Part shown: piece after piece, positions 1-48,662 of the stretch
How positions within the stretch are numbered: the stretch's first letter is position 1
Layout: every line of letters starts with the position of its first letter
Virus record (IMG/VR): IMGVR_UViG_3300037189_011856
Span: 1-48,662 of that record
Length of the DNA: 48,662 nt
Origin: a virus
Direction: 5' to 3' (one strand)
Made by a program: the position numbers and the translations under genes
The notes under the pieces: model-generated
The model's database searches: none
What the model saw: only the letters and a program-made list of their open reading frames with translations
Told to the model about the DNA's origin: nothing

Positions 1-118
1 AAATAACGAAATAGTTGCTTTTGATGGAAGAAATTATATGCATAAAGTTTGGAATAAAACTGGAAATTGGAGAGTGTCTGCAATTGTAGATACAAATGAA
101 ACAGAGTGGGCTTTATAA
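1..118 (+). CDS. 2OG-Fe(II) oxygenase-like protein, C-terminal fragment (5' end outside window)
   Basis: An open frame enters from the window edge (first full codon at base 2) and stops with TAA at 116-118, giving 38 residues. Its end, with AFDGRNYMHKVWN followed by GNWRVSAIVD, lines up with the C-terminus of the next gene (AFNGHDIQHQLVN, then GHWRVTAVME). That segment carries the distal metal-binding His and the 2-oxoglutarate-binding Arg in this type of double-stranded beta-helix oxygenase. In this copy the His corresponds to the H of NYMHKVWN and the Arg to the R of NWRVSA. The two genes are therefore tandem paralogues. Substrate unknown. The call rests on similarity to its neighbour, because only the tail is visible. 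Confidence 0.6.
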   Translation, partial: NNEIVAFDGRNYMHKVWNKTGNWRVSAIVDTNETEWAL

Positions 119-128
119 AGGAGGAATT

Positions 129-710
129 ATGTGGTTAGGTGATCCAATACAATATAAAGATTATGGTGCATTGCAAAAGCTCATGCAAGCCCTTTTAAAC
201 GATTATGCAGCATGGAGAAACAATTTTAGTATAGAAACTGATACTGTGAACGCAGACGAAAGATACGCAATGCCTGAAGCGAATAAAGGGGGTTTTAAGG
301 CTCTTCCTGTAATAGATGGTCGAAAAGTACAAGAAAAATGGAGTTTGGGTTGGAATCGAAGTATGAAAGCAGCATTTCAAATTGAAGGAATGATTGATAT
401 GTGTATTAATTTTATTCGTCCAGGAAAAATGCTTCCAGTCCATCATGATGGTTATGTTTGGGATTGGATACGTCAAAGTGTTGGAGATCCATCAATTAGT
501 GGATATACAGTAAGTTTTGGAATTGATATACCAGATCCAGAAAATCAAGCATTAATATTTGATGGAGTTAAAAGAGTTTGGAAAACTGGAGAATTTAGAG
601 CATTTAATGGACATGATATTCAACATCAATTAGTAAATAATGCAACTAATCCAGGACATTGGAGAGTAACTGCAGTGATGGAAATAGAGGGTAAATATTT
701 TAACATATAA
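129..710 (+). CDS. 2OG-Fe(II) oxygenase-like (aspartyl/asparaginyl hydroxylase type) protein
   Basis: 193 residues. A frame opens upstream at 96, but the start is placed at ATG 129 because a strong AAAGGAGG ribosome site lies at 117-124. A central HHD (HxD) motif in MLPVHHDGYVWDW, a distal His in DIQHQLVNN and an Arg in GHWRVTAVME form the expected 2-His-1-carboxylate iron site and 2-oxoglutarate anchor of the cupin-fold dioxygenases. Such genes are common in marine T4-like phages, where substrates (protein side chains, nucleotides or sugars) are rarely known. It follows a truncated paralogue by 10 bases, so the pair is a tandem duplication. Family assignment is from motif reading only; the substrate cannot be inferred. 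Confidence 0.65.
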   Translation: MWLGDPIQYKDYGALQKLMQALLNDYAAWRNNFSIETDTVNADERYAMPEANKGGFKALPVIDGRKVQEKWSLGWNRSMKAAFQIEGMIDMCINFIRPGKMLPVHHDGYVWDWIRQSVGDPSISGYTVSFGIDIPDPENQALIFDGVKRVWKTGEFRAFNGHDIQHQLVNNATNPGHWRVTAVMEIEGKYFNI

Positions 711-715
711 AGAAC

Positions 716-744
716 TTTACTTGCAAGGTTTTTTATTATAAAAT
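716..744 (+). promoter_or_regulatory. sigma70-like promoter
   Basis: TTTACT at 716-721, a 17-bp spacer and TAAAAT at 739-744. The predicted +1 is about base 751, which is itself an in-frame ATG of the next gene, so the transcript may be leaderless. It matches six other promoters in the window with the same spacing. Confidence 0.6.
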
Positions 745-1008
745 ATGTCTATGGAAGAAGATATATTACAGCAAAAAATATTTGATGAACTTTTTATGTC
801 TGCAATGCATATATTAATTGAACATAAAGATAATGAATCAGCAAGTCAATTAGTTTCGAGCACAATGCTTGCGATCGCAATTCGTTTGTATAAATCAGCT
901 TTAACTCCAGAAGATTATGAAAAATTTTTAGATTCAGTAGTTGAAGTTGGTAGATCAGCAAAACCCTTTGGAATGACTGATATTATGCATAAAAAACATT
1001 TACATTAA
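745..1008 (+). CDS. hypothetical protein, 87 aa
   Basis: Not recognised. A small acidic, helical protein (MSMEEDILQQKIF...) with no transmembrane segment and no cysteine. There are two in-frame ATGs, at 745 and 751, and neither has a Shine-Dalgarno sequence. The -10 box of the upstream promoter ends at 744, so translation most likely begins at 751 on a leaderless message; 745 is the longest ATG-initiated frame. It is the only gene between that promoter and a CTAAATA box at 1022. Confidence 0.65.
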   Translation: MSMEEDILQQKIFDELFMSAMHILIEHKDNESASQLVSSTMLAIAIRLYKSALTPEDYEKFLDSVVEVGRSAKPFGMTDIMHKKHLH

Positions 1009-1021
1009 AACATATTTTTGA

Positions 1022-1028
1022 CTAAATA
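1022..1028 (+). promoter_or_regulatory. CTAAATA late-type promoter box (candidate)
   Basis: CTAAATA 39 bp before the ATG at 1068, in an intergenic region. It resembles the T4 late -10 element TATAAATA, and the window encodes a gp33 late co-activator. A single short motif in AT-rich DNA is weak on its own. Confidence 0.35.
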
Positions 1029-1067
1029 ATACGTTCTTTATGTGATGATATAAAAAAGGAGTTACTT

Positions 1068-1187
1068 ATGGCAATTATGCAAAGTAATTTGTTATTTCCT
1101 TCGTCATCTAATTTTAATGAATTAATTATATTATATATTTCTGCTATACTATGTTTATATTTTATATACAATATATTTAAACACTAA
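1068..1187 (+). CDS. single-span membrane microprotein, 39 aa
   Basis: ATG at 1068 is preceded by a good AAAAAAGGAG ribosome site. The protein begins MAIMQSNLLFPSSSNFNE and continues with one hydrophobic helix of about 20 residues (LIILYISAILCLYFIYNIF) to a short KH tail. It therefore looks like an inner-membrane peptide with a polar N-terminus. Function unknown. It stands alone between a CTAAATA box and the gene at 1205. The ribosome site supports expression. Confidence 0.55.
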   Translation: MAIMQSNLLFPSSSNFNELIILYISAILCLYFIYNIFKH

Positions 1188-1204
1188 TGAAATAAATTTA
1201 TATT

Positions 1205-1777
1205 ATGAATATATTTTTTCTAGATAAAAATCCACAAATTTGTGCGACAATGCACTGCGATAAGCATGTAGTTAAAATGATTATAGAATATGCGCAGTTA
1301 TTGTCGACTGCGCATCGCGTTCTAGACGGCAATCCTGTAAATTCAAAATCTATCAATAATCGCAAATACACTTCCTATAATCACCCAACAATGAATGATG
1401 TGTTGTATAAAGCAACAATGAAAAATCATCCGAGTGCTATATGGGTTCGTGAGAGTAAAACTCATTATGAATATCTTTATACATTATGGGTTTCTTTATG
1501 TAATGAATATACTCATCGATATAATAAAATACACAGCACCTATTCTAAATTAAAAGATGCTTTATCTATTACTCCAAAAAATATTCCAGTTTTATCTTTT
1601 TCAGAACCACCACCAGCAATGAAACATTTTCCACAATGTATAGTTCCAAATAACTCTATTCAATCTTATCATAATTATTATAGAGTTGCAAAAGCATACT
1701 TCGCTAAATGGACTAATAGATCTATTCCAGATTGGTATCTAAATAAAAGTAAAGGATTAGAACATGCCAATATATAG
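1205..1777 (+). CDS. conserved phage protein of unknown function, 190 aa
   Basis: The N-terminus, MNIFFLDKNPQICATMHCDK followed directly by HVVKMIIEYAQLLSTAHRVL, belongs to a family I know from marine T4-like phages, where it has no established function. The conserved His and Cys residues (HCDKHVVK), NHP near residue 77, and an EYTHRYNKIHSTY helix could form a metal or nucleic-acid site, but that is speculation. No signal peptide or membrane segment. ATG 1205 has no strong ribosome site. The gene overlaps the next by 14 bases, suggesting translational coupling. Confidence 0.7.
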   Translation: MNIFFLDKNPQICATMHCDKHVVKMIIEYAQLLSTAHRVLDGNPVNSKSINNRKYTSYNHPTMNDVLYKATMKNHPSAIWVRESKTHYEYLYTLWVSLCNEYTHRYNKIHSTYSKLKDALSITPKNIPVLSFSEPPPAMKHFPQCIVPNNSIQSYHNYYRVAKAYFAKWTNRSIPDWYLNKSKGLEHANI

Positions 1778-2024
1778 TTTTGAAAATACAAAAACTGGTG
1801 AAACGTTTGAACAAGAAATGAAGTATGAAGAATTAGAAAAATATTTAAAAAAGAATAAAAACATTATTCAAATTTTTACTAAATTTCCTGGAACCATAGC
1901 ACCATGGAATGCAACTGGAAATACTGGTGCAGCAAAAGGAAGAAAGAAAGATTTTAAAGAAGTGTTAAACAAAATACATAAGAAAACTCCAGGATCAGTA
2001 TTAAATAAAACAACGGATTTATAA
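1764..2024 (+). CDS. small conserved phage protein, 86 aa
   Basis: It starts MPIYSFENTKTGETFEQEMKYEELEKYL. This resembles the beta-strand opening of FmdB-type proteins and a common small T4-like phage family that ends with a lysine-rich GFRDVL-like helix (here KDFKEVLNKIHKKTPGSVL). The cysteines of the FmdB zinc ribbon are absent. Function unknown. ATG lies inside the end of the previous gene (14-base overlap). Confidence 0.65.
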   Translation: MPIYSFENTKTGETFEQEMKYEELEKYLKKNKNIIQIFTKFPGTIAPWNATGNTGAAKGRKKDFKEVLNKIHKKTPGSVLNKTTDL

Positions 2025-2025
2025 T

Positions 2026-2154
2026 ATGGATTTATATGACGCAATCATTTTTACAATTGAAATGACATCTACTATAATATTATTGATGATTATAGTTGCT
2101 TTATTTGGAATTCATTTAATACGAGCAATTAAAAACAAATTAAAATGGAAATAA
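2026..2154 (+). CDS. membrane microprotein, 42 aa; holin candidate
   Basis: ATG at 2026 directly follows the preceding stop, and the frame ends at 2154, overlapping the endolysin start by 10 bases. The protein has a short acidic N-terminus (MDLYDAIIFTIE), one hydrophobic helix of about 22 residues (STIILLMIIVALFGIHLI) and a basic tail (RAIKNKLKWK). Single-span, positively charged-tail proteins encoded against an endolysin are often holins or pinholins. No homology is claimed. Position and topology are the evidence. Confidence 0.5.
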   Translation: MDLYDAIIFTIEMTSTIILLMIIVALFGIHLIRAIKNKLKWK

Positions 2155-2765
2155 ATTTTACAGAATCTAAATTAAATTCAATCATCGGTCCTAACGAATA
2201 CATTTCAGATTGGTTTCTTTCGTTAAATACGATTTTACCAAAATATGGAATTGATAACTTAAATAGAGTGGCAGCATTCCTTGCTCAAACTTCTCATGAA
2301 TCAGGCAAATATAAATTTTTACAAGAAAATCTTAATTATAGCGATAAAGGTTTATTAAAAACATTTCCAAAATACTTTAATGAAAGTAATGTAATGGATT
2401 ATGCTCGTAAACCAGAAGCGATTGCGAATAGAGTTTATGCGAATAGAATGGGTAATGGTCCAGAAGAATCTGGAGATGGCTGGTTATATTGTGGAAGAGG
2501 ATTAATCCAATTAACTGGCAAGAATAATTATACTGCATTCGCTAAAAGTATAGAGTTTCCTGTTGAAGAATTAGCTGACTATCTTATGACGTTTGATGGT
2601 GCTGTTACTTCGGCATGTTGGTTTTGGCATAAGAACAATTTAAATGACTTTGCTGATACTGGCGATCTAGTAATGATGACCAAAAAAATTAATGGTGGAA
2701 CTATTGGATTGGAAGATCGAGTAAAACATTATAACCATGCAATAGAGGTATTATCACATGACTAA
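2145..2765 (+). CDS. GH19 (chitinase-like) endolysin
   Basis: 206 residues, a single glycoside hydrolase family 19 domain of the type used by many phages to cleave peptidoglycan glycan chains. The catalytic Glu lies in the TSHESGKYKFLQENLNYS segment (H51-E52, second Glu E61). The GDGWLYCGRGLIQLTGKNNY substrate-cleft motif is at 110-129, and the KKINGG segment sits near the C-terminus. There is no signal peptide, so it would need a holin; the overlapping membrane microprotein upstream is the natural partner. Length is normal for a one-domain phage GH19 lysin. Start at 2145 overlaps the upstream gene. Confidence 0.88.
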   Translation: MEINFTESKLNSIIGPNEYISDWFLSLNTILPKYGIDNLNRVAAFLAQTSHESGKYKFLQENLNYSDKGLLKTFPKYFNESNVMDYARKPEAIANRVYANRMGNGPEESGDGWLYCGRGLIQLTGKNNYTAFAKSIEFPVEELADYLMTFDGAVTSACWFWHKNNLNDFADTGDLVMMTKKINGGTIGLEDRVKHYNHAIEVLSHD

Positions 2766-2925
2766 ATTATATTTAAACGGAGAAGATTTACAATGGGAAG
2801 AGGGTACTGTTGAAGAGTCTCCGAAAGACAAAGAACTAAAAGAAAAGGGTTTAAAAGGAATTAAACTTACTTACGACACTAATGAAGAAGAAAACGAATA
2901 TTCAGTATTTGGAACTAAATTGTAA
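2758..2925 (+). CDS. hypothetical acidic protein, 55 aa
   Basis: ATG 2758 lies within the last eight bases of the endolysin gene, and the stop codon TAA overlaps the next ATG by one base (TAATG). The product begins MTKLYLNGEDLQWEEG, is rich in Glu and Lys, and contains a predicted beta-helix-beta pattern ending in EYSVFGTKL. There is no membrane segment. Function unknown. Tight overlap on both sides supports it as a real gene. Confidence 0.6.
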   Translation: MTKLYLNGEDLQWEEGTVEESPKDKELKEKGLKGIKLTYDTNEEENEYSVFGTKL

Positions 2926-3602
2926 TGACCACTACACTTACCACTAAAAAGTGGTACACTCATATATCAACATCATTTCCTAAATTAGAAAAAATAGAAG
3001 GATCTACTCGAACCTATTTAACACCAACAGGAAAGAAATATCCATCAGTTACGAGTGTGACATCTTTAGAATCTGCAGCAGGAATCGCAGCATGGCGAGC
3101 ATCAATTGGGAATGAAAAGGCAAACGCAATATCTGGTAAAGCGATGAGAAGAGGAACTTCTATTCATAATCTTTGCGAATCGTATCTATTAAATGATGGT
3201 ATTGATGAGTCTATATTTGAATCGCATGAATTTAAACTATTAATTCCTTATTTGAATAAAATAGATAATATCTATGCATTAGAAACACCAATGTATAGTG
3301 ACCATTTAACTTCTGCTGGTACTGTAGATTGTATAGCTGAATATGATAAATCATTATGTGTAATTGATTTTAAAACAAGCAATAAAAGCAAAACAGCAGA
3401 TAAAATTAAAGGTTATTTTATGCAGACTTCTGCATATGCTGTTATGTTTGAAGAACATACTAAAATTCCTGTACCAAATATTAAAATTATAATGCTTGTA
3501 CAAAATCCACTATCAGTATTAATCTTTGATGCTAAAAGAAATGATTATATAAAAGATTATATAAAGTTAAGAGAAACATATAGAAAATTAAAAAATTTAT
3601 AA
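2925..3602 (+). CDS. PD-(D/E)XK family exonuclease
   Basis: 225 residues. The conserved core reads RGTSIH (H81), ...YALETPMYS (E120), SAGTVDCIAEY (D135), CVIDFKTS (D148, K150) and FMQTSAYAV (Q167, Y171). This is the arrangement of PD-(D/E)XK nucleases of the RecB/Cas4/lambda-exonuclease type found in T4-like marine phages. It probably degrades or processes DNA ends, in host DNA breakdown or recombination; which one cannot be told. It has no Cas4-like cysteine cluster. It sits between the lysis genes and the aminotransferase cassette, coupled by TAATG overlaps on both sides. Confidence 0.8.
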   Translation: MTTTLTTKKWYTHISTSFPKLEKIEGSTRTYLTPTGKKYPSVTSVTSLESAAGIAAWRASIGNEKANAISGKAMRRGTSIHNLCESYLLNDGIDESIFESHEFKLLIPYLNKIDNIYALETPMYSDHLTSAGTVDCIAEYDKSLCVIDFKTSNKSKTADKIKGYFMQTSAYAVMFEEHTKIPVPNIKIIMLVQNPLSVLIFDAKRNDYIKDYIKLRETYRKLKNL

Positions 3603-3694
3603 TGAATATAAAACAACATAAACCTAATATTTGGTTATTGCTAATTATTATTGGTTGGTTATTAGCTGTCGTATCCATTTTTTGTTACTTATGA
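3602..3694 (+). CDS. membrane microprotein, 30 aa
   Basis: It starts at ATG 3602, sharing the A of the upstream TAA, and stops at 3694 in an ATGA overlap with the aminotransferase start. The peptide is MNIKQHKPN followed by a hydrophobic span rich in Trp, Leu and Ile and ending SIFCYL. It has a basic N-terminus and almost no C-terminal tail. It could be a functional membrane peptide or mainly a coupling leader for the next gene. Confidence 0.45.
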   Translation: MNIKQHKPNIWLLLIIIGWLLAVVSIFCYL

Positions 3695-4920
3695 TTGAAT
3701 TAAAACCAAATAGCACTCAAGAACATATTAAAGAAATTGCCTTTACAGAAAAATATTGGGTACATTATTTAAATGCACCTCCACATTTAGAAATACAATC
3801 TGGTAATGCTGCTTTCGGTTTAGGTTATCAAGCTGAAGATTTAAGAGATATATTTTCAAAAAATAAAATAGATTTTATTCGTGGGAATAGTGGTGAAACA
3901 AGTGAAGCTGTTGAAAAACTAAATGAGACACTTTGTTCTACTGCAAATATGGAAAGTATCGCTTATGCAGTTTCAGGCTCAGATGCAAACGAAGCTGCCA
4001 TTTATATGCATGATACTTATTGGGTAAATATTGGAAGACCAAAAACACATTTAGTAAGTTTTTATCCTTGCTATCATGGAACTACATATTTAAATCGACA
4101 ATTTAAAAATGATATGCTTCCGAGCAAAGAACTAAGTCGTGTTAAGATGATTCGTGGTAAAGAATGGTACACGGACGCTGAACGTATAGAACACGAAACA
4201 ATGCTTACCGATTCTTTTATTACCACTTTACAAGCAAATCCAACTATTGGTGGATGTATAATGGAAAGTATGCCTTGGAATGAAACGATTGCACCATATA
4301 GTCAAGAATTTTGGAAAACTGTTCGACAAATTTGTGATGAATTTAATATATTAATGATTGTTGATGATGTAGCAGGATATGGTGGTAAAGTAGGAACACT
4401 TTTTACACATACATATTATGGAGTAACTCCAGATATTGTAACAATCGGAAAAGCATTAACAAATGGAATGGTTCCATTAAGTGCAGCATTAGCGAATGAA
4501 AAAGTTACAAAAGGAGTTCGTAAAAAGAATTGGGATTGGGGGCACACTTGGCAACCAAACATGTACGGAGTAGAACTTGCAAATAGAGTAATTGAGATAT
4601 TAAATTCTAAAGGTTATTTAACAATAGATCATCAAAATTACATTGGTAAAAAGATAAAAGAATTAGAAACATTCCTTGTGAATGAAAAACTTGCGACATC
4701 TATAATTGGTAAAGGTTGCTGGAGATCAATTCAAACTAATCCCATTGCAACCCCTATTGGTTTATATCATTTAAGTAATGCTGGAATGGCAGCAACTACT
4801 TCTCATAAAATGATTAAACTAATTTTGCCACTGATTGTAGATGACGAATATTTTGACGAATTAAAAGCGAGAACGACTTTATGTTTAACAACTAGAAAAG
4901 AGGAGATAGAAAACTTATGA
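3691..4920 (+). CDS. class III PLP-dependent aminotransferase
   Basis: 409 residues from ATG 3691. A longer frame upstream (from 3631) is rejected because the ATGA overlap with the preceding peptide and the family's usual N-terminus favour 3691. Class III (fold type I) marks are present: AVSGSDANEAA (93-103, phosphate binding), CYHG (127-130), IVDDVAGYGG (223-232, Asp contacting the pyridine nitrogen) and TIGKALTNG with the Schiff-base lysine K254. Relatives are glutamate-1-semialdehyde aminomutase and omega-amino acid transaminases. The usual DEVxxGFGRTG is replaced by DDVAGYGGKVG, so the substrate is unclear. It is a metabolic gene in a phage and is coupled to the next gene. Confidence 0.85.
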   Translation: MIELKPNSTQEHIKEIAFTEKYWVHYLNAPPHLEIQSGNAAFGLGYQAEDLRDIFSKNKIDFIRGNSGETSEAVEKLNETLCSTANMESIAYAVSGSDANEAAIYMHDTYWVNIGRPKTHLVSFYPCYHGTTYLNRQFKNDMLPSKELSRVKMIRGKEWYTDAERIEHETMLTDSFITTLQANPTIGGCIMESMPWNETIAPYSQEFWKTVRQICDEFNILMIVDDVAGYGGKVGTLFTHTYYGVTPDIVTIGKALTNGMVPLSAALANEKVTKGVRKKNWDWGHTWQPNMYGVELANRVIEILNSKGYLTIDHQNYIGKKIKELETFLVNEKLATSIIGKGCWRSIQTNPIATPIGLYHLSNAGMAATTSHKMIKLILPLIVDDEYFDELKARTTLCLTTRKEEIENL

Positions 4921-5396
4921 ATGAAATAATAAATGAACAAATGGAACCGATTGCTCCTTGGTGGATAAATTATTCAGAGGGCATCCCATCATTTGTCGAC
5001 GAATACAAATCAAGATTATTAGGATTATCGAACAAAGATCGAACATTTGTAAATACTATTGCATTAGCAACTGCATTTACTCTTAAATCACCAGATCTAT
5101 TACATGATATATCTCAAACAATGTTTGACGATAGACAAGCCGATTTAAGAGATGATATAATTCGAATGTCAGCAGAAGCAACTGAAGATTTTATTACTCG
5201 AACAGATTTACTTTGTTCTCAAGATAATGAGTCTTCTGATTTAGAAGCACAGGTAAGATACGCAATCGCAGTTGCAGGAAGATTCGATAAATCAGTAAAA
5301 AATGCTCATTCAAAAGCAAATATATCATTACCAACAGACGAAGAATCTATAAGAGAATTAGTTGCTTTTGTTACAGTAATTGCGAAATTACTCTAA
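4917..5396 (+). CDS. hypothetical helical protein, 159 aa
   Basis: It starts at ATG 4917 in an ATGA overlap with the aminotransferase stop; a second ATG follows at 4921 in another frame. The sequence is predicted all-helical and acidic, with helices such as NTIALATAFTLKSPDLLHDI and VRYAIAVAGRFDKSVKNAHS. It has one Cys, no membrane span and no motif I recognise. Coupling to the aminotransferase suggests a shared job, for example as partner or substrate carrier. That is inference. Confidence 0.65.
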   Translation: MNEIINEQMEPIAPWWINYSEGIPSFVDEYKSRLLGLSNKDRTFVNTIALATAFTLKSPDLLHDISQTMFDDRQADLRDDIIRMSAEATEDFITRTDLLCSQDNESSDLEAQVRYAIAVAGRFDKSVKNAHSKANISLPTDEESIRELVAFVTVIAKLL

Positions 5397-5537
5397 AATC
5401 ATTAATTTAGGCTCTTTTTATTAACGTGGAAGTAGTATATTTCCAAGATATTTTAGTATATAATAGACTAAATAAACAATGTGGAATTGCTATATCTCAA
5501 TTATTATAGAATTCACGTGAACTTAACAATGGAATAA
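5397..5537 (+). promoter_or_regulatory. intergenic leader of bS21 with CTAAATA box
   Basis: No gene is seen here. It holds an inverted repeat GTGGAA...TTCCAAG (about 5426-5447) and a TATAAT at 5459-5464 without a recognisable -35. A CTAAATA late-type box lies at 5468-5474, 63 bp before bS21. The ribosome site for bS21 is weak (GGAAT). Confidence 0.4.
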
Positions 5538-5834
5538 ATGAAGCCATATAATAAAAACTTTCGGTCTAGAGATCGTCAAAATTTTGATCCTACACGAGAT
5601 AAACGTTCGAACTATGTTCGACCAAAAGAAACAGGAATTACTGTTTTCGTGGAGGAAGGAAAATTAGAACAAGCCATCCGACGATTCAAAAAGAAAGTAG
5701 ATCGTGCTGGGATCATTAAAGAAATACGTGATCGTCAAGCATATTCGAAACCAAGCGAGAAGAGAAAATTAGCTAAAGAAGCAGCGAGAGTTCGCTGGCA
5801 TAAACAAAAAAAGCTAATGGACAGATACATGTAG
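5538..5834 (+). CDS. rpsU: ribosomal protein bS21 homologue
   Basis: 98 residues. Residues ~34-95 match bacterial bS21: ITVFVEEGKLEQAIRRFKKK, then VDRAGIIKEIRDRQAYSKPS, then EKRKLAKEAARVRWHKQKKL. bS21 binds the platform of the 30S subunit near the anti-Shine-Dalgarno and helps initiation. Phage copies are thought to exchange into host ribosomes and bias translation. The first ~33 residues (MKPYNKNFRSRDRQNFD...) are an Arg/Lys/Asp-rich extension absent from the ~71-residue E. coli protein. It stands alone between a CTAAATA box and a hairpin. Confidence 0.93.
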   Translation: MKPYNKNFRSRDRQNFDPTRDKRSNYVRPKETGITVFVEEGKLEQAIRRFKKKVDRAGIIKEIRDRQAYSKPSEKRKLAKEAARVRWHKQKKLMDRYM

Positions 5835-5843
5835 TGTAAATAC

Positions 5844-5858
5844 TGTATTATTAATACA
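5844..5858. repeat. palindrome downstream of bS21
   Basis: TGTATTA-T-TAATACA, a perfect 7-bp inverted repeat around one base, 9 bp past the bS21 stop. It could be a protein-binding site or a weak transcript end. No U-run follows. Confidence 0.4.
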
Positions 5859-5908
5859 ATGAGTTATTAATTTAAACTACATCATTTCCTAAAAAATAAA
5901 AGCATTTA

Positions 5909-5922
5909 AAATCAATGACTTA
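5909..5922 (-). repeat. 14-bp dispersed repeat, inverted copy 1
   Basis: AAATCAATGACTTA, the reverse complement of the TAAGTCATTGATTT repeat found at 6572, 6614 and 8573. Here it forms the left arm of a hairpin. Confidence 0.75.
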
Positions 5923-5940
5923 GCTTGTCATTGTAATTTT
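5913..5940 (+). terminator. hairpin with T-rich tail
   Basis: CAATGAC (5913-5919), a 7-nt loop and GTCATTG (5927-5933), followed by TAATTTTT. It looks like a weak intrinsic terminator for bS21, placed just ahead of the next promoter. Confidence 0.5.
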
Positions 5941-5944
5941 TACC

Positions 5945-5973
5945 TTGCTTTTTGCGTTTTTTTATAGTAGAAT
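5945..5973 (+). promoter_or_regulatory. sigma70-like promoter of the SleB-type hydrolase
   Basis: TTGCTT (5945-5950), 17-bp spacer, TAGAAT (5968-5973). Predicted +1 is near 5980. A ribosome site, AAAAAAGGAG, follows before ATG 5998. Confidence 0.65.
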
Positions 5974-5997
5974 GGTGCAAGAAAAAAGGAGTAATGA

Positions 5998-6552
5998 ATG
6001 TTTAATAAGACATTGTTACAACACAGGATCTTACCAATATTGGTAATTCTGTTATTAACAATTTTTTTTATTAAGTTTGCTTCAGGTGAAGAAAACAGAC
6101 CATCAAACATTTCAGCAGAAGAGTTTGAGTGTCTTGTTGAAAATATATATCACGAAGCAGGTGGCGAATCCATGCGTGGTAAAATAGCAGTTGGTGTAGT
6201 CACAATGAATCGTACTAAGGATGAAAGATATCCAAAGACGATTTGCGGAGTAGTAAAACAAGGACCCATCAATAAATGGCATTGGGAACAAAGACAAGCG
6301 ATCGTTCCAATTAAACATCGATGCCAATTTTCATGGTGGTGTGATGGTAAAAAAGATCGCATTGATTATGGTTCTTTAAAATATTATGATTCGATAGTTG
6401 CGGCACGCAAAGTGCTAACAGGTAACTATGATGATTTAGTAGGTGGTGCAACGCACTATCATGCTGAATATGTGAATCCAGAATGGGCATCTCGATTAAT
6501 TCGAATCGTTCAAATAGATTCTCATATATTCTACAAATATAAGAATATCTAA
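5998..6552 (+). CDS. membrane-anchored cell-wall hydrolase, SleB/Hydrolase_2 family
   Basis: 184 residues. Residues 11-29 (ILPILVILLLTIFFIKFAS) are a signal-anchor or signal peptide. The rest is a Hydrolase_2 (SleB/CwlJ-type) domain with the hallmark ECLVENIYHEAGGESMRGKI, including catalytic Glu E53, then VGVVTMNRT and CQFSWWCDG. Such enzymes cleave peptidoglycan glycan strands, usually as lytic transglycosylases. Exported on its own, it would act from the periplasmic side, separately from the cytoplasmic GH19 lysin. It has its own promoter and a strong ribosome site and ends at a terminator. Roles in lysis, superinfection control or wall remodelling are all possible. Confidence 0.85.
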   Translation: MFNKTLLQHRILPILVILLLTIFFIKFASGEENRPSNISAEEFECLVENIYHEAGGESMRGKIAVGVVTMNRTKDERYPKTICGVVKQGPINKWHWEQRQAIVPIKHRCQFSWWCDGKKDRIDYGSLKYYDSIVAARKVLTGNYDDLVGGATHYHAEYVNPEWASRLIRIVQIDSHIFYKYKNI

Positions 6553-6557
6553 TTAAT

Positions 6558-6612
6558 AAAATGGGGTTGAATAAGTCATTGATTTTAAATGATTTTATTT
6601 TAACCCCATTTT
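6558..6612 (+). terminator. long-stem terminator after the SleB-type gene
   Basis: AAAATGGGGTT (6558-6568) pairs perfectly with AACCCCATTTT (6602-6612), an 11-bp stem ending in T4. The 33-nt loop contains a copy of the 14-bp repeat and its own small inverted repeat (TCATT/AATGA). Confidence 0.7.
6572..6585 (+). repeat. 14-bp dispersed repeat, copy 2
   Basis: TAAGTCATTGATTT inside the loop of the terminator hairpin at 6558-6612. Confidence 0.75.
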
Positions 6613-6613
6613 C

Positions 6614-6627
6614 TAAGTCATTGATTT
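6614..6627 (+). repeat. 14-bp dispersed repeat, copy 3
   Basis: TAAGTCATTGATTT, directly after the terminator stem. The identity with copy 4 continues for 19 bases (to TATATA) and is followed in both by a T-run. It lies 37 bp upstream of a promoter. Confidence 0.75.
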
Positions 6628-6664
6628 ATATATCTTTTTTTTTCAATAAATCCCCCCATAACCA

Positions 6665-6693
6665 TTTACTTTATTCGGCAAATATGCTAGAAT
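6665..6693 (+). promoter_or_regulatory. sigma70-like promoter of the small-gene run
   Basis: TTTACT (6665-6670), 17-bp spacer, TAGAAT (6688-6693). Predicted +1 is near 6700, only 5-8 bases before the double ATG at 6705/6708. Confidence 0.65.
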
Positions 6694-6704
6694 AGTCGGT
6701 ATAT

Positions 6705-6827
6705 ATGATGAAAAACTTTTTTAATGAAATTAAAATACCTTTATTGGCGTTCGCGATCATGGTATTATTTTCTTATTCTTCAATAGTTGCTTTTATTAAA
6801 ATAGCTGAATGGATGGGTAAAATATAA
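6705..6827 (+). CDS. membrane microprotein, 40 aa
   Basis: Tandem ATGs at 6705 and 6708 with no Shine-Dalgarno. The product, MMKNFFNEIKIPLLAFAIMV and on through LFSYSSIVAFIKIAEWMGKI, is one hydrophobic helix flanked by a Lys/Glu N-terminus and a short C-terminal amphipathic stretch. The stop TAA shares its last A with the next ATG. It is the first gene after the promoter, on a message with an extremely short leader. Function unknown. Confidence 0.5.
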   Translation: MMKNFFNEIKIPLLAFAIMVLFSYSSIVAFIKIAEWMGKI

Positions 6828-7204
6828 TGTGTGATAGAATGATTAAAAAAATTTCACCTGAATTAATGAATTATATCAAAAATTCTAATTCTAAAATTCG
6901 TGCTGATAAAAGCATTATTGGTGGTATAATGTCTGAAGATCCTAAAGATTGGGCTGATATGGGCATTTTTACTCTTGATGATTTAAAGAAATATGATTTA
7001 CAAATGTATATTTGGGATCGTTTTCGTGATGTGAATGGTTATCGTCCTCGTCATTTAAATTTTAAAAGAATGAATTTAAGTGAACTTGAAAAGATGGCTA
7101 ATTCTTTAAAAAATGAAAAAACTCTTGCTCAAAAAGAAAAAGAGTGGGAAAATCAACATAAACATCTTCTGAATCCAGAAGAATATATGAAAGGTATATT
7201 ATGA
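6827..7204 (+). CDS. conserved phage protein with RDVNGYRPRH motif, 125 aa
   Basis: The segment MYIWDRFRDVNGYRPRHLNF followed by a helix (LSELEKMANSLKNEK) matches a widespread small phage family with a YRDxxGxRPRH signature whose function is not known. The Arg/His cluster suggests nucleic-acid or phosphate contact, but that is a guess. The C-terminus is a charged helix. ATG 6827 overlaps the preceding TAA, and the gene overlaps the next by four bases. Confidence 0.7.
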   Translation: MCDRMIKKISPELMNYIKNSNSKIRADKSIIGGIMSEDPKDWADMGIFTLDDLKKYDLQMYIWDRFRDVNGYRPRHLNFKRMNLSELEKMANSLKNEKTLAQKEKEWENQHKHLLNPEEYMKGIL

Positions 7205-7515
7205 TATATTTAAATAAAAAAGACTTAAATAAAAATGTATATAAAGTAACTCAACAACATATTCTTACTACATCTTATTATGTAAAAGCAAATAGTAGAG
7301 ATGAAGCAATAGATATAGTGAGCGATTTTGGTGGAATTAATCACGATGAAATAAGATCGATTGTTGATGAAAATTCTGAACAACTATCATTAGATTTTGT
7401 AAATGCTGATTATGACAGCCAATCAATTGAATTCGTTGGTAAAGTAATTAGTGACGAAAATGACAATGACGAAGTAGAATTAGATAAACTTGCAACTGAA
7501 TTAAAAACAGCATGA
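7201..7515 (+). CDS. hypothetical acidic protein, 104 aa
   Basis: Not recognised. It starts in an ATGA overlap. The N-terminal half reads like a beta-helix-beta element (VYKVTQQHILTTSYYVKANS, then RDEAIDIVSDFGG), as in small phage proteins that handle inherited sequence motifs. The C-terminal part is very acidic (SDENDNDEVELDKL). No membrane segment and no cysteine. It ends in an ATGA overlap with the next gene. Confidence 0.65.
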   Translation: MIYLNKKDLNKNVYKVTQQHILTTSYYVKANSRDEAIDIVSDFGGINHDEIRSIVDENSEQLSLDFVNADYDSQSIEFVGKVISDENDNDEVELDKLATELKTA

Positions 7516-7778
7516 GAGCAGTATCAGTAAATCCAAGAATCGATCATTTCTATGCAGATGCATACGCAGATGCTTTAAAAACAGGAGAAATTTCTTTTGT
7601 AACTAATTATATGAATATAAACTATATTCTTATTGCTGAGATATTTTATAGTTTAAAACACAACCTTACTTTTGTAGATATATATGATAGCAACGAGGGT
7701 AGTTTTATAGATTGCAAAAAATTTAAAGGCAAAGTTTCAAAACTTCAACTTAAAGAATATTTCGAAAAAAAATGGTAA
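7512..7778 (+). CDS. hypothetical protein, 88 aa
   Basis: Not recognised. It begins MRAVSVNPRIDHFYADAYAD, with a central mixed hydrophobic region (FVTNYMNINYILIAEIFYSL) and a basic C-terminus (KLQLKEYFEKKW). One Cys. The start overlaps the previous stop by four bases, and the gene overlaps the next by seven. The position in a run of coupled genes is the main support. Confidence 0.6.
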   Translation: MRAVSVNPRIDHFYADAYADALKTGEISFVTNYMNINYILIAEIFYSLKHNLTFVDIYDSNEGSFIDCKKFKGKVSKLQLKEYFEKKW

Positions 7779-7945
7779 AAAAGAAACATTTAATTAACTT
7801 TGGCAAAAATGTTTGGGATGAAGATATCTTTATAGTAGAATATAAAGGTGCAAAAAACGTTTTACCAGAATCTGAAATAAAAAGATGGATATCTGAGATT
7901 GACGATTCTGAAACTTTCTTTGCAAGAAAAAACAATATACAATAG
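7772..7945 (+). CDS. hypothetical protein, 57 aa
   Basis: It starts at ATG 7772 inside the end of the previous gene and stops at TAG 7943-7945. The product begins MVKKKHLINFGKNVWDEDIF and ends with an amphipathic helix (EIKRWISEIDDSETFFARK). Not recognised. The overlap and the close spacing to the next gene (8 bases) support it. Confidence 0.5.
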   Translation: MVKKKHLINFGKNVWDEDIFIVEYKGAKNVLPESEIKRWISEIDDSETFFARKNNIQ

Positions 7946-7953
7946 GATACATT

Positions 7954-8235
7954 ATGATAGACTTAAATAAAGTAGTTGATGATTTAAATGATGTTTTAGA
8001 TTATATACAAGATGGAATGTATAAAGCAGCAACACGTCGAATATCTTTAATTAAAACAGATATAATTAAAAGTAAAAAATTTAGAGCAAAAAAAGTAAAA
8101 TCTAATTTAACTGTTGATGGATATTATTTTGATAGAACAGGCTCATATACTTTATATAAAGATGAAGTGGGCAAATCAACAATAATCAAAGAAAAAAATA
8201 ATCATGGGAAAACGAAGAAAAAAACAAGCAAGTAA
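7954..8235 (+). CDS. hypothetical basic protein, 93 aa
   Basis: Not recognised. An acidic N-terminal helix pair (MIDLNKVVDDLNDVLDYIQD) is followed by a lysine-rich beta region (KSKKFRAKKVKSNLTVDGYY) and a very basic tail (KTKKKTSK), so nucleic-acid binding is possible. A weak ribosome site (AGGA) precedes ATG 7954. The last 32 bases overlap the next gene in another frame. Confidence 0.6.
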   Translation: MIDLNKVVDDLNDVLDYIQDGMYKAATRRISLIKTDIIKSKKFRAKKVKSNLTVDGYYFDRTGSYTLYKDEVGKSTIIKEKNNHGKTKKKTSK

Positions 8236-8380
8236 TAAAGAACGAGTTTCTTCATTTGGTGCTGAATACGATATAAGCCCACCAAGAATAACGGAAGAAG
8301 AACGAGAAAAAATGATGCAAGAATTTTTATCAAAGGGTGGACAAATTCAACGTATAGGAAAGTTCGGAGAAAATGTCTAA
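8204..8380 (+). CDS. hypothetical protein, 58 aa
   Basis: It starts at ATG 8204 within the end of the previous gene and overlaps the next gene by eight bases. It begins with a basic segment (MGKRRKKQASNKER) and continues with PPRITEEEREKMMQEFLSKG, a helix common in short phage proteins. No membrane segment. Not recognised. Overlaps on both sides are the support. Confidence 0.45.
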   Translation: MGKRRKKQASNKERVSSFGAEYDISPPRITEEEREKMMQEFLSKGGQIQRIGKFGENV

Positions 8381-8570
8381 TTATTCTCAAAAAATTATAG
8401 TGCATTTTAATACCAGTGATGGTAAACAAATATCTCAAGTTTTTGAAAATAAAGATTTTGAAGTACTGCAAGTTGAAGCAGTGAGATATATGGATTCTTT
8501 AAAAGCATCAAATAAAACAGCAAAATTGACTAAAAAAACTCTTTTAATGGAGTTTCATTATAATCAATAA
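8373..8570 (+). CDS. hypothetical protein, 65 aa
   Basis: MSNYSQKIIVHFNTSDGKQI leads into a compact alpha/beta pattern (beta-beta-alpha-beta). The end, TLLMEFHYNQ, reads as a beta strand. No cysteine and no membrane span. Not recognised. It is the last gene of the run: its stop codon lies inside the left arm of the following hairpin. Confidence 0.55.
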   Translation: MSNYSQKIIVHFNTSDGKQISQVFENKDFEVLQVEAVRYMDSLKASNKTAKLTKKTLLMEFHYNQ

Positions 8571-8600
8571 TATAAGTCATTGATTTATATACCTTTTTTA
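8562..8600 (+). terminator. hairpin/T-tract ending the small-gene run
   Basis: AATCAAT (8562-8568) pairs with ATTGATT (8579-8585), followed by TATATACCTTTTTTA. The right arm is part of repeat copy 4. A weak intrinsic terminator. Confidence 0.5.
8573..8586 (+). repeat. 14-bp dispersed repeat, copy 4
   Basis: TAAGTCATTGATTT, identical to copies 2 and 3. Like copy 3 it is followed by ATATA, a T-run and, 27 bp on, a TTTACT promoter. Confidence 0.75.
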
Positions 8601-8613
8601 TTTTATGGAAGCA

Positions 8614-8642
8614 TTTACTTTTAGAGGGTTTTATAGTAGAAT
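8614..8642 (+). promoter_or_regulatory. sigma70-like promoter of the HTH gene
   Basis: TTTACT (8614-8619), 17-bp spacer, TAGAAT (8637-8642). Predicted +1 is near 8649. A ribosome site, AAAAGGAA, precedes ATG 8678. Confidence 0.65.
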
Positions 8643-8677
8643 AGAGGGTGAATTTAACAAATAAAAGGAAATATAAT

Positions 8678-8911
8678 ATGAATATGTTTGAATTAGTAAA
8701 TGAATATAAAGATAAAGGTCTTTCAAATAATGATATTGCTGATGAACTTGGCATTTCTATTAAACAAGTGAAAAATATTTTATCTAAAAGTGCCTATGAA
8801 ATTGATAGTGTTGAAAACGACTATAATCATGGTGCATATTATGATGATGATGCTTCTGACGTAAAAGATGAAATACTTTCTGAAGCTGGATATTATAATA
8901 ACAATTATTAA
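8678..8911 (+). CDS. small helix-turn-helix protein, 77 aa
   Basis: The start is ATG 8678, behind AAAAGGAA, rather than a GTG at 8648. Residues ~4-37 (YKDKGLSNNDIADELGISIK, then QVKNILSKS) form a classical HTH like those of sigma-region-4 and phage regulators. The second half is acidic (DYNHGAYYDDDASDVKDE). This suggests a DNA-binding regulator with an acidic tail, perhaps contacting RNA polymerase. A 16-bp perfect palindrome lies 20 bp downstream of its stop. Target and role unknown. Confidence 0.65.
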   Translation: MNMFELVNEYKDKGLSNNDIADELGISIKQVKNILSKSAYEIDSVENDYNHGAYYDDDASDVKDEILSEAGYYNNNY

Positions 8912-8916
8912 TATAC

Positions 8917-8923
8917 CTAAATA
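8917..8923 (+). promoter_or_regulatory. CTAAATA late-type promoter box (candidate)
   Basis: CTAAATA in the gap between the HTH gene and the gene at 8973, 49 bp before its ATG. Confidence 0.4.
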
Positions 8924-8930
8924 GGAATAT

Positions 8931-8946
8931 ATTAATTGCAATTAAT
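8931..8946. promoter_or_regulatory. 16-bp perfect palindrome, operator candidate
   Basis: ATTAATTGCAATTAAT is its own reverse complement. It lies between the late-type box and the ribosome site of the next gene, right after the HTH gene. It could be that protein's site; this is inference. Confidence 0.45.
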
Positions 8947-8972
8947 ATTAATTAAATAAGGAGTTTAAAATT

Positions 8973-9245
8973 ATGGCAGAAAACAAAAGATATGTATTCA
9001 TTCTTAAAGGCAAAAGAACGCATACAATCATATCTGATAGTGAAGCAAATGCAAGAGCATTCTTTACTGAAAATCCATCAGTAAATCAATATGAAATTAT
9101 TGATGTGTTAGAAGAAAATTTAGTGGTTGCGGAACCATATAAAATTCCAGAAAATCCAGAAGTAAACGTGCATACATCTGCTGAAATTCAACCACACACT
9201 TTCGACCCAACACCACCTGCTGGATCAATTAAAGTAGGATATTAA
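8973..9245 (+). CDS. hypothetical protein, 90 aa
   Basis: A good ribosome site (AAGGAG) precedes ATG 8973. The N-terminal ~45 residues (MAENKRYVFILKGKRTHTII, then SEANARAFFTENP) look like a beta-alpha-beta fold. The C-terminal half is Pro-rich and probably extended (PYKIPENPEVN, TFDPTPPAGS). Not recognised. Preceded by a CTAAATA box, so probably transcribed late. Confidence 0.6.
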   Translation: MAENKRYVFILKGKRTHTIISDSEANARAFFTENPSVNQYEIIDVLEENLVVAEPYKIPENPEVNVHTSAEIQPHTFDPTPPAGSIKVGY

Positions 9246-9266
9246 TACTTACTAAATTTTTATATT

Positions 9267-9629
9267 ATGCCTTTGATGCCAATATATTATACGAGTTTAA
9301 ATTTAAACCCTCGTGCATCTATGAAAAGTTCTAAAAAAAATAGACAAGCAAATTTGAACCATGAAGAATGGCTTAAATCGCGAGGGTTACACTCGAGTCA
9401 ATTATCAGCTAAAAAAACTGAAGATAAAACCCCAGCAAAATTTGATATACCACTTCGAAACGTTCCATATAATACTAATCATAATATTACAGGTTCTACA
9501 CCTAAAGCTGAGAGTAAAGTCTATACAGGTACATTAATTAAAGGGATTGCAACGATGCATAAATCAAATGCAGTTCCAATTATAAGCGATGAACAAGCAC
9601 AAGAAATATCTAAAATGAGAAGAGGATAA
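9267..9629 (+). CDS. conserved phage protein ending GIATMHKSNAVPI...MRR, 120 aa
   Basis: It starts MPLMPIYYTSLNLNPRASMK and has a C-terminal block TLIKGIATMHKSNAVPIISD...EISKMRRG. I know this block from many marine phages, where it lacks an assigned function; in relatives it is often a short protein near replication or structural genes. The middle is polar and probably disordered. No membrane span. It is followed after one base by the next ATG. Confidence 0.65.
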   Translation: MPLMPIYYTSLNLNPRASMKSSKKNRQANLNHEEWLKSRGLHSSQLSAKKTEDKTPAKFDIPLRNVPYNTNHNITGSTPKAESKVYTGTLIKGIATMHKSNAVPIISDEQAQEISKMRRG

Positions 9630-9630
9630 T

Positions 9631-9879
9631 ATGATAGAAGAAATTGCTATTCCATTGTTAATGATAGGTACTGGATTGTTTGGTCTTGGTTATTGGTTCG
9701 GTAGAGGAAATAAAGATAAAGAAGTTCCAAAAATAATTGATTGGACAATTAATCAATTAGTTGCCAATGGTTATATAAAAATGAAAAAAGAAACACTTTT
9801 TGGTATGCAAATGGAACGAATGGTGAGATGGAATGAAATGCCTGAAAAGAAACAAAAACTTAACAATCTTGAAAAATAA
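9631..9879 (+). CDS. membrane protein, 82 aa
   Basis: The N-terminal helix IAIPLLMIGTGLFGLGYWFG spans the membrane with a very short outside end. A basic cytoplasmic part follows, of about 60 residues with a helix IDWTINQLVANGYIKMK. It has no cysteine and no known domain. It begins one base after the previous stop and ends just before a sigma70-like promoter. Confidence 0.6.
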   Translation: MIEEIAIPLLMIGTGLFGLGYWFGRGNKDKEVPKIIDWTINQLVANGYIKMKKETLFGMQMERMVRWNEMPEKKQKLNNLEK

Positions 9880-9882
9880 TTC

Positions 9883-9911
9883 TTTACTTACACGATAAAA
9901 TATTATACAAT
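9883..9911 (+). promoter_or_regulatory. sigma70-like promoter of the gp33-gp59 operon
   Basis: TTTACT (9883-9888), 17-bp spacer, TACAAT (9906-9911). Predicted +1 is near 9918, four bases before ATG 9922, so the leader would be almost absent. It shares TTTACTTACA with the gp32 promoter. Confidence 0.65.
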
Positions 9912-9921
9912 AGACGTTGCT

Positions 9922-10275
9922 ATGACTATATTAACTGAAGATAAGATTAAAACTAAAATTTTAAATTACTGTCTGCATAAAGATATTACTAAATTAGAGT
10001 ATCTTTATGTAGACTTGACTATCCAAGTTCGAAGACTCAATAAATGGTTCTCAAAATATCTAGACATATTCTCAACACAAATGGATCTAGATCCGAATAG
10101 AAGTTCACCTATTTGGCAATTATATCACAAAAAATATAACGAATTAGAAGTTTATAAAGAAGCAATCAACACAATTCAACATAAGATTAAACTTTTTAAA
10201 ACCCCAAACTATATTCCATCAGTAAAGGAAGATACAAAATTAGAAATAGATAATGTTAAAGTTTTCAGATCATAA
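9922..10275 (+). CDS. hypothetical helical protein, 117 aa
   Basis: Not recognised. Long helices with heptad-like spacing (ITKLEYLYVDLTIQVRRLNK and ELEVYKEAINTIQHKI) suggest a coiled-coil or helical bundle. No Shine-Dalgarno before ATG 9922, and the promoter puts +1 only a few bases upstream. It overlaps gp33 by 23 bases and opens the operon leading to gp59, so a role near transcription or replication is plausible. In T4 the corresponding place is held by dsbA, to which I see no similarity. Confidence 0.65.
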   Translation: MTILTEDKIKTKILNYCLHKDITKLEYLYVDLTIQVRRLNKWFSKYLDIFSTQMDLDPNRSSPIWQLYHKKYNELEVYKEAINTIQHKIKLFKTPNYIPSVKEDTKLEIDNVKVFRS

Positions 10276-10486
10276 ATCTTTCTCTCAATTTATTGAGTTA
10301 AAAGTTCAAGATAAAAACAACTATGAATTCTATAATCATTTAGATGCTGTATTAGAATATGCTGCTGAAAATGATATTGAAGTAGATTCTCTTAAAAATT
10401 TAATACAGGGTTCTCTTAAGCAAAAGATTGAAGCAAATGCTATGGATAAGAATTTACTCCCTCGAACAGCCAAACTAAATATATAA
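10253..10486 (+). CDS. 33: late-promoter transcription accessory protein (gp33-like)
   Basis: 77 residues. The C-terminal half, VLEYAAENDIEVDSLKNLIQ and SLKQKIEANAMDKNLLPRT, follows the T4 gp33 pattern (YLEATTAFLEENSIP..., IIEKIQSEAIDENLLRPS). gp33 tethers RNA polymerase (beta flap) to the sliding clamp for late transcription. T4 gp33 is longer (112 residues); this one lacks most of the T4 N-terminus. It lies directly before gp59 (the TAA and ATG share a base), the same gene order as T4, which strengthens the call. Confidence 0.75.
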   Translation: MLKFSDHKSFSQFIELKVQDKNNYEFYNHLDAVLEYAAENDIEVDSLKNLIQGSLKQKIEANAMDKNLLPRTAKLNI

Positions 10487-11100
10487 TGGATGGCTATTCT
10501 GTTTATAAGATATACATTGCAAGTAAGTTACATTTTACAACTGACTATGATGTATTTAAAAAAAATGGTGCTATAAAAGGATATAAAGAGAAATATAATG
10601 TTCGCAATGATAAGTCTTTATTTGAAAAACTTGGTAGAAAATTTAAAAAACCGAGTGACGCAGTGGAGTATTTTGTTTCCAATTTTGCTGTCGGACATGA
10701 TGCTGTTGTTTATCATAGCAGTGTTGCTGACGATTTGTATAAAGATTGGATAAAAACAAAAGAATCTATTACTCACGTTTTTAAAGAAGATTGTAATACG
10801 ATTCTTAATTCTCTTACAACTAAGAGTAATAATTTATATTCATTTTCTGGAAGTACGATGCAAATACCAGAATTAATGAAACTGCATATAGGAAATCATA
10901 TAAAAGTACAGACGATTGTAATCCTAAATGCTTTTAATTCGTTTTTTGATAATTGGAAAACTCAAACCAATATCATATTTGCCGATGAGTGTCGTCGCAT
11001 CATTAAGGCAGAACGATTTGTGAAATTCGATCGTAAAAAAGTCGAAGACGTTTATAACAAATTTGTTATAGATATGAAAAAAAACGTTGATCTTTTGTAG
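10486..11100 (+). CDS. 59: helicase loader gp59
   Basis: 204 residues. The N-terminal part (GYSVYKIYIASKLHFTTDYD, then SLFEKLGRKFKKPSDAVEYF and SNFAVGHDAV) follows T4 gp59: KSVYKLYLMIKQH...YDV, FFQKLSEKYK, ISNLVANQDAW. T4 gp59 is 217 residues and all-helical. It binds fork DNA and gp32 and loads the gp41 helicase. Position between gp33 and gp32 is as in T4. In this window one small exported-protein gene separates it from gp32. Confidence 0.88.
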   Translation: MDGYSVYKIYIASKLHFTTDYDVFKKNGAIKGYKEKYNVRNDKSLFEKLGRKFKKPSDAVEYFVSNFAVGHDAVVYHSSVADDLYKDWIKTKESITHVFKEDCNTILNSLTTKSNNLYSFSGSTMQIPELMKLHIGNHIKVQTIVILNAFNSFFDNWKTQTNIIFADECRRIIKAERFVKFDRKKVEDVYNKFVIDMKKNVDLL

Positions 11101-11129
11101 TTTAACAACGTGACCAAAGGAAACTACAC

Positions 11130-11158
11130 TTGCTTTGCAAGTTATATTATGATATAAT
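11130..11158 (+). promoter_or_regulatory. sigma70-like promoter of the exported-protein gene
   Basis: TTGCTT (11130-11135), 17-bp spacer, TATAAT (11153-11158). Predicted +1 is near 11165. The -35 sits within a hairpin ACTTGC-TTT-GCAAGT (11128-11142), which could be an operator or a transcript end for gp59. Confidence 0.65.
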
Positions 11159-11183
11159 TATATTATAAACAAAAGGATATATA

Positions 11184-11375
11184 ATGAAAAATCTTTTAGT
11201 ATTATTATCTGCAGTATTATTTGCTGCATCTGTTTCAGCACAAACACCAGCACCTAAAGAAGCTAAATGTGTTGAAAAAGATAAAGATGGTAAAGCAATC
11301 ATCGACAAAAAAACTAATAAACCAGTTGTTTGTCCAAAAAAAGATGATAAAAAAGTAGAACCTGCTAAAAAGTAG
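11184..11375 (+). CDS. small exported protein, Lys-rich with two Cys, 63 aa
   Basis: A textbook signal peptide, MKNLLVLLSAVLFAASVSA, with cleavage expected before Q20. It leaves a mature ~44-residue, Lys-rich protein with two cysteines (C29 and C50) able to form one disulfide in the periplasm. There is a good ribosome site (AAAAGGA) and its own promoter. It is not a known T4 gene and interrupts the usual gp59-gp32 adjacency. Lack of a lipobox suggests a soluble periplasmic product. It could act in superinfection exclusion, lysis control or wall contact; no function is claimed. Confidence 0.65.
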   Translation: MKNLLVLLSAVLFAASVSAQTPAPKEAKCVEKDKDGKAIIDKKTNKPVVCPKKDDKKVEPAKK

Positions 11376-11378
11376 TTT

Positions 11379-11412
11379 CACTTTCCAAAGTGGGCGAGCA
11401 ATTGCCCACTTT
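11379..11412 (+). terminator. terminator / structured leader before gp32
   Basis: AAAGTGGGC (11387-11395), 8-nt loop, GCCCACTTT (11404-11412): a 9-bp GC-rich stem. AAAGTG can also pair with CACTTT at 11379-11384, so two exclusive hairpins exist. The 3' arm overlaps the -35 of the gp32 promoter. No U-run longer than three follows. Confidence 0.55.
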
Positions 11413-11438
11413 ACTTACAAGATAAATTAATATACAAT
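11410..11438 (+). promoter_or_regulatory. sigma70-like promoter of gp32
   Basis: TTTACT (11410-11415), 17-bp spacer, TACAAT (11433-11438). Predicted +1 is near 11445, leaving a ~28-nt AU-rich leader with AAGGAAA before ATG 11473. Confidence 0.65.
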
Positions 11439-11472
11439 ATACAACGTAACATACAAATACAAGGAAATACAT

Positions 11473-12366
11473 ATGGATATACAAAAATTAAAATCAATGA
11501 GTACTTCTGATTTTTCTAAAATATCAAACGAGTACGAAAAAATATCAAATCCCACAGCAAATTCAGATTCAAAAACTGACAATCGTTTTTGGAAATTAGA
11601 ACCAGATAAAGCTGGTAACGCAACAGCTGTAATTCGTTTTCTACCAAGAGTAGAGGGCGACGAATTACCATGGGTAAGAATATTTAATCATGGTTTTCAA
11701 GGACCAACAGGAAAATGGTATATTGAAAATTCACTTACTACTATTGGTGAGAAAGATCCAATATCTGAATTAAATAGTAAATTATGGAACTCAGGTATCG
11801 AAAGCAATAAAGAAATTGCTCGTAAACAAAAAAGAAGATTAGGTTATATTACAAACATTTTAGTTGTAAGCGATCCTAAACATCCAGAAAACGAAGGACA
11901 AGTAAAATTGTTTAAGTTTGGTAAAAAAATCTTCGATAAGATTATGGATAAAGCAAGACCTACTTTCGAAGACGAAAAACCTGTAAACGTGTTTGATTTA
12001 TGGAATGGTGCAGACTTTAGAATTAGAATGCGTAAAGTTGATGGTTATTCGAACTACGATCAATCAGCTTTCTTAGAACCAGCAGCATTATATGCAAGTG
12101 ATGAGAAAAAATTATTAGATCTAGTAAGTAAACAATATAAATTATCACCATTCATAGCAAAAGATCAGTTTAAATCTTACGAAGAATTATCTCGTAAATT
12201 AAATGAAGTATTAAATGATACAAATGGATCGGTTAAGAATGCAGCATCTATTTCTGAAATAGACGAAGAATATAGTGCTCCAAAAAAACCAGTTGCAACA
12301 ACAACTAAGAAAAAAGAAGAAGAAGATGTTCTTTCTTATTTTCAAGGAATAGCAAACAGTGAGTAG
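11473..12366 (+). CDS. 32: single-stranded DNA-binding protein gp32
   Basis: 297 residues. The order is a basic N-terminus (MDIQKLKSMSTSDFSKI), an OB-fold core (WVRIFNHGFQGPTGKWYIEN; RRLGYITNILVVSDPKHPEN; VKLFKFGKKIFDKIMDKARP) and an acidic, lysine-mixed tail (SEIDEEYS...KKKEEEDVLSYFQ) that in T4 recruits other replication proteins. It coats ssDNA in replication, recombination and repair. There is no cysteine, so the T4 His-Cys3 zinc site is missing, as in cyanophage gp32 (KWYIENSLTTIGEKDPISE takes its place). It has its own promoter. Confidence 0.93.
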   Translation: MDIQKLKSMSTSDFSKISNEYEKISNPTANSDSKTDNRFWKLEPDKAGNATAVIRFLPRVEGDELPWVRIFNHGFQGPTGKWYIENSLTTIGEKDPISELNSKLWNSGIESNKEIARKQKRRLGYITNILVVSDPKHPENEGQVKLFKFGKKIFDKIMDKARPTFEDEKPVNVFDLWNGADFRIRMRKVDGYSNYDQSAFLEPAALYASDEKKLLDLVSKQYKLSPFIAKDQFKSYEELSRKLNEVLNDTNGSVKNAASISEIDEEYSAPKKPVATTTKKKEEEDVLSYFQGIANSE

Positions 12367-12640
12367 AAATTATATGCCATCTGGAAACGATTATAAGAAC
12401 GGAAGTTTTAAATCCGTTCTCATTTTAGTTATTATTTTTAGCTGGGCATTGATTATCGGTTTAGTATATACGTCTTTCTCTTTAAATAAAGAGAAGAAGA
12501 TTGTAAAAAACGTATTAAGAGAACAATTTGAAAAAGTAGTATATACGAGTAAAATATTAAATAACTTTGAACCAGCTTCTCATCAAGAAGTAATAGATAC
12601 GTTATTTAATGAGTGGATTAAGCATCGAAGAAAAGAATAA
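12359..12640 (+). CDS. membrane protein, 93 aa
   Basis: A GTG start at 12359, overlapping gp32 by eight bases and behind AAGGA, gives 93 residues; an in-frame ATG at 12374 is the alternative. One transmembrane helix (SVLILVIIFSWALIIGLVYT) follows a short polar start, and a basic helical domain of about 50 residues follows it (KKIVKNVLREQFEKV...). Function unknown. It is the last plus-strand gene before the convergent terminators. Confidence 0.55.
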   Translation: MSRNYMPSGNDYKNGSFKSVLILVIIFSWALIIGLVYTSFSLNKEKKIVKNVLREQFEKVVYTSKILNNFEPASHQEVIDTLFNEWIKHRRKE

Positions 12641-12659
12641 GTCTTGGAATAAAGTTTCG

Positions 12660-12693
12660 AATCTTGGAAAGTTATCTATTTACTTCCAAGATT
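12660..12693 (+). terminator. hairpin after the gp32 operon
   Basis: AATCTTGGAA (12660-12669) pairs with TTCCAAGATT (12684-12693), a perfect 10-bp stem with a 14-nt loop. It lies between convergent operons. No T-run follows, so it may act with a partner or in both directions. Confidence 0.55.
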
Positions 12694-12707
12694 TGAAGCA
12701 TTAAAAT

Positions 12708-12721
12708 AACCCTGTTGGGTT
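12708..12721 (-). terminator. minus-strand terminator of the hub/packaging operon
   Basis: Read on the minus strand: AACCC-AACA-GGGTT followed by ATTTTAA, a short stem with a T-rich tail. It lies 18 bp past the HAD gene stop. Confidence 0.55.
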
Positions 12722-12739
12722 TGATACGAAATTATAATT

Positions 12740-13363
12740 CTAAGAGATTGTTTTAACAGATCCATCTTTCTTTGCTAGATATGCATTGAAAGAAATGAGT
12801 GGAAATTCTCTTCTCAGTTTCAATATCGCCATTAGATTCGATATATCATCATCAAAAATTCTTACTTTACTGAAATTCTTCGATTCCAAATACTTTCGAG
12901 TAATCATCGCTTTTTTCGAAGCACTCGTTCCACTCGTTATATTTCCTGCTCTCTCAACTCTCACCTTATCGATATTAAATCCATATTTTTTAAACGTTTT
13001 AAGAAATATACTCTTACTATCGAAATCAGTTCTTGCAGTGATAATGATGACTCTTGATAATGGATATTTTTCAGATGCTGCGAGAATTAACTTTGCACGT
13101 TGCAACATACGACCGATGGGTTTTGATTCTTTATAAAATTTTTCAGCGTCTTTAAATTCAGAAAAATCGAAAGTTTCACCTGTTGCGAGCGAATAGGTAT
13201 TGAATTCAGCTGATGTAAGTGATCGAACAATTTCTCCGTCACGATTCTTTACGAGTACTGAAGCAGTAGTATGAAATAGAGTATCATCAATATCAAATAT
13301 TGTTAGCCAACCATTCCCATAAGTCTCTTTCGCAGAAGTATAATCTTTAAATGTTGACACCAT
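12740..13363 (-). CDS. HAD-superfamily phosphatase
   Basis: 207 residues. Motif I is FDIDDTLF (D24 nucleophile, D26), motif II TARTD (~109-113), and motif IV is in VRIFDDDISNL, with a lysine between (SASKKAMIT). It is a HAD-type phosphohydrolase of the small phage form with a cap-like insert (ATGETFDFSEFKDAEKFYKE). Phage HADs act as nucleotide or polynucleotide 3'-phosphatases, but the substrate here is not shown. It is the last gene of the minus-strand operon and overlaps the preceding gene by 17 bases. Confidence 0.8.
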   Translation of the reverse strand: MVSTFKDYTSAKETYGNGWLTIFDIDDTLFHTTASVLVKNRDGEIVRSLTSAEFNTYSLATGETFDFSEFKDAEKFYKESKPIGRMLQRAKLILAASEKYPLSRVIIITARTDFDSKSIFLKTFKKYGFNIDKVRVERAGNITSGTSASKKAMITRKYLESKNFSKVRIFDDDISNLMAILKLRREFPLISFNAYLAKKDGSVKTIS

Positions 13364-14849
13364 ATGATCGATCTATGTAACGATTAATCGATGACTCATC
13401 ATTTCTTGGCGATTTACCAAATAATGTTGTTTGTTGTGTTGGTGCATTATTAATCGTTGTAATTGGTGTTGATGCTACATTTGTAGTGCCACCTAAAGAA
13501 CTTTTTGCTTCTTCAGCAGCGATTGTTTTATTCGTAAGATCTGTTCCAGTTGTACTTGGTGCTGGAGTTATTTTTTCAGCTTCTTGGGCTTTTGTATTTT
13601 TTACTTCTGATCCTGAAATTCCTTGTAAACTTTCTCCATTAACATATTTTTGGTTTCGAGAAATTTTATCTTTGTTTACTGTAAGATATGCTTGTACTTC
13701 TTCTTTTGACCCAATTTCAGAAAGAGCAGCTTGTATATTTTCATCTTTTAATTGACCACCTGACATTGAAGCATTCATCATTAATCCATTCATTCGAATG
13801 TTCATTGCATCCTCTAAACCTTCATTTTTGTTCAATATATTCTTTGCTTCTTCAGTAGGCATTCTATTCATTTTTATCGGAGATGCGCTCGGAACGATTG
13901 GTTTCGTAAATACTGGTGTGATTGGTGCAGTTTCTCCTGAAAGATCTGCAGAAACTCCTTCTGTATTTGATGGCGCAGGAAGAGTTGGTGAAGATTGTGG
14001 AGCCACTGTTGGCGATTTTTTAAATGGAGAAAACGGACCGATACTTACTTCTTTATTTACGATCGGAATAGTAAATTTAATTTCTGGAATCGACAATCCT
14101 TCAAAGAAGTTTAATATAGTGTTTTTAATGTTTGTGAAAAAATCTACTATTGGTTTAAATGCTTGTTCAATCGGATCAAATATGTTTGTTTTAAAAAAGT
14201 TCTCAATTGAAGAGAATAAATTCATTATAGGATCAATAATATAATCTTTAACTGCATTCGTAAGAATAGAAATACCATTCTTTACAGTTTCTTTTGAAAT
14301 AAAACCGAATGAAAGGAAATCGATTAAACTTGATACAAATTCTGTTACCACATCACCAAAATCTGCTCCTGAGAAAGCTAATTTAATTGAATCAAATAAT
14401 CCTTTAAAAACACCAATAACTAATGTTGGTATTAATAAACCAAATCTTGCCACTGTCGCTAACAATAATTTTCCAATTTGCGGAACTGCACGGAGTAAGA
14501 ATGAACCGAGAAATCTGATTGTGTTTAATAACATTACAGTAATTGCACCTGCGATTCCACCTGTGGCTGCAGAAAACATCTTTGAATTATCTTCTTTTGA
14601 TTTTGATTTAGAATCGCTATAACCAGCAGAACCTTTTCCACTTACAGCATTCGCAATAATTTCTAATAATTGAGTTTGTTTTGTTAATTGAGAGTTTGCT
14701 TCGATTGTATCTTCTCGAGACGGAGTTTTAGTTGATTTTTGAAGTTCTTCGACAATAGACAATGGACGACCTGCCGAATCAACTAATGTAGTTGGGATCG
14801 GTTTATTCGTTTGCGTTTGTTGTTGCTCTAGTACTGCTGCGAGTGCCAT
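13347..14849 (-). CDS. tape-measure-like tail/hub protein (gp29-position candidate)
   Basis: 500 residues. A Gln/Ser-rich N-terminus and a helix (EANSQLTKQTQLLEIIANAV) are followed by strongly hydrophobic helices at ~95-190 (GGIAGAITVMLLNTIRFLGS, then LLLATVARFGLLIPTLVIGV). Next come a Phe-rich helical part and a Pro/Thr/Ser-rich, probably disordered C-terminal third. Phage tape measures often carry such hydrophobic segments. The place after gp26 and gp51-like fits T4 gp29 (hub and tail length), but no direct sequence match is claimed. It begins right after the gp51-like stop. Confidence 0.45.
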   Translation of the reverse strand: MALAAVLEQQQTQTNKPIPTTLVDSAGRPLSIVEELQKSTKTPSREDTIEANSQLTKQTQLLEIIANAVSGKGSAGYSDSKSKSKEDNSKMFSAATGGIAGAITVMLLNTIRFLGSFLLRAVPQIGKLLLATVARFGLLIPTLVIGVFKGLFDSIKLAFSGADFGDVVTEFVSSLIDFLSFGFISKETVKNGISILTNAVKDYIIDPIMNLFSSIENFFKTNIFDPIEQAFKPIVDFFTNIKNTILNFFEGLSIPEIKFTIPIVNKEVSIGPFSPFKKSPTVAPQSSPTLPAPSNTEGVSADLSGETAPITPVFTKPIVPSASPIKMNRMPTEEAKNILNKNEGLEDAMNIRMNGLMMNASMSGGQLKDENIQAALSEIGSKEEVQAYLTVNKDKISRNQKYVNGESLQGISGSEVKNTKAQEAEKITPAPSTTGTDLTNKTIAAEEAKSSLGGTTNVASTPITTINNAPTQQTTLFGKSPRNDESSINRYIDRSYGVNI

Positions 14850-15035
14850 TTACGATTTTAACTTTCTTTGTTCGTTTCTTTGTTTTTCTTCTTCTAGATG
14901 TTTTATCAACATACTTATATAAACTTCTCTTTCAAAGGGTAACTGTTCATCAAGCTCAGTCATCGTATATTTGTGATACTGCATTAATGCGAAATTCGTT
15001 TTATAGAAGTTCACTAATGACTCATGGCTGAGCAT
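14850..15035 (-). CDS. gp51-like baseplate hub assembly protein (candidate)
   Basis: 61 residues. It starts at ATG 15035, sharing a base with the gp26 stop (TAATG), and stops directly before the next ATG. The core YTMTELDEQLPFEREVYISM, with MLIKHLEEEKQ, matches a short family encoded after gp26 in marine T4-like phages and commonly named gp51. It is far shorter than T4 gp51 (249 residues), so it may be only a functional analogue, or a tail-assembly chaperone. Cytoplasmic and helical. Confidence 0.5.
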   Translation of the reverse strand: MLSHESLVNFYKTNFALMQYHKYTMTELDEQLPFEREVYISMLIKHLEEEKQRNEQRKLKS

Positions 15036-15766
15036 TACGAAAAAAAATTTGCTAATCCTTCTATTTTACGAGTTTGTGCTTTATTACATACCGAACATGT
15101 AAATTCAATTGTCTTTGTCAGTTTCGGCATTGTTGTAAAGAAATTTTGTATTTTAGCAAACTGTTCATTTGTTAAATTATCTAAAAACGTTTGCACTTCA
15201 GCTGGTGTTTGATCCTTTGTAGGATATATTTGAACACCATCATATATACTTTCAATACAATCAGCAATTATCTTAAAGATTAAATCAGTATCTGCTGATT
15301 TTTCTTTTTTAAACTCACTTAGTTTAATTAACGTATCGATTGATGGATATTTCATTATCACACCTACATCATTAAATAAAGGAATTTTTTTAGAATGACC
15401 TTCACCAGTAACCACTGGGATATCCATTATATTTAATTTAATTAACGTTTTTGCTTTATCGTTGGTTTCACATTCTTTTGAATTACAACGAGCAATTAAT
15501 TCTACTTCTTCTCCAACGGACTTACCACGTAAAGAACAGAATATATATTCTAGATCAAACATTGAAAGTTCGTTTACATTTATATCAAGTACACAATCTG
15601 AAATGATACTTTTTAAAGTATCTACCATCACCTTTTCGTTTTCAGATTGCATCGCAATTAATAATGCCTTTTCTTGTTTTACAACAAATGGTTTAAAGCG
15701 ATGTTCACGTTTTGTAGATGGTATCACCAATGTATAAATTGGTGTCGTATTCATTGGCAAAGCCAT
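15035..15766 (-). CDS. 26: baseplate hub subunit gp26
   Basis: 243 residues of the T4 baseplate hub family (T4 base-plate protein type). The N-terminus MALPMNTTPIYTLVIPSTKR and the segments LSMFDLEYIFCSLRGKSVGE and DTLIKLSEF are typical. Cysteine pairs (RCNSKEC and FTCSVCNK) could bind a zinc ion. gp26 is needed for hub assembly. A ribosome site (GGAG) lies at the end of the gp16 gene, and its stop overlaps the next start. Confidence 0.78.
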   Translation of the reverse strand: MALPMNTTPIYTLVIPSTKREHRFKPFVVKQEKALLIAMQSENEKVMVDTLKSIISDCVLDINVNELSMFDLEYIFCSLRGKSVGEEVELIARCNSKECETNDKAKTLIKLNIMDIPVVTGEGHSKKIPLFNDVGVIMKYPSIDTLIKLSEFKKEKSADTDLIFKIIADCIESIYDGVQIYPTKDQTPAEVQTFLDNLTNEQFAKIQNFFTTMPKLTKTIEFTCSVCNKAQTRKIEGLANFFS

Positions 15767-15770
15767 AATA

Positions 15771-16196
15771 TTATTCTCCGTCTTGTTTATATTTTCCTAT
15801 TATCTTATTCAATTCAGCAGTCGATCCTACAAAGATCGAGTTATTTGTTATCTGCTTTCCAGATGAAGAAGTTGGTTCTTCAATCTTTTTTTGCTGATTA
15901 TGTAAATCCATTAGTTGTTGGTTTACGTCAGCAAGTTGTTTAATCATATTTCCAACAACTTCAAATGCTCTTGGATGTTCTGATTGTTTTGCTATTTCTA
16001 AAGCATGTATTAATGCTTCTTCTCCTCTTTCTAAAAGGTTATGCAAATTAGAACGAGAAGTATTAAAATCATTATTAACTTTAGTCTTAGAGTCGGTAAT
16101 GTTCTCATAAGATGACTCCTTTTTAAATGGCTGTGGAACTACTTCAACAGTTTCTGTTTTAAATGTTTCACTTAATTTATCATCAAGTTTTGTCAT
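15771..16196 (-). CDS. 16: terminase small subunit gp16
   Basis: 141 residues. A polar N-terminal arm is followed by the helical oligomerisation core (NFNDFN-type lead, RSNLHNLLERGEEALIHALE, IAKQSEHPRAFEVVGNMIKQ, LADVNQQLMDLHNQQKK). It ends in NNSIFVGSTAELNKII, matching T4 gp16 (ADSPRHMEVFATLMGQM, ...NATVFMGSPTELMDEI). gp16 forms a ring that regulates the gp17 packaging motor. T4 gp16 is 164 residues. It is here placed before gp26 in a hub operon instead of next to gp17, which is not in this window. Confidence 0.85.
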   Translation of the reverse strand: MTKLDDKLSETFKTETVEVVPQPFKKESSYENITDSKTKVNNDFNTSRSNLHNLLERGEEALIHALEIAKQSEHPRAFEVVGNMIKQLADVNQQLMDLHNQQKKIEEPTSSSGKQITNNSIFVGSTAELNKIIGKYKQDGE

Positions 16197-16237
16197 ATTA
16201 AATCCTCTTGCGATTCAATCGAATTTTCGCATTCATA

Positions 16238-17098
16238 TTAAACTACTCTGAATGCGCTTCCTGCTACTTGCGCAAGTGTTTCATTCGTAAAAGTTGGTTG
16301 CGTATTATATATTGCAGGAGTTGCACTATTAATTGAATTATTAAATGTATTTCCTATATTATTTCCATTCGATAAATCATTATAAGTTTCTTGGAATTGA
16401 TTAAAATTTCCAAAGTAATCGCTTGGAATTGGTAATGAGTTTGTAATTGTTCCTACAGCATCTTCTACCGAATCACCGAATATTTTACTAATCCATCCTC
16501 TTTGTTTAGTATCTGGTGCAGCGAATGCTTGACTTGTCCAATACTTATATTGTATTGTAACATTTAATTTCATTACATCTTTACTCGCATAATCCATTTG
16601 AATTGGTGCTACAATTTTAGGATATGCTTCATGTAAACGACAAAGATATCTTGAGTTGTTTGCAACATCATAAACAAATATATCGACTAATGTAGTATAA
16701 TTATCGTAAAATTGAATTTCTCTAGTTACGTTATTTTGTATAGAATTCTGCCAATCTTCAAAGAATCCTTTAACTATAAAAGAATTATCCACATAAAAAG
16801 TTAAAACCACTGGATCAAAAGTTCTTTCATACGGCATCTCACGAATTTCTCCATAAGTTCTTGCTTGAAATGTACTATATGCAATTCCTGGAAGAGTTGC
16901 AGTGTCACAATATAAAAATAACTTTTTAGATGTTTCTGTTGTATAACCTCTTCCTTGAAGAGTCTTAGGCAATCCAACACGAGCACTAAAACGATTTGTA
17001 AGAGCAAGACCTTCTTTTTTAACTGATGCCACAAACTGACGAATATCTCCTTCTTTTTGTGGTGCTTCTGTAGTTCCGAAAATATCGAATATTGACAT
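16238..17098 (-). CDS. 54: baseplate tail-tube initiator family protein (gp54-like)
   Basis: 286 residues. The middle (FSARVGLPKTLQGRGY..., TFDPVVLTFYVDNSFIVKGF, FEDWQNSIQNNVTREIQFYD, KDVMKLNVTIQYKYW) has the tube fold shared by T4 gp54, gp48 and gp19. The order, with a RxYGEIREMPYERTFDPVVL strand then a DW-containing helix, resembles gp54 (YDPLVISFRMD, MQDWVNAV). It would sit atop the baseplate to start tube polymerisation. The C-terminal 90 residues are Asn/Thr-rich and unlike T4. gp48 is assigned to the gene at 18187, so gp54 fits here, but a gp19-like role is not excluded. Confidence 0.65.
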   Translation of the reverse strand: MSIFDIFGTTEAPQKEGDIRQFVASVKKEGLALTNRFSARVGLPKTLQGRGYTTETSKKLFLYCDTATLPGIAYSTFQARTYGEIREMPYERTFDPVVLTFYVDNSFIVKGFFEDWQNSIQNNVTREIQFYDNYTTLVDIFVYDVANNSRYLCRLHEAYPKIVAPIQMDYASKDVMKLNVTIQYKYWTSQAFAAPDTKQRGWISKIFGDSVEDAVGTITNSLPIPSDYFGNFNQFQETYNDLSNGNNIGNTFNNSINSATPAIYNTQPTFTNETLAQVAGSAFRVV

Positions 17099-17688
17099 TA
17101 AATCATTCCTATGCTGTCTGCCCAGACGTTGTTTTTATTTTTCGTAAATCTTTCAACTGGTAACATCATTGCTGTGAACCAATTTTCAGGAGCAACTCTT
17201 AACATTGAAGACTGAACGTGATTTGTTAAGTAAGATTTAATACATGGTTTGGCTAGTGCCATTTTACTTGCTGATCTTATAGTTGCCCAGCTATATCTTA
17301 ATCTAGTCGTGCTATCCATTTTTCTATTTGAAGAATAATCTAACAAACGATCTAATAATCGAACTCGTAGTTGATATGGAAGATAATGCATATTTAAACC
17401 TATAAATCCATCCGCAGATGCATCATAAGGAAATACTAAAGGAAATCGATCATAATAAGGAAGTTCTTCTTTACCTTTTGGATCATAAAAGAACATATAA
17501 AGGTTTCCAGGAACAATTCGCGAAGTAGGTCGATTTTCTTTATCGCCACGAACTAATACGTTTGGCTGTATTCGATCTTTTTGCAATATATTTACCTGTC
17601 TTTGAAACCAGTTAAGAGTTTTATTCTTTATACTGGGATCTTGACGATATCTATCGAAGATTGTTTGTGCTGTTATTCTAGTTGCCAT
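17098..17688 (-). CDS. T4-like conserved packaging/structural protein (gp2-type candidate)
   Basis: 196 residues. A conserved block GNLYMFFYDPKGKEELPYYD, then FPLVFPYDASADGFIGLNMH and YLPYQLRVRLLDRLLDY, is seen in many T4-like phages directly beside gp4. It is sometimes called DNA end protector gp2, but I cannot verify this assignment from sequence. The rest is basic and helical (RYSWATIRSASKMALAKPCI). It lies 8 bases after gp4 and shares one base with the gp54-like gene. If gp2, it would protect packaged DNA ends from RecBCD. Confidence 0.45.
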   Translation of the reverse strand: MATRITAQTIFDRYRQDPSIKNKTLNWFQRQVNILQKDRIQPNVLVRGDKENRPTSRIVPGNLYMFFYDPKGKEELPYYDRFPLVFPYDASADGFIGLNMHYLPYQLRVRLLDRLLDYSSNRKMDSTTRLRYSWATIRSASKMALAKPCIKSYLTNHVQSSMLRVAPENWFTAMMLPVERFTKNKNNVWADSIGMI

Positions 17689-17696
17689 AGCACTAT

Positions 17697-18140
17697 TTAG
17701 GTTGCCAACCCTAAATGCTTTTCTGTTAATATGATAAAATGTTGCCCTCTATCTTTGGCATATTCTGTTGCTGCTTTCCATTTAGCTGAATTTACAAGGA
17801 AAGTGTTACATTCTGTTAGATATGATCTAGTTTGGCGTCCAGGAAATTTGGGTGGTTTTGTTTGAGATTCTGGCTTAATTTCAACTAAATATGTTCGAAG
17901 AGTATTTGTATCTTTCTCTCTTACAGAGACTGAAAAATCAATAAAATAACGATGAAGACGATTATCGATTGGGGATCGATAGGGTACGACTATTTCTTCG
18001 CTTTTCCATGAAATCACCGATGGTGTTCTATCGCACCAAGATGCAAATCTTGATTCCCATGAACTTCTTAGAATAATACAAGTAGGATCACCTGCATATT
18101 TCTCTGGATGTATTGGTTTATACTTTCTTTTATGAAACAT
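17697..18140 (-). CDS. 4: head completion protein gp4
   Basis: 147 residues. KYAGDPTCIILRSSWESRFA, then SWCDRTPSVISWKSEEIVVP and YRSPIDNRLHRYFIDFSV, match the T4 gp4 (gp50) pattern (GDPTxIIxRSxWExxFxxWCD, PYRSPxDGxxHxYxxDF). The D-E-K arrangement is nuclease-like. gp4 is needed to finish filled heads before tail joining. T4 gp4 is 150 residues, so the length agrees. It is the first gene of the minus operon, 32 bp downstream of a TATAAATA late promoter. Confidence 0.85.
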   Translation of the reverse strand: MFHKRKYKPIHPEKYAGDPTCIILRSSWESRFASWCDRTPSVISWKSEEIVVPYRSPIDNRLHRYFIDFSVSVREKDTNTLRTYLVEIKPESQTKPPKFPGRQTRSYLTECNTFLVNSAKWKAATEYAKDRGQHFIILTEKHLGLAT

Positions 18141-18142
18141 AC

Positions 18143-18149
18143 CTAAATA
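18143..18149 (+). promoter_or_regulatory. late-type promoter box for the tail operon
   Basis: CTAAATA, 37 bp before the gp48 start at 18187. It faces the minus-strand TATAAATA at 18172-18179 in the same 46-bp gap. Confidence 0.5.
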
Positions 18150-18171
18150 ATGAAATAATAGTAATAATAAC

Positions 18172-18179
18172 TATTTATA
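18172..18179 (-). promoter_or_regulatory. T4-type late promoter for the gp4 operon
   Basis: TATAAATA on the minus strand, the exact T4 late -10 consensus, 32 bp upstream of the gp4 ATG at 18140. No -35 is expected for this class. Confidence 0.65.
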
Positions 18180-18186
18180 GCACTCT

Positions 18187-19380
18187 ATGGAATTAACTAA
18201 AAAAATACTCTCTGATACTACATCAATGGCTACATCGCCATTCGTACAAGATCAATATCGAGTAAGCAACTACTCGTATCCTATTGATCTACTTTCTACA
18301 AATGCTGGAAAAAATCCTTATGGTGATCAATATGTAATGTTTTATATTAACATTACAGAAGATAGCAAATTTACAAAATCTGACGATCGCGGAACAACAA
18401 TACCAGAAGTTACTTCAAGAATTGGTGGAGCACTTTCTGGAGCAAAACTTACAGCAAATCAAGCAGTTACTGGCGCAATGCTTAAAGCAGCAGTTTCTGG
18501 TGGACTGATTGGTTCTGTACTAGGCACTGGCGCAAGAGGTGCTGTATTAGGTACACTCGGAGTTGGTGGGGTTGCTGCAACTGCCGCAAAAGAAAACGCA
18601 GCAAGATCTGTTGGATCAAATATAGATGCAGGTGATAAACAATTTACAAAACCAAGAAAAAGACTTCAGAGTGCAATCGCTTTACATGTACCAAACAATC
18701 TTTCGATTAATTATGGTGTAACTTATGGCGAATTAGATACGAATGTATTTGAAATGATTTCCAGAGGTGGAAGTGATGTGGCTGAAGCATTAAAAGGAGC
18801 AACAACAAGTCCAGCGAAGAATAATGTTGGAGATGCATTAAAGAAAAATGCAGATTTAATTGGAGCAGCAGTATTAGCAGGAATGGGAGAAACTGGTAAA
18901 ATTCTTGGTAAGATGAGCACGATCGCTGTAAATCCAAAAAAAGAACAAATATTCGAAGGAGTTCCTTTTAGAACATTTAGTTATATCTATGACTTTTATC
19001 CAAGAAATGAAAAAGAATCTGAGAATGTAAAAAACATTATCGATGAATTTAAATATCACATGCATCCCGAATTAAAAGATACAGATGGATTTTTATTTGT
19101 ATATCCAGCTGAATTTGACATATTCTACGTACATGCTGGAAAAGAAAATAAATTTATTCATAAACATACGTCAGCTGTTCTTGAGAGTATGAATGTTAAT
19201 TATGCACCAAATGGTCAATATAATACATTCGCAAATGGTGCACCAACAGGAGTTCAAATGACTCTTAACTTTAAAGAAGTTGCTATTATTACGAAAGAAG
19301 TATTGGAAGCAACTGGCGAAGTATCGAGAAGAGGAACAACTAACACTACTATCAATTCAACTATTGTGGATACATTCTAA
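18187..19380 (+). CDS. 48: baseplate tail-tube cap gp48
   Basis: 397 residues. The N-terminal part is polar, then there is a Gly/Ala-rich stretch (~95-140, AVSGGLIGSVLGTGARGAVL). The tube-like core follows, with KRLQSAIALHVPNNLSINYG, VNPKKEQIFEGVPFRTFSYI, EFKYHMHPEL and LESMNVNYAPNGQYNTFANG. This is the layout of marine T4-like gp48, which caps the baseplate and starts the tail tube with gp54. The end of this gene and the start of gp53 share one base. First gene of the plus-strand tail operon. Confidence 0.75.
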   Translation: MELTKKILSDTTSMATSPFVQDQYRVSNYSYPIDLLSTNAGKNPYGDQYVMFYINITEDSKFTKSDDRGTTIPEVTSRIGGALSGAKLTANQAVTGAMLKAAVSGGLIGSVLGTGARGAVLGTLGVGGVAATAAKENAARSVGSNIDAGDKQFTKPRKRLQSAIALHVPNNLSINYGVTYGELDTNVFEMISRGGSDVAEALKGATTSPAKNNVGDALKKNADLIGAAVLAGMGETGKILGKMSTIAVNPKKEQIFEGVPFRTFSYIYDFYPRNEKESENVKNIIDEFKYHMHPELKDTDGFLFVYPAEFDIFYVHAGKENKFIHKHTSAVLESMNVNYAPNGQYNTFANGAPTGVQMTLNFKEVAIITKEVLEATGEVSRRGTTNTTINSTIVDTF

Positions 19381-19871
19381 TGTCTTATTTTAAAAAATTT
19401 CCAAAAATATACTATACTTTAAGAGAAAAAAATGTTGATGTTTTTAAAGTAGTTTCTGATATTACTCAAAATGTAAGAGTAAGAAAAGAAGTATTATCAA
19501 ATATTACCTTATGGGAATACTATGATATAAAAGATGGTGAAACACCAGAGATACTTGCAGAAAAAGTATATGGTAATGCTTCATTACATTGGGTGATCAT
19601 GCTTGCAAATGAACGATATGATGTATATAATGATTTCCCACTTGAGTGGGCACAATTAGAAGAACATATTAATCGTAAATATGAAAACCCATATGCGATT
19701 AGAGAATATAGAAAAGATGGATTTGTAGTTGATAGTACTGTCGCTGGAGCATCTGCAGTTACAAATAGAGATTATGAAATATCACTTAACGACGCAAAAA
19801 GAAGAATTAAGTTAATTGCACCATCATTAATTAATCGAGTAGTAAATGAATTAAATAGTTTAATACAATAA
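19380..19871 (+). CDS. 53: baseplate wedge subunit gp53
   Basis: 163 residues. The middle, LWEYYDIKDGETPEILAEKV followed by YGNASLHWVIMLANERYDVY and NDFPLEW, is the LysM-like block of T4 gp53 (GSPRPEELANAIYGNPQLYWVLLMCNDNYDPYYGW). The C-terminus (DAKRRIKLIAPSLINRVVNE) matches RQIKIIAKSDINSFMNDL. gp53 binds the wedge and lets six wedges join around the hub. T4 gp53 is 196 residues. Three bases separate it from gp27. Confidence 0.88.
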   Translation: MSYFKKFPKIYYTLREKNVDVFKVVSDITQNVRVRKEVLSNITLWEYYDIKDGETPEILAEKVYGNASLHWVIMLANERYDVYNDFPLEWAQLEEHINRKYENPYAIREYRKDGFVVDSTVAGASAVTNRDYEISLNDAKRRIKLIAPSLINRVVNELNSLIQ

Positions 19872-19874
19872 TTT

Positions 19875-21146
19875 ATGGAACAATTAAAATTTGCAGGTGA
19901 TGTTGAAATACATGATTTAAGTTTAATCGGTAAAACTGGTGTGGTTGATATACGTCAATTAATGGCGTCTATATCCATTTATGAAGATCTATTCTCTCCA
20001 TTTATATCAGGTAAAATAACAATCAAAGAATCTTTAGATTTAATTAATCAACTTCCATTAATCGGCGAAGAATTTGTAGACATACATGTTTCTACTCCAA
20101 CTTTCGAAGGAGATTCTCGAATTCTTAAAGGTCGTTTTTATGTATATAAACTATCTGATAAAATTTCATTAAAAGATAGAGAATCTCTTTACAATCTTTA
20201 TTTTATATCAATTGAAGCGATTAAAGATATGAATCTAAGATTGACCAATGCTCAATCAGGTTATTGTTCAGATATAGCATATCGTTTAATTCGTGGCGAT
20301 AATGATGGATTATCTACAAATAAACAATACAATATCGAAACTTCTTCTAATGGAATTAAGTTTATATGTAATCATTGGAGTCCTATTCGAGCATTAAATT
20401 ATACTGCTGAAAAAAGTATCAATAAAGATGGTATCTCTAGTTATTTGTTTTTCGAAAATAGAGACGGATTTAATTTTATTTCATTAAACAGCTTATATAA
20501 ACAAGAACCATTACAAAATTTTATAGTTGATAATTACGATCGAACTCCTAATTCTAAAGGAGAGTCGATTCGAGATGTAGAAGAAGATTATAAGAGAGCA
20601 AAAGAATTAACCATGCCAAAAGGATTTGATTTTATCGATCGTTTAACAAAAGGTATGTTTAACTCAACAATGACAACTTATGATTTAATTACAAAAAGAT
20701 TTAAAAGAAAATATTACGATTCAGTTGAAGATTTCTCTAAATTACCTCATTTAAATAGCAATCCATTAATGTCAGCGAATGTAATCTCAGCACCATATTC
20801 ATCTTCATATAACTCAATTAAACATACAGCAATGCATAATGGATTTGAAGATGTAAGCAATACAGATTCTTTTTTATTAAGAAACGCAGCGATTGCAACT
20901 GCCCAAGGATTTAGATTACAAATTACAGTTCCTGGAAGAACAGATTATACAGTTGGGAAAGTTGTTACAATGAAAACGTTTAGATCAGCACCCATTTCTT
21001 CTTCTGATATGGATACAGTTGATCCAATGTATTCTGGTCGTTATTTAATTGCATCAATTAATCACGATATAAGTACAAAGGAACATGTGTGTACAATAGA
21101 ATTAATTAAAGACAGTTTAATTAGTGGAATTACGGAGTTAGCATAA
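19875..21146 (+). CDS. 27: baseplate hub gp27-like
   Basis: 423 residues. Its order between gp53 and gp5, its length (T4 gp27 is 391) and blocks such as RFYVYKLSDKISLKDRESLY, IKFICNHWSPIRALNYTAEK and YSGRYLIASINHDISTKEHV identify it as the hub trimer protein that holds gp5 and adapts the wedge to the tube. It begins at ATG 19875 after ATTT; no strong ribosome site is seen. Its stop shares one base with the gp5 start (TAATG). Confidence 0.72.
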   Translation: MEQLKFAGDVEIHDLSLIGKTGVVDIRQLMASISIYEDLFSPFISGKITIKESLDLINQLPLIGEEFVDIHVSTPTFEGDSRILKGRFYVYKLSDKISLKDRESLYNLYFISIEAIKDMNLRLTNAQSGYCSDIAYRLIRGDNDGLSTNKQYNIETSSNGIKFICNHWSPIRALNYTAEKSINKDGISSYLFFENRDGFNFISLNSLYKQEPLQNFIVDNYDRTPNSKGESIRDVEEDYKRAKELTMPKGFDFIDRLTKGMFNSTMTTYDLITKRFKRKYYDSVEDFSKLPHLNSNPLMSANVISAPYSSSYNSIKHTAMHNGFEDVSNTDSFLLRNAAIATAQGFRLQITVPGRTDYTVGKVVTMKTFRSAPISSSDMDTVDPMYSGRYLIASINHDISTKEHVCTIELIKDSLISGITELA

Positions 21147-23581
21147 TGCAATTTTATATAGGAAGAGTTGAAAATAGAAACGACCCATTAAAATTAGGAA
21201 GATGTCAAGTACGTGTAGTTGGTGTACATGACGAAGATGTTTCTATACTTCCAACAGTAGATTTACCATGGGCGATGCCTGTTTCATCGATTAATTCTGC
21301 TGCGAGTGCTGGCATAGGAATTAGCCCAACAGGAATTACTCTTGGCAGTGTCGTATTGATTGGGTTTACAGATAAAGATCAACAAGTTCCAGTCATATTC
21401 GGAACACTTGCAGGGATTCCACAAAACAACGAAACAACATTATCTATTAAGCCTGCTGATCGAAAAGTGAATACTGCATCTTCAATCGGAATTGGTTCTG
21501 ATGGAGTAACGAAAACTTATAGTGGTGAAATTTCAAACGCATCTCTCGAAATACAAGACGCAAGACCTTTCTCTACATTTTCTGTTACAGATGCAACAGT
21601 AAATAGTATTATAGAGAATACCCCTTTTTCTGATACACCAGTTCTTTCTAAAATAGATGGTGTCGACACATATACAATTGGTTATGGTCAAACTTCTTGG
21701 CAAGGATTGCCTGTTTCTTCTACTTATCCTGGAAGTGTAGATCAACCAATCGCTGTTTCTGAATTTAAAAATTATTTAAATGATGATGTTGCCGCAAATC
21801 TTGCAGGTTCAGTTCGAGGATTAGTCAATCAAGAAATGTTTGATTCTGTAGTCGATGTTGCTTCTGATTTAGGAGTTGGTGCATTTAAAGCATCATCAGT
21901 ATTACCACTTATTAATTCGGCAGACTATGCTGGTGCTGCTGGTGCTATTTCAGGATTAGCGAGTGGTATTGGAGTTGATAGTGTTTTAAGTAGTTTATCA
22001 GGAATATCTTTTGGTGGAAGTTCATCAAAAAAATCAAGAAGAACTGCTGCAGCAAAAAAATTCACTTCAGTTGGAACACCAAAATTTGGTGGAGAACTTT
22101 TTGATGAAAATACGGCTTATGTAGATCCGATAGGCACAAACAATTCTTCTGGTAATGCTGGAACTAAAAAAGGCGTTTATGCTGGATTATTCGGTGCTGC
22201 ATCTGGATATGTTACATATACTAACGAACCAGATACAAGCAGATTAGCAAGACATGAGAATATAGATAAAACTTCCGTGTATCAAAAAGAAGCAGCACGT
22301 GGATTTAATTTAGAAAGATTTGATTATAGTACATGGGACGCACCAGAAGTACCTTATAATGCTGAATATCCATTTAATAAAGTAATTGAAACAGAAAGTG
22401 GTCATGTATTTGAAATGGACGATACACCGAATGCTGAACGTATTAATCTATATCATCGTAGAGGATCTTGGCACGAATGGGATTCAAATGGAACATTAAC
22501 TGATCGTGTCGCAGGAGATCGATACGTATTAAATGAACGAAACACTTACGAAGTAAGCAATGGGTCAAAGGTTTTAACAGTTTATGGCGAATTAGATATC
22601 GTAGTAAAGAATGGTGGTAAAATAAGAATCGATGGTCCAGGAGATATACAAATTAATAATGATTGTAATTTAATTATTGCTGGAAATTTAAATGCAAACG
22701 TTGCAGGAAATTATAATGTAATTGCGAATAATATATTAATGGAAGCTAAAGGAACATTCTCAATTAATGGAGAAAATTTAACTCAAATTGATGGCGCAAA
22801 AATAGAAATAGGAGAAGGATATTCTTCAACTGGATTAGCTATTAACGAAAACGCAGTAGAATCTCCAATTATGCCTGTGTTTTCACCATTGATTGTGAAT
22901 TCTCGAAGTAATCGTGAACAACTACTTTATGAAACTCCAGACGAAGGAGATGCGATCGCACACAGACAAAGACAAATAACTCGTGGATTATATTTAAGTA
23001 AAAATTTAGATTTAGGAACTTTAGGAGCAAACACAATTCCAGTTGGTGGTGTGGTTCCATCAATCGCTTCACGAAATTGCGAATTAATCGATAGTTTAAC
23101 AACTTTTGATCCAAGTCTTCAATTGTCTGCTCGAATACAATTAGCAGCACTTAATCGAAATGGTGGAATACCGATTATCGATCAATTAGGTGTGACCAAA
23201 TCGTCAATCGTTTGTAATTTAAAAGGATTATGCGAATATGTTCTTGAACCAGCAAAAGATTTATATGCAAATTTAATTATTCTAAATGGGTTTAGAAATA
23301 AAGAAGAAATTCCAGGAGCACCAGAATCTTCACAACATTATGTTGGTGAAGCAGTTGATATACGTTTCTCAGGATGGAATCGTGCGCAACATGTTGCTGC
23401 AGCAATCGCATTAGCTGAAAATTTACCATATGGATATGATCGAATCGTTCTTTCATATGCTGGCGCAAAAACAGTTTGGTTACACATATCATGGAAATAT
23501 GATGGAAATAAATATGAAACATTTACAGTTCGAGATCATTTAAAAATTGCTGATGGCTTTACTCTTATATCAGAGGTTTAA
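21146..23581 (+). CDS. 5: gp5 baseplate hub / tail spike with lysozyme-like and M15 peptidase-like domains
   Basis: 811 residues. Order: OB fold (1-95, MQFYIGRVENRNDPLKLGRC... VPVIFGTLAG); a GH24 lysozyme-like segment (~150-275: DGVDTYTIGYGQ, FDSVVDVASDLGVGAFKASS); a linker; triple beta-helix needle (~475-560, VKNGGKIRIDGPGDIQINND...); then a C-terminal zinc-peptidase M15-type domain (~645-810) with SSQHYVGEAVDIRF (H731, D738) and WLHISW (H780). T4 gp5 (575 residues) has no such peptidase. In the lysozyme part D171 and T177 match T4 lysozyme D20 and T26, but the residue 9 before D171 is S162, not Glu; the nearest Glu is E157. Confidence 0.85.
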   Translation: MQFYIGRVENRNDPLKLGRCQVRVVGVHDEDVSILPTVDLPWAMPVSSINSAASAGIGISPTGITLGSVVLIGFTDKDQQVPVIFGTLAGIPQNNETTLSIKPADRKVNTASSIGIGSDGVTKTYSGEISNASLEIQDARPFSTFSVTDATVNSIIENTPFSDTPVLSKIDGVDTYTIGYGQTSWQGLPVSSTYPGSVDQPIAVSEFKNYLNDDVAANLAGSVRGLVNQEMFDSVVDVASDLGVGAFKASSVLPLINSADYAGAAGAISGLASGIGVDSVLSSLSGISFGGSSSKKSRRTAAAKKFTSVGTPKFGGELFDENTAYVDPIGTNNSSGNAGTKKGVYAGLFGAASGYVTYTNEPDTSRLARHENIDKTSVYQKEAARGFNLERFDYSTWDAPEVPYNAEYPFNKVIETESGHVFEMDDTPNAERINLYHRRGSWHEWDSNGTLTDRVAGDRYVLNERNTYEVSNGSKVLTVYGELDIVVKNGGKIRIDGPGDIQINNDCNLIIAGNLNANVAGNYNVIANNILMEAKGTFSINGENLTQIDGAKIEIGEGYSSTGLAINENAVESPIMPVFSPLIVNSRSNREQLLYETPDEGDAIAHRQRQITRGLYLSKNLDLGTLGANTIPVGGVVPSIASRNCELIDSLTTFDPSLQLSARIQLAALNRNGGIPIIDQLGVTKSSIVCNLKGLCEYVLEPAKDLYANLIILNGFRNKEEIPGAPESSQHYVGEAVDIRFSGWNRAQHVAAAIALAENLPYGYDRIVLSYAGAKTVWLHISWKYDGNKYETFTVRDHLKIADGFTLISEV

Positions 23582-23887
23582 ATGTTAAAACCAGCTGCAA
23601 TTTCGACTACACTTTCGACTGGTCATGGATGTTGGCCAGCAAGACTTCCGAGTGGTCCGTTCTCATTAAAGACGACTATTCAGGGAAAACCAGTAGTACA
23701 AACGAATAGAACAATCTATATTAGTCATACTTGCTTATTAATTACGCATGCTGGTGTTCAACGTAAAGTTTTGACTGGTTCAACGAAAGTAACGATCGAA
23801 GGATATCCAGCGAGTAGAACTTTTGATAATATTGCTTGTGGTGATAAAATAGGCTCTGGAAGTAACAAAGTTTTTATAGGTGGATAA
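23582..23887 (+). CDS. PAAR-domain spike-tip protein
   Basis: 101 residues, starting right after the gp5 stop. PAAR proteins cap the tip of the gp5 beta-helix and may bind a metal with His/Cys. Here the sequence (MLKPAAISTTLSTGHGCWPA, ... IYISHTCLLITHAGVQRK, ... CGDKIGSGSNKVFIGG) shows the PAAR-like strand pattern, with the closing GSxxVFIGG. His15 and Cys residues are candidate ligands. T4 gp5.4 is the counterpart. Its position beside gp5 and gp25 supports the call. Confidence 0.8.
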   Translation: MLKPAAISTTLSTGHGCWPARLPSGPFSLKTTIQGKPVVQTNRTIYISHTCLLITHAGVQRKVLTGSTKVTIEGYPASRTFDNIACGDKIGSGSNKVFIGG

Positions 23888-23888
23888 C

Positions 23889-23895
23889 CTAAATA
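23889..23895 (+). promoter_or_regulatory. CTAAATA box at the gp25 start (candidate)
   Basis: CTAAATA ends five bases before ATG 23901. If it is a late promoter, the gp25 message would be nearly leaderless. It may equally be chance. Confidence 0.3.
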
Positions 23896-23900
23896 ATGCT

Positions 23901-24293
23901 ATGGCAAATAACTCAAGAACATTCATCGATTTAGATTTAAATTTTACTGCTCATCCAGTAAATGGAGATATATCACGTAAATACGATGAAACTGCTGTAA
24001 AACAAAGTATTAAAAATCTTGTATTAACAAGAAATTACGAGCGACCATTTCATAGTGAAATAGGATCTCAAGTTCGCGCATTGTTGTTCGAACCTGCAAC
24101 TCCAATGACTAAAGCATTATTAAAAAGAAGTATTGTTGATGTAATTCGTAATTTTGAACCAAGAGCAGATCTAATTGACGTAATAGTAAATATTCGTCCT
24201 GATGAAAATTATGTTGATGTAAAGATAATCTTTAAAATCATTAATACCTTTACACCAATTGAATTGAATTTAACTCTAGAAAGAACACGATAA
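23901..24293 (+). CDS. 25: baseplate wedge subunit gp25
   Basis: 130 residues from ATG 23901; a GTG at 23880 in frame would add seven and overlap PAAR. Residues read like gp25, the small lysozyme-like-fold wedge protein conserved in contractile machines: TFIDLDLNFTAHPVNGDISR, ETAVKQSIKNLVLTRNYERP, FHSEIGSQVRALLFEPA and VDVIRNFEPRADL. T4 gp25 is 132 residues. It connects gp53/gp6 and the sheath start. Its stop shares one base with gp6. Confidence 0.9.
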   Translation: MANNSRTFIDLDLNFTAHPVNGDISRKYDETAVKQSIKNLVLTRNYERPFHSEIGSQVRALLFEPATPMTKALLKRSIVDVIRNFEPRADLIDVIVNIRPDENYVDVKIIFKIINTFTPIELNLTLERTR

Positions 24294-26140
24294 TGGCAAC
24301 ACAAAATAAAAATATTAAAGTAACAGAATTAGATTTTGACGAAATTAAAAGTAATTTAAAAAACTATTTAAAAACTCAACCTGAATTTACTGACTATAAT
24401 TTCGAAGGATCTGGAATGTCAGTTCTTTTGGATGTTCTTGCTTATAATACACATTATAATGCTTTATATTATAATTTAAGTGTAAATGAGATGTTTCTTG
24501 ATTCAGCAGTAAAAAGATCTTCTGTAGTATCATTAGCAAAAATGCTTGGGTATATTCCAAAGTCTTCAATTGCTGCAAAAGCAAAAGTAAATATTTCAGT
24601 TTCTAACGTATCAGGAAATCCAACATCCATAGTTCTTCCGAGAGGAACAATATTCCGTACTAACTATAATGGCACTAATTATAATTTTAATACAGATTCT
24701 GCAATTACTACAACTAGATCTGTTTCAAATACATATCTTTTTTCGAACGTAACATTAATCGAAGGAACAAATTTAATTCGAACATATACAGTTGGAAATA
24801 ACGTTTCATATGTTCTTCCGAATCCAAAAATAGACACTACGACATTAAAAGTATTAGTTCAAGAAGATCCTAACTCTGCAGCAACAATTATCTATAATTT
24901 AAATGATGGGTTTACTTCTGTTAGTGCAAATTCAAGAGTTTATTTTTTAAAAGAAAGAGATGATGGTTTATTCGAAATTTATTTTGGAGATGGTTTAATT
25001 GGTTATAAGCCAACAAATGGTTCGATTGTAACTTTAGATTATTTTTCATGCAATGAGAATGCAGCAAACGACTCACGTGTATTCACTTATACAGGAAACG
25101 CATTTACAAATACAGCAAACATTACAATCACAACAACAACTCCAGCTGCTGGTGGAACTGAACCAGAATCTATCGAAAGTATTAAATACAATGCGCCAAG
25201 ATATTATGCTGCTCAAAATCGTGCAGTAACAGCTGATGATTATAAAGTAATTATACCAAAATTATATAATAACGTTGATGCTATTTCTGTTTGGGGTGGC
25301 GAAGAAAACGATCCACCAATTTATGGAAAAGCATTTATTTGTATTAAACCAAAAACAGGAACTACACTTACTCAATCTACTAAAACTGATATTATAACAA
25401 ATATTGTAAAAAGTAAAAATTTAGTTTCTATATTACCAGAAATAGTTGATGCTGAAATACTTTATATTAGTGTAGATTCAACAGTATATTACAATCCAAA
25501 AGCAACTACACGTGGTGCAGATACTATTAAAACACTTGTATCTGATGTGATTGAAAATTACAATACAACTAATTTAAATCGTTTTGATTCTATTTTTAGA
25601 GAATCAGCTTTATCTAAGTTAATTGATAATTCTGAAGATAGTATCGTTTCGAATATAACAAAAATTAAACTTAAATACGAACTTACACCAAGTTTTAATA
25701 ATACAACAAAATATACAATCAAATTAAATAATCCATTATATCATAATACCAATGCTCAAAATTCTTTTGCAGCAGTTACATCTTCTGGATTTAATATAGC
25801 AGGAAGCAATTATACTTACTTTATTGAAGATAATACTATTGGAAATTTAAGATTGTATTATTTAACAGCTTCAAATGCAAAAGTATATACTCCAAATTAC
25901 ATTGGAACAGTTGATTATACTACAGGAAAAATTCAATTAGACAGCATTAATATTTCAAGTGGAAATTCATTTGGAAAAATTGTGTTTACAGCTGAACCTA
26001 ATTCATATGATGTTATATCAGTAAGAAATCAGTTGTCTTTTATTCGTGAACAAGATATTATTGTAAATGTAATTGCAGATAAAATAGCATCAGGCGAATC
26101 AAGTTCAGGTAAAGACTTTATATTTACATCTAGTAGATAG
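24293..26140 (+). CDS. 6: baseplate wedge subunit gp6
   Basis: 615 residues, close to T4 gp6 (660). The N-terminus (IKVTELDFDEIKSNLKNYLK, then FTDYNFEGSGMSVLLDVLAY and NTHYNALYYNLSVNEMFLDS) is the conserved gp6/J-type wedge start. The middle has RAVTADDYKVIIPKLYNNVD. gp6 dimers form the ring that links wedges and triggers sheath contraction. It is in the order gp25-gp6-gp7-gp8. An ATG one base inside the gp25 stop. Confidence 0.92.
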   Translation: MATQNKNIKVTELDFDEIKSNLKNYLKTQPEFTDYNFEGSGMSVLLDVLAYNTHYNALYYNLSVNEMFLDSAVKRSSVVSLAKMLGYIPKSSIAAKAKVNISVSNVSGNPTSIVLPRGTIFRTNYNGTNYNFNTDSAITTTRSVSNTYLFSNVTLIEGTNLIRTYTVGNNVSYVLPNPKIDTTTLKVLVQEDPNSAATIIYNLNDGFTSVSANSRVYFLKERDDGLFEIYFGDGLIGYKPTNGSIVTLDYFSCNENAANDSRVFTYTGNAFTNTANITITTTTPAAGGTEPESIESIKYNAPRYYAAQNRAVTADDYKVIIPKLYNNVDAISVWGGEENDPPIYGKAFICIKPKTGTTLTQSTKTDIITNIVKSKNLVSILPEIVDAEILYISVDSTVYYNPKATTRGADTIKTLVSDVIENYNTTNLNRFDSIFRESALSKLIDNSEDSIVSNITKIKLKYELTPSFNNTTKYTIKLNNPLYHNTNAQNSFAAVTSSGFNIAGSNYTYFIEDNTIGNLRLYYLTASNAKVYTPNYIGTVDYTTGKIQLDSINISSGNSFGKIVFTAEPNSYDVISVRNQLSFIREQDIIVNVIADKIASGESSSGKDFIFTSSR

Positions 26141-26142
26141 AC

Positions 26143-28761
26143 ATGGCATACGTAAAAGCGAAAGCATCAACAGTAGTATCAAAACAAGTTCCCGAATTTA
26201 TTCGTGAAGAAAATACTAAATTTGTAGATTTTCTTAAAGCATACTACGAGTGGCTTGAAAACTTTTATCCACAATCTAATCTTGAAGATATTAAAGATAT
26301 CGATAATACAGTAGATTTTTTTATAGACTATTTTAAAAAAGAAATACTTGCACCAATCCCACAAGATATAATTTCAAATAAAAGATTCTTAGCTAAAAAT
26401 ATTAAGAATTTATATTTAAGTAAAGGTACAGAGAACTCATATAAGTTTCTATTCCGAATACTTTTTAATGAAGACGCAGAAGTATATTATCCTAAAATCG
26501 ATATGCTTCGTGTTTCTGATGGTAAATGGAGTCAAAGAAACATTTTAAGAGCAACTTCAATTATTGGGGACGCGAGAAATATCGTTGGACAAACAATCAC
26601 TCAAACAAGAAACTATCAAGATGGTAGTGTACAGATTGCAACAGCTCGAGTTGAAAACGTTACAGAATTTGATTATCTAGGAACAACTATTTCAGAATTA
26701 ACTTTATCAGAAGATAGTATTACTGGAGTTTTTTACTCTCAAACGGATTCTGAATCTTTTACGATTACATCAAGATCTAATATTGACAATTCGGTTGTTA
26801 GTTGTAATGTTTTATCTATCATTAATGATTTTAATATTACAAGTGGAGGATCTTATTATACAGTTGGTGATTTAATCGGATTTATATCTTCAACAGGAGC
26901 ACTTGCTCGTGCTGAAGTAGCAACTATTCTTCCAGGATCTGTAACAAATATTACAATTGCAAATAGAGGAACTGGATATTTAATTGGCGATCCTATTCTT
27001 TTCGATAATACTGGAACTGGTGGACCAGAAAATTCTCCAAGTTTAAGTGCAGTCGCAAATATAACAGAAATAGATAGAGATAGTTTATTACTTGAAGGTG
27101 GAGGTAAAATTTTAAGTGAGTCATTAGGAGAATTAGATATCGAAACTTCTAATTCTGGACCGATCAAAAAAGTAACTGTTATTAATGGTGGATTTTTTTA
27201 CAATCGACTTCCTAAAGTTTCATTACCAACTGGAGCAGGAAGAACTGGTGGTAAAGTATTAGCAGAGTCAAATGATATTGGAACAATTTCAAGTATTGTA
27301 GTTCCAGAATCTGGGTTTAATTACATTAATCCTCCAAATTTACAAATACCAACCTATGCTGTAATTAAAAACCCATCAGGAAATTTTATTGTTGGTGAAT
27401 CGATCGTTTCGCTTCCACAAAAGTTAGGTTTAGAAACCAGCCTAGATGATAATTTATTATTAGAGAGTGGAGACAAATTCCTTTCAGAGAAACAACAAAA
27501 TGCTTCTGGTATTCTTGAAAATATTAATGGGGATTTACATTTAATTAAATTAAAAGAATCTACATCATTCGGTGGTTATTTACTCGAAAATGGTTCAGGC
27601 TATTTACTTGATGAAGATGAAGATATATTTGTTCGTGAAGAATCAGGCTATTTTATAAAACATATGAATATTCGAGGTACAGTTTCGAATACCACTGCAG
27701 TAATTACTTCTGTAAATAATCCATCTATTCGAGCTAGTGTTGGTGCCGTCGGAAAACAAATTGGTGGATTTAGTAATACAGACGGAAAGATATCAGAATC
27801 AAGCAAAAGAATTCAAGATTCACTATATTATCAAGATTATTCATATGTAATTAAAGTAGGACAAAGTATTAATCAATATCGTGATGCAGTTAAAAAACTA
27901 TTGCATCCAATCGGATTAGCACTTTTCGGAGAAGTAAAACTTAAATCTACTGCAACTTCTCGAGCATCTATTCATTCAAGCTCAATTAACTATACAGTTC
28001 GAAAAATTATTGATGCTAAAATGCGAGCAGTTGGAAATTATAGAACTGCTTATGAAGTCTATGCTTCTGCAAATAAAGAACAAATAACACTTTATTTAAC
28101 AGATTTCATAGTGAGTCACCTAAATATAAGTATTAGTTCGAGTGAATTTTTACCAATTCTTAACTTCCCGAACTTGCCTATAAATCAAATTCATTTACTT
28201 GATCTAAGACCTGAAGTAATTGGATTCGAGCAGGCAAAAACGATTATTACTCGTTCAAAGGTTACTGATAAAGTATTATATCGTTCGAATCAAACGAATT
28301 TAGTTGAAAGATCAAGTCCAGCTTTTGATGGTTCTGCAAGAAGAGCAGGAGCCAATCTAGTTGATCTTGAAAGATACAAATTTACGCATAAACCATCGGT
28401 ATTTGGTACAAAATACGCAAATATAGACGGAACACCTGCTTATACTACTTCGACGTATGGAGTAATTAATACGTATCCGAATCCTAATTATAACTACTGG
28501 GGGATTGGAAATACACAAATTAAAGATTTTGGTAGTTTGACTGTTTCAGATGTACTAAATAGTCCATATAGAAAAGTCAATTTTGCAATTGAGTCAGAAA
28601 TAGGTATCATTAGATTACCTGCATCGGCATTAAGATTCTCCACAGACGATGCTCGTTTTACATGGGATGATACATATACGTTTGACGCAGACAGTGTTGA
28701 GTTCGATACAACAGAATATAAATGGGATGTCGATACTCTTAAATTTGATTTATATACTTAA
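26143..28761 (+). CDS. 7: large baseplate wedge protein (gp7-like)
   Basis: 872 residues between gp6 and gp8, the T4 place of gp7 (1032 residues). The first ~130 residues (VPEFIREENTKFVDFLKAYY, EWLENFYPQSNLEDIKDIDN, NLYLSKGTENSYKFLFRILF) are typical of the marine T4-like counterpart. After that come beta-rich GxGY repeats (~235-430) and three repeats of an LLLExGxKxLSE type. The C-terminus (DARFTWDDTYTFDADSVEFD) has DD-W repeats. Structural. The gp7 name rests on position; direct similarity to T4 gp7 is not seen. Confidence 0.6.
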   Translation: MAYVKAKASTVVSKQVPEFIREENTKFVDFLKAYYEWLENFYPQSNLEDIKDIDNTVDFFIDYFKKEILAPIPQDIISNKRFLAKNIKNLYLSKGTENSYKFLFRILFNEDAEVYYPKIDMLRVSDGKWSQRNILRATSIIGDARNIVGQTITQTRNYQDGSVQIATARVENVTEFDYLGTTISELTLSEDSITGVFYSQTDSESFTITSRSNIDNSVVSCNVLSIINDFNITSGGSYYTVGDLIGFISSTGALARAEVATILPGSVTNITIANRGTGYLIGDPILFDNTGTGGPENSPSLSAVANITEIDRDSLLLEGGGKILSESLGELDIETSNSGPIKKVTVINGGFFYNRLPKVSLPTGAGRTGGKVLAESNDIGTISSIVVPESGFNYINPPNLQIPTYAVIKNPSGNFIVGESIVSLPQKLGLETSLDDNLLLESGDKFLSEKQQNASGILENINGDLHLIKLKESTSFGGYLLENGSGYLLDEDEDIFVREESGYFIKHMNIRGTVSNTTAVITSVNNPSIRASVGAVGKQIGGFSNTDGKISESSKRIQDSLYYQDYSYVIKVGQSINQYRDAVKKLLHPIGLALFGEVKLKSTATSRASIHSSSINYTVRKIIDAKMRAVGNYRTAYEVYASANKEQITLYLTDFIVSHLNISISSSEFLPILNFPNLPINQIHLLDLRPEVIGFEQAKTIITRSKVTDKVLYRSNQTNLVERSSPAFDGSARRAGANLVDLERYKFTHKPSVFGTKYANIDGTPAYTTSTYGVINTYPNPNYNYWGIGNTQIKDFGSLTVSDVLNSPYRKVNFAIESEIGIIRLPASALRFSTDDARFTWDDTYTFDADSVEFDTTEYKWDVDTLKFDLYT

Positions 28762-28779
28762 AATTACAGGAAAACAAAC

Positions 28780-30183
28780 ATGGCAGCAATTATTTCAAAT
28801 AAATTTCGCATTCATAATGCGCAATCATTTTTAGAGGGTTTTGACGAATCTTCAGCAACAAATATATATCTTGGTATCGGAAGACCACAATCATGGACTG
28901 ACGACAATTTACCAGATACACCAAAAGATACAGTATCAGACGAATTATATTACTGGGATGATATGATCGCTTTAAAGCGAGTTCAAGCATCTGATGTAAT
29001 CCTTTCTATTCCAAGACGTGATTGGACTTCAGGAAAATATTATGATATGTATCGCCACGATTACAATGGAACTACTGCTGGTGTAAACATTACCTCTGGT
29101 GGAGCAACAACACCTGCAACTTTATTTGATGCAAACTATTATGTAATTACAGACGAATACAATGTTTATAAATGTATTTCAAATAATAGTGGTGCTGCTT
29201 CAACTACAAAACCAACAGGAACAGGCACATCAATTATTACAACTGCGGACAGTTATAAGTGGAAATATATGTTCACAGTTTCTCCAGCAAACGTTTTAAA
29301 ATTTGTTTCTACAGATTTTATTCCAGTTAAAAAGATCGGATCTAATCCAGGATCTACAGATGCTTACTATAATCAATATCTTGTTGAACAAGCTGCCGTC
29401 GACGGAAGAATTGATTTTATAAAAGTAACAAATGCTGGTTCAGGATACTCAGGAACACCATCAGTAACTATTATTGGTGATGGTACTGGTGCAACAGCAA
29501 CAGCTGTAAGAGATCCAGGAAGTAACACAATTACTGGTGTAACAATTACATCTGGTGGTTCTGGTTACACATATGCAACTGTTTCTTTCTCAGGTGGTTC
29601 TGGAGCGAATGCTGCAGCATCTGTAATCATTTCACCAAAAGGTGGACATGGTTATGATTCAGTAAAAGAATTAGGTGCATTTTATGTAATGATGAACATA
29701 AGATTAGAATACAATGATGGTTCTGGCGACTTCCCAGTTGACAATGACTATCGTCGTATTACATTAATTCGTGATCCTTATAACTTTGGTACTATAAACA
29801 TTGCGACTCTTTCAACAAGAACAGCAACAAAACAAGTTGCATATTCATCTCTTGTTGGAACACCATTAGTTGATCGAATTATATCAGGTGGTACATCAAA
29901 CGCAAAAGGTCGTATCGTATCAATCGATACAACGAACAATTTAATTCGTTATATTCAAACTCGTACAGACAATCCAACTGGTGCATCATTTCAATCTAGT
30001 GAAACGATTACGATGTATGCTTCTGATGGAGTAACACCAGTCGCTGTAACATTTACTTCTGGAGCATTAACAAATCCAGAAATTCAAGCTGACAGTGGCG
30101 ATGTTATCTACGTTGAGAATAGAAGACCGATTAATCGTGCGATAGACCAAATCGAAGATATTAAAATCATAGTTGAAATGTAA
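28780..30183 (+). CDS. 8: baseplate wedge subunit gp8
   Basis: 467 residues. It starts MAAIISNKFRIHNAQSFLEG and has SATNIYLGIGRPQSWTDDN, YYWDDMIALKRVQASDV and the final ENRRPINRAIDQIEDIKIIV, the conserved gp8 ends. T4 gp8 is 334 residues; the extra length is a GSGY beta-repeat insert (~210-285) and a Gly/Thr-rich part. gp8 binds gp6/gp7 in the wedge. A ribosome site (CAGGAAAAC) precedes ATG 28780. Confidence 0.88.
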   Translation: MAAIISNKFRIHNAQSFLEGFDESSATNIYLGIGRPQSWTDDNLPDTPKDTVSDELYYWDDMIALKRVQASDVILSIPRRDWTSGKYYDMYRHDYNGTTAGVNITSGGATTPATLFDANYYVITDEYNVYKCISNNSGAASTTKPTGTGTSIITTADSYKWKYMFTVSPANVLKFVSTDFIPVKKIGSNPGSTDAYYNQYLVEQAAVDGRIDFIKVTNAGSGYSGTPSVTIIGDGTGATATAVRDPGSNTITGVTITSGGSGYTYATVSFSGGSGANAAASVIISPKGGHGYDSVKELGAFYVMMNIRLEYNDGSGDFPVDNDYRRITLIRDPYNFGTINIATLSTRTATKQVAYSSLVGTPLVDRIISGGTSNAKGRIVSIDTTNNLIRYIQTRTDNPTGASFQSSETITMYASDGVTPVAVTFTSGALTNPEIQADSGDVIYVENRRPINRAIDQIEDIKIIVEM

Positions 30184-30222
30184 TCGATTTAGTTCGGTTC
30201 TTTTTATATAACAGAAAATAGC

Positions 30223-33200
30223 ATGAGTATAAATTTCAATGTAACACCTTATTTTGACGATTACGCTGAAACGAAACAGTTTCTTCGTGTATTGTTTCGT
30301 CCAGGATATGCTGTTCAAGCACGAGAATTAACTCAACTTCAAACACTTCTTCAAAATCAAATAAGTAGATTTGGAAACCATATATTCAAAAATGGATCGA
30401 TGGTTGTTCCTGGAGCAGTGAACTATGATAATACAATTCATTTTGTAAAACTTCAAGATCTTTTCGGAAATACAAACGTAACATCTTATCTAACATCTTT
30501 TAGAGATAAAGTTATTACTGGACAAACTTCTGGTGTAAAAGCAGTAGTAATTGATACATCTGAATGCGGATGTATGGTAGAAGGAGATAGCAATGTTGCA
30601 ACTCTTTATTATAAAATTCAAGATACTGCTGATGATGGAACGACTAAACGTTTCATTCCAGGAGAAATTATTACTGCATACGCAAGTGATAACACAACAG
30701 CAGCCAATTATAGATTAACAGCAAATCAAACTACAGATATATCAGTTACCATTCGAACATTCGGTGACACTGGTATTGCTGGTACAGTTTATACAAATAA
30801 TTCAACAACAGACGTATTAGGATATGCAACATCTGTTGAAGTTGAACAAGGAATTTATTATATTGATGGCTTTTTTGTTACAACTGAAGAACTACATCTT
30901 TATATTGGAAGATTTACAAACACAGTAACTGCTCGTGTTGGGTTTGAAGTTACTGAATCTATCGTAACACCTGAACAAGATTCAACATTAAATGATAATG
31001 CTCAAGGAAGTAATAACTATGCTGCTCCAGGAGCTCATCGTTATAAAATTAATTTATCACTAAAAAGATTAACGATAGATTCTACAGACACAATTAAATT
31101 TGTAGAATTATTACGTGTAAAAGATGGTATTATTCAACACAAAGTTGAAAAAACATCATATGCTGAAATAGAAAAAACATTCGCAAGAAGAACTTTTGAT
31201 GAATCTGGTAGCTATGAAGTAACAAAATTTAATTTAACAGCAAGAGAACATTTAATATCAGGAACAAATAGAGGTGTGTTCCCTGCGAGTCCAGCGACTC
31301 CAGTTTCTGGTGTTACATATGGAAGTGCAGACAAAGTTGCAATCGTTGTAGATCCAGGAAAAGCATATATCGAAGGATATGAAGTTGAAAGCACAATTTC
31401 TCAATATTTAAGTATTAATCGTGCAAGACCAATTAATGGAATTGAAAATGGTCACGTATCAAGACTTGACGATCAACCAATCGGAACATCTGTAGGAAAT
31501 TACGTTTTAGTAGATGGTGTGATTGGATTACCAGCTGTTGATACTTATGGATTAGTTTATTTGTGGAATGGTTCAACAATGCACGTATCTGCACCAACAA
31601 TCGGAACAACAACAAATTCAGGAAAAACAGGTTTAATCGGAACAGCAAGACTTCGTTCTATTCAATTACATTCTTCAAGTTATTCATCACCAGAATTTAA
31701 ACTTTCTCTTTTTGATATTAAATTAGAAAGTGGATATAACATTGAAAGAGATGTAAAATGGATTACTGATGTTGGTGCGACTGGTGTAATTAATTTCTAT
31801 TGTACAACTGATCAAAATACTGCAGGGACATTAGTTCCACTATTAGGAACAGTATCAGGAACTTCTGGTGCTGCAACTCTTACAGGAGTTGGAACAAGAT
31901 TTCAAGATGAATATAAAGTGGGTGATGCGGTATTACTTACAACTTCAAATACATTTGTTGGTCATGTACTATCGATTGCATCTCCAACTTCTTTAACTCT
32001 TGATCGAAATTTAGCTGCAACTTACACAGGAGTTGTTTATGCTCGTGGTGCGACTGCAGTTTATAATCCTGAATATACATCATTAGTATTTGATACAGGA
32101 ATTGAAAACACTAAAACATTACGTGGATACGATTCAGCAACTGCACAAGATAGTGTACTTTCTTCAACTCATACGATTCGAAGAACTATTACTGCAACAA
32201 CAAACGCAGGTGGTGAGTGGGTTCATACTCTTACAACCCCAACAGAATTCTTTTTATCAGATTCAGATTTAACTAACTATACATTATTTGATAACGTAGC
32301 AAAAACAGTTGTAAACATTTCTGCTTCAACTATTGCATTTGATAGCGATTCAAATCGTAAGACAGTTACAATTTCAGGATTATCTAATGCAAGAAGTTAC
32401 ACATTAATTACAAGCATATTACAAACTGGTGTATCTGCAAGAGAAAAAATTAAAACACTTACATCTACAACTGCAGATATAGTTTCTGCGATTAACGTAA
32501 CTGCAAAATCAGTTATATTACCACATGCAGATATATTTAATATCGTTTCTGTAAGTATGACTCCAGGAAACTATTCAGCATATTCTTCATCTGGGGCTGT
32601 AGATATTACAGATCGTTTCACATTAGATAATGGTCAAAGAACTACACATTATCAAAAAGGTGCTTTAGTTTTAAAAGAAGGAGCAGGTGTTCCAACAGGT
32701 GCTTTAAGAGTATCTTATAGATATTTCACATATAGTGGAACAGGAAATTATTTCTCAGTAGATAGTTATAGTTCAACTATTTCTTATGATCAAATACCAT
32801 CTTTTAAATCTACGAACCCAGATGGTACTACATCAACTGTATTTTTACATGACGTAATTGATTATCGTCCAGTGATTGAAGGATTAAATACATTTTCACC
32901 AAGCATACCAAAAATTGGAACAGATTTTAATACAAGTATCGCAAACTATCTTCCTCGTTGGGATAAAATAGTTCTTGATAGCGTCGGAAACTTTAATATA
33001 TTAACTGGAGTGCCAGCATTAGAACCAAAACAACCTGAAGATCCAAAAACTGGAATGATATTAGGATCTGTGTTTTTACCAGCTTATACTAAATTAGCAT
33101 CTGATGTAGTATTATTTAAAAGAGATAATCGTCGTTATACGATGAGAGATATTGGATTCTTAGAAAAAAGAATTTCAAATTTAGAATATTATACAAGTTT

Positions 33201-36200
33201 AACTCTTTTAGAAAAAGAAACTGAATCATATTCAATTAAATCAGCAACTACAGGATTAGACAGATTTAAGAACGGATTCCTTGTTGATCAATTTAGTGGT
33301 CATGGTGTAGGAAACGTACAACATCCAGATTATCGTATCGCAGTTGATTCAGCGAAAAATGAATTAAGACCAATGCACTTTACTGATGCATTAGATGTAA
33401 TTGAAAATCTAGATTCAGGTCCACAAAGAGCAAGTAGAGATTATCAAAGAACGAATGATTTAATTACATTACCATATACAGAATCATCTTTCATATTTAA
33501 TCCAAACGCATCAAGAACTATCGATGTAAATCCATATAAGATTGGTGCTTTCAAAGGAGAAATAGAATTAACACCAGAAGGAGATTTCTGGAAAGAAACA
33601 GATCGTCGTCCTGATTTACAAGTAACGGATAATAATGGATATGATGCGATTCGATTCCTTGCTGAAAAAGCAGGAGTAATGGGAACGCAGTGGAATGAAT
33701 GGTCATATAACTGGACAGGTTCAACTGATCAAGTAAGAAATTACGAAACATGGAACGCAGGATTTCAAGAAACAATTACTACACAAACAGGAACACAATC
33801 AAGAGAGGGAATACGTACATCTCTTTCAGGAACAACAAATTCTATTAATTATGGTGATAGAGTTGTAGATGTATCTTATATTCCTTTTATAAGAACAAGA
33901 CCAGTTGCATTTATTGGTTGGAATTTAAAACCTGATACGAATTTTTATGCTTTCTTTGATAATACAAGAGTTGATGCAAGTTATATAAACCCTGCTGACG
34001 TTTTCCGTGTAACTAAAGTAGTTGGTGCTGCAGATTTAAACTTTAACGTACAATCAACTATTCAATCAGTTTTATCAGATTCACCAGCAAGAACTGATGC
34101 GAATGGTATATCACAACCAGCATTTTATTTCGGTGATGTATTAAAGAACGAAGAACATACGGCGACTCGAGTTTTAACAATTGCAAATGTTACAAATGCT
34201 CTTGGCAACAGTTCATTTACACTTACAGTATCAAGTGCTTCTGGTATTCTTCCAGGACATCATGTACACATGTATAACTTTGATGCTGTTCGAGCAAACC
34301 CAGCAGTTACATCGAATGTAATTGAGAATAATATTACTTCTACAATTGTAACGTATGGATCGAATCATTCAAAACAATTAAATTTAAAAATCTTTAGAGT
34401 AAAAGCAGTATCAGGAACAACGATTACATTAGAAAATATTGATGGATCGCTAATATATCCTTTTGATGCATATTCAACAACTGCATATGCTGCAGGAGAT
34501 GGTGGTAAATTACAACGTCTTCAAGCAAGTGCTGTTGCAAATTTTGAAGGATATCGTACATCGTCAACTGTTCGTGATCTTCACATGATTAATATTAAAA
34601 GAGGATTTGCTATCGGTGACGTATTAGTTGGTGAAGTAGATATAGGAAATGGTGCAAAAAACCGAGTTACAATTACAAGTATTAATGGAAGCACTGACGC
34701 ATCAACTCCACCTACTTTAAAAACAACTGGAAGTCAATTAAGAACTGATGTAAATGGATCTATTTGCGGTGTGTTTACTATTCCTTCTCCTAATTTTAGA
34801 ACAGGAGAACGTACATTTAAATTAATTGATAACGTTTCAAATAGTGAATTTGATTTCGATTCTAAAGGATCTGCAACTTATATTGCTTCAGGAACTACAC
34901 TTTCAAAAGAAAGAACAATCGTAAACTCAAGAGATGTAAGATTCGTTCAAGATCGTTTATTTGAAGAAATACCTGCAAGAAGAACAACAACTACAACTCG
35001 TCTTCTTTATACAATTAGAAGAGGACACGATCCGATTGCGCAAACATTTGTGGTATCATCTAAAGGTGGTGCTTTTGTTTCTTCAGTTGATTTATATTTT
35101 GAAGAAGCAGGTAATAGACCAATTATAGTAGAATTGCGTGTTACAAATAATGGTGTTCCATCTTCAAGAGTAGTACCATTTACAACAATTACAAAAAATC
35201 CAAACGAAATTAATATATCATCAAATGGATCGGTTGCAACTAACTTTAAATTTTTAGCACCAGTTTATTTACAAGATAACGAAACATATGCAATTGTTGT
35301 AAGAACAGACGAACCTGGAGCTAAAATTTTTATTTCTGAACTGGGTAAAACAGATTTACAAACTACAAATATTATTACTCAACAGCCATTAACTGGATCT
35401 TTATATCTTTCACAAAACTCTTCAGAGTTTCAAATTAATCCATTATTAGATATGAAGTTTAGATTATACTCTTGCACTTTTGATACAGGAGTGATCGCTG
35501 ATGTAGAATTAAAAGCAAACCCACCAATTACATTTAAGTTAGATGAAAATCCTTTTGAATTTACACCCAACTCACCACATGTAAGAGTAAAAGCAAGAAA
35601 TCATGGATTCACATTTAACGATATTGCTGTTATTTCTGGTGTTCCTGTAGGAATTTATGGTGCAAATGGAGTAAATGGTGCGCCAGATACATTATTAAAT
35701 GGATCTCACTTAGTTTTAGCAGAAGGATTGACAAAAGATTCTTTCGTGGTTCAATTACAAACAACTGATCCGAATAGTACAAATTTATTAACTGGAACAA
35801 CTGCAAACTTTATTAAAGGTAATTATGGTGGAACAAATGTAAGATGTTCACGTCAATTAAATCTTGATGCATTGTATTTAAAAACAAATGATTTAACATT
35901 TACAGATACTAAAATTGAATATTATATATCAGCTTCTGACTCGGCAAATGTAGCAACTGACTTTTTACCGATTGTTGCGAATGAAAACTATTATTTCAAT
36001 TCAAGAAAAATTATTAAATCATACGAAAATCAAACAGTAGTGAGCACATCACCACTATTAAAGAGACCATCATTAAAGATTCGTACAAGACTATTCTCAA
36101 CAAACGCAAATTTATCGCCTGTAATTGATTTACAAAAGATGAGTGTTTATGCGATATCAAATTCAATTGATGATAAATCATCAGCTAATCTAAACGTATC

Positions 36201-37428
36201 AGGAATTGACGACCGAAACATATTAGTTGCGAATACAGTAACTGATGCTGATACATTTATAACTGGAACAGGAACAATTACAACAAGCACTTCTTCAACT
36301 TCAGTAAGTGGTTCAGGAACTTTATTTACTACTGAAGCAAGAGTTGGTGATACGATTCGTGTAGGAAATACTGCGATTGGTGTAATTTCTTCAATAACAA
36401 ACGCAACTACAATCGTATTAACTGCGAATGCTCTTGCAACAAATGCAAGTGGTGTTGCATATGAAATAGTATCTCGTGGTGTTGTAGAAATATCAAACAA
36501 TAATTCAGGAAATGGTCAATTAGTTACATGGATTGATGCTGCTGATAATTTATTAGCAAACACACAAATTGGTGCTGACTTAATATTAAATTCTGTACGC
36601 ACAGGAATTAATGGAACATATAATATTGCAAACGTAGTAGAGGAAAGATCTCTTGATCGTTATGCAGGTTCAGCTGATGGAAATAAAGTTACTGTAACAT
36701 TTAATTCAGCATTCTCTTCACTTCCAACAACAAATACAATATATTTGGATGTAGTACATGATTGGCTTGAATTTGATTTAGAAGGAACACAATCTTCAAA
36801 CTCATCTTCTACTTCAGTATCATCTTCAGTTGATAACACTTCAAGAATTGCTGCTGGTGATATATTAATTTCAACTACTTTATATGAGACAGTTACACCA
36901 GATGGTGGATCGAAACAAAGATTAGAGAAAAAAGTAGTAGGAACTGTTGCTTCTGTAACATCTGGAGCAATTACACTTACAGGAAATGCAACGACTACAA
37001 TTACAACTACTAAAATGGCAATACGAAGAACTTGTGCGTCATGGTCAATTAAACAATATGATGCATATGTAAGTGATTTTGCTCCAACAGGTGCAACTAA
37101 TTTAGCGAATTACATTACAAGAACATTGACATTAACAAATCCAGCAAATAATCTTAAGATATTATTTGACGCAAATATACCTATAAATACTAATTTAAAA
37201 TTATACTATCGAACATGGAATGATGAAGTAGTATTATCTAAATTAAGATGGATTGATACAGGATTTACATCATCTTCAAAAGATTCAATTGACGTATTTA
37301 AAGAAAGAATACATACATTAGAGTTATTATCAGCATATAAAAATATACAAATTAAAATTGTATTTAAATCAAGTAATTCAGTTTATGTGCCTAAAGTAAA
37401 GAATTTAAGAGTAATTTCTTATAGTTAA
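30223..37428 (+). CDS. DUF4815-type giant baseplate/tail structural protein
   Basis: 2401 residues, the largest gene in the window. It starts MSINFNVTPYFDDYAETKQF, then LRVLFRPGYAVQARELTQLQ and TLLQNQISRFGNHIFKNGSM, the DUF4815 signature of marine T4-like phages. In those phages this protein follows gp8 and takes the place of T4 gp10 and fibre-connecting proteins. Repeated beta modules (GTGT-F...VGD...) occur at ~540-610 and ~2010-2085. The middle (LPRWDKIVLDSVGNFN, KRISNLEYYTSLTLLEKETE) is typical. Weak ribosome site. Probably the peripheral baseplate; gp10 equivalence is inference. Confidence 0.8.
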   Translation: MSINFNVTPYFDDYAETKQFLRVLFRPGYAVQARELTQLQTLLQNQISRFGNHIFKNGSMVVPGAVNYDNTIHFVKLQDLFGNTNVTSYLTSFRDKVITGQTSGVKAVVIDTSECGCMVEGDSNVATLYYKIQDTADDGTTKRFIPGEIITAYASDNTTAANYRLTANQTTDISVTIRTFGDTGIAGTVYTNNSTTDVLGYATSVEVEQGIYYIDGFFVTTEELHLYIGRFTNTVTARVGFEVTESIVTPEQDSTLNDNAQGSNNYAAPGAHRYKINLSLKRLTIDSTDTIKFVELLRVKDGIIQHKVEKTSYAEIEKTFARRTFDESGSYEVTKFNLTAREHLISGTNRGVFPASPATPVSGVTYGSADKVAIVVDPGKAYIEGYEVESTISQYLSINRARPINGIENGHVSRLDDQPIGTSVGNYVLVDGVIGLPAVDTYGLVYLWNGSTMHVSAPTIGTTTNSGKTGLIGTARLRSIQLHSSSYSSPEFKLSLFDIKLESGYNIERDVKWITDVGATGVINFYCTTDQNTAGTLVPLLGTVSGTSGAATLTGVGTRFQDEYKVGDAVLLTTSNTFVGHVLSIASPTSLTLDRNLAATYTGVVYARGATAVYNPEYTSLVFDTGIENTKTLRGYDSATAQDSVLSSTHTIRRTITATTNAGGEWVHTLTTPTEFFLSDSDLTNYTLFDNVAKTVVNISASTIAFDSDSNRKTVTISGLSNARSYTLITSILQTGVSAREKIKTLTSTTADIVSAINVTAKSVILPHADIFNIVSVSMTPGNYSAYSSSGAVDITDRFTLDNGQRTTHYQKGALVLKEGAGVPTGALRVSYRYFTYSGTGNYFSVDSYSSTISYDQIPSFKSTNPDGTTSTVFLHDVIDYRPVIEGLNTFSPSIPKIGTDFNTSIANYLPRWDKIVLDSVGNFNILTGVPALEPKQPEDPKTGMILGSVFLPAYTKLASDVVLFKRDNRRYTMRDIGFLEKRISNLEYYTSLTLLEKETESYSIKSATTGLDRFKNGFLVDQFSGHGVGNVQHPDYRIAVDSAKNELRPMHFTDALDVIENLDSGPQRASRDYQRTNDLITLPYTESSFIFNPNASRTIDVNPYKIGAFKGEIELTPEGDFWKETDRRPDLQVTDNNGYDAIRFLAEKAGVMGTQWNEWSYNWTGSTDQVRNYETWNAGFQETITTQTGTQSREGIRTSLSGTTNSINYGDRVVDVSYIPFIRTRPVAFIGWNLKPDTNFYAFFDNTRVDASYINPADVFRVTKVVGAADLNFNVQSTIQSVLSDSPARTDANGISQPAFYFGDVLKNEEHTATRVLTIANVTNALGNSSFTLTVSSASGILPGHHVHMYNFDAVRANPAVTSNVIENNITSTIVTYGSNHSKQLNLKIFRVKAVSGTTITLENIDGSLIYPFDAYSTTAYAAGDGGKLQRLQASAVANFEGYRTSSTVRDLHMINIKRGFAIGDVLVGEVDIGNGAKNRVTITSINGSTDASTPPTLKTTGSQLRTDVNGSICGVFTIPSPNFRTGERTFKLIDNVSNSEFDFDSKGSATYIASGTTLSKERTIVNSRDVRFVQDRLFEEIPARRTTTTTRLLYTIRRGHDPIAQTFVVSSKGGAFVSSVDLYFEEAGNRPIIVELRVTNNGVPSSRVVPFTTITKNPNEINISSNGSVATNFKFLAPVYLQDNETYAIVVRTDEPGAKIFISELGKTDLQTTNIITQQPLTGSLYLSQNSSEFQINPLLDMKFRLYSCTFDTGVIADVELKANPPITFKLDENPFEFTPNSPHVRVKARNHGFTFNDIAVISGVPVGIYGANGVNGAPDTLLNGSHLVLAEGLTKDSFVVQLQTTDPNSTNLLTGTTANFIKGNYGGTNVRCSRQLNLDALYLKTNDLTFTDTKIEYYISASDSANVATDFLPIVANENYYFNSRKIIKSYENQTVVSTSPLLKRPSLKIRTRLFSTNANLSPVIDLQKMSVYAISNSIDDKSSANLNVSGIDDRNILVANTVTDADTFITGTGTITTSTSSTSVSGSGTLFTTEARVGDTIRVGNTAIGVISSITNATTIVLTANALATNASGVAYEIVSRGVVEISNNNSGNGQLVTWIDAADNLLANTQIGADLILNSVRTGINGTYNIANVVEERSLDRYAGSADGNKVTVTFNSAFSSLPTTNTIYLDVVHDWLEFDLEGTQSSNSSSTSVSSSVDNTSRIAAGDILISTTLYETVTPDGGSKQRLEKKVVGTVASVTSGAITLTGNATTTITTTKMAIRRTCASWSIKQYDAYVSDFAPTGATNLANYITRTLTLTNPANNLKILFDANIPINTNLKLYYRTWNDEVVLSKLRWIDTGFTSSSKDSIDVFKERIHTLELLSAYKNIQIKIVFKSSNSVYVPKVKNLRVISYS

Positions 37429-37432
37429 GTAT

Positions 37433-37651
37433 ATGACAAAGTATAGAGTATCTGATTATCCAGCATATATAAGAGATTCTTATTCAAATGGAGTAATTAA
37501 TACGAATACTTCTGAATATGAAAACTATATAAAAATACAAGAAAATGCATTAAGTAGAGAAAGAATGATGCAGAGTGAAATAAATACTATCAAAAGCGAG
37601 TTATTCGAGATAAGATCTTTATTAACTCAATTAACTAAAGAGAAAAAATAA
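37433..37651 (+). CDS. small coiled-coil structural-region protein, 72 aa
   Basis: Not recognised. MTKYRVSDYPAYIRDSYSNG is followed by a long helix (ALSRERMMQSEINTIKSELF, then EIRSLLTQLTKEKK) with heptad spacing, likely a trimeric or dimeric coiled coil. It begins two to four bases after the DUF4815 stop and is two bases from the next gene, within the fibre operon. Possibly a fibre connector or chaperone. Confidence 0.6.
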   Translation: MTKYRVSDYPAYIRDSYSNGVINTNTSEYENYIKIQENALSRERMMQSEINTIKSELFEIRSLLTQLTKEKK

Positions 37652-37653
37652 GT

Positions 37654-37863
37654 ATGGCAAAACAAGCTGTCGTAAATACTGTATCACAAGCGAATACGTT
37701 CGATCAATGGCGTGTTCAAACAAATTCAGTAATTACCAAAACAAATAATCAAGAAGACTATATTGGTGATCTTGCACTTTTATCGAATGCAGAACCAGAT
37801 TTAGTGTCAGCAGTAAACGAAACACGCGAATACTCAGTAGCGATAACAATAGCATTAGGATAA
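37654..37863 (+). CDS. small virion-region protein, 69 aa
   Basis: MAKQAVVNTVSQANTFDQWR, with VQTNSVITKTNNQEDYIGDL and SAVNETREYS. This is a short module I know at the start of marine phage fibre proteins (NTFDxWRxxTNxxIxxxN ... LVxAVNExxxxxx). Here it stands alone, possibly as an adaptor or a broken-off fibre N-terminus. No ribosome site beyond GTATG context. Sits between two fibre-region genes. Confidence 0.6.
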   Translation: MAKQAVVNTVSQANTFDQWRVQTNSVITKTNNQEDYIGDLALLSNAEPDLVSAVNETREYSVAITIALG

Positions 37864-37866
37864 ACA

Positions 37867-38190
37867 ATGGCAAACGTCTTTAAAAACGCATTACAACGAG
37901 ATATTGGTACGACTCCAGTTACGATGTATTCAGCTCCAGCTTCAAAAAATTCAATTGTAATTGAGTTGGATGTATGTAATACTTCGAATGCTGCAGTTAC
38001 AGTCAATGCTTATATATCTCGTTCAGGCTCAGATTATTATCTTGTAAAAAATGCTCCAGTTCCAACTGGTGGCACTTTACAAATTATTTCTGGTCAAAAA
38101 ATAGTTTTAACAAATACAGATGCTCTAAAAGTAGTAAGTAATACATCAACATCAATTGATGCGATTGCGAGTATTTTAGAAGACATCTAA
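37867..38190 (+). CDS. beta-sandwich virion protein, 107 aa
   Basis: MANVFKNALQRDIGTTPVTM, then IVIELDVCNTSNAAVTVNAY, DYYLVKNAPVPTGGTLQIIS and GQKIVLTNTDALKVVSN. The short alternating strands and the SGSDYYLVKNAPVPTG turn belong to a small structural family in T4-like marine phages, probably a tail or fibre decoration with an Ig-like sandwich. Function is not proven. Start is three bases after the previous stop. Confidence 0.65.
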   Translation: MANVFKNALQRDIGTTPVTMYSAPASKNSIVIELDVCNTSNAAVTVNAYISRSGSDYYLVKNAPVPTGGTLQIISGQKIVLTNTDALKVVSNTSTSIDAIASILEDI

Positions 38191-38198
38191 AAAAATTC

Positions 38199-40088
38199 AT
38201 GGCATATATTGGTTCTTCAAATGTAGAAGCATTAAATACTCAGCTTCGTCCGAGAGACGAATTTGCTGGCACAGGATATCAAAAAGAATATGTCCTTGCT
38301 CAAGAAATTCCTGGAGGATTTGAGTCAAATGTATTAGCGATTGTGGATAACGTTCCGCAACAACCAGTAACTGCATACACAATTCAAGACGTTTATCGAA
38401 TAATTATTTCTGGTGGTGTAATCAAGCAAATAAGAAATATTACAATTGGAAAACCAACAGGAAGTACTGCGACTGGTGTTGCGAACTATGCATCAAATTC
38501 AGTATTATATAATTCTGTAAAAGATATGTTAAATGGTGTAAACGCATTTGCATCAGCTTCTGGAGATACTATAAAATTACAACAACGTACAATTACAGGA
38601 AATACACTTGTTGCAGAAATTACAGTAAATAAAGTTGATTCAGTTAATCAACCAACAGCTATTGTTGGTGTATTATCTTCTGGAGCATTTGTAACAGATA
38701 CAACTACACATTATTTAATTTTTAGAAACACAACAGACAACGTATATTATGCACTTAATCCGAATGGTCTTGTTGATGTTGGTAATACTCTTCCAACCAC
38801 TTCTTTCTATCAATATTTTACTGCCACATCAGTTACAGCAGAAGCTGAGTCTCCAAAAATTTCAGACAAAATAACACAAGGTTCAGCAACAGGAATTATA
38901 GCAAATGCTACAACAAGTTTTATAGATGTAATTAAAACATCAACAGCAAATTTTAGTGCTGGAGCAACAACTGTTGTATATAACGAACCAAAAACTGTAA
39001 ATTATGATACAGATACTATCACTTATGAAAATGAAACAGGTGGTTCTTTTTTAATTTCAAGTATTGAACTATTAAGATTTAGAGCAGTTGTTTTTAATGG
39101 TATTCCAGAATTAGGACAAAATATTTACATTACACACACAGGTGGGTCAAATTATCAAGTAACTCCATCAGCAGGTTCTGTAACGGATCTTGCTCTTGCA
39201 GATAATTTAAAAAATTTTACAGTTGATAAATTTGTAAGTACGTTGAATCAACAAGATTTTACAATGTCTAAAGTTCCAGTTTCTCCACAAGCAATATTAG
39301 TTACAATAAATGGAGTTGTACAAACTGATACAGCAGATTATACGATTGTAGGTGGAACAGCTTGTCGATTAGCAAGCCCTCTAGTTGCTGGAATTAAAGT
39401 AAACATATTACATTTAGGATTCGGTACAGTATCAAGAAATTCATATGTTGATGGTGCGATTGCAACTGCAGCATTAAGAGATCAAGCAGTTACTGCTGCA
39501 AAAATTGCAGATAATACAATTACAAATTCAAAACTTGCAGCTGGTGTTGCGATTGCGAATTTAGGATATACACCACACAATCCTACATTGCTTACACAAC
39601 AAACGTATGCTGGTGCTCTTGCAATTACAGGAAATTTAACTACAAACGGATATGTACAATTTCCAGGAACTCAAAATGCTTCAAATAATCCAAACGTTTT
39701 AGATGATTATGAAGAAGGAGATTTTAGTCCAACTTTAATCCCAGCAACTGGAACAGGAATAACTTATTCATTAAATCAAGCAAAATATATTAAAATTGGT
39801 CGACTTGTAAAAGTATCAGGAAAAATTACAGTTACTGGATTAGGAACTGCTTCTGGAACGTTTACGATTGGTGGAATGCCAACGATTGCAAATGGAGCAG
39901 GAAACGTAGTATTTGACTATGGAACTCTTCTAGTTACAAATGGCACATCATTTACGAATCCATTGGTTCGTGCGATTACAAACACAACAACATTAGGTGT
40001 TTTAACAAATGGTTCTGCTGCAACGATTGCAAATTTAACTGCTTCGAGTGTTTTAGAATTTAGCATATCGTATATTTCGAACGATTAA
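38199..40088 (+). CDS. tail fibre protein, 629 aa
   Basis: Beta-rich fibre. N-terminal MAYIGSSNVEALNTQLRPRD with IVDNVPQQPVTAYTIQD; middle DFTMSKVPVSPQAILVTING and VVQTDTADYTIVGG; a coiled segment ATAALRDQAVTAAKIADNTI and TNSKLAAGVAIANLGYTPHN; then a C-terminal fibre-knob-like block VLDDYEEGDFSPTLIPATGT and YIKIGRLVKVSGKITVTGLG. This is typical of phage fibres that contact the host surface. No chaperone-autocleavage motif is recognised. Confidence 0.78.
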   Translation: MAYIGSSNVEALNTQLRPRDEFAGTGYQKEYVLAQEIPGGFESNVLAIVDNVPQQPVTAYTIQDVYRIIISGGVIKQIRNITIGKPTGSTATGVANYASNSVLYNSVKDMLNGVNAFASASGDTIKLQQRTITGNTLVAEITVNKVDSVNQPTAIVGVLSSGAFVTDTTTHYLIFRNTTDNVYYALNPNGLVDVGNTLPTTSFYQYFTATSVTAEAESPKISDKITQGSATGIIANATTSFIDVIKTSTANFSAGATTVVYNEPKTVNYDTDTITYENETGGSFLISSIELLRFRAVVFNGIPELGQNIYITHTGGSNYQVTPSAGSVTDLALADNLKNFTVDKFVSTLNQQDFTMSKVPVSPQAILVTINGVVQTDTADYTIVGGTACRLASPLVAGIKVNILHLGFGTVSRNSYVDGAIATAALRDQAVTAAKIADNTITNSKLAAGVAIANLGYTPHNPTLLTQQTYAGALAITGNLTTNGYVQFPGTQNASNNPNVLDDYEEGDFSPTLIPATGTGITYSLNQAKYIKIGRLVKVSGKITVTGLGTASGTFTIGGMPTIANGAGNVVFDYGTLLVTNGTSFTNPLVRAITNTTTLGVLTNGSAATIANLTASSVLEFSISYISND

Positions 40089-40093
40089 AAATA

Positions 40094-40100
40094 CTAAATA
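40094..40100 (+). promoter_or_regulatory. CTAAATA box before the gene at 40110
   Basis: CTAAATAGGGATATATATG: the box ends nine bases before the ATG, and GGGAT may serve as ribosome site. Confidence 0.35.
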
Positions 40101-40109
40101 GGGATATAT

Positions 40110-40340
40110 ATGCCAATCAGTAAAATAGTAAATAATTCGATTTCAAAAAATATAGAATTAAGAGGAACTGCAAGTACTCTTGCAAAAGGCACAACAGAAG
40201 AAAGACCACTTGTTCCAAAAGCTGGTGACATAAGATTTAATACATCGTTAAGTAGAGAAGAAATTTACGACGGATCTAAATGGGATATAATTAATCCAGC
40301 ATCAATTACGACTGCGATGAGCGTCGCATTGGGTGGATAA
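40110..40340 (+). CDS. small fibre-type protein, 76 aa
   Basis: MPISKIVNNSISKNIELRGT, then EERPLVPKAGDIRFNTSLSR and EEIYDGSKWDIINPA. The RPxxPxxGxIRFNTxxxxxEIYDGxxW pattern is a recurring module in phage and marine fibre C-termini, seen here as a separate gene. A similar module, GTIRYNTETSSFEGYSGSTW, is in the last gene of the window. Probably a structural or fibre accessory protein. Confidence 0.6.
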   Translation: MPISKIVNNSISKNIELRGTASTLAKGTTEERPLVPKAGDIRFNTSLSREEIYDGSKWDIINPASITTAMSVALGG

Positions 40341-40343
40341 TAC

Positions 40344-40350
40344 CTAAATA
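40344..40350 (+). promoter_or_regulatory. CTAAATA box before the gene at 40358
   Basis: CTAAATA ends seven bases before ATG 40358. No ribosome site lies between, so a message starting here would be nearly leaderless. Confidence 0.35.
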
Positions 40351-40357
40351 TTATATT

Positions 40358-41017
40358 ATGAAATTAAAGACTCCTGATGATTGGTCGTGGGAAGTAGTTT
40401 GTTCAAGATATAAAGAAAATTTTATATTGCAAAAAGCTACAGGAACCAAGGGACAAGAAGGATGGATTGGAATCCCAAATGTAGAACTATGCACACTTAC
40501 AACACTTAAAGAGGGTGCAGTTGCGATTTGTGACTGGGATACAAAAAAAGAATTAGGAATAATGGGTCCAAATTTTAGATTTCATTATTCATATATTATG
40601 AAAGGGTATGATGGAAGAACCGATTATGTTGGTAACCCACTCCCAAGTAATGAAGAAATACTTGCAACTGCGAGTAAAACACATGTTCGTTTAAAAACTG
40701 TGAGTGAAAAAAGTACGTTTTATTGTATTTCAGACCCAAAAGATGTATTAATTTGGGACGGATATACTGAATTTTTAGGAAATACACCTAAAATACTTAA
40801 ATTAAACCCACAATATAAGTTTATCGCACTTGACGATAACCTAAATATAAACGAAAAACCTGTTGAAAAATATCGGTTGCATAGTTTAAGTGTATATGAT
40901 GCTGATATAACAATCAGCGGAAATCCTAAAGGAATGTATATGATTACAGCACCGACAGGAATATATAAGCATGATGCGAATGCTTTACCAAGATATGTCA
41001 AAGAAGAATTAAATTAA
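40358..41017 (+). CDS. hypothetical protein in the fibre region, 219 aa
   Basis: Not recognised. Unlike its neighbours it is not Thr/Gly-rich but reads as a mixed alpha/beta globular protein with many Lys and Trp residues (MKLKTPDDWSWEVVCSRYKE, GQEGWIGIPNVELCTLTTLK, CISDPKDVLIWDGYTEFLGN). Three to four cysteines. No membrane segment. Flanked by a CTAAATA box and an AAGGAA-preceded next gene. It could be a receptor-binding, fibre-assembly or moron product. Confidence 0.6.
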   Translation: MKLKTPDDWSWEVVCSRYKENFILQKATGTKGQEGWIGIPNVELCTLTTLKEGAVAICDWDTKKELGIMGPNFRFHYSYIMKGYDGRTDYVGNPLPSNEEILATASKTHVRLKTVSEKSTFYCISDPKDVLIWDGYTEFLGNTPKILKLNPQYKFIALDDNLNINEKPVEKYRLHSLSVYDADITISGNPKGMYMITAPTGIYKHDANALPRYVKEELN

Positions 41018-41033
41018 ATAAGGAATATAGAAA

Positions 41034-44000
41034 ATGCCTAAAAAACTACTTGCTACAAAATATGAAATTAGCGTTTCAAATAACTCTGTTACTATTGAGG
41101 GTAACATACCTCTTGAACGTTTATTATTAATCACTAACGTTACTGCAAATAAAATTATTTACAACTTTGCTGATTCAGCATTAGGTGTAACGAATCGTAT
41201 TTACGACGCAGGTTCAGAAAAAACTACATTTGTTCTAAGAGGATCATTATCAAATGCTGCATTAGGTCCGACAACAATCAATGATGATTTACAAATATTT
41301 ATAGAAGAAGAATTTGCTCGTATTGGTTTCGAAGAAGCCATGATCGACCCAGTGAACAAATTGCGTGTATCAAATCCAGAAAACTTAATTGATACAGACT
41401 TTGAATATGGCACACAATCTACAAAATGGGAAACACTTCAAACAGTTTTAAATATTCCTACAATTTATTCTACAGCAGGTGACGCATCACTTGAAGGATT
41501 AGTATCTATCACATTGACAGCAGGGTCAAAACAAGTAAAATGTATTTTTACTACTGCTCATAACTTAGCAGTTGGAGATCCAATCATTATATCAGGAGTA
41601 AGCGATATAACTGCAGAGGGTGCATTCCTTGTAACTGGTATTCCTGTTGCAACCGAATTATACTACGAAATAGATCAAACTGCTTTTGAAACTAAAATTG
41701 TAAATGGTTCATATACAAACGTAATTCCTGCAAAATTTTTTGAAGGATCAAATCTTCAAATAGATCTTTCGAATGCGGATGGTGCAATTTCTACAAATGC
41801 AGCAAGTCCATCAACTATTACAGTAAGAACATCAGATACACATGGATTAGCTGTTGGTACAAAAATTTATTTAAGACAAACAATTGGTCCTAAAGTACTT
41901 ACAATTTCAAATCCAGTTGGAACTGCTCCTGATGGTCGTCCTTATATTGATTCGTCAGCAACACTTACAGTATCAAATAGTGTATCTTCAAATACAGGAA
42001 TTGGTGCATCATCTCTTGCGTATGACTATCCTGTAGTAACTTGGGATTGGGAACCAACTTATGTTAAATATTTACAAGCAGCTGATGTTGATGCTGCTAC
42101 GGACATAGTTACATGGAATTCTCATGGATTTACAAATAATGCAGCATTATTATTTCAAACTCAAGTTCGTGGAACAGAAGTAAGTCCATCTACAAATGGT
42201 GGTCTGACTGACGGAACAGTTTACTATGTTAAAGTTTTAACTGCAAATACTTTTGAATTGTATAGTGATTATGGAACACTTGCTTCTAAAATGAATTTAA
42301 CAGCAATTGATTTAACAAAAGGATATCCACGTCTTGGATTAGTTTACAAAATTGAAGCTAAAAAAGATAATTTAAGATATACTCCTTTTTATACAAGAAA
42401 CGTAAGAACAGGTACAACAGGAAGTTACACTCCAGGAGATGTTAACAACTCAAATACAAATTCGTTTACTTGGGACGTTACATCATTTATTGGTGGTAGT
42501 CGTATTCCAGTTTCTGCAATAATTTATCAATTGTATCATTCTGGTACAAACATGGCAGGAAGCCCTGTAAACATTTACTACTTAGCAAGAAATTATTTAA
42601 ATCAAGGATCTGATAATATTTACTATTCATTAGCCGCAAAAGGATCAGATACTGCATACGAATATCCAAATACAGATGTAACTAGATGTTTATATCTATC
42701 TTCTGGAAGTTATTATATTGATATACAATATCAATTTAGTGCGATTAACAGAGATAAATTTGGTAATCCAACATCATCCTACTACCATCAATACTTTTTG
42801 TCTGTAGACGATGTTCCAACATCAATTAATGACGCACATTCTGGTTCTGATTTTGCTTCATCATCATTCGGAAAAGGTGGAGTTTCAGGAAATAAATTGA
42901 TTGCATTTCAAGGTCGTTCAAATGGTGCATCATCAACAAACGGATCTTCAGATGCATATTCTTACCAATCAAATACAGTAAACAATGGAAGATATGGAAC
43001 TGGAAATATACCATATGTTGCACTTGCAACATCTACAAACAGTTATGGTGCAATAACAGTAGATTATAACGATCCAGGTTATGTAAGTTTCACTTCTTCA
43101 TCAAATATTTTTTATGGATTCGCAAACGAATTAACAGCATTTAAAAATTTATTATATGTGCCGAGTCATGGACTTGTAAATAATGAAGTTGTAACTCTTG
43201 CAGTTACAGGTTCTGGTTATTCAACAACAAACAGATTTGGTTTCGTTGATTCTTCTGGTGCGTTTGTGCCAATCACATCAACATCAGTTCAATGTGACGT
43301 TAATGTTATATCATCAAATTATATAAGATTAACATCAAAAATTGCTCCTTTCACAAATGATATAGCTTCTTATCCAATAGCATTTACTATATCTTCAGAA
43401 AAAGCAAATTCGTTATATAATACAATTTATATTCGTAACCACAAAATACAAGGAAGTGCTCTTGCAACATATACAACAGCAGGAACAGTCATTGGTGGTT
43501 TAACATCTGGAACAGTTTATGCTCTTTCATTTGTAAATGACTCAAGATTAGTCATTAGAGATTCTAACATTGTTTCTGGATCTGCATCTGCAACAACATC
43601 TTCATTCGGAAGCACTTCTATTTCTGCGAATCAATCTTTCACAGTAAATATAGAAACTCCTCTTGGTGTTACACCAACTAATGCTACAATTGTAGGTGTT
43701 CAATTTAGAGGATATTTCTCAGGAACAACAAGATACGTTACAATTAAATTCGCTGATAATATCAATTATGATATTGGTGTTATCAATGGTCAAAACACTA
43801 GCTCATACTTAGATGAACCAACTTGGGTTTCTAAAAACATATCAGCATTCTTAACAGGATCACCAAAAGGAGTAGTTGTTACAGCTTCTCCAACATCTAG
43901 TGTGAACAGAGTTGTTCCAGGAATGACAAACTGGTGGGAAATAAGATTCAGTGTAACAGCAACTACTGGTGATATTCTTTTATCATCATCTGGTTCAGGT

Positions 44001-46598
44001 GCGCAAAATTTCACTGTAAATAACGTTTCAGGAGCATATGATGGTATATACACTATCGCAACAACTCCTACGACTGATTCATTTACATTCGGACTAGATT
44101 TTACAATTCCAGCAAGAACATATAGCTTTAACGCAAGATCAACAGCAACTGGTGGTGCAGTAAATTCTACTGACGATACAATTGTAATTGGAACATCAAA
44201 TCCTTATGCTCCACACAATTTATTTCCAGGAGAAAGAATTACTTACACTACAGGAGCTGGAAATACAGATATCGTAAACGATCCAGCTGTAGATGACTAT
44301 TTTGTAATCGTAAGAGATCAATATACTATTTCATTATCGAACTCTTATGTATCTGCACTTGCAGGACAATTAGTACAATTAGCTCCAGCAGCAAGTTCTC
44401 AAACACAAACATTATCTACTACAAATATTGTGAAAACTGCTGTTCAATCTGGAACAGTTTCTGGAGTAAATAATAAAAGAATTTTAACTGGTTCTGGAAC
44501 TAAATTCTTATCTAAATTTAAACGATTTGATTCAATCTATATTTTAATTAGCAATAGACTGAGAAAATTTATTGTTGATAAAATTACTTCAGATACTGAA
44601 ATGACGTTAGACGTATCATCAGACGCATTCCCATCTACATTTAATAGTGCTCAATATTTTACTATTACAGCTGTAAATTTAAGACCTGATGGTTATTCTT
44701 TACATAAATCGTTTGACGGAGGTGTTGACATTACTGCTGGTACATCACCAAATAGTCGTATTTGTCGTCAATCTCGTAAATACTTTAGATATCAATCTGG
44801 TAAAGGTATTCAAAACTCTTACGCGATTAACTTCTCACCATTAAAGACTACACAAAGTTTAACATATTCTTTAGTGAGTGGTATTCACGTGATTACAGTT
44901 GTGTGCCAAGAACCACACAATTTAAAAGTAAACGATTCAATTATAATTGATGCTGCTACTGTTGATATCGGTAACAACGTATATAACGGAACATTTAGCG
45001 TAAGATCAATTGTAAATAATACTACATTTACATATGCTGTAGGACAAGCCCCAGTTCAACAAAAAGCTGGTGGATTCCCAGAATATGGAAGAAATAGTTG
45101 GAGAGATTCTTATATTCGAGCAGGTATGTTCGATGATTCGAATGGTTTCTACTTTGAGTATGATGGTCAAAATTTAAGTGTTGTAAGAAGATCTTGTACA
45201 TTACAGCTTTCAGGAACATGTACTGCTACAAGAAACAGTCAGAGAATTATAGGTATTAATACATCATTCACAGGACAATTAGTTGTAGGAGATCACGTTT
45301 CAGTTCGTGGTCAAATTTATCGAATTGTTGCTGTAAATTCTGACAGCTCATTAACAGTTCAACCACCTTATCGTGGATTAACAGCGAGTAATATTAAAAT
45401 TACAAAGAGAGTTGACACGAAAATTCCTCAAAGTTCATGGAATATAGATCCATGCGATGGTACAGGTGTAAATGGATATAATTTAAATATTCATAAAATA
45501 CAAATGTGTTATGCTGATTATTCTTGGTACGGAGCAGGTAAAATACGTTTCGGTACTAAAGATGCAAAAGGTCATATTCATTATCATCATGAATTTATAC
45601 ATAACAATAAATTAAATGAATCATACTTTAGATCTGGTAACCTTCCAGGAAGATATGAAATTGAAAATGGTGTAAGTCCATCATCTTCACCTACATTATT
45701 CCACTTTGGTACATCGGTGATTATGGATGGTACATATGATGATGACGGAGCATATTTATTTACAGGTAATTCAAAACCATTCGTATATGCTCAAGGTACA
45801 ACAGACACAATTACAGGATCTTCAGCATCGTCATTCCAAGAAATTACATTAAACGCAAGACGTGTTTATGTGTACTCTTTCGGAGTTTCTGCTGCTGATG
45901 CCGCAAAAGCAAAAGTTGGACAATTAATTAGTGAAACATCTGCTCCAGGAACAAACATTCCAGACGGATCGTATGTTGCTCAGGTTAGAGTTGAAGGAGC
46001 TAACTCACGTATTTGGACTTCATATCCTGCAACATCATCTTCACCTACAAACTTGAATGAGATTGCAACCTCAACATCATTCACTATCGGTGAAAACGCA
46101 TTTGGAAATGGTGCAGTTGACTTAACTCGTCCTATTCCATTAATTTCTATTCGTCTTGCTCCAGCAGTTGACTCAAGTTTAACAGGTGTGATCGGAGAAA
46201 GAGAAATTGTAAATAGAATGCAATTAATTCTAAACTCGGCGTCGATAAACACAAATAAAGACGTGAACGTTTTCTTTATATTAAATGGTATTCCATCGAA
46301 ATTAAATTTCGATAAAGTGCCATCTCCATCATTATCTAATCTGATATCGCATGATACAGGTGACGTGATTAAAGATGGTGTACCGATCTTTTCTACGAAA
46401 GTATCAACAGGTTCTACAAATATCGATCTAAAAGGATTGATTGATTTAGGAAACTCAATATTAGGTGGTGACTCTATATTCCCGAGTGGTCCAGACTTAT
46501 TAACAGTGGCAATTCAGCCAACAGATACGTCGACGATCACAGCAGCATCGCCAATGTTTGTGTCAGGAAAAATATCTTGGTCTGAATCACAAGCATAG
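41034..46598 (+). CDS. giant virion structural protein, 1854 aa (VrlC-like candidate)
   Basis: AATAAGGAATATAGAAA precedes ATG 41034. The N-terminus (MPKKLLATKYEISVSNNSVT... EEEFARIGFEEAMIDPVNKL, RVSNPENLIDTDFEYGTQST) is the typical start of a large structural protein in T4-like marine phages, sometimes called VrlC. The body is beta-rich with repeated HxLxVGD-type turns (e.g. AHNLAVGDPIIISGV, SHGLVNNEVVTLAV, PHNLKVNDSIIIDA). Two GTGTxF modules lie near 1135-1215 and 1388-1458. Probably a long whisker or fibre or peripheral baseplate part. The exact role is unknown. Confidence 0.68.
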   Translation: MPKKLLATKYEISVSNNSVTIEGNIPLERLLLITNVTANKIIYNFADSALGVTNRIYDAGSEKTTFVLRGSLSNAALGPTTINDDLQIFIEEEFARIGFEEAMIDPVNKLRVSNPENLIDTDFEYGTQSTKWETLQTVLNIPTIYSTAGDASLEGLVSITLTAGSKQVKCIFTTAHNLAVGDPIIISGVSDITAEGAFLVTGIPVATELYYEIDQTAFETKIVNGSYTNVIPAKFFEGSNLQIDLSNADGAISTNAASPSTITVRTSDTHGLAVGTKIYLRQTIGPKVLTISNPVGTAPDGRPYIDSSATLTVSNSVSSNTGIGASSLAYDYPVVTWDWEPTYVKYLQAADVDAATDIVTWNSHGFTNNAALLFQTQVRGTEVSPSTNGGLTDGTVYYVKVLTANTFELYSDYGTLASKMNLTAIDLTKGYPRLGLVYKIEAKKDNLRYTPFYTRNVRTGTTGSYTPGDVNNSNTNSFTWDVTSFIGGSRIPVSAIIYQLYHSGTNMAGSPVNIYYLARNYLNQGSDNIYYSLAAKGSDTAYEYPNTDVTRCLYLSSGSYYIDIQYQFSAINRDKFGNPTSSYYHQYFLSVDDVPTSINDAHSGSDFASSSFGKGGVSGNKLIAFQGRSNGASSTNGSSDAYSYQSNTVNNGRYGTGNIPYVALATSTNSYGAITVDYNDPGYVSFTSSSNIFYGFANELTAFKNLLYVPSHGLVNNEVVTLAVTGSGYSTTNRFGFVDSSGAFVPITSTSVQCDVNVISSNYIRLTSKIAPFTNDIASYPIAFTISSEKANSLYNTIYIRNHKIQGSALATYTTAGTVIGGLTSGTVYALSFVNDSRLVIRDSNIVSGSASATTSSFGSTSISANQSFTVNIETPLGVTPTNATIVGVQFRGYFSGTTRYVTIKFADNINYDIGVINGQNTSSYLDEPTWVSKNISAFLTGSPKGVVVTASPTSSVNRVVPGMTNWWEIRFSVTATTGDILLSSSGSGAQNFTVNNVSGAYDGIYTIATTPTTDSFTFGLDFTIPARTYSFNARSTATGGAVNSTDDTIVIGTSNPYAPHNLFPGERITYTTGAGNTDIVNDPAVDDYFVIVRDQYTISLSNSYVSALAGQLVQLAPAASSQTQTLSTTNIVKTAVQSGTVSGVNNKRILTGSGTKFLSKFKRFDSIYILISNRLRKFIVDKITSDTEMTLDVSSDAFPSTFNSAQYFTITAVNLRPDGYSLHKSFDGGVDITAGTSPNSRICRQSRKYFRYQSGKGIQNSYAINFSPLKTTQSLTYSLVSGIHVITVVCQEPHNLKVNDSIIIDAATVDIGNNVYNGTFSVRSIVNNTTFTYAVGQAPVQQKAGGFPEYGRNSWRDSYIRAGMFDDSNGFYFEYDGQNLSVVRRSCTLQLSGTCTATRNSQRIIGINTSFTGQLVVGDHVSVRGQIYRIVAVNSDSSLTVQPPYRGLTASNIKITKRVDTKIPQSSWNIDPCDGTGVNGYNLNIHKIQMCYADYSWYGAGKIRFGTKDAKGHIHYHHEFIHNNKLNESYFRSGNLPGRYEIENGVSPSSSPTLFHFGTSVIMDGTYDDDGAYLFTGNSKPFVYAQGTTDTITGSSASSFQEITLNARRVYVYSFGVSAADAAKAKVGQLISETSAPGTNIPDGSYVAQVRVEGANSRIWTSYPATSSSPTNLNEIATSTSFTIGENAFGNGAVDLTRPIPLISIRLAPAVDSSLTGVIGEREIVNRMQLILNSASINTNKDVNVFFILNGIPSKLNFDKVPSPSLSNLISHDTGDVIKDGVPIFSTKVSTGSTNIDLKGLIDLGNSILGGDSIFPSGPDLLTVAIQPTDTSTITAASPMFVSGKISWSESQA

Positions 46599-46610
46599 AG
46601 AGGGTTCTAA

Positions 46611-47249
46611 ATGCCATATCTTGGAAGAGAACCAAATTACGGAAGTCTCGAAGTTCAAGTGTTTACACCAAACAATGTAAGCACTTCCTTCGGACTCGAT
46701 TATCCGATTGGATCTGCATCATCAATACTTCTTATTCGAGCAGGAACAATATTAATTCCTGGAATCGATTATACACTTTTAAATGGTGGTAACACTATTT
46801 CTATTGCTGGTGCAGCAATCGCATCAGGAACTGCACTTCATGCAATTTATCTTTCAAAACAATCACTTTTAAATACAGTTGCAAATAACACACTCATTGC
46901 TGAGAAATTTGCAGATTCAGTTACTTCTAAATTACCACTTACACACCAAATTAAAACTAGCGACTTTACAGCTTCAAAAGGAAATTTTTATTGGGTTAAT
47001 TCCTCAGCTGGAAACGTTACAGTAACACTGCCAGCAACAGCAATATTAGGTGATTCAATTTGGATTGGAGATTTAAATCGTACATGGGGAACTGTAAGTC
47101 AACGAGTTATATTGAATACAAATGGTCATAACGTTGATGGAAGTGGAACTTCTCCAATTAATCCAATTAGTACGACTGCAGGACAAATTAAATTATATAC
47201 TTACACAAATATTACTCAAGGATGGCGAGTAAATACTTGGAATAATTAA
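46611..47249 (+). CDS. fibre-associated structural protein, 212 aa
   Basis: The N-terminal ~90 residues (SLEVQVFTPNNVSTSFGLDY, then ILLIRAGTILIPGIDYTLLN and GTALHAIYLSKQSL) form the short beta adaptor module found at the start of many phage fibres. A C-terminal block (TASKGNFYWVNSSAGNVTVT, LPATAILGDSIWIGDLNRTW) is a common beta-sandwich ending. Preceded by AGAGAGGG. Likely a fibre or fibre-tip protein. Confidence 0.65.
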   Translation: MPYLGREPNYGSLEVQVFTPNNVSTSFGLDYPIGSASSILLIRAGTILIPGIDYTLLNGGNTISIAGAAIASGTALHAIYLSKQSLLNTVANNTLIAEKFADSVTSKLPLTHQIKTSDFTASKGNFYWVNSSAGNVTVTLPATAILGDSIWIGDLNRTWGTVSQRVILNTNGHNVDGSGTSPINPISTTAGQIKLYTYTNITQGWRVNTWNN

Positions 47250-47253
47250 TTTT

Positions 47254-47261
47254 TATAAATA
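47254..47261 (+). promoter_or_regulatory. T4-type late promoter box
   Basis: TATAAATA, exact late consensus, 12 bp before ATG 47274. The sequence then gives GGGAAGAGAG, a possible ribosome site, so a message started here would have only a few leader bases. Confidence 0.5.
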
Positions 47262-47273
47262 GGGAAGAGAGAA

Positions 47274-47609
47274 ATGGCAACAGTTAGCGACTTGTTTATA
47301 GACCAAGGAACTGATTGGTCAGCGATTATAGATTTTAAGAATGTGAATGGTACACCGAGAGATTTTACCAATTATACGATTGCTGCTCAAATGCGTAGAG
47401 GATATGGTTCAACAACTTATACTTCCTTTACAGTAACTATAATTTCTCCACAAACAAATGGACAAATTAAATTAGAATTGAGTGCAACTACTTCAAGTGC
47501 GATGAAAGCTGGAAGATATGTTTATGATGTTGAAGTGACAAGTCAAGGTGGTAAAAAAAGTCGTTTAATGGAAGGAATAGTTACAATTAATCCAGAAGTA
47601 ACAAGATAA
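47274..47609 (+). CDS. small Ig-like virion protein, 111 aa
   Basis: MATVSDLFIDQGTDWSAIID, then FKNVNGTPRDFTNYTIAAQM and RRGYGSTTYTSF, and KAGRYVYDVEVTSQGGKKSR then LMEGIVTINPEVTR. This family of ~110 residues, with a DQGTDWSxxI start and GRYVYDVEV...RxxEGxxTxxPxVT end, is frequent in marine T4-like phages near the fibre genes. It resembles BppU-type baseplate sandwich modules. Structural role; details unknown. Confidence 0.65.
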   Translation: MATVSDLFIDQGTDWSAIIDFKNVNGTPRDFTNYTIAAQMRRGYGSTTYTSFTVTIISPQTNGQIKLELSATTSSAMKAGRYVYDVEVTSQGGKKSRLMEGIVTINPEVTR

Positions 47610-47610
47610 T

Positions 47611-47889
47611 ATGGCAGAAATTATAGCAAATATATCGACTCAAGGTGGTGAATTGAATCCAGGAAATACGACACTTACACAGTCGTCAACTGAAGGCAAC
47701 ACTACTATAACAACTATTGGTATTCAAGGAGCATCTGGTGCGGTGGTTCCTTTAAGTGAAAACATTGAAGTAGATGTAATTTCTGAAGGATTACAAAATG
47801 GTTCAGTATTAGTTTATAAAACTACAACATCAAAATGGACAAGCACTAAAAATTTAAATCTACAAAATGTAGATAGTGGGGAATTTTAA
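47611..47889 (+). CDS. small virion-region protein, 92 aa
   Basis: Thr/Ser/Gly-rich (MAEIIANISTQGGELNPGNT..., TTITTIGIQGASGAVVPLSE), ending VLVYKTTTSKWTSTKNLNLQ with an EGLQNGSVLVYKTTTSKW turn (G-x-x-L-x-Y-x-x-x-x-x-K-W) typical of phage fibre modules. Starts one base after the preceding stop. Function not known. Confidence 0.6.
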   Translation: MAEIIANISTQGGELNPGNTTLTQSSTEGNTTITTIGIQGASGAVVPLSENIEVDVISEGLQNGSVLVYKTTTSKWTSTKNLNLQNVDSGEF

Positions 47890-47901
47890 CAGGAGAAAAC
47901 A

Positions 47902-48662
47902 ATGGCATCAATTATAAGAATTAAACGATCAAGTACGGCAGGAAATCCCGCAGTATTAGCAGCAGGGGAACTTGCTTATTCGGCTTTAGAAAATAACGAT
48001 ATCAATGGTGGTGATCGTCTCTACGTTGGTATAGGTACTGAAACAAGTGGAAACGCAGCAAATCATATTGTTGTCGGTGGAAAATATTTCACTGATTTAC
48101 TTGATCACACTCGTGGTACACTTACAGCATCATCTGCATTAATTGCAGATGCAAATAGTAAACTTGACAATTTAAAAGTAGATAATCTAGATCTAAACGG
48201 AAATACAATTACTTCAACTGATGCCAATGGAAATATTGTATTAGATCCGAATGGAACTGGTTATGTATCAATCGTAGGCACAAATGGAGTTGCGATTCCA
48301 GTTGGTACAACTTCTCAACGTGGACCGAACGTACAAGGAACAATTCGATACAATACTGAAACTTCTTCTTTCGAAGGATATTCAGGATCAACTTGGGGAT
48401 CTCTAGGTGGTGTTAAATCTGTTGATGGTTTAACATACATTTCTGCAGAATCTTCTCCAGGACTTTCAGATGACACATTAAAATTTGTAACTGACGGAAC
48501 TGAAGCAATGTCTTTAGACAAAGACAGTCTTGATGTTGCGTCAAAAATTTTAACAACAAATATTAATTCAACTTTAACTTCAACATCAACTACAACTGGC
48601 GCATTAGTTGTTGATGGTGGTGTTGGTATTGCTGAAAATTTAAATGTTGGTGGTGTAATCAA
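47902..48662 (+). CDS. tail fibre / structural protein, N-terminal part (3' end outside window)
   Basis: The ribosome site AGGAGAA precedes ATG 47902. At least 253 codons are open to the window edge. The start, MASIIRIKRSSTAGNPAVLA then AGELAYSALENNDINGGDRL and YVGIGTETSGNAANHIVVGG, is the usual marine T4-like fibre N-terminus (IKRSxxxGxxPxxLxxGELAYS). It continues with a GTIRYNTETSSFEGYSGSTW module and a TTTGALVVDGGVGIAENLNV repeat start. Truncated by the window, not broken. Confidence 0.75.
   Translation, partial: MASIIRIKRSSTAGNPAVLAAGELAYSALENNDINGGDRLYVGIGTETSGNAANHIVVGGKYFTDLLDHTRGTLTASSALIADANSKLDNLKVDNLDLNGNTITSTDANGNIVLDPNGTGYVSIVGTNGVAIPVGTTSQRGPNVQGTIRYNTETSSFEGYSGSTWGSLGGVKSVDGLTYISAESSPGLSDDTLKFVTDGTEAMSLDKDSLDVASKILTTNINSTLTSTSTTTGALVVDGGVGIAENLNVGGVI

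What the first reader, a model, noticed from the sequence alone, without database searches (positions are those of the whole stretch)
3602..5396. Translationally coupled metabolic cassette: membrane peptide, class III aminotransferase, helical partner
Three genes overlap through TAATG/ATGA junctions (3602, 3691-3694, 4917-4920). The aminotransferase keeps its PLP lysine (K254) but has a divergent DDVAGYGGKVG in place of the usual DEVxxGFGRTG, suggesting a special substrate. The 159-residue partner has no known domain. A phage with its own transaminase module, possibly tied to a membrane peptide, is not something I know as a described system.
Basis: partly seen in the sequence, partly recalled or inferred. 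Interest (0 to 1): 0.55.

Follow-up and report, generated by a model that had tools for sequence, protein, structure and literature searches.

The report
Phage aminotransferase with a dedicated partner
Uncultured T4-like phages carry their own divergent amino-group-transferring enzyme, consistently followed by the same small helical protein, which suggests that these viruses make or modify an amine-containing compound during infection.

Summary
The three overlapping genes are there as described. The aminotransferase (AT1) is a catalytically intact class III PLP enzyme. In IMG/VR, all 20 AT1 loci with downstream sequence have the partner gene (PA) next. The membrane peptide is absent from the divergent relatives. 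AT1 belongs to a phage family that forms one clade against 25 cellular class III enzymes, with fixed active-site changes (E-x-x-P-W, DD for DE, GK for GR, HTWxP). The 'odd' DDVAGYGGKVG motif marks one branch of this family. Sister aminotransferases follow a small intact short-chain dehydrogenase (SDR) in 30 of 34 loci. Where an AT1 contig extends far enough, a sister (AT2) lies about 20-22 kb upstream (8 of 8). PA, domainless by sequence, is predicted to have an AhpD-like fold without the CxxC. Best reading: AT1, probably using glutamate, aminates (or deaminates) an unknown carbonyl substrate with PA as obligate partner, within a larger hydroxyl-to-amine chemistry of this phage lineage. Substrate and PA's role are unknown. 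No cultured phage in the searched collection was seen to have it. New variant of a known kind.

The parts
3691..4920 (+). AT1: class III PLP aminotransferase, 409 aa, phage-specific family
   Evidence: Pfam Aminotran_3 3e-42; universal catalytic residues conserved; relatives
4363..4395 (+). AT1 motif DDVAGYGGKVG (residues 225-235); D225 aligns with the invariant Asp of the DE motif; D226 and K233 are phage-diagnostic
4450..4452 (+). codon of K254, the PLP Schiff-base lysine
4917..5396 (+). PA: 159-aa helical partner, predicted AhpD/CMD-like fold without CxxC
5103..5129 (+). PA motif HDISQTMFD (residues 63-71); H63, D64, I65, Q67, F70 and D71 invariant in the six PA sequences aligned
3602..3694 (+). 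30-aa single-span membrane peptide; overlaps AT1 but is lineage-specific and not judged part of the unit
2925..3602 (+). flanking gene: PD-(D/E)XK exonuclease (phrog_298); syntenic in relatives
5538..5834 (+). flanking gene: ribosomal protein bS21 homologue; downstream of PA in relatives
96..710 (+). Asp_Arg_Hydrox-like (putative 2-oxoglutarate oxygenase) gene, last of a tandem array in relatives; possible pathway neighbour, not shown to belong

Best explanation
AT1-PA is a conserved two-gene unit of uncultured T4-like phages. Shown by sequence: AT1 is a catalytically complete class III PLP aminotransferase of a phage-specific clade, and PA follows it in every relative with sequence available. 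Inferred: AT1 takes the amino group from glutamate, because a basic residue (K/R376) stands where ArgD, GabT and PatA carry an Arg, and passes it to a carbonyl compound whose pocket differs from all cellular class III enzymes compared (Trp196, Asp226, Lys233, Trp287). Inferred: PA, an AhpD-like helical protein without the peroxidatic CxxC but with its own His-Asp-Ile-x-Gln motif and an invariant Glu, either binds AT1 or processes its substrate or product. Inferred: the SDR-AT2 pair about 20 kb upstream does the matching oxidation (alcohol to carbonyl) and a second amination, so that hydroxyl groups, perhaps placed by the phage's 2-oxoglutarate-type oxygenases, become amines. The membrane peptide is a lineage-specific neighbour.
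For: Intact catalysis: H129, E192, D225, K254 and T286 are identical in 26 of 26 phage and 25 of 25 cellular sequences. Phage clade 100/100 support. PA is downstream in 20 of 20 AT1 loci with downstream sequence, down to 44% AT1 and 31% PA identity; 2 further AT1 loci end at the contig edge. The ATGA overlap is kept in 17 of 20 PA loci. Purifying selection: over 21 pairs dN/dS is 0.068-0.275 for AT1 and 0.143-0.271 for PA. The SDR is directly upstream in 30 of 34 sister loci, with TGxxxG, Ser and YxxxK intact in the eight aligned. AT2 sits about 20-22 kb upstream of AT1 in 8 of 8 contigs that reach that far. Fold: AhpD top hits, prob 1.00, TM 0.57-0.62 for the first six rows and row 8; Z 12.5 down to 9.4 for fifteen AhpD/CMD/peroxidase-related entries, then 5.7 and 3.8.
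Against: No substrate, product or physical AT1-PA contact is shown. Conserved gene order in a compact phage genome can persist without interaction. The PA model is moderate (pLDDT 65; three of five models near 41), its best Foldseek E-value is only 0.035, and profile-profile comparison with AhpD is not significant. Four of 34 sister loci lack an SDR, so the oxidation-amination link is not universal. The clade test used only 25 cellular sequences, and long branches meet at the join. The residue argument for glutamate is indirect.
Confidence: 0.5

Rival explanations
1. One reading: the membrane peptide is the anchor or substrate of AT1 and PA, for example a daptide-like modified peptide made by oxidation and transamination.
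For: TAATG/ATGA overlaps. A 34-aa membrane peptide also sits before AT2 in G002/L034 and L035. All 26 family members match the daptide aminotransferase profile weakly, and the published daptide route combines an oxidative decarboxylase with an aminotransferase (PMC10036551, passages seen).
Against: Divergent AT1-PA loci have no such peptide. Its close-relative comparison shows 0 synonymous and 5 nonsynonymous changes. The daptide profile scores 100 bits against a cut-off of 450, below argD and bioA. The peptide ends in Leu, whereas daptide precursors end in Thr.
Confidence: 0.05
2. AT1 is a class III-fold enzyme doing other PLP chemistry (aminomutase, ammonia-lyase or decarboxylase) rather than intermolecular transamination.
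For: The class III fold hosts such enzymes; the (R)-1-hydroxy-2-aminoethylphosphonate ammonia-lyase profile is matched by 26 of 26 members. The active-site changes are concerted, and the Glu after QG in several E. coli enzymes is replaced by Asn in AT1.
Against: No profile shown reaches its cut-off. K/R376 aligns with the carboxylate-binding Arg of glutamate-using transaminases (role recalled). The linked SDR in sister loci fits ketone amination.
Confidence: 0.2
3. AT1 and PA are neighbours by inheritance only; PA belongs to another process such as redox or virion assembly.
For: Gene order around them is conserved as a whole: exonuclease, AT1, PA, bS21, hydrolase. A small ORF separates AT1 and PA in L072-L074, and L153 has no overlap.
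Against: The slot before AT1 changes freely while AT1-PA persists. Overlap is kept in 17 of 20. PA was found in no record without AT1.
Confidence: 0.2
4. PA is a redox helper (AhpD-like) working with a peroxiredoxin, protecting AT1 or its product.
For: AhpD-like predicted fold. In L153 a Redoxin/AhpC-TSA gene (Pfam 3.9e-26) overlaps the start of AT1.
Against: The CxxCxxxH of AhpD is absent from all aligned PA proteins. The redoxin was seen in one locus only, L153; other loci have different genes there.
Confidence: 0.05

Closest known systems
Class III aminotransferases of the ArgD/AstC/GabT/PatA and BioA/omega-transaminase groups
   Same: Near whole-length Aminotran_3 match; SG[ST], H129, E192, D225, K254 and T286 conserved; basic residue at the carboxylate-Arg position as in ArgD, GabT and PatA
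   Different: Far below NCBIfam cut-offs (128 bits against 372-410 for the argD models); DD instead of DE, GK instead of GR, PW instead of QG-like, HTWxP instead of xTYxG-like; separate clade
SDR-AT2 and SDR-AT(385 aa) pairs of the same and related phage lineages
   Same: Same aminotransferase family, 33-44% identity to AT1; AT2 co-resident in AT1 phages
   Different: Preceded by a short-chain dehydrogenase, no PA; DDVAxCWGK motif
Oxidoreductase plus aminotransferase pairs converting hydroxyl to amine (daptide MpaC/MpaD; GnnA/GnnB of lipid A, recalled)
   Same: The logic of oxidation followed by PLP amination
   Different: No daptide precursor or RRE protein seen; AT1 itself has no adjacent oxidoreductase; no closer homology than class III in general
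AhpD / carboxymuconolactone decarboxylase-like proteins
   Same: Predicted all-helical fold
   Different: No CxxC; no sequence-profile support; own HDI[ST]Q motif

Membership tests
Class III aminotransferase (Pfam PF00202) | whole-domain profile match above gathering score | tested here: met
   145 bits against 30.5, residues 33-391
Class III aminotransferase (Pfam PF00202) | Schiff-base Lys, N1-binding Asp, phosphate-binding Thr | tested here: met
   K254, D225 and T286 align in all 51 sequences; roles recalled
Class III aminotransferase (Pfam PF00202) | transaminase activity | not testable with these tools
   needs assay
ArgD / AstC / ornithine aminotransferase / BioA (NCBIfam) | score above curated cut-off | tested here: not met
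   best is argD at 128.2 of 410.05 bits; none of the 25 families shown (of 71 matched) reaches its cut-off
Daptide aminotransferase | NF041821 cut-off and adjacent precursor ending in Thr | tested here: not met
   100.3 of 450 bits; the 30-aa peptide ends in Leu and is not conserved
AhpD / CMD (PF02627) | CxxCxxxH motif | tested here: not met
   absent from the 10 aligned PA proteins and from the L153 one
AhpD / CMD (PF02627) | profile match | tested here: not met
   no match in the window, with 12 of 14 control genomes positive; hhalign probability 1.7-3%
AhpD / CMD (PF02627) | AhpD fold | tested here: inconclusive
   predicted model, pLDDT 65, gives AhpD as top hits, Z 12.5; not solved
Short-chain dehydrogenase (sister loci) | nucleotide-binding TGxxx(G)xG, catalytic Ser and YxxxK | tested here: met
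   eight-sequence alignment: TG, IG, Ser and YxxxK conserved in all eight; but Pfam adh_short is only 0.00084, below cut-off, for one member and absent for another

The most novel reading that the evidence does not exclude
These phages carry a virus-owned biosynthetic route: ketoacyl synthase, SAM decarboxylase, amidinotransferase, tandem 2-oxoglutarate-type hydroxylases, SDR-AT2, AT1-PA and an FkbM methyltransferase together make or install a dedicated amine- or guanidine-bearing compound (a modified lipid, polyamine or virion/cell-surface group). PA would be a new cysteine-less class of AhpD-fold catalyst acting on the aminotransferase product.
Probability: 0.2. Interest if true: 0.85.

Novelty: new variant of a known kind. 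Interest (0 to 1): 0.52.

Why it matters
Phages usually borrow host metabolic genes that stay recognisable. Here a PLP enzyme family was found only in phages in the searches run, exists as two co-resident paralogues, and one of them has a fixed partner with no sequence relatives. That makes it a candidate for viral rather than host chemistry, and it can be tested directly because the unit is only two small predicted-soluble proteins. If the wider set of genes proves to be a pathway, it would be a virus-encoded biosynthesis of an amine product in aquatic bacteria.

Tried and rejected
Tried without result: DNA patterns for DD/E-V...GK in viral contigs returned only the known relative and one spurious GC-rich hit. 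In genome contigs 11 pattern matches, none encoding a relative by tblastn. AT1, AT2 and the 385-aa group in 50,697 phage records: only generic class III matches of 21-29% identity among the rows listed (40 of 46, 33 of 33, 12 of 40 records listed), often in records that look like bacterial DNA; PA had no match. The AT family profile in 289 genomes of one bacterial class and 369 of another gave best matches of 151 bits, generic enzymes. The PA profile in the same 289 genomes gave nothing, but without a positive control. Single-sequence fold of PA was poor. BFVD fold search gave nothing convincing. hhalign of PA against AhpD was not significant: E 0.015-0.029 against 0.06-0.97 for 8 shuffles.

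Rejected: the membrane peptide as a conserved part; a daptide-like RiPP; a redox AhpD role for PA.

Errors of mine: one search failed (script); one search read wrong strands and was redone; the first seven rows used a wrong offset, are invalid, and four of those genes were redone.

Papers: searches found no description of a phage class III aminotransferase with SDR or PA. Listings only were seen, except a term search of PMC9004378 (0 hits) and passages of PMC10036551. Only open-licence PMC papers are covered.

Full report
What is there. Window 3602-5396 holds three overlapping genes as described: a 30-aa membrane peptide, a 409-aa class III aminotransferase (AT1) and a 159-aa partner (PA), with TAATG, ATGA and ATGA junctions. 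K254 and DDVAGYGGKVG are correct. The record is a fragment of a T4-superfamily myophage. By the baseplate wedge protein, its nearest cultured relatives are Methylophilales phage Melnitz and Pelagibacter phages HTVC008M and Mosig, at 41-44% identity. Overlaps of 1 or 4 bases are frequent in the window, so conservation is the better test.

Relatives. AT1 alone found one near-identical contig, G002 (IMG/VR 3300017917_001739, 99% protein identity). That contig carries a second aminotransferase, AT2, 35% identical to AT1. An AT1+AT2 alignment found 23 loci, a PA alignment 20 loci, and a 26-member alignment 56 loci. Of these 56, 22 are AT1-type and 34 are sister types. PA follows AT1 in 20 of 22; the other two end 0-1 base after the match. 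No PA was found by a sister type (0 of 34, two of which end 2 bases after the match). Among the sister loci 30 of 34 have a small SDR directly upstream; the other four have neither SDR nor PA by tblastn and have oxygenase-like ORFs nearby, recognised by eye only. Many of these loci are near-copies: 6 of the first 23 aminotransferase proteins repeat another, and the 20 PA loci collapse to 9 distinct proteins, 10 with the window's.

The unit. In divergent relatives the order exonuclease, AT1, PA, bS21, cell-wall hydrolase is kept. ATGA overlap is kept in 17 of the 20 loci; in L072-L074 a 64-aa ORF intervenes. L153 (44% AT1, 31% PA) has no AT1-PA overlap, and a redoxin gene before AT1. The membrane peptide is missing from the divergent loci; five inspected ones have a 55-60-aa or longer soluble ORF there instead. 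Window against L002, the peptide has 5 nonsynonymous and 0 synonymous changes; AT1 has an uncorrected dN/dS of 0.092 and PA 0.326. Over 21 divergent pairs AT1 is 0.068-0.275 and PA 0.143-0.271. Both are under purifying selection.

Two aminotransferases per phage. Of 20 PA-bearing records, 8 also hold an AT2, about 20-22 kb upstream of AT1 (in G321 the AT2 is cut by the contig end). The other 12 have 16.3 kb or less upstream of AT1, so AT2 could not be seen (coordinates). AT1 and AT2 are therefore paralogues kept together.

The aminotransferase family. In a tree of 26 phage and 25 cellular sequences (five E. coli enzymes, 20 top profile matches from one class of bacteria) the phage rows are one side of a branch with 100/100 support and stem 2.87. 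Long branches meet there, so its place within class III is unsure. Residues H129, E192, D225, K254 and T286 are identical in all 51 sequences. P195, W196, D226, A228, K233, H285, W287 and P289 are fixed in the phage rows (26 of 26). At the same positions 24 of 25 cellular rows have G196, 25 of 25 have E226 and 25 of 25 have R233. K376 (20 of 26) or R376 (6 of 26) aligns with the Arg that ArgD, GabT and PatA carry. From recalled knowledge of GABA and ornithine aminotransferases this Arg binds the carboxylate of glutamate; hence the inference of a glutamate donor. No NCBIfam model shown reaches its cut-off. Best cellular matches to the family profile are 151 bits in 289 and 369 genomes of two classes.

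The partner. No sequence family was found over cut-off. With 10 aligned relatives AlphaFold2 gives an all-helical model, pLDDT 65, pTM 0.66. Foldseek's top eleven PDB rows are AhpD chains and a putative antioxidant-defence protein (2gmy), with E 0.035-0.33 and probability 0.96-1.00; no row reaches 0.001. VIA-align rows 1-15 are AhpD, CMD and peroxidase-related entries (two titled only as unknown function, two as the debrominase Bmp8) at Z 12.5-9.4; row 16 is 5.7, row 17 is 3.8. Helical bundles can give Z near 13 by chance, but the gap below the family speaks for it. The AhpD CxxC is absent. W15, N18, Y19, H63, D64, I65, Q67, F70, D71, R78, D79, E87, E110 and R114 are invariant across the six sequences aligned. 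hhalign against AhpD is not significant. PA is AhpD-like at best, not a member.

Mechanism. Most likely AT1 is a glutamate-dependent aminotransferase for a carbonyl substrate, PA is its obligate partner, and SDR-AT2 is a parallel oxidation-amination pair. Shown: conserved genes, intact catalytic residues, fixed pairing, selection. Inferred: direction, donor, substrate, contact. The same genomes hold a ketoacyl synthase (87% identical between G002 and G020), SpeD (83%), an amidinotransferase homologue (68%; PDB sequence matches are inosamine-phosphate amidinotransferase, SxtG, HsvA and arginine:glycine amidinotransferase) and tandem Asp_Arg_Hydrox-like genes. That is the basis of the bolder pathway reading, which I rate at 0.2.

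Novelty. No cultured phage in the 50,697-record collection has the family in the rows listed, and nine paper searches found no description. I file it as a new variant of a known kind: a phage-specific class III subfamily with a new partner.

Noticed in passing
L025:8105-11333 (G002) and L055:551-3853 (G020): Ketoacyl synthase, SAM decarboxylase and amidinotransferase-like genes in a row; the ketoacyl synthase is 87% identical between lineages whose AT1 is only 49% identical.
   Followed up: partly
window 96-710; L025:11323-14259; L055:3853-7410: Tandem array of at least four diverged Asp_Arg_Hydrox-like genes upstream of AT1 in the longer contigs.
   Followed up: partly
L153:2302-2823: A redoxin (AhpC/TSA-type) gene overlaps the start of AT1 in the most divergent AT1-PA locus, notable because PA resembles AhpD.
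   Followed up: partly
L166, L168, L171, L185: Sister aminotransferases with motif DDVACCWGK and neither SDR nor PA; a 105-109-aa unknown protein precedes them and several oxygenase-like ORFs (by eye) lie upstream.
   Followed up: partly
L032:7158-7913: Fatty-acid desaturase (Pfam 4e-18) overlapping the end of an SDR-linked aminotransferase.
   Followed up: no
L024:18391-19230: FkbM-type methyltransferase (Pfam 3.9e-18) two genes after AT2, also in G020, L040 and L043.
   Followed up: no
window 5538-5834: Phage-encoded ribosomal protein bS21 of 98 aa (Pfam 2.3e-17), conserved downstream of PA in relatives.
   Followed up: partly
window 30223-37428 and 41034-46598: Two very long ORFs of 2401 and 1854 aa in the structural region, not analysed.
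   Followed up: no
window 1205-1777: Pyrimidine dimer DNA glycosylase-like protein (Pfam 4.9e-6, phrog_624).
   Followed up: no
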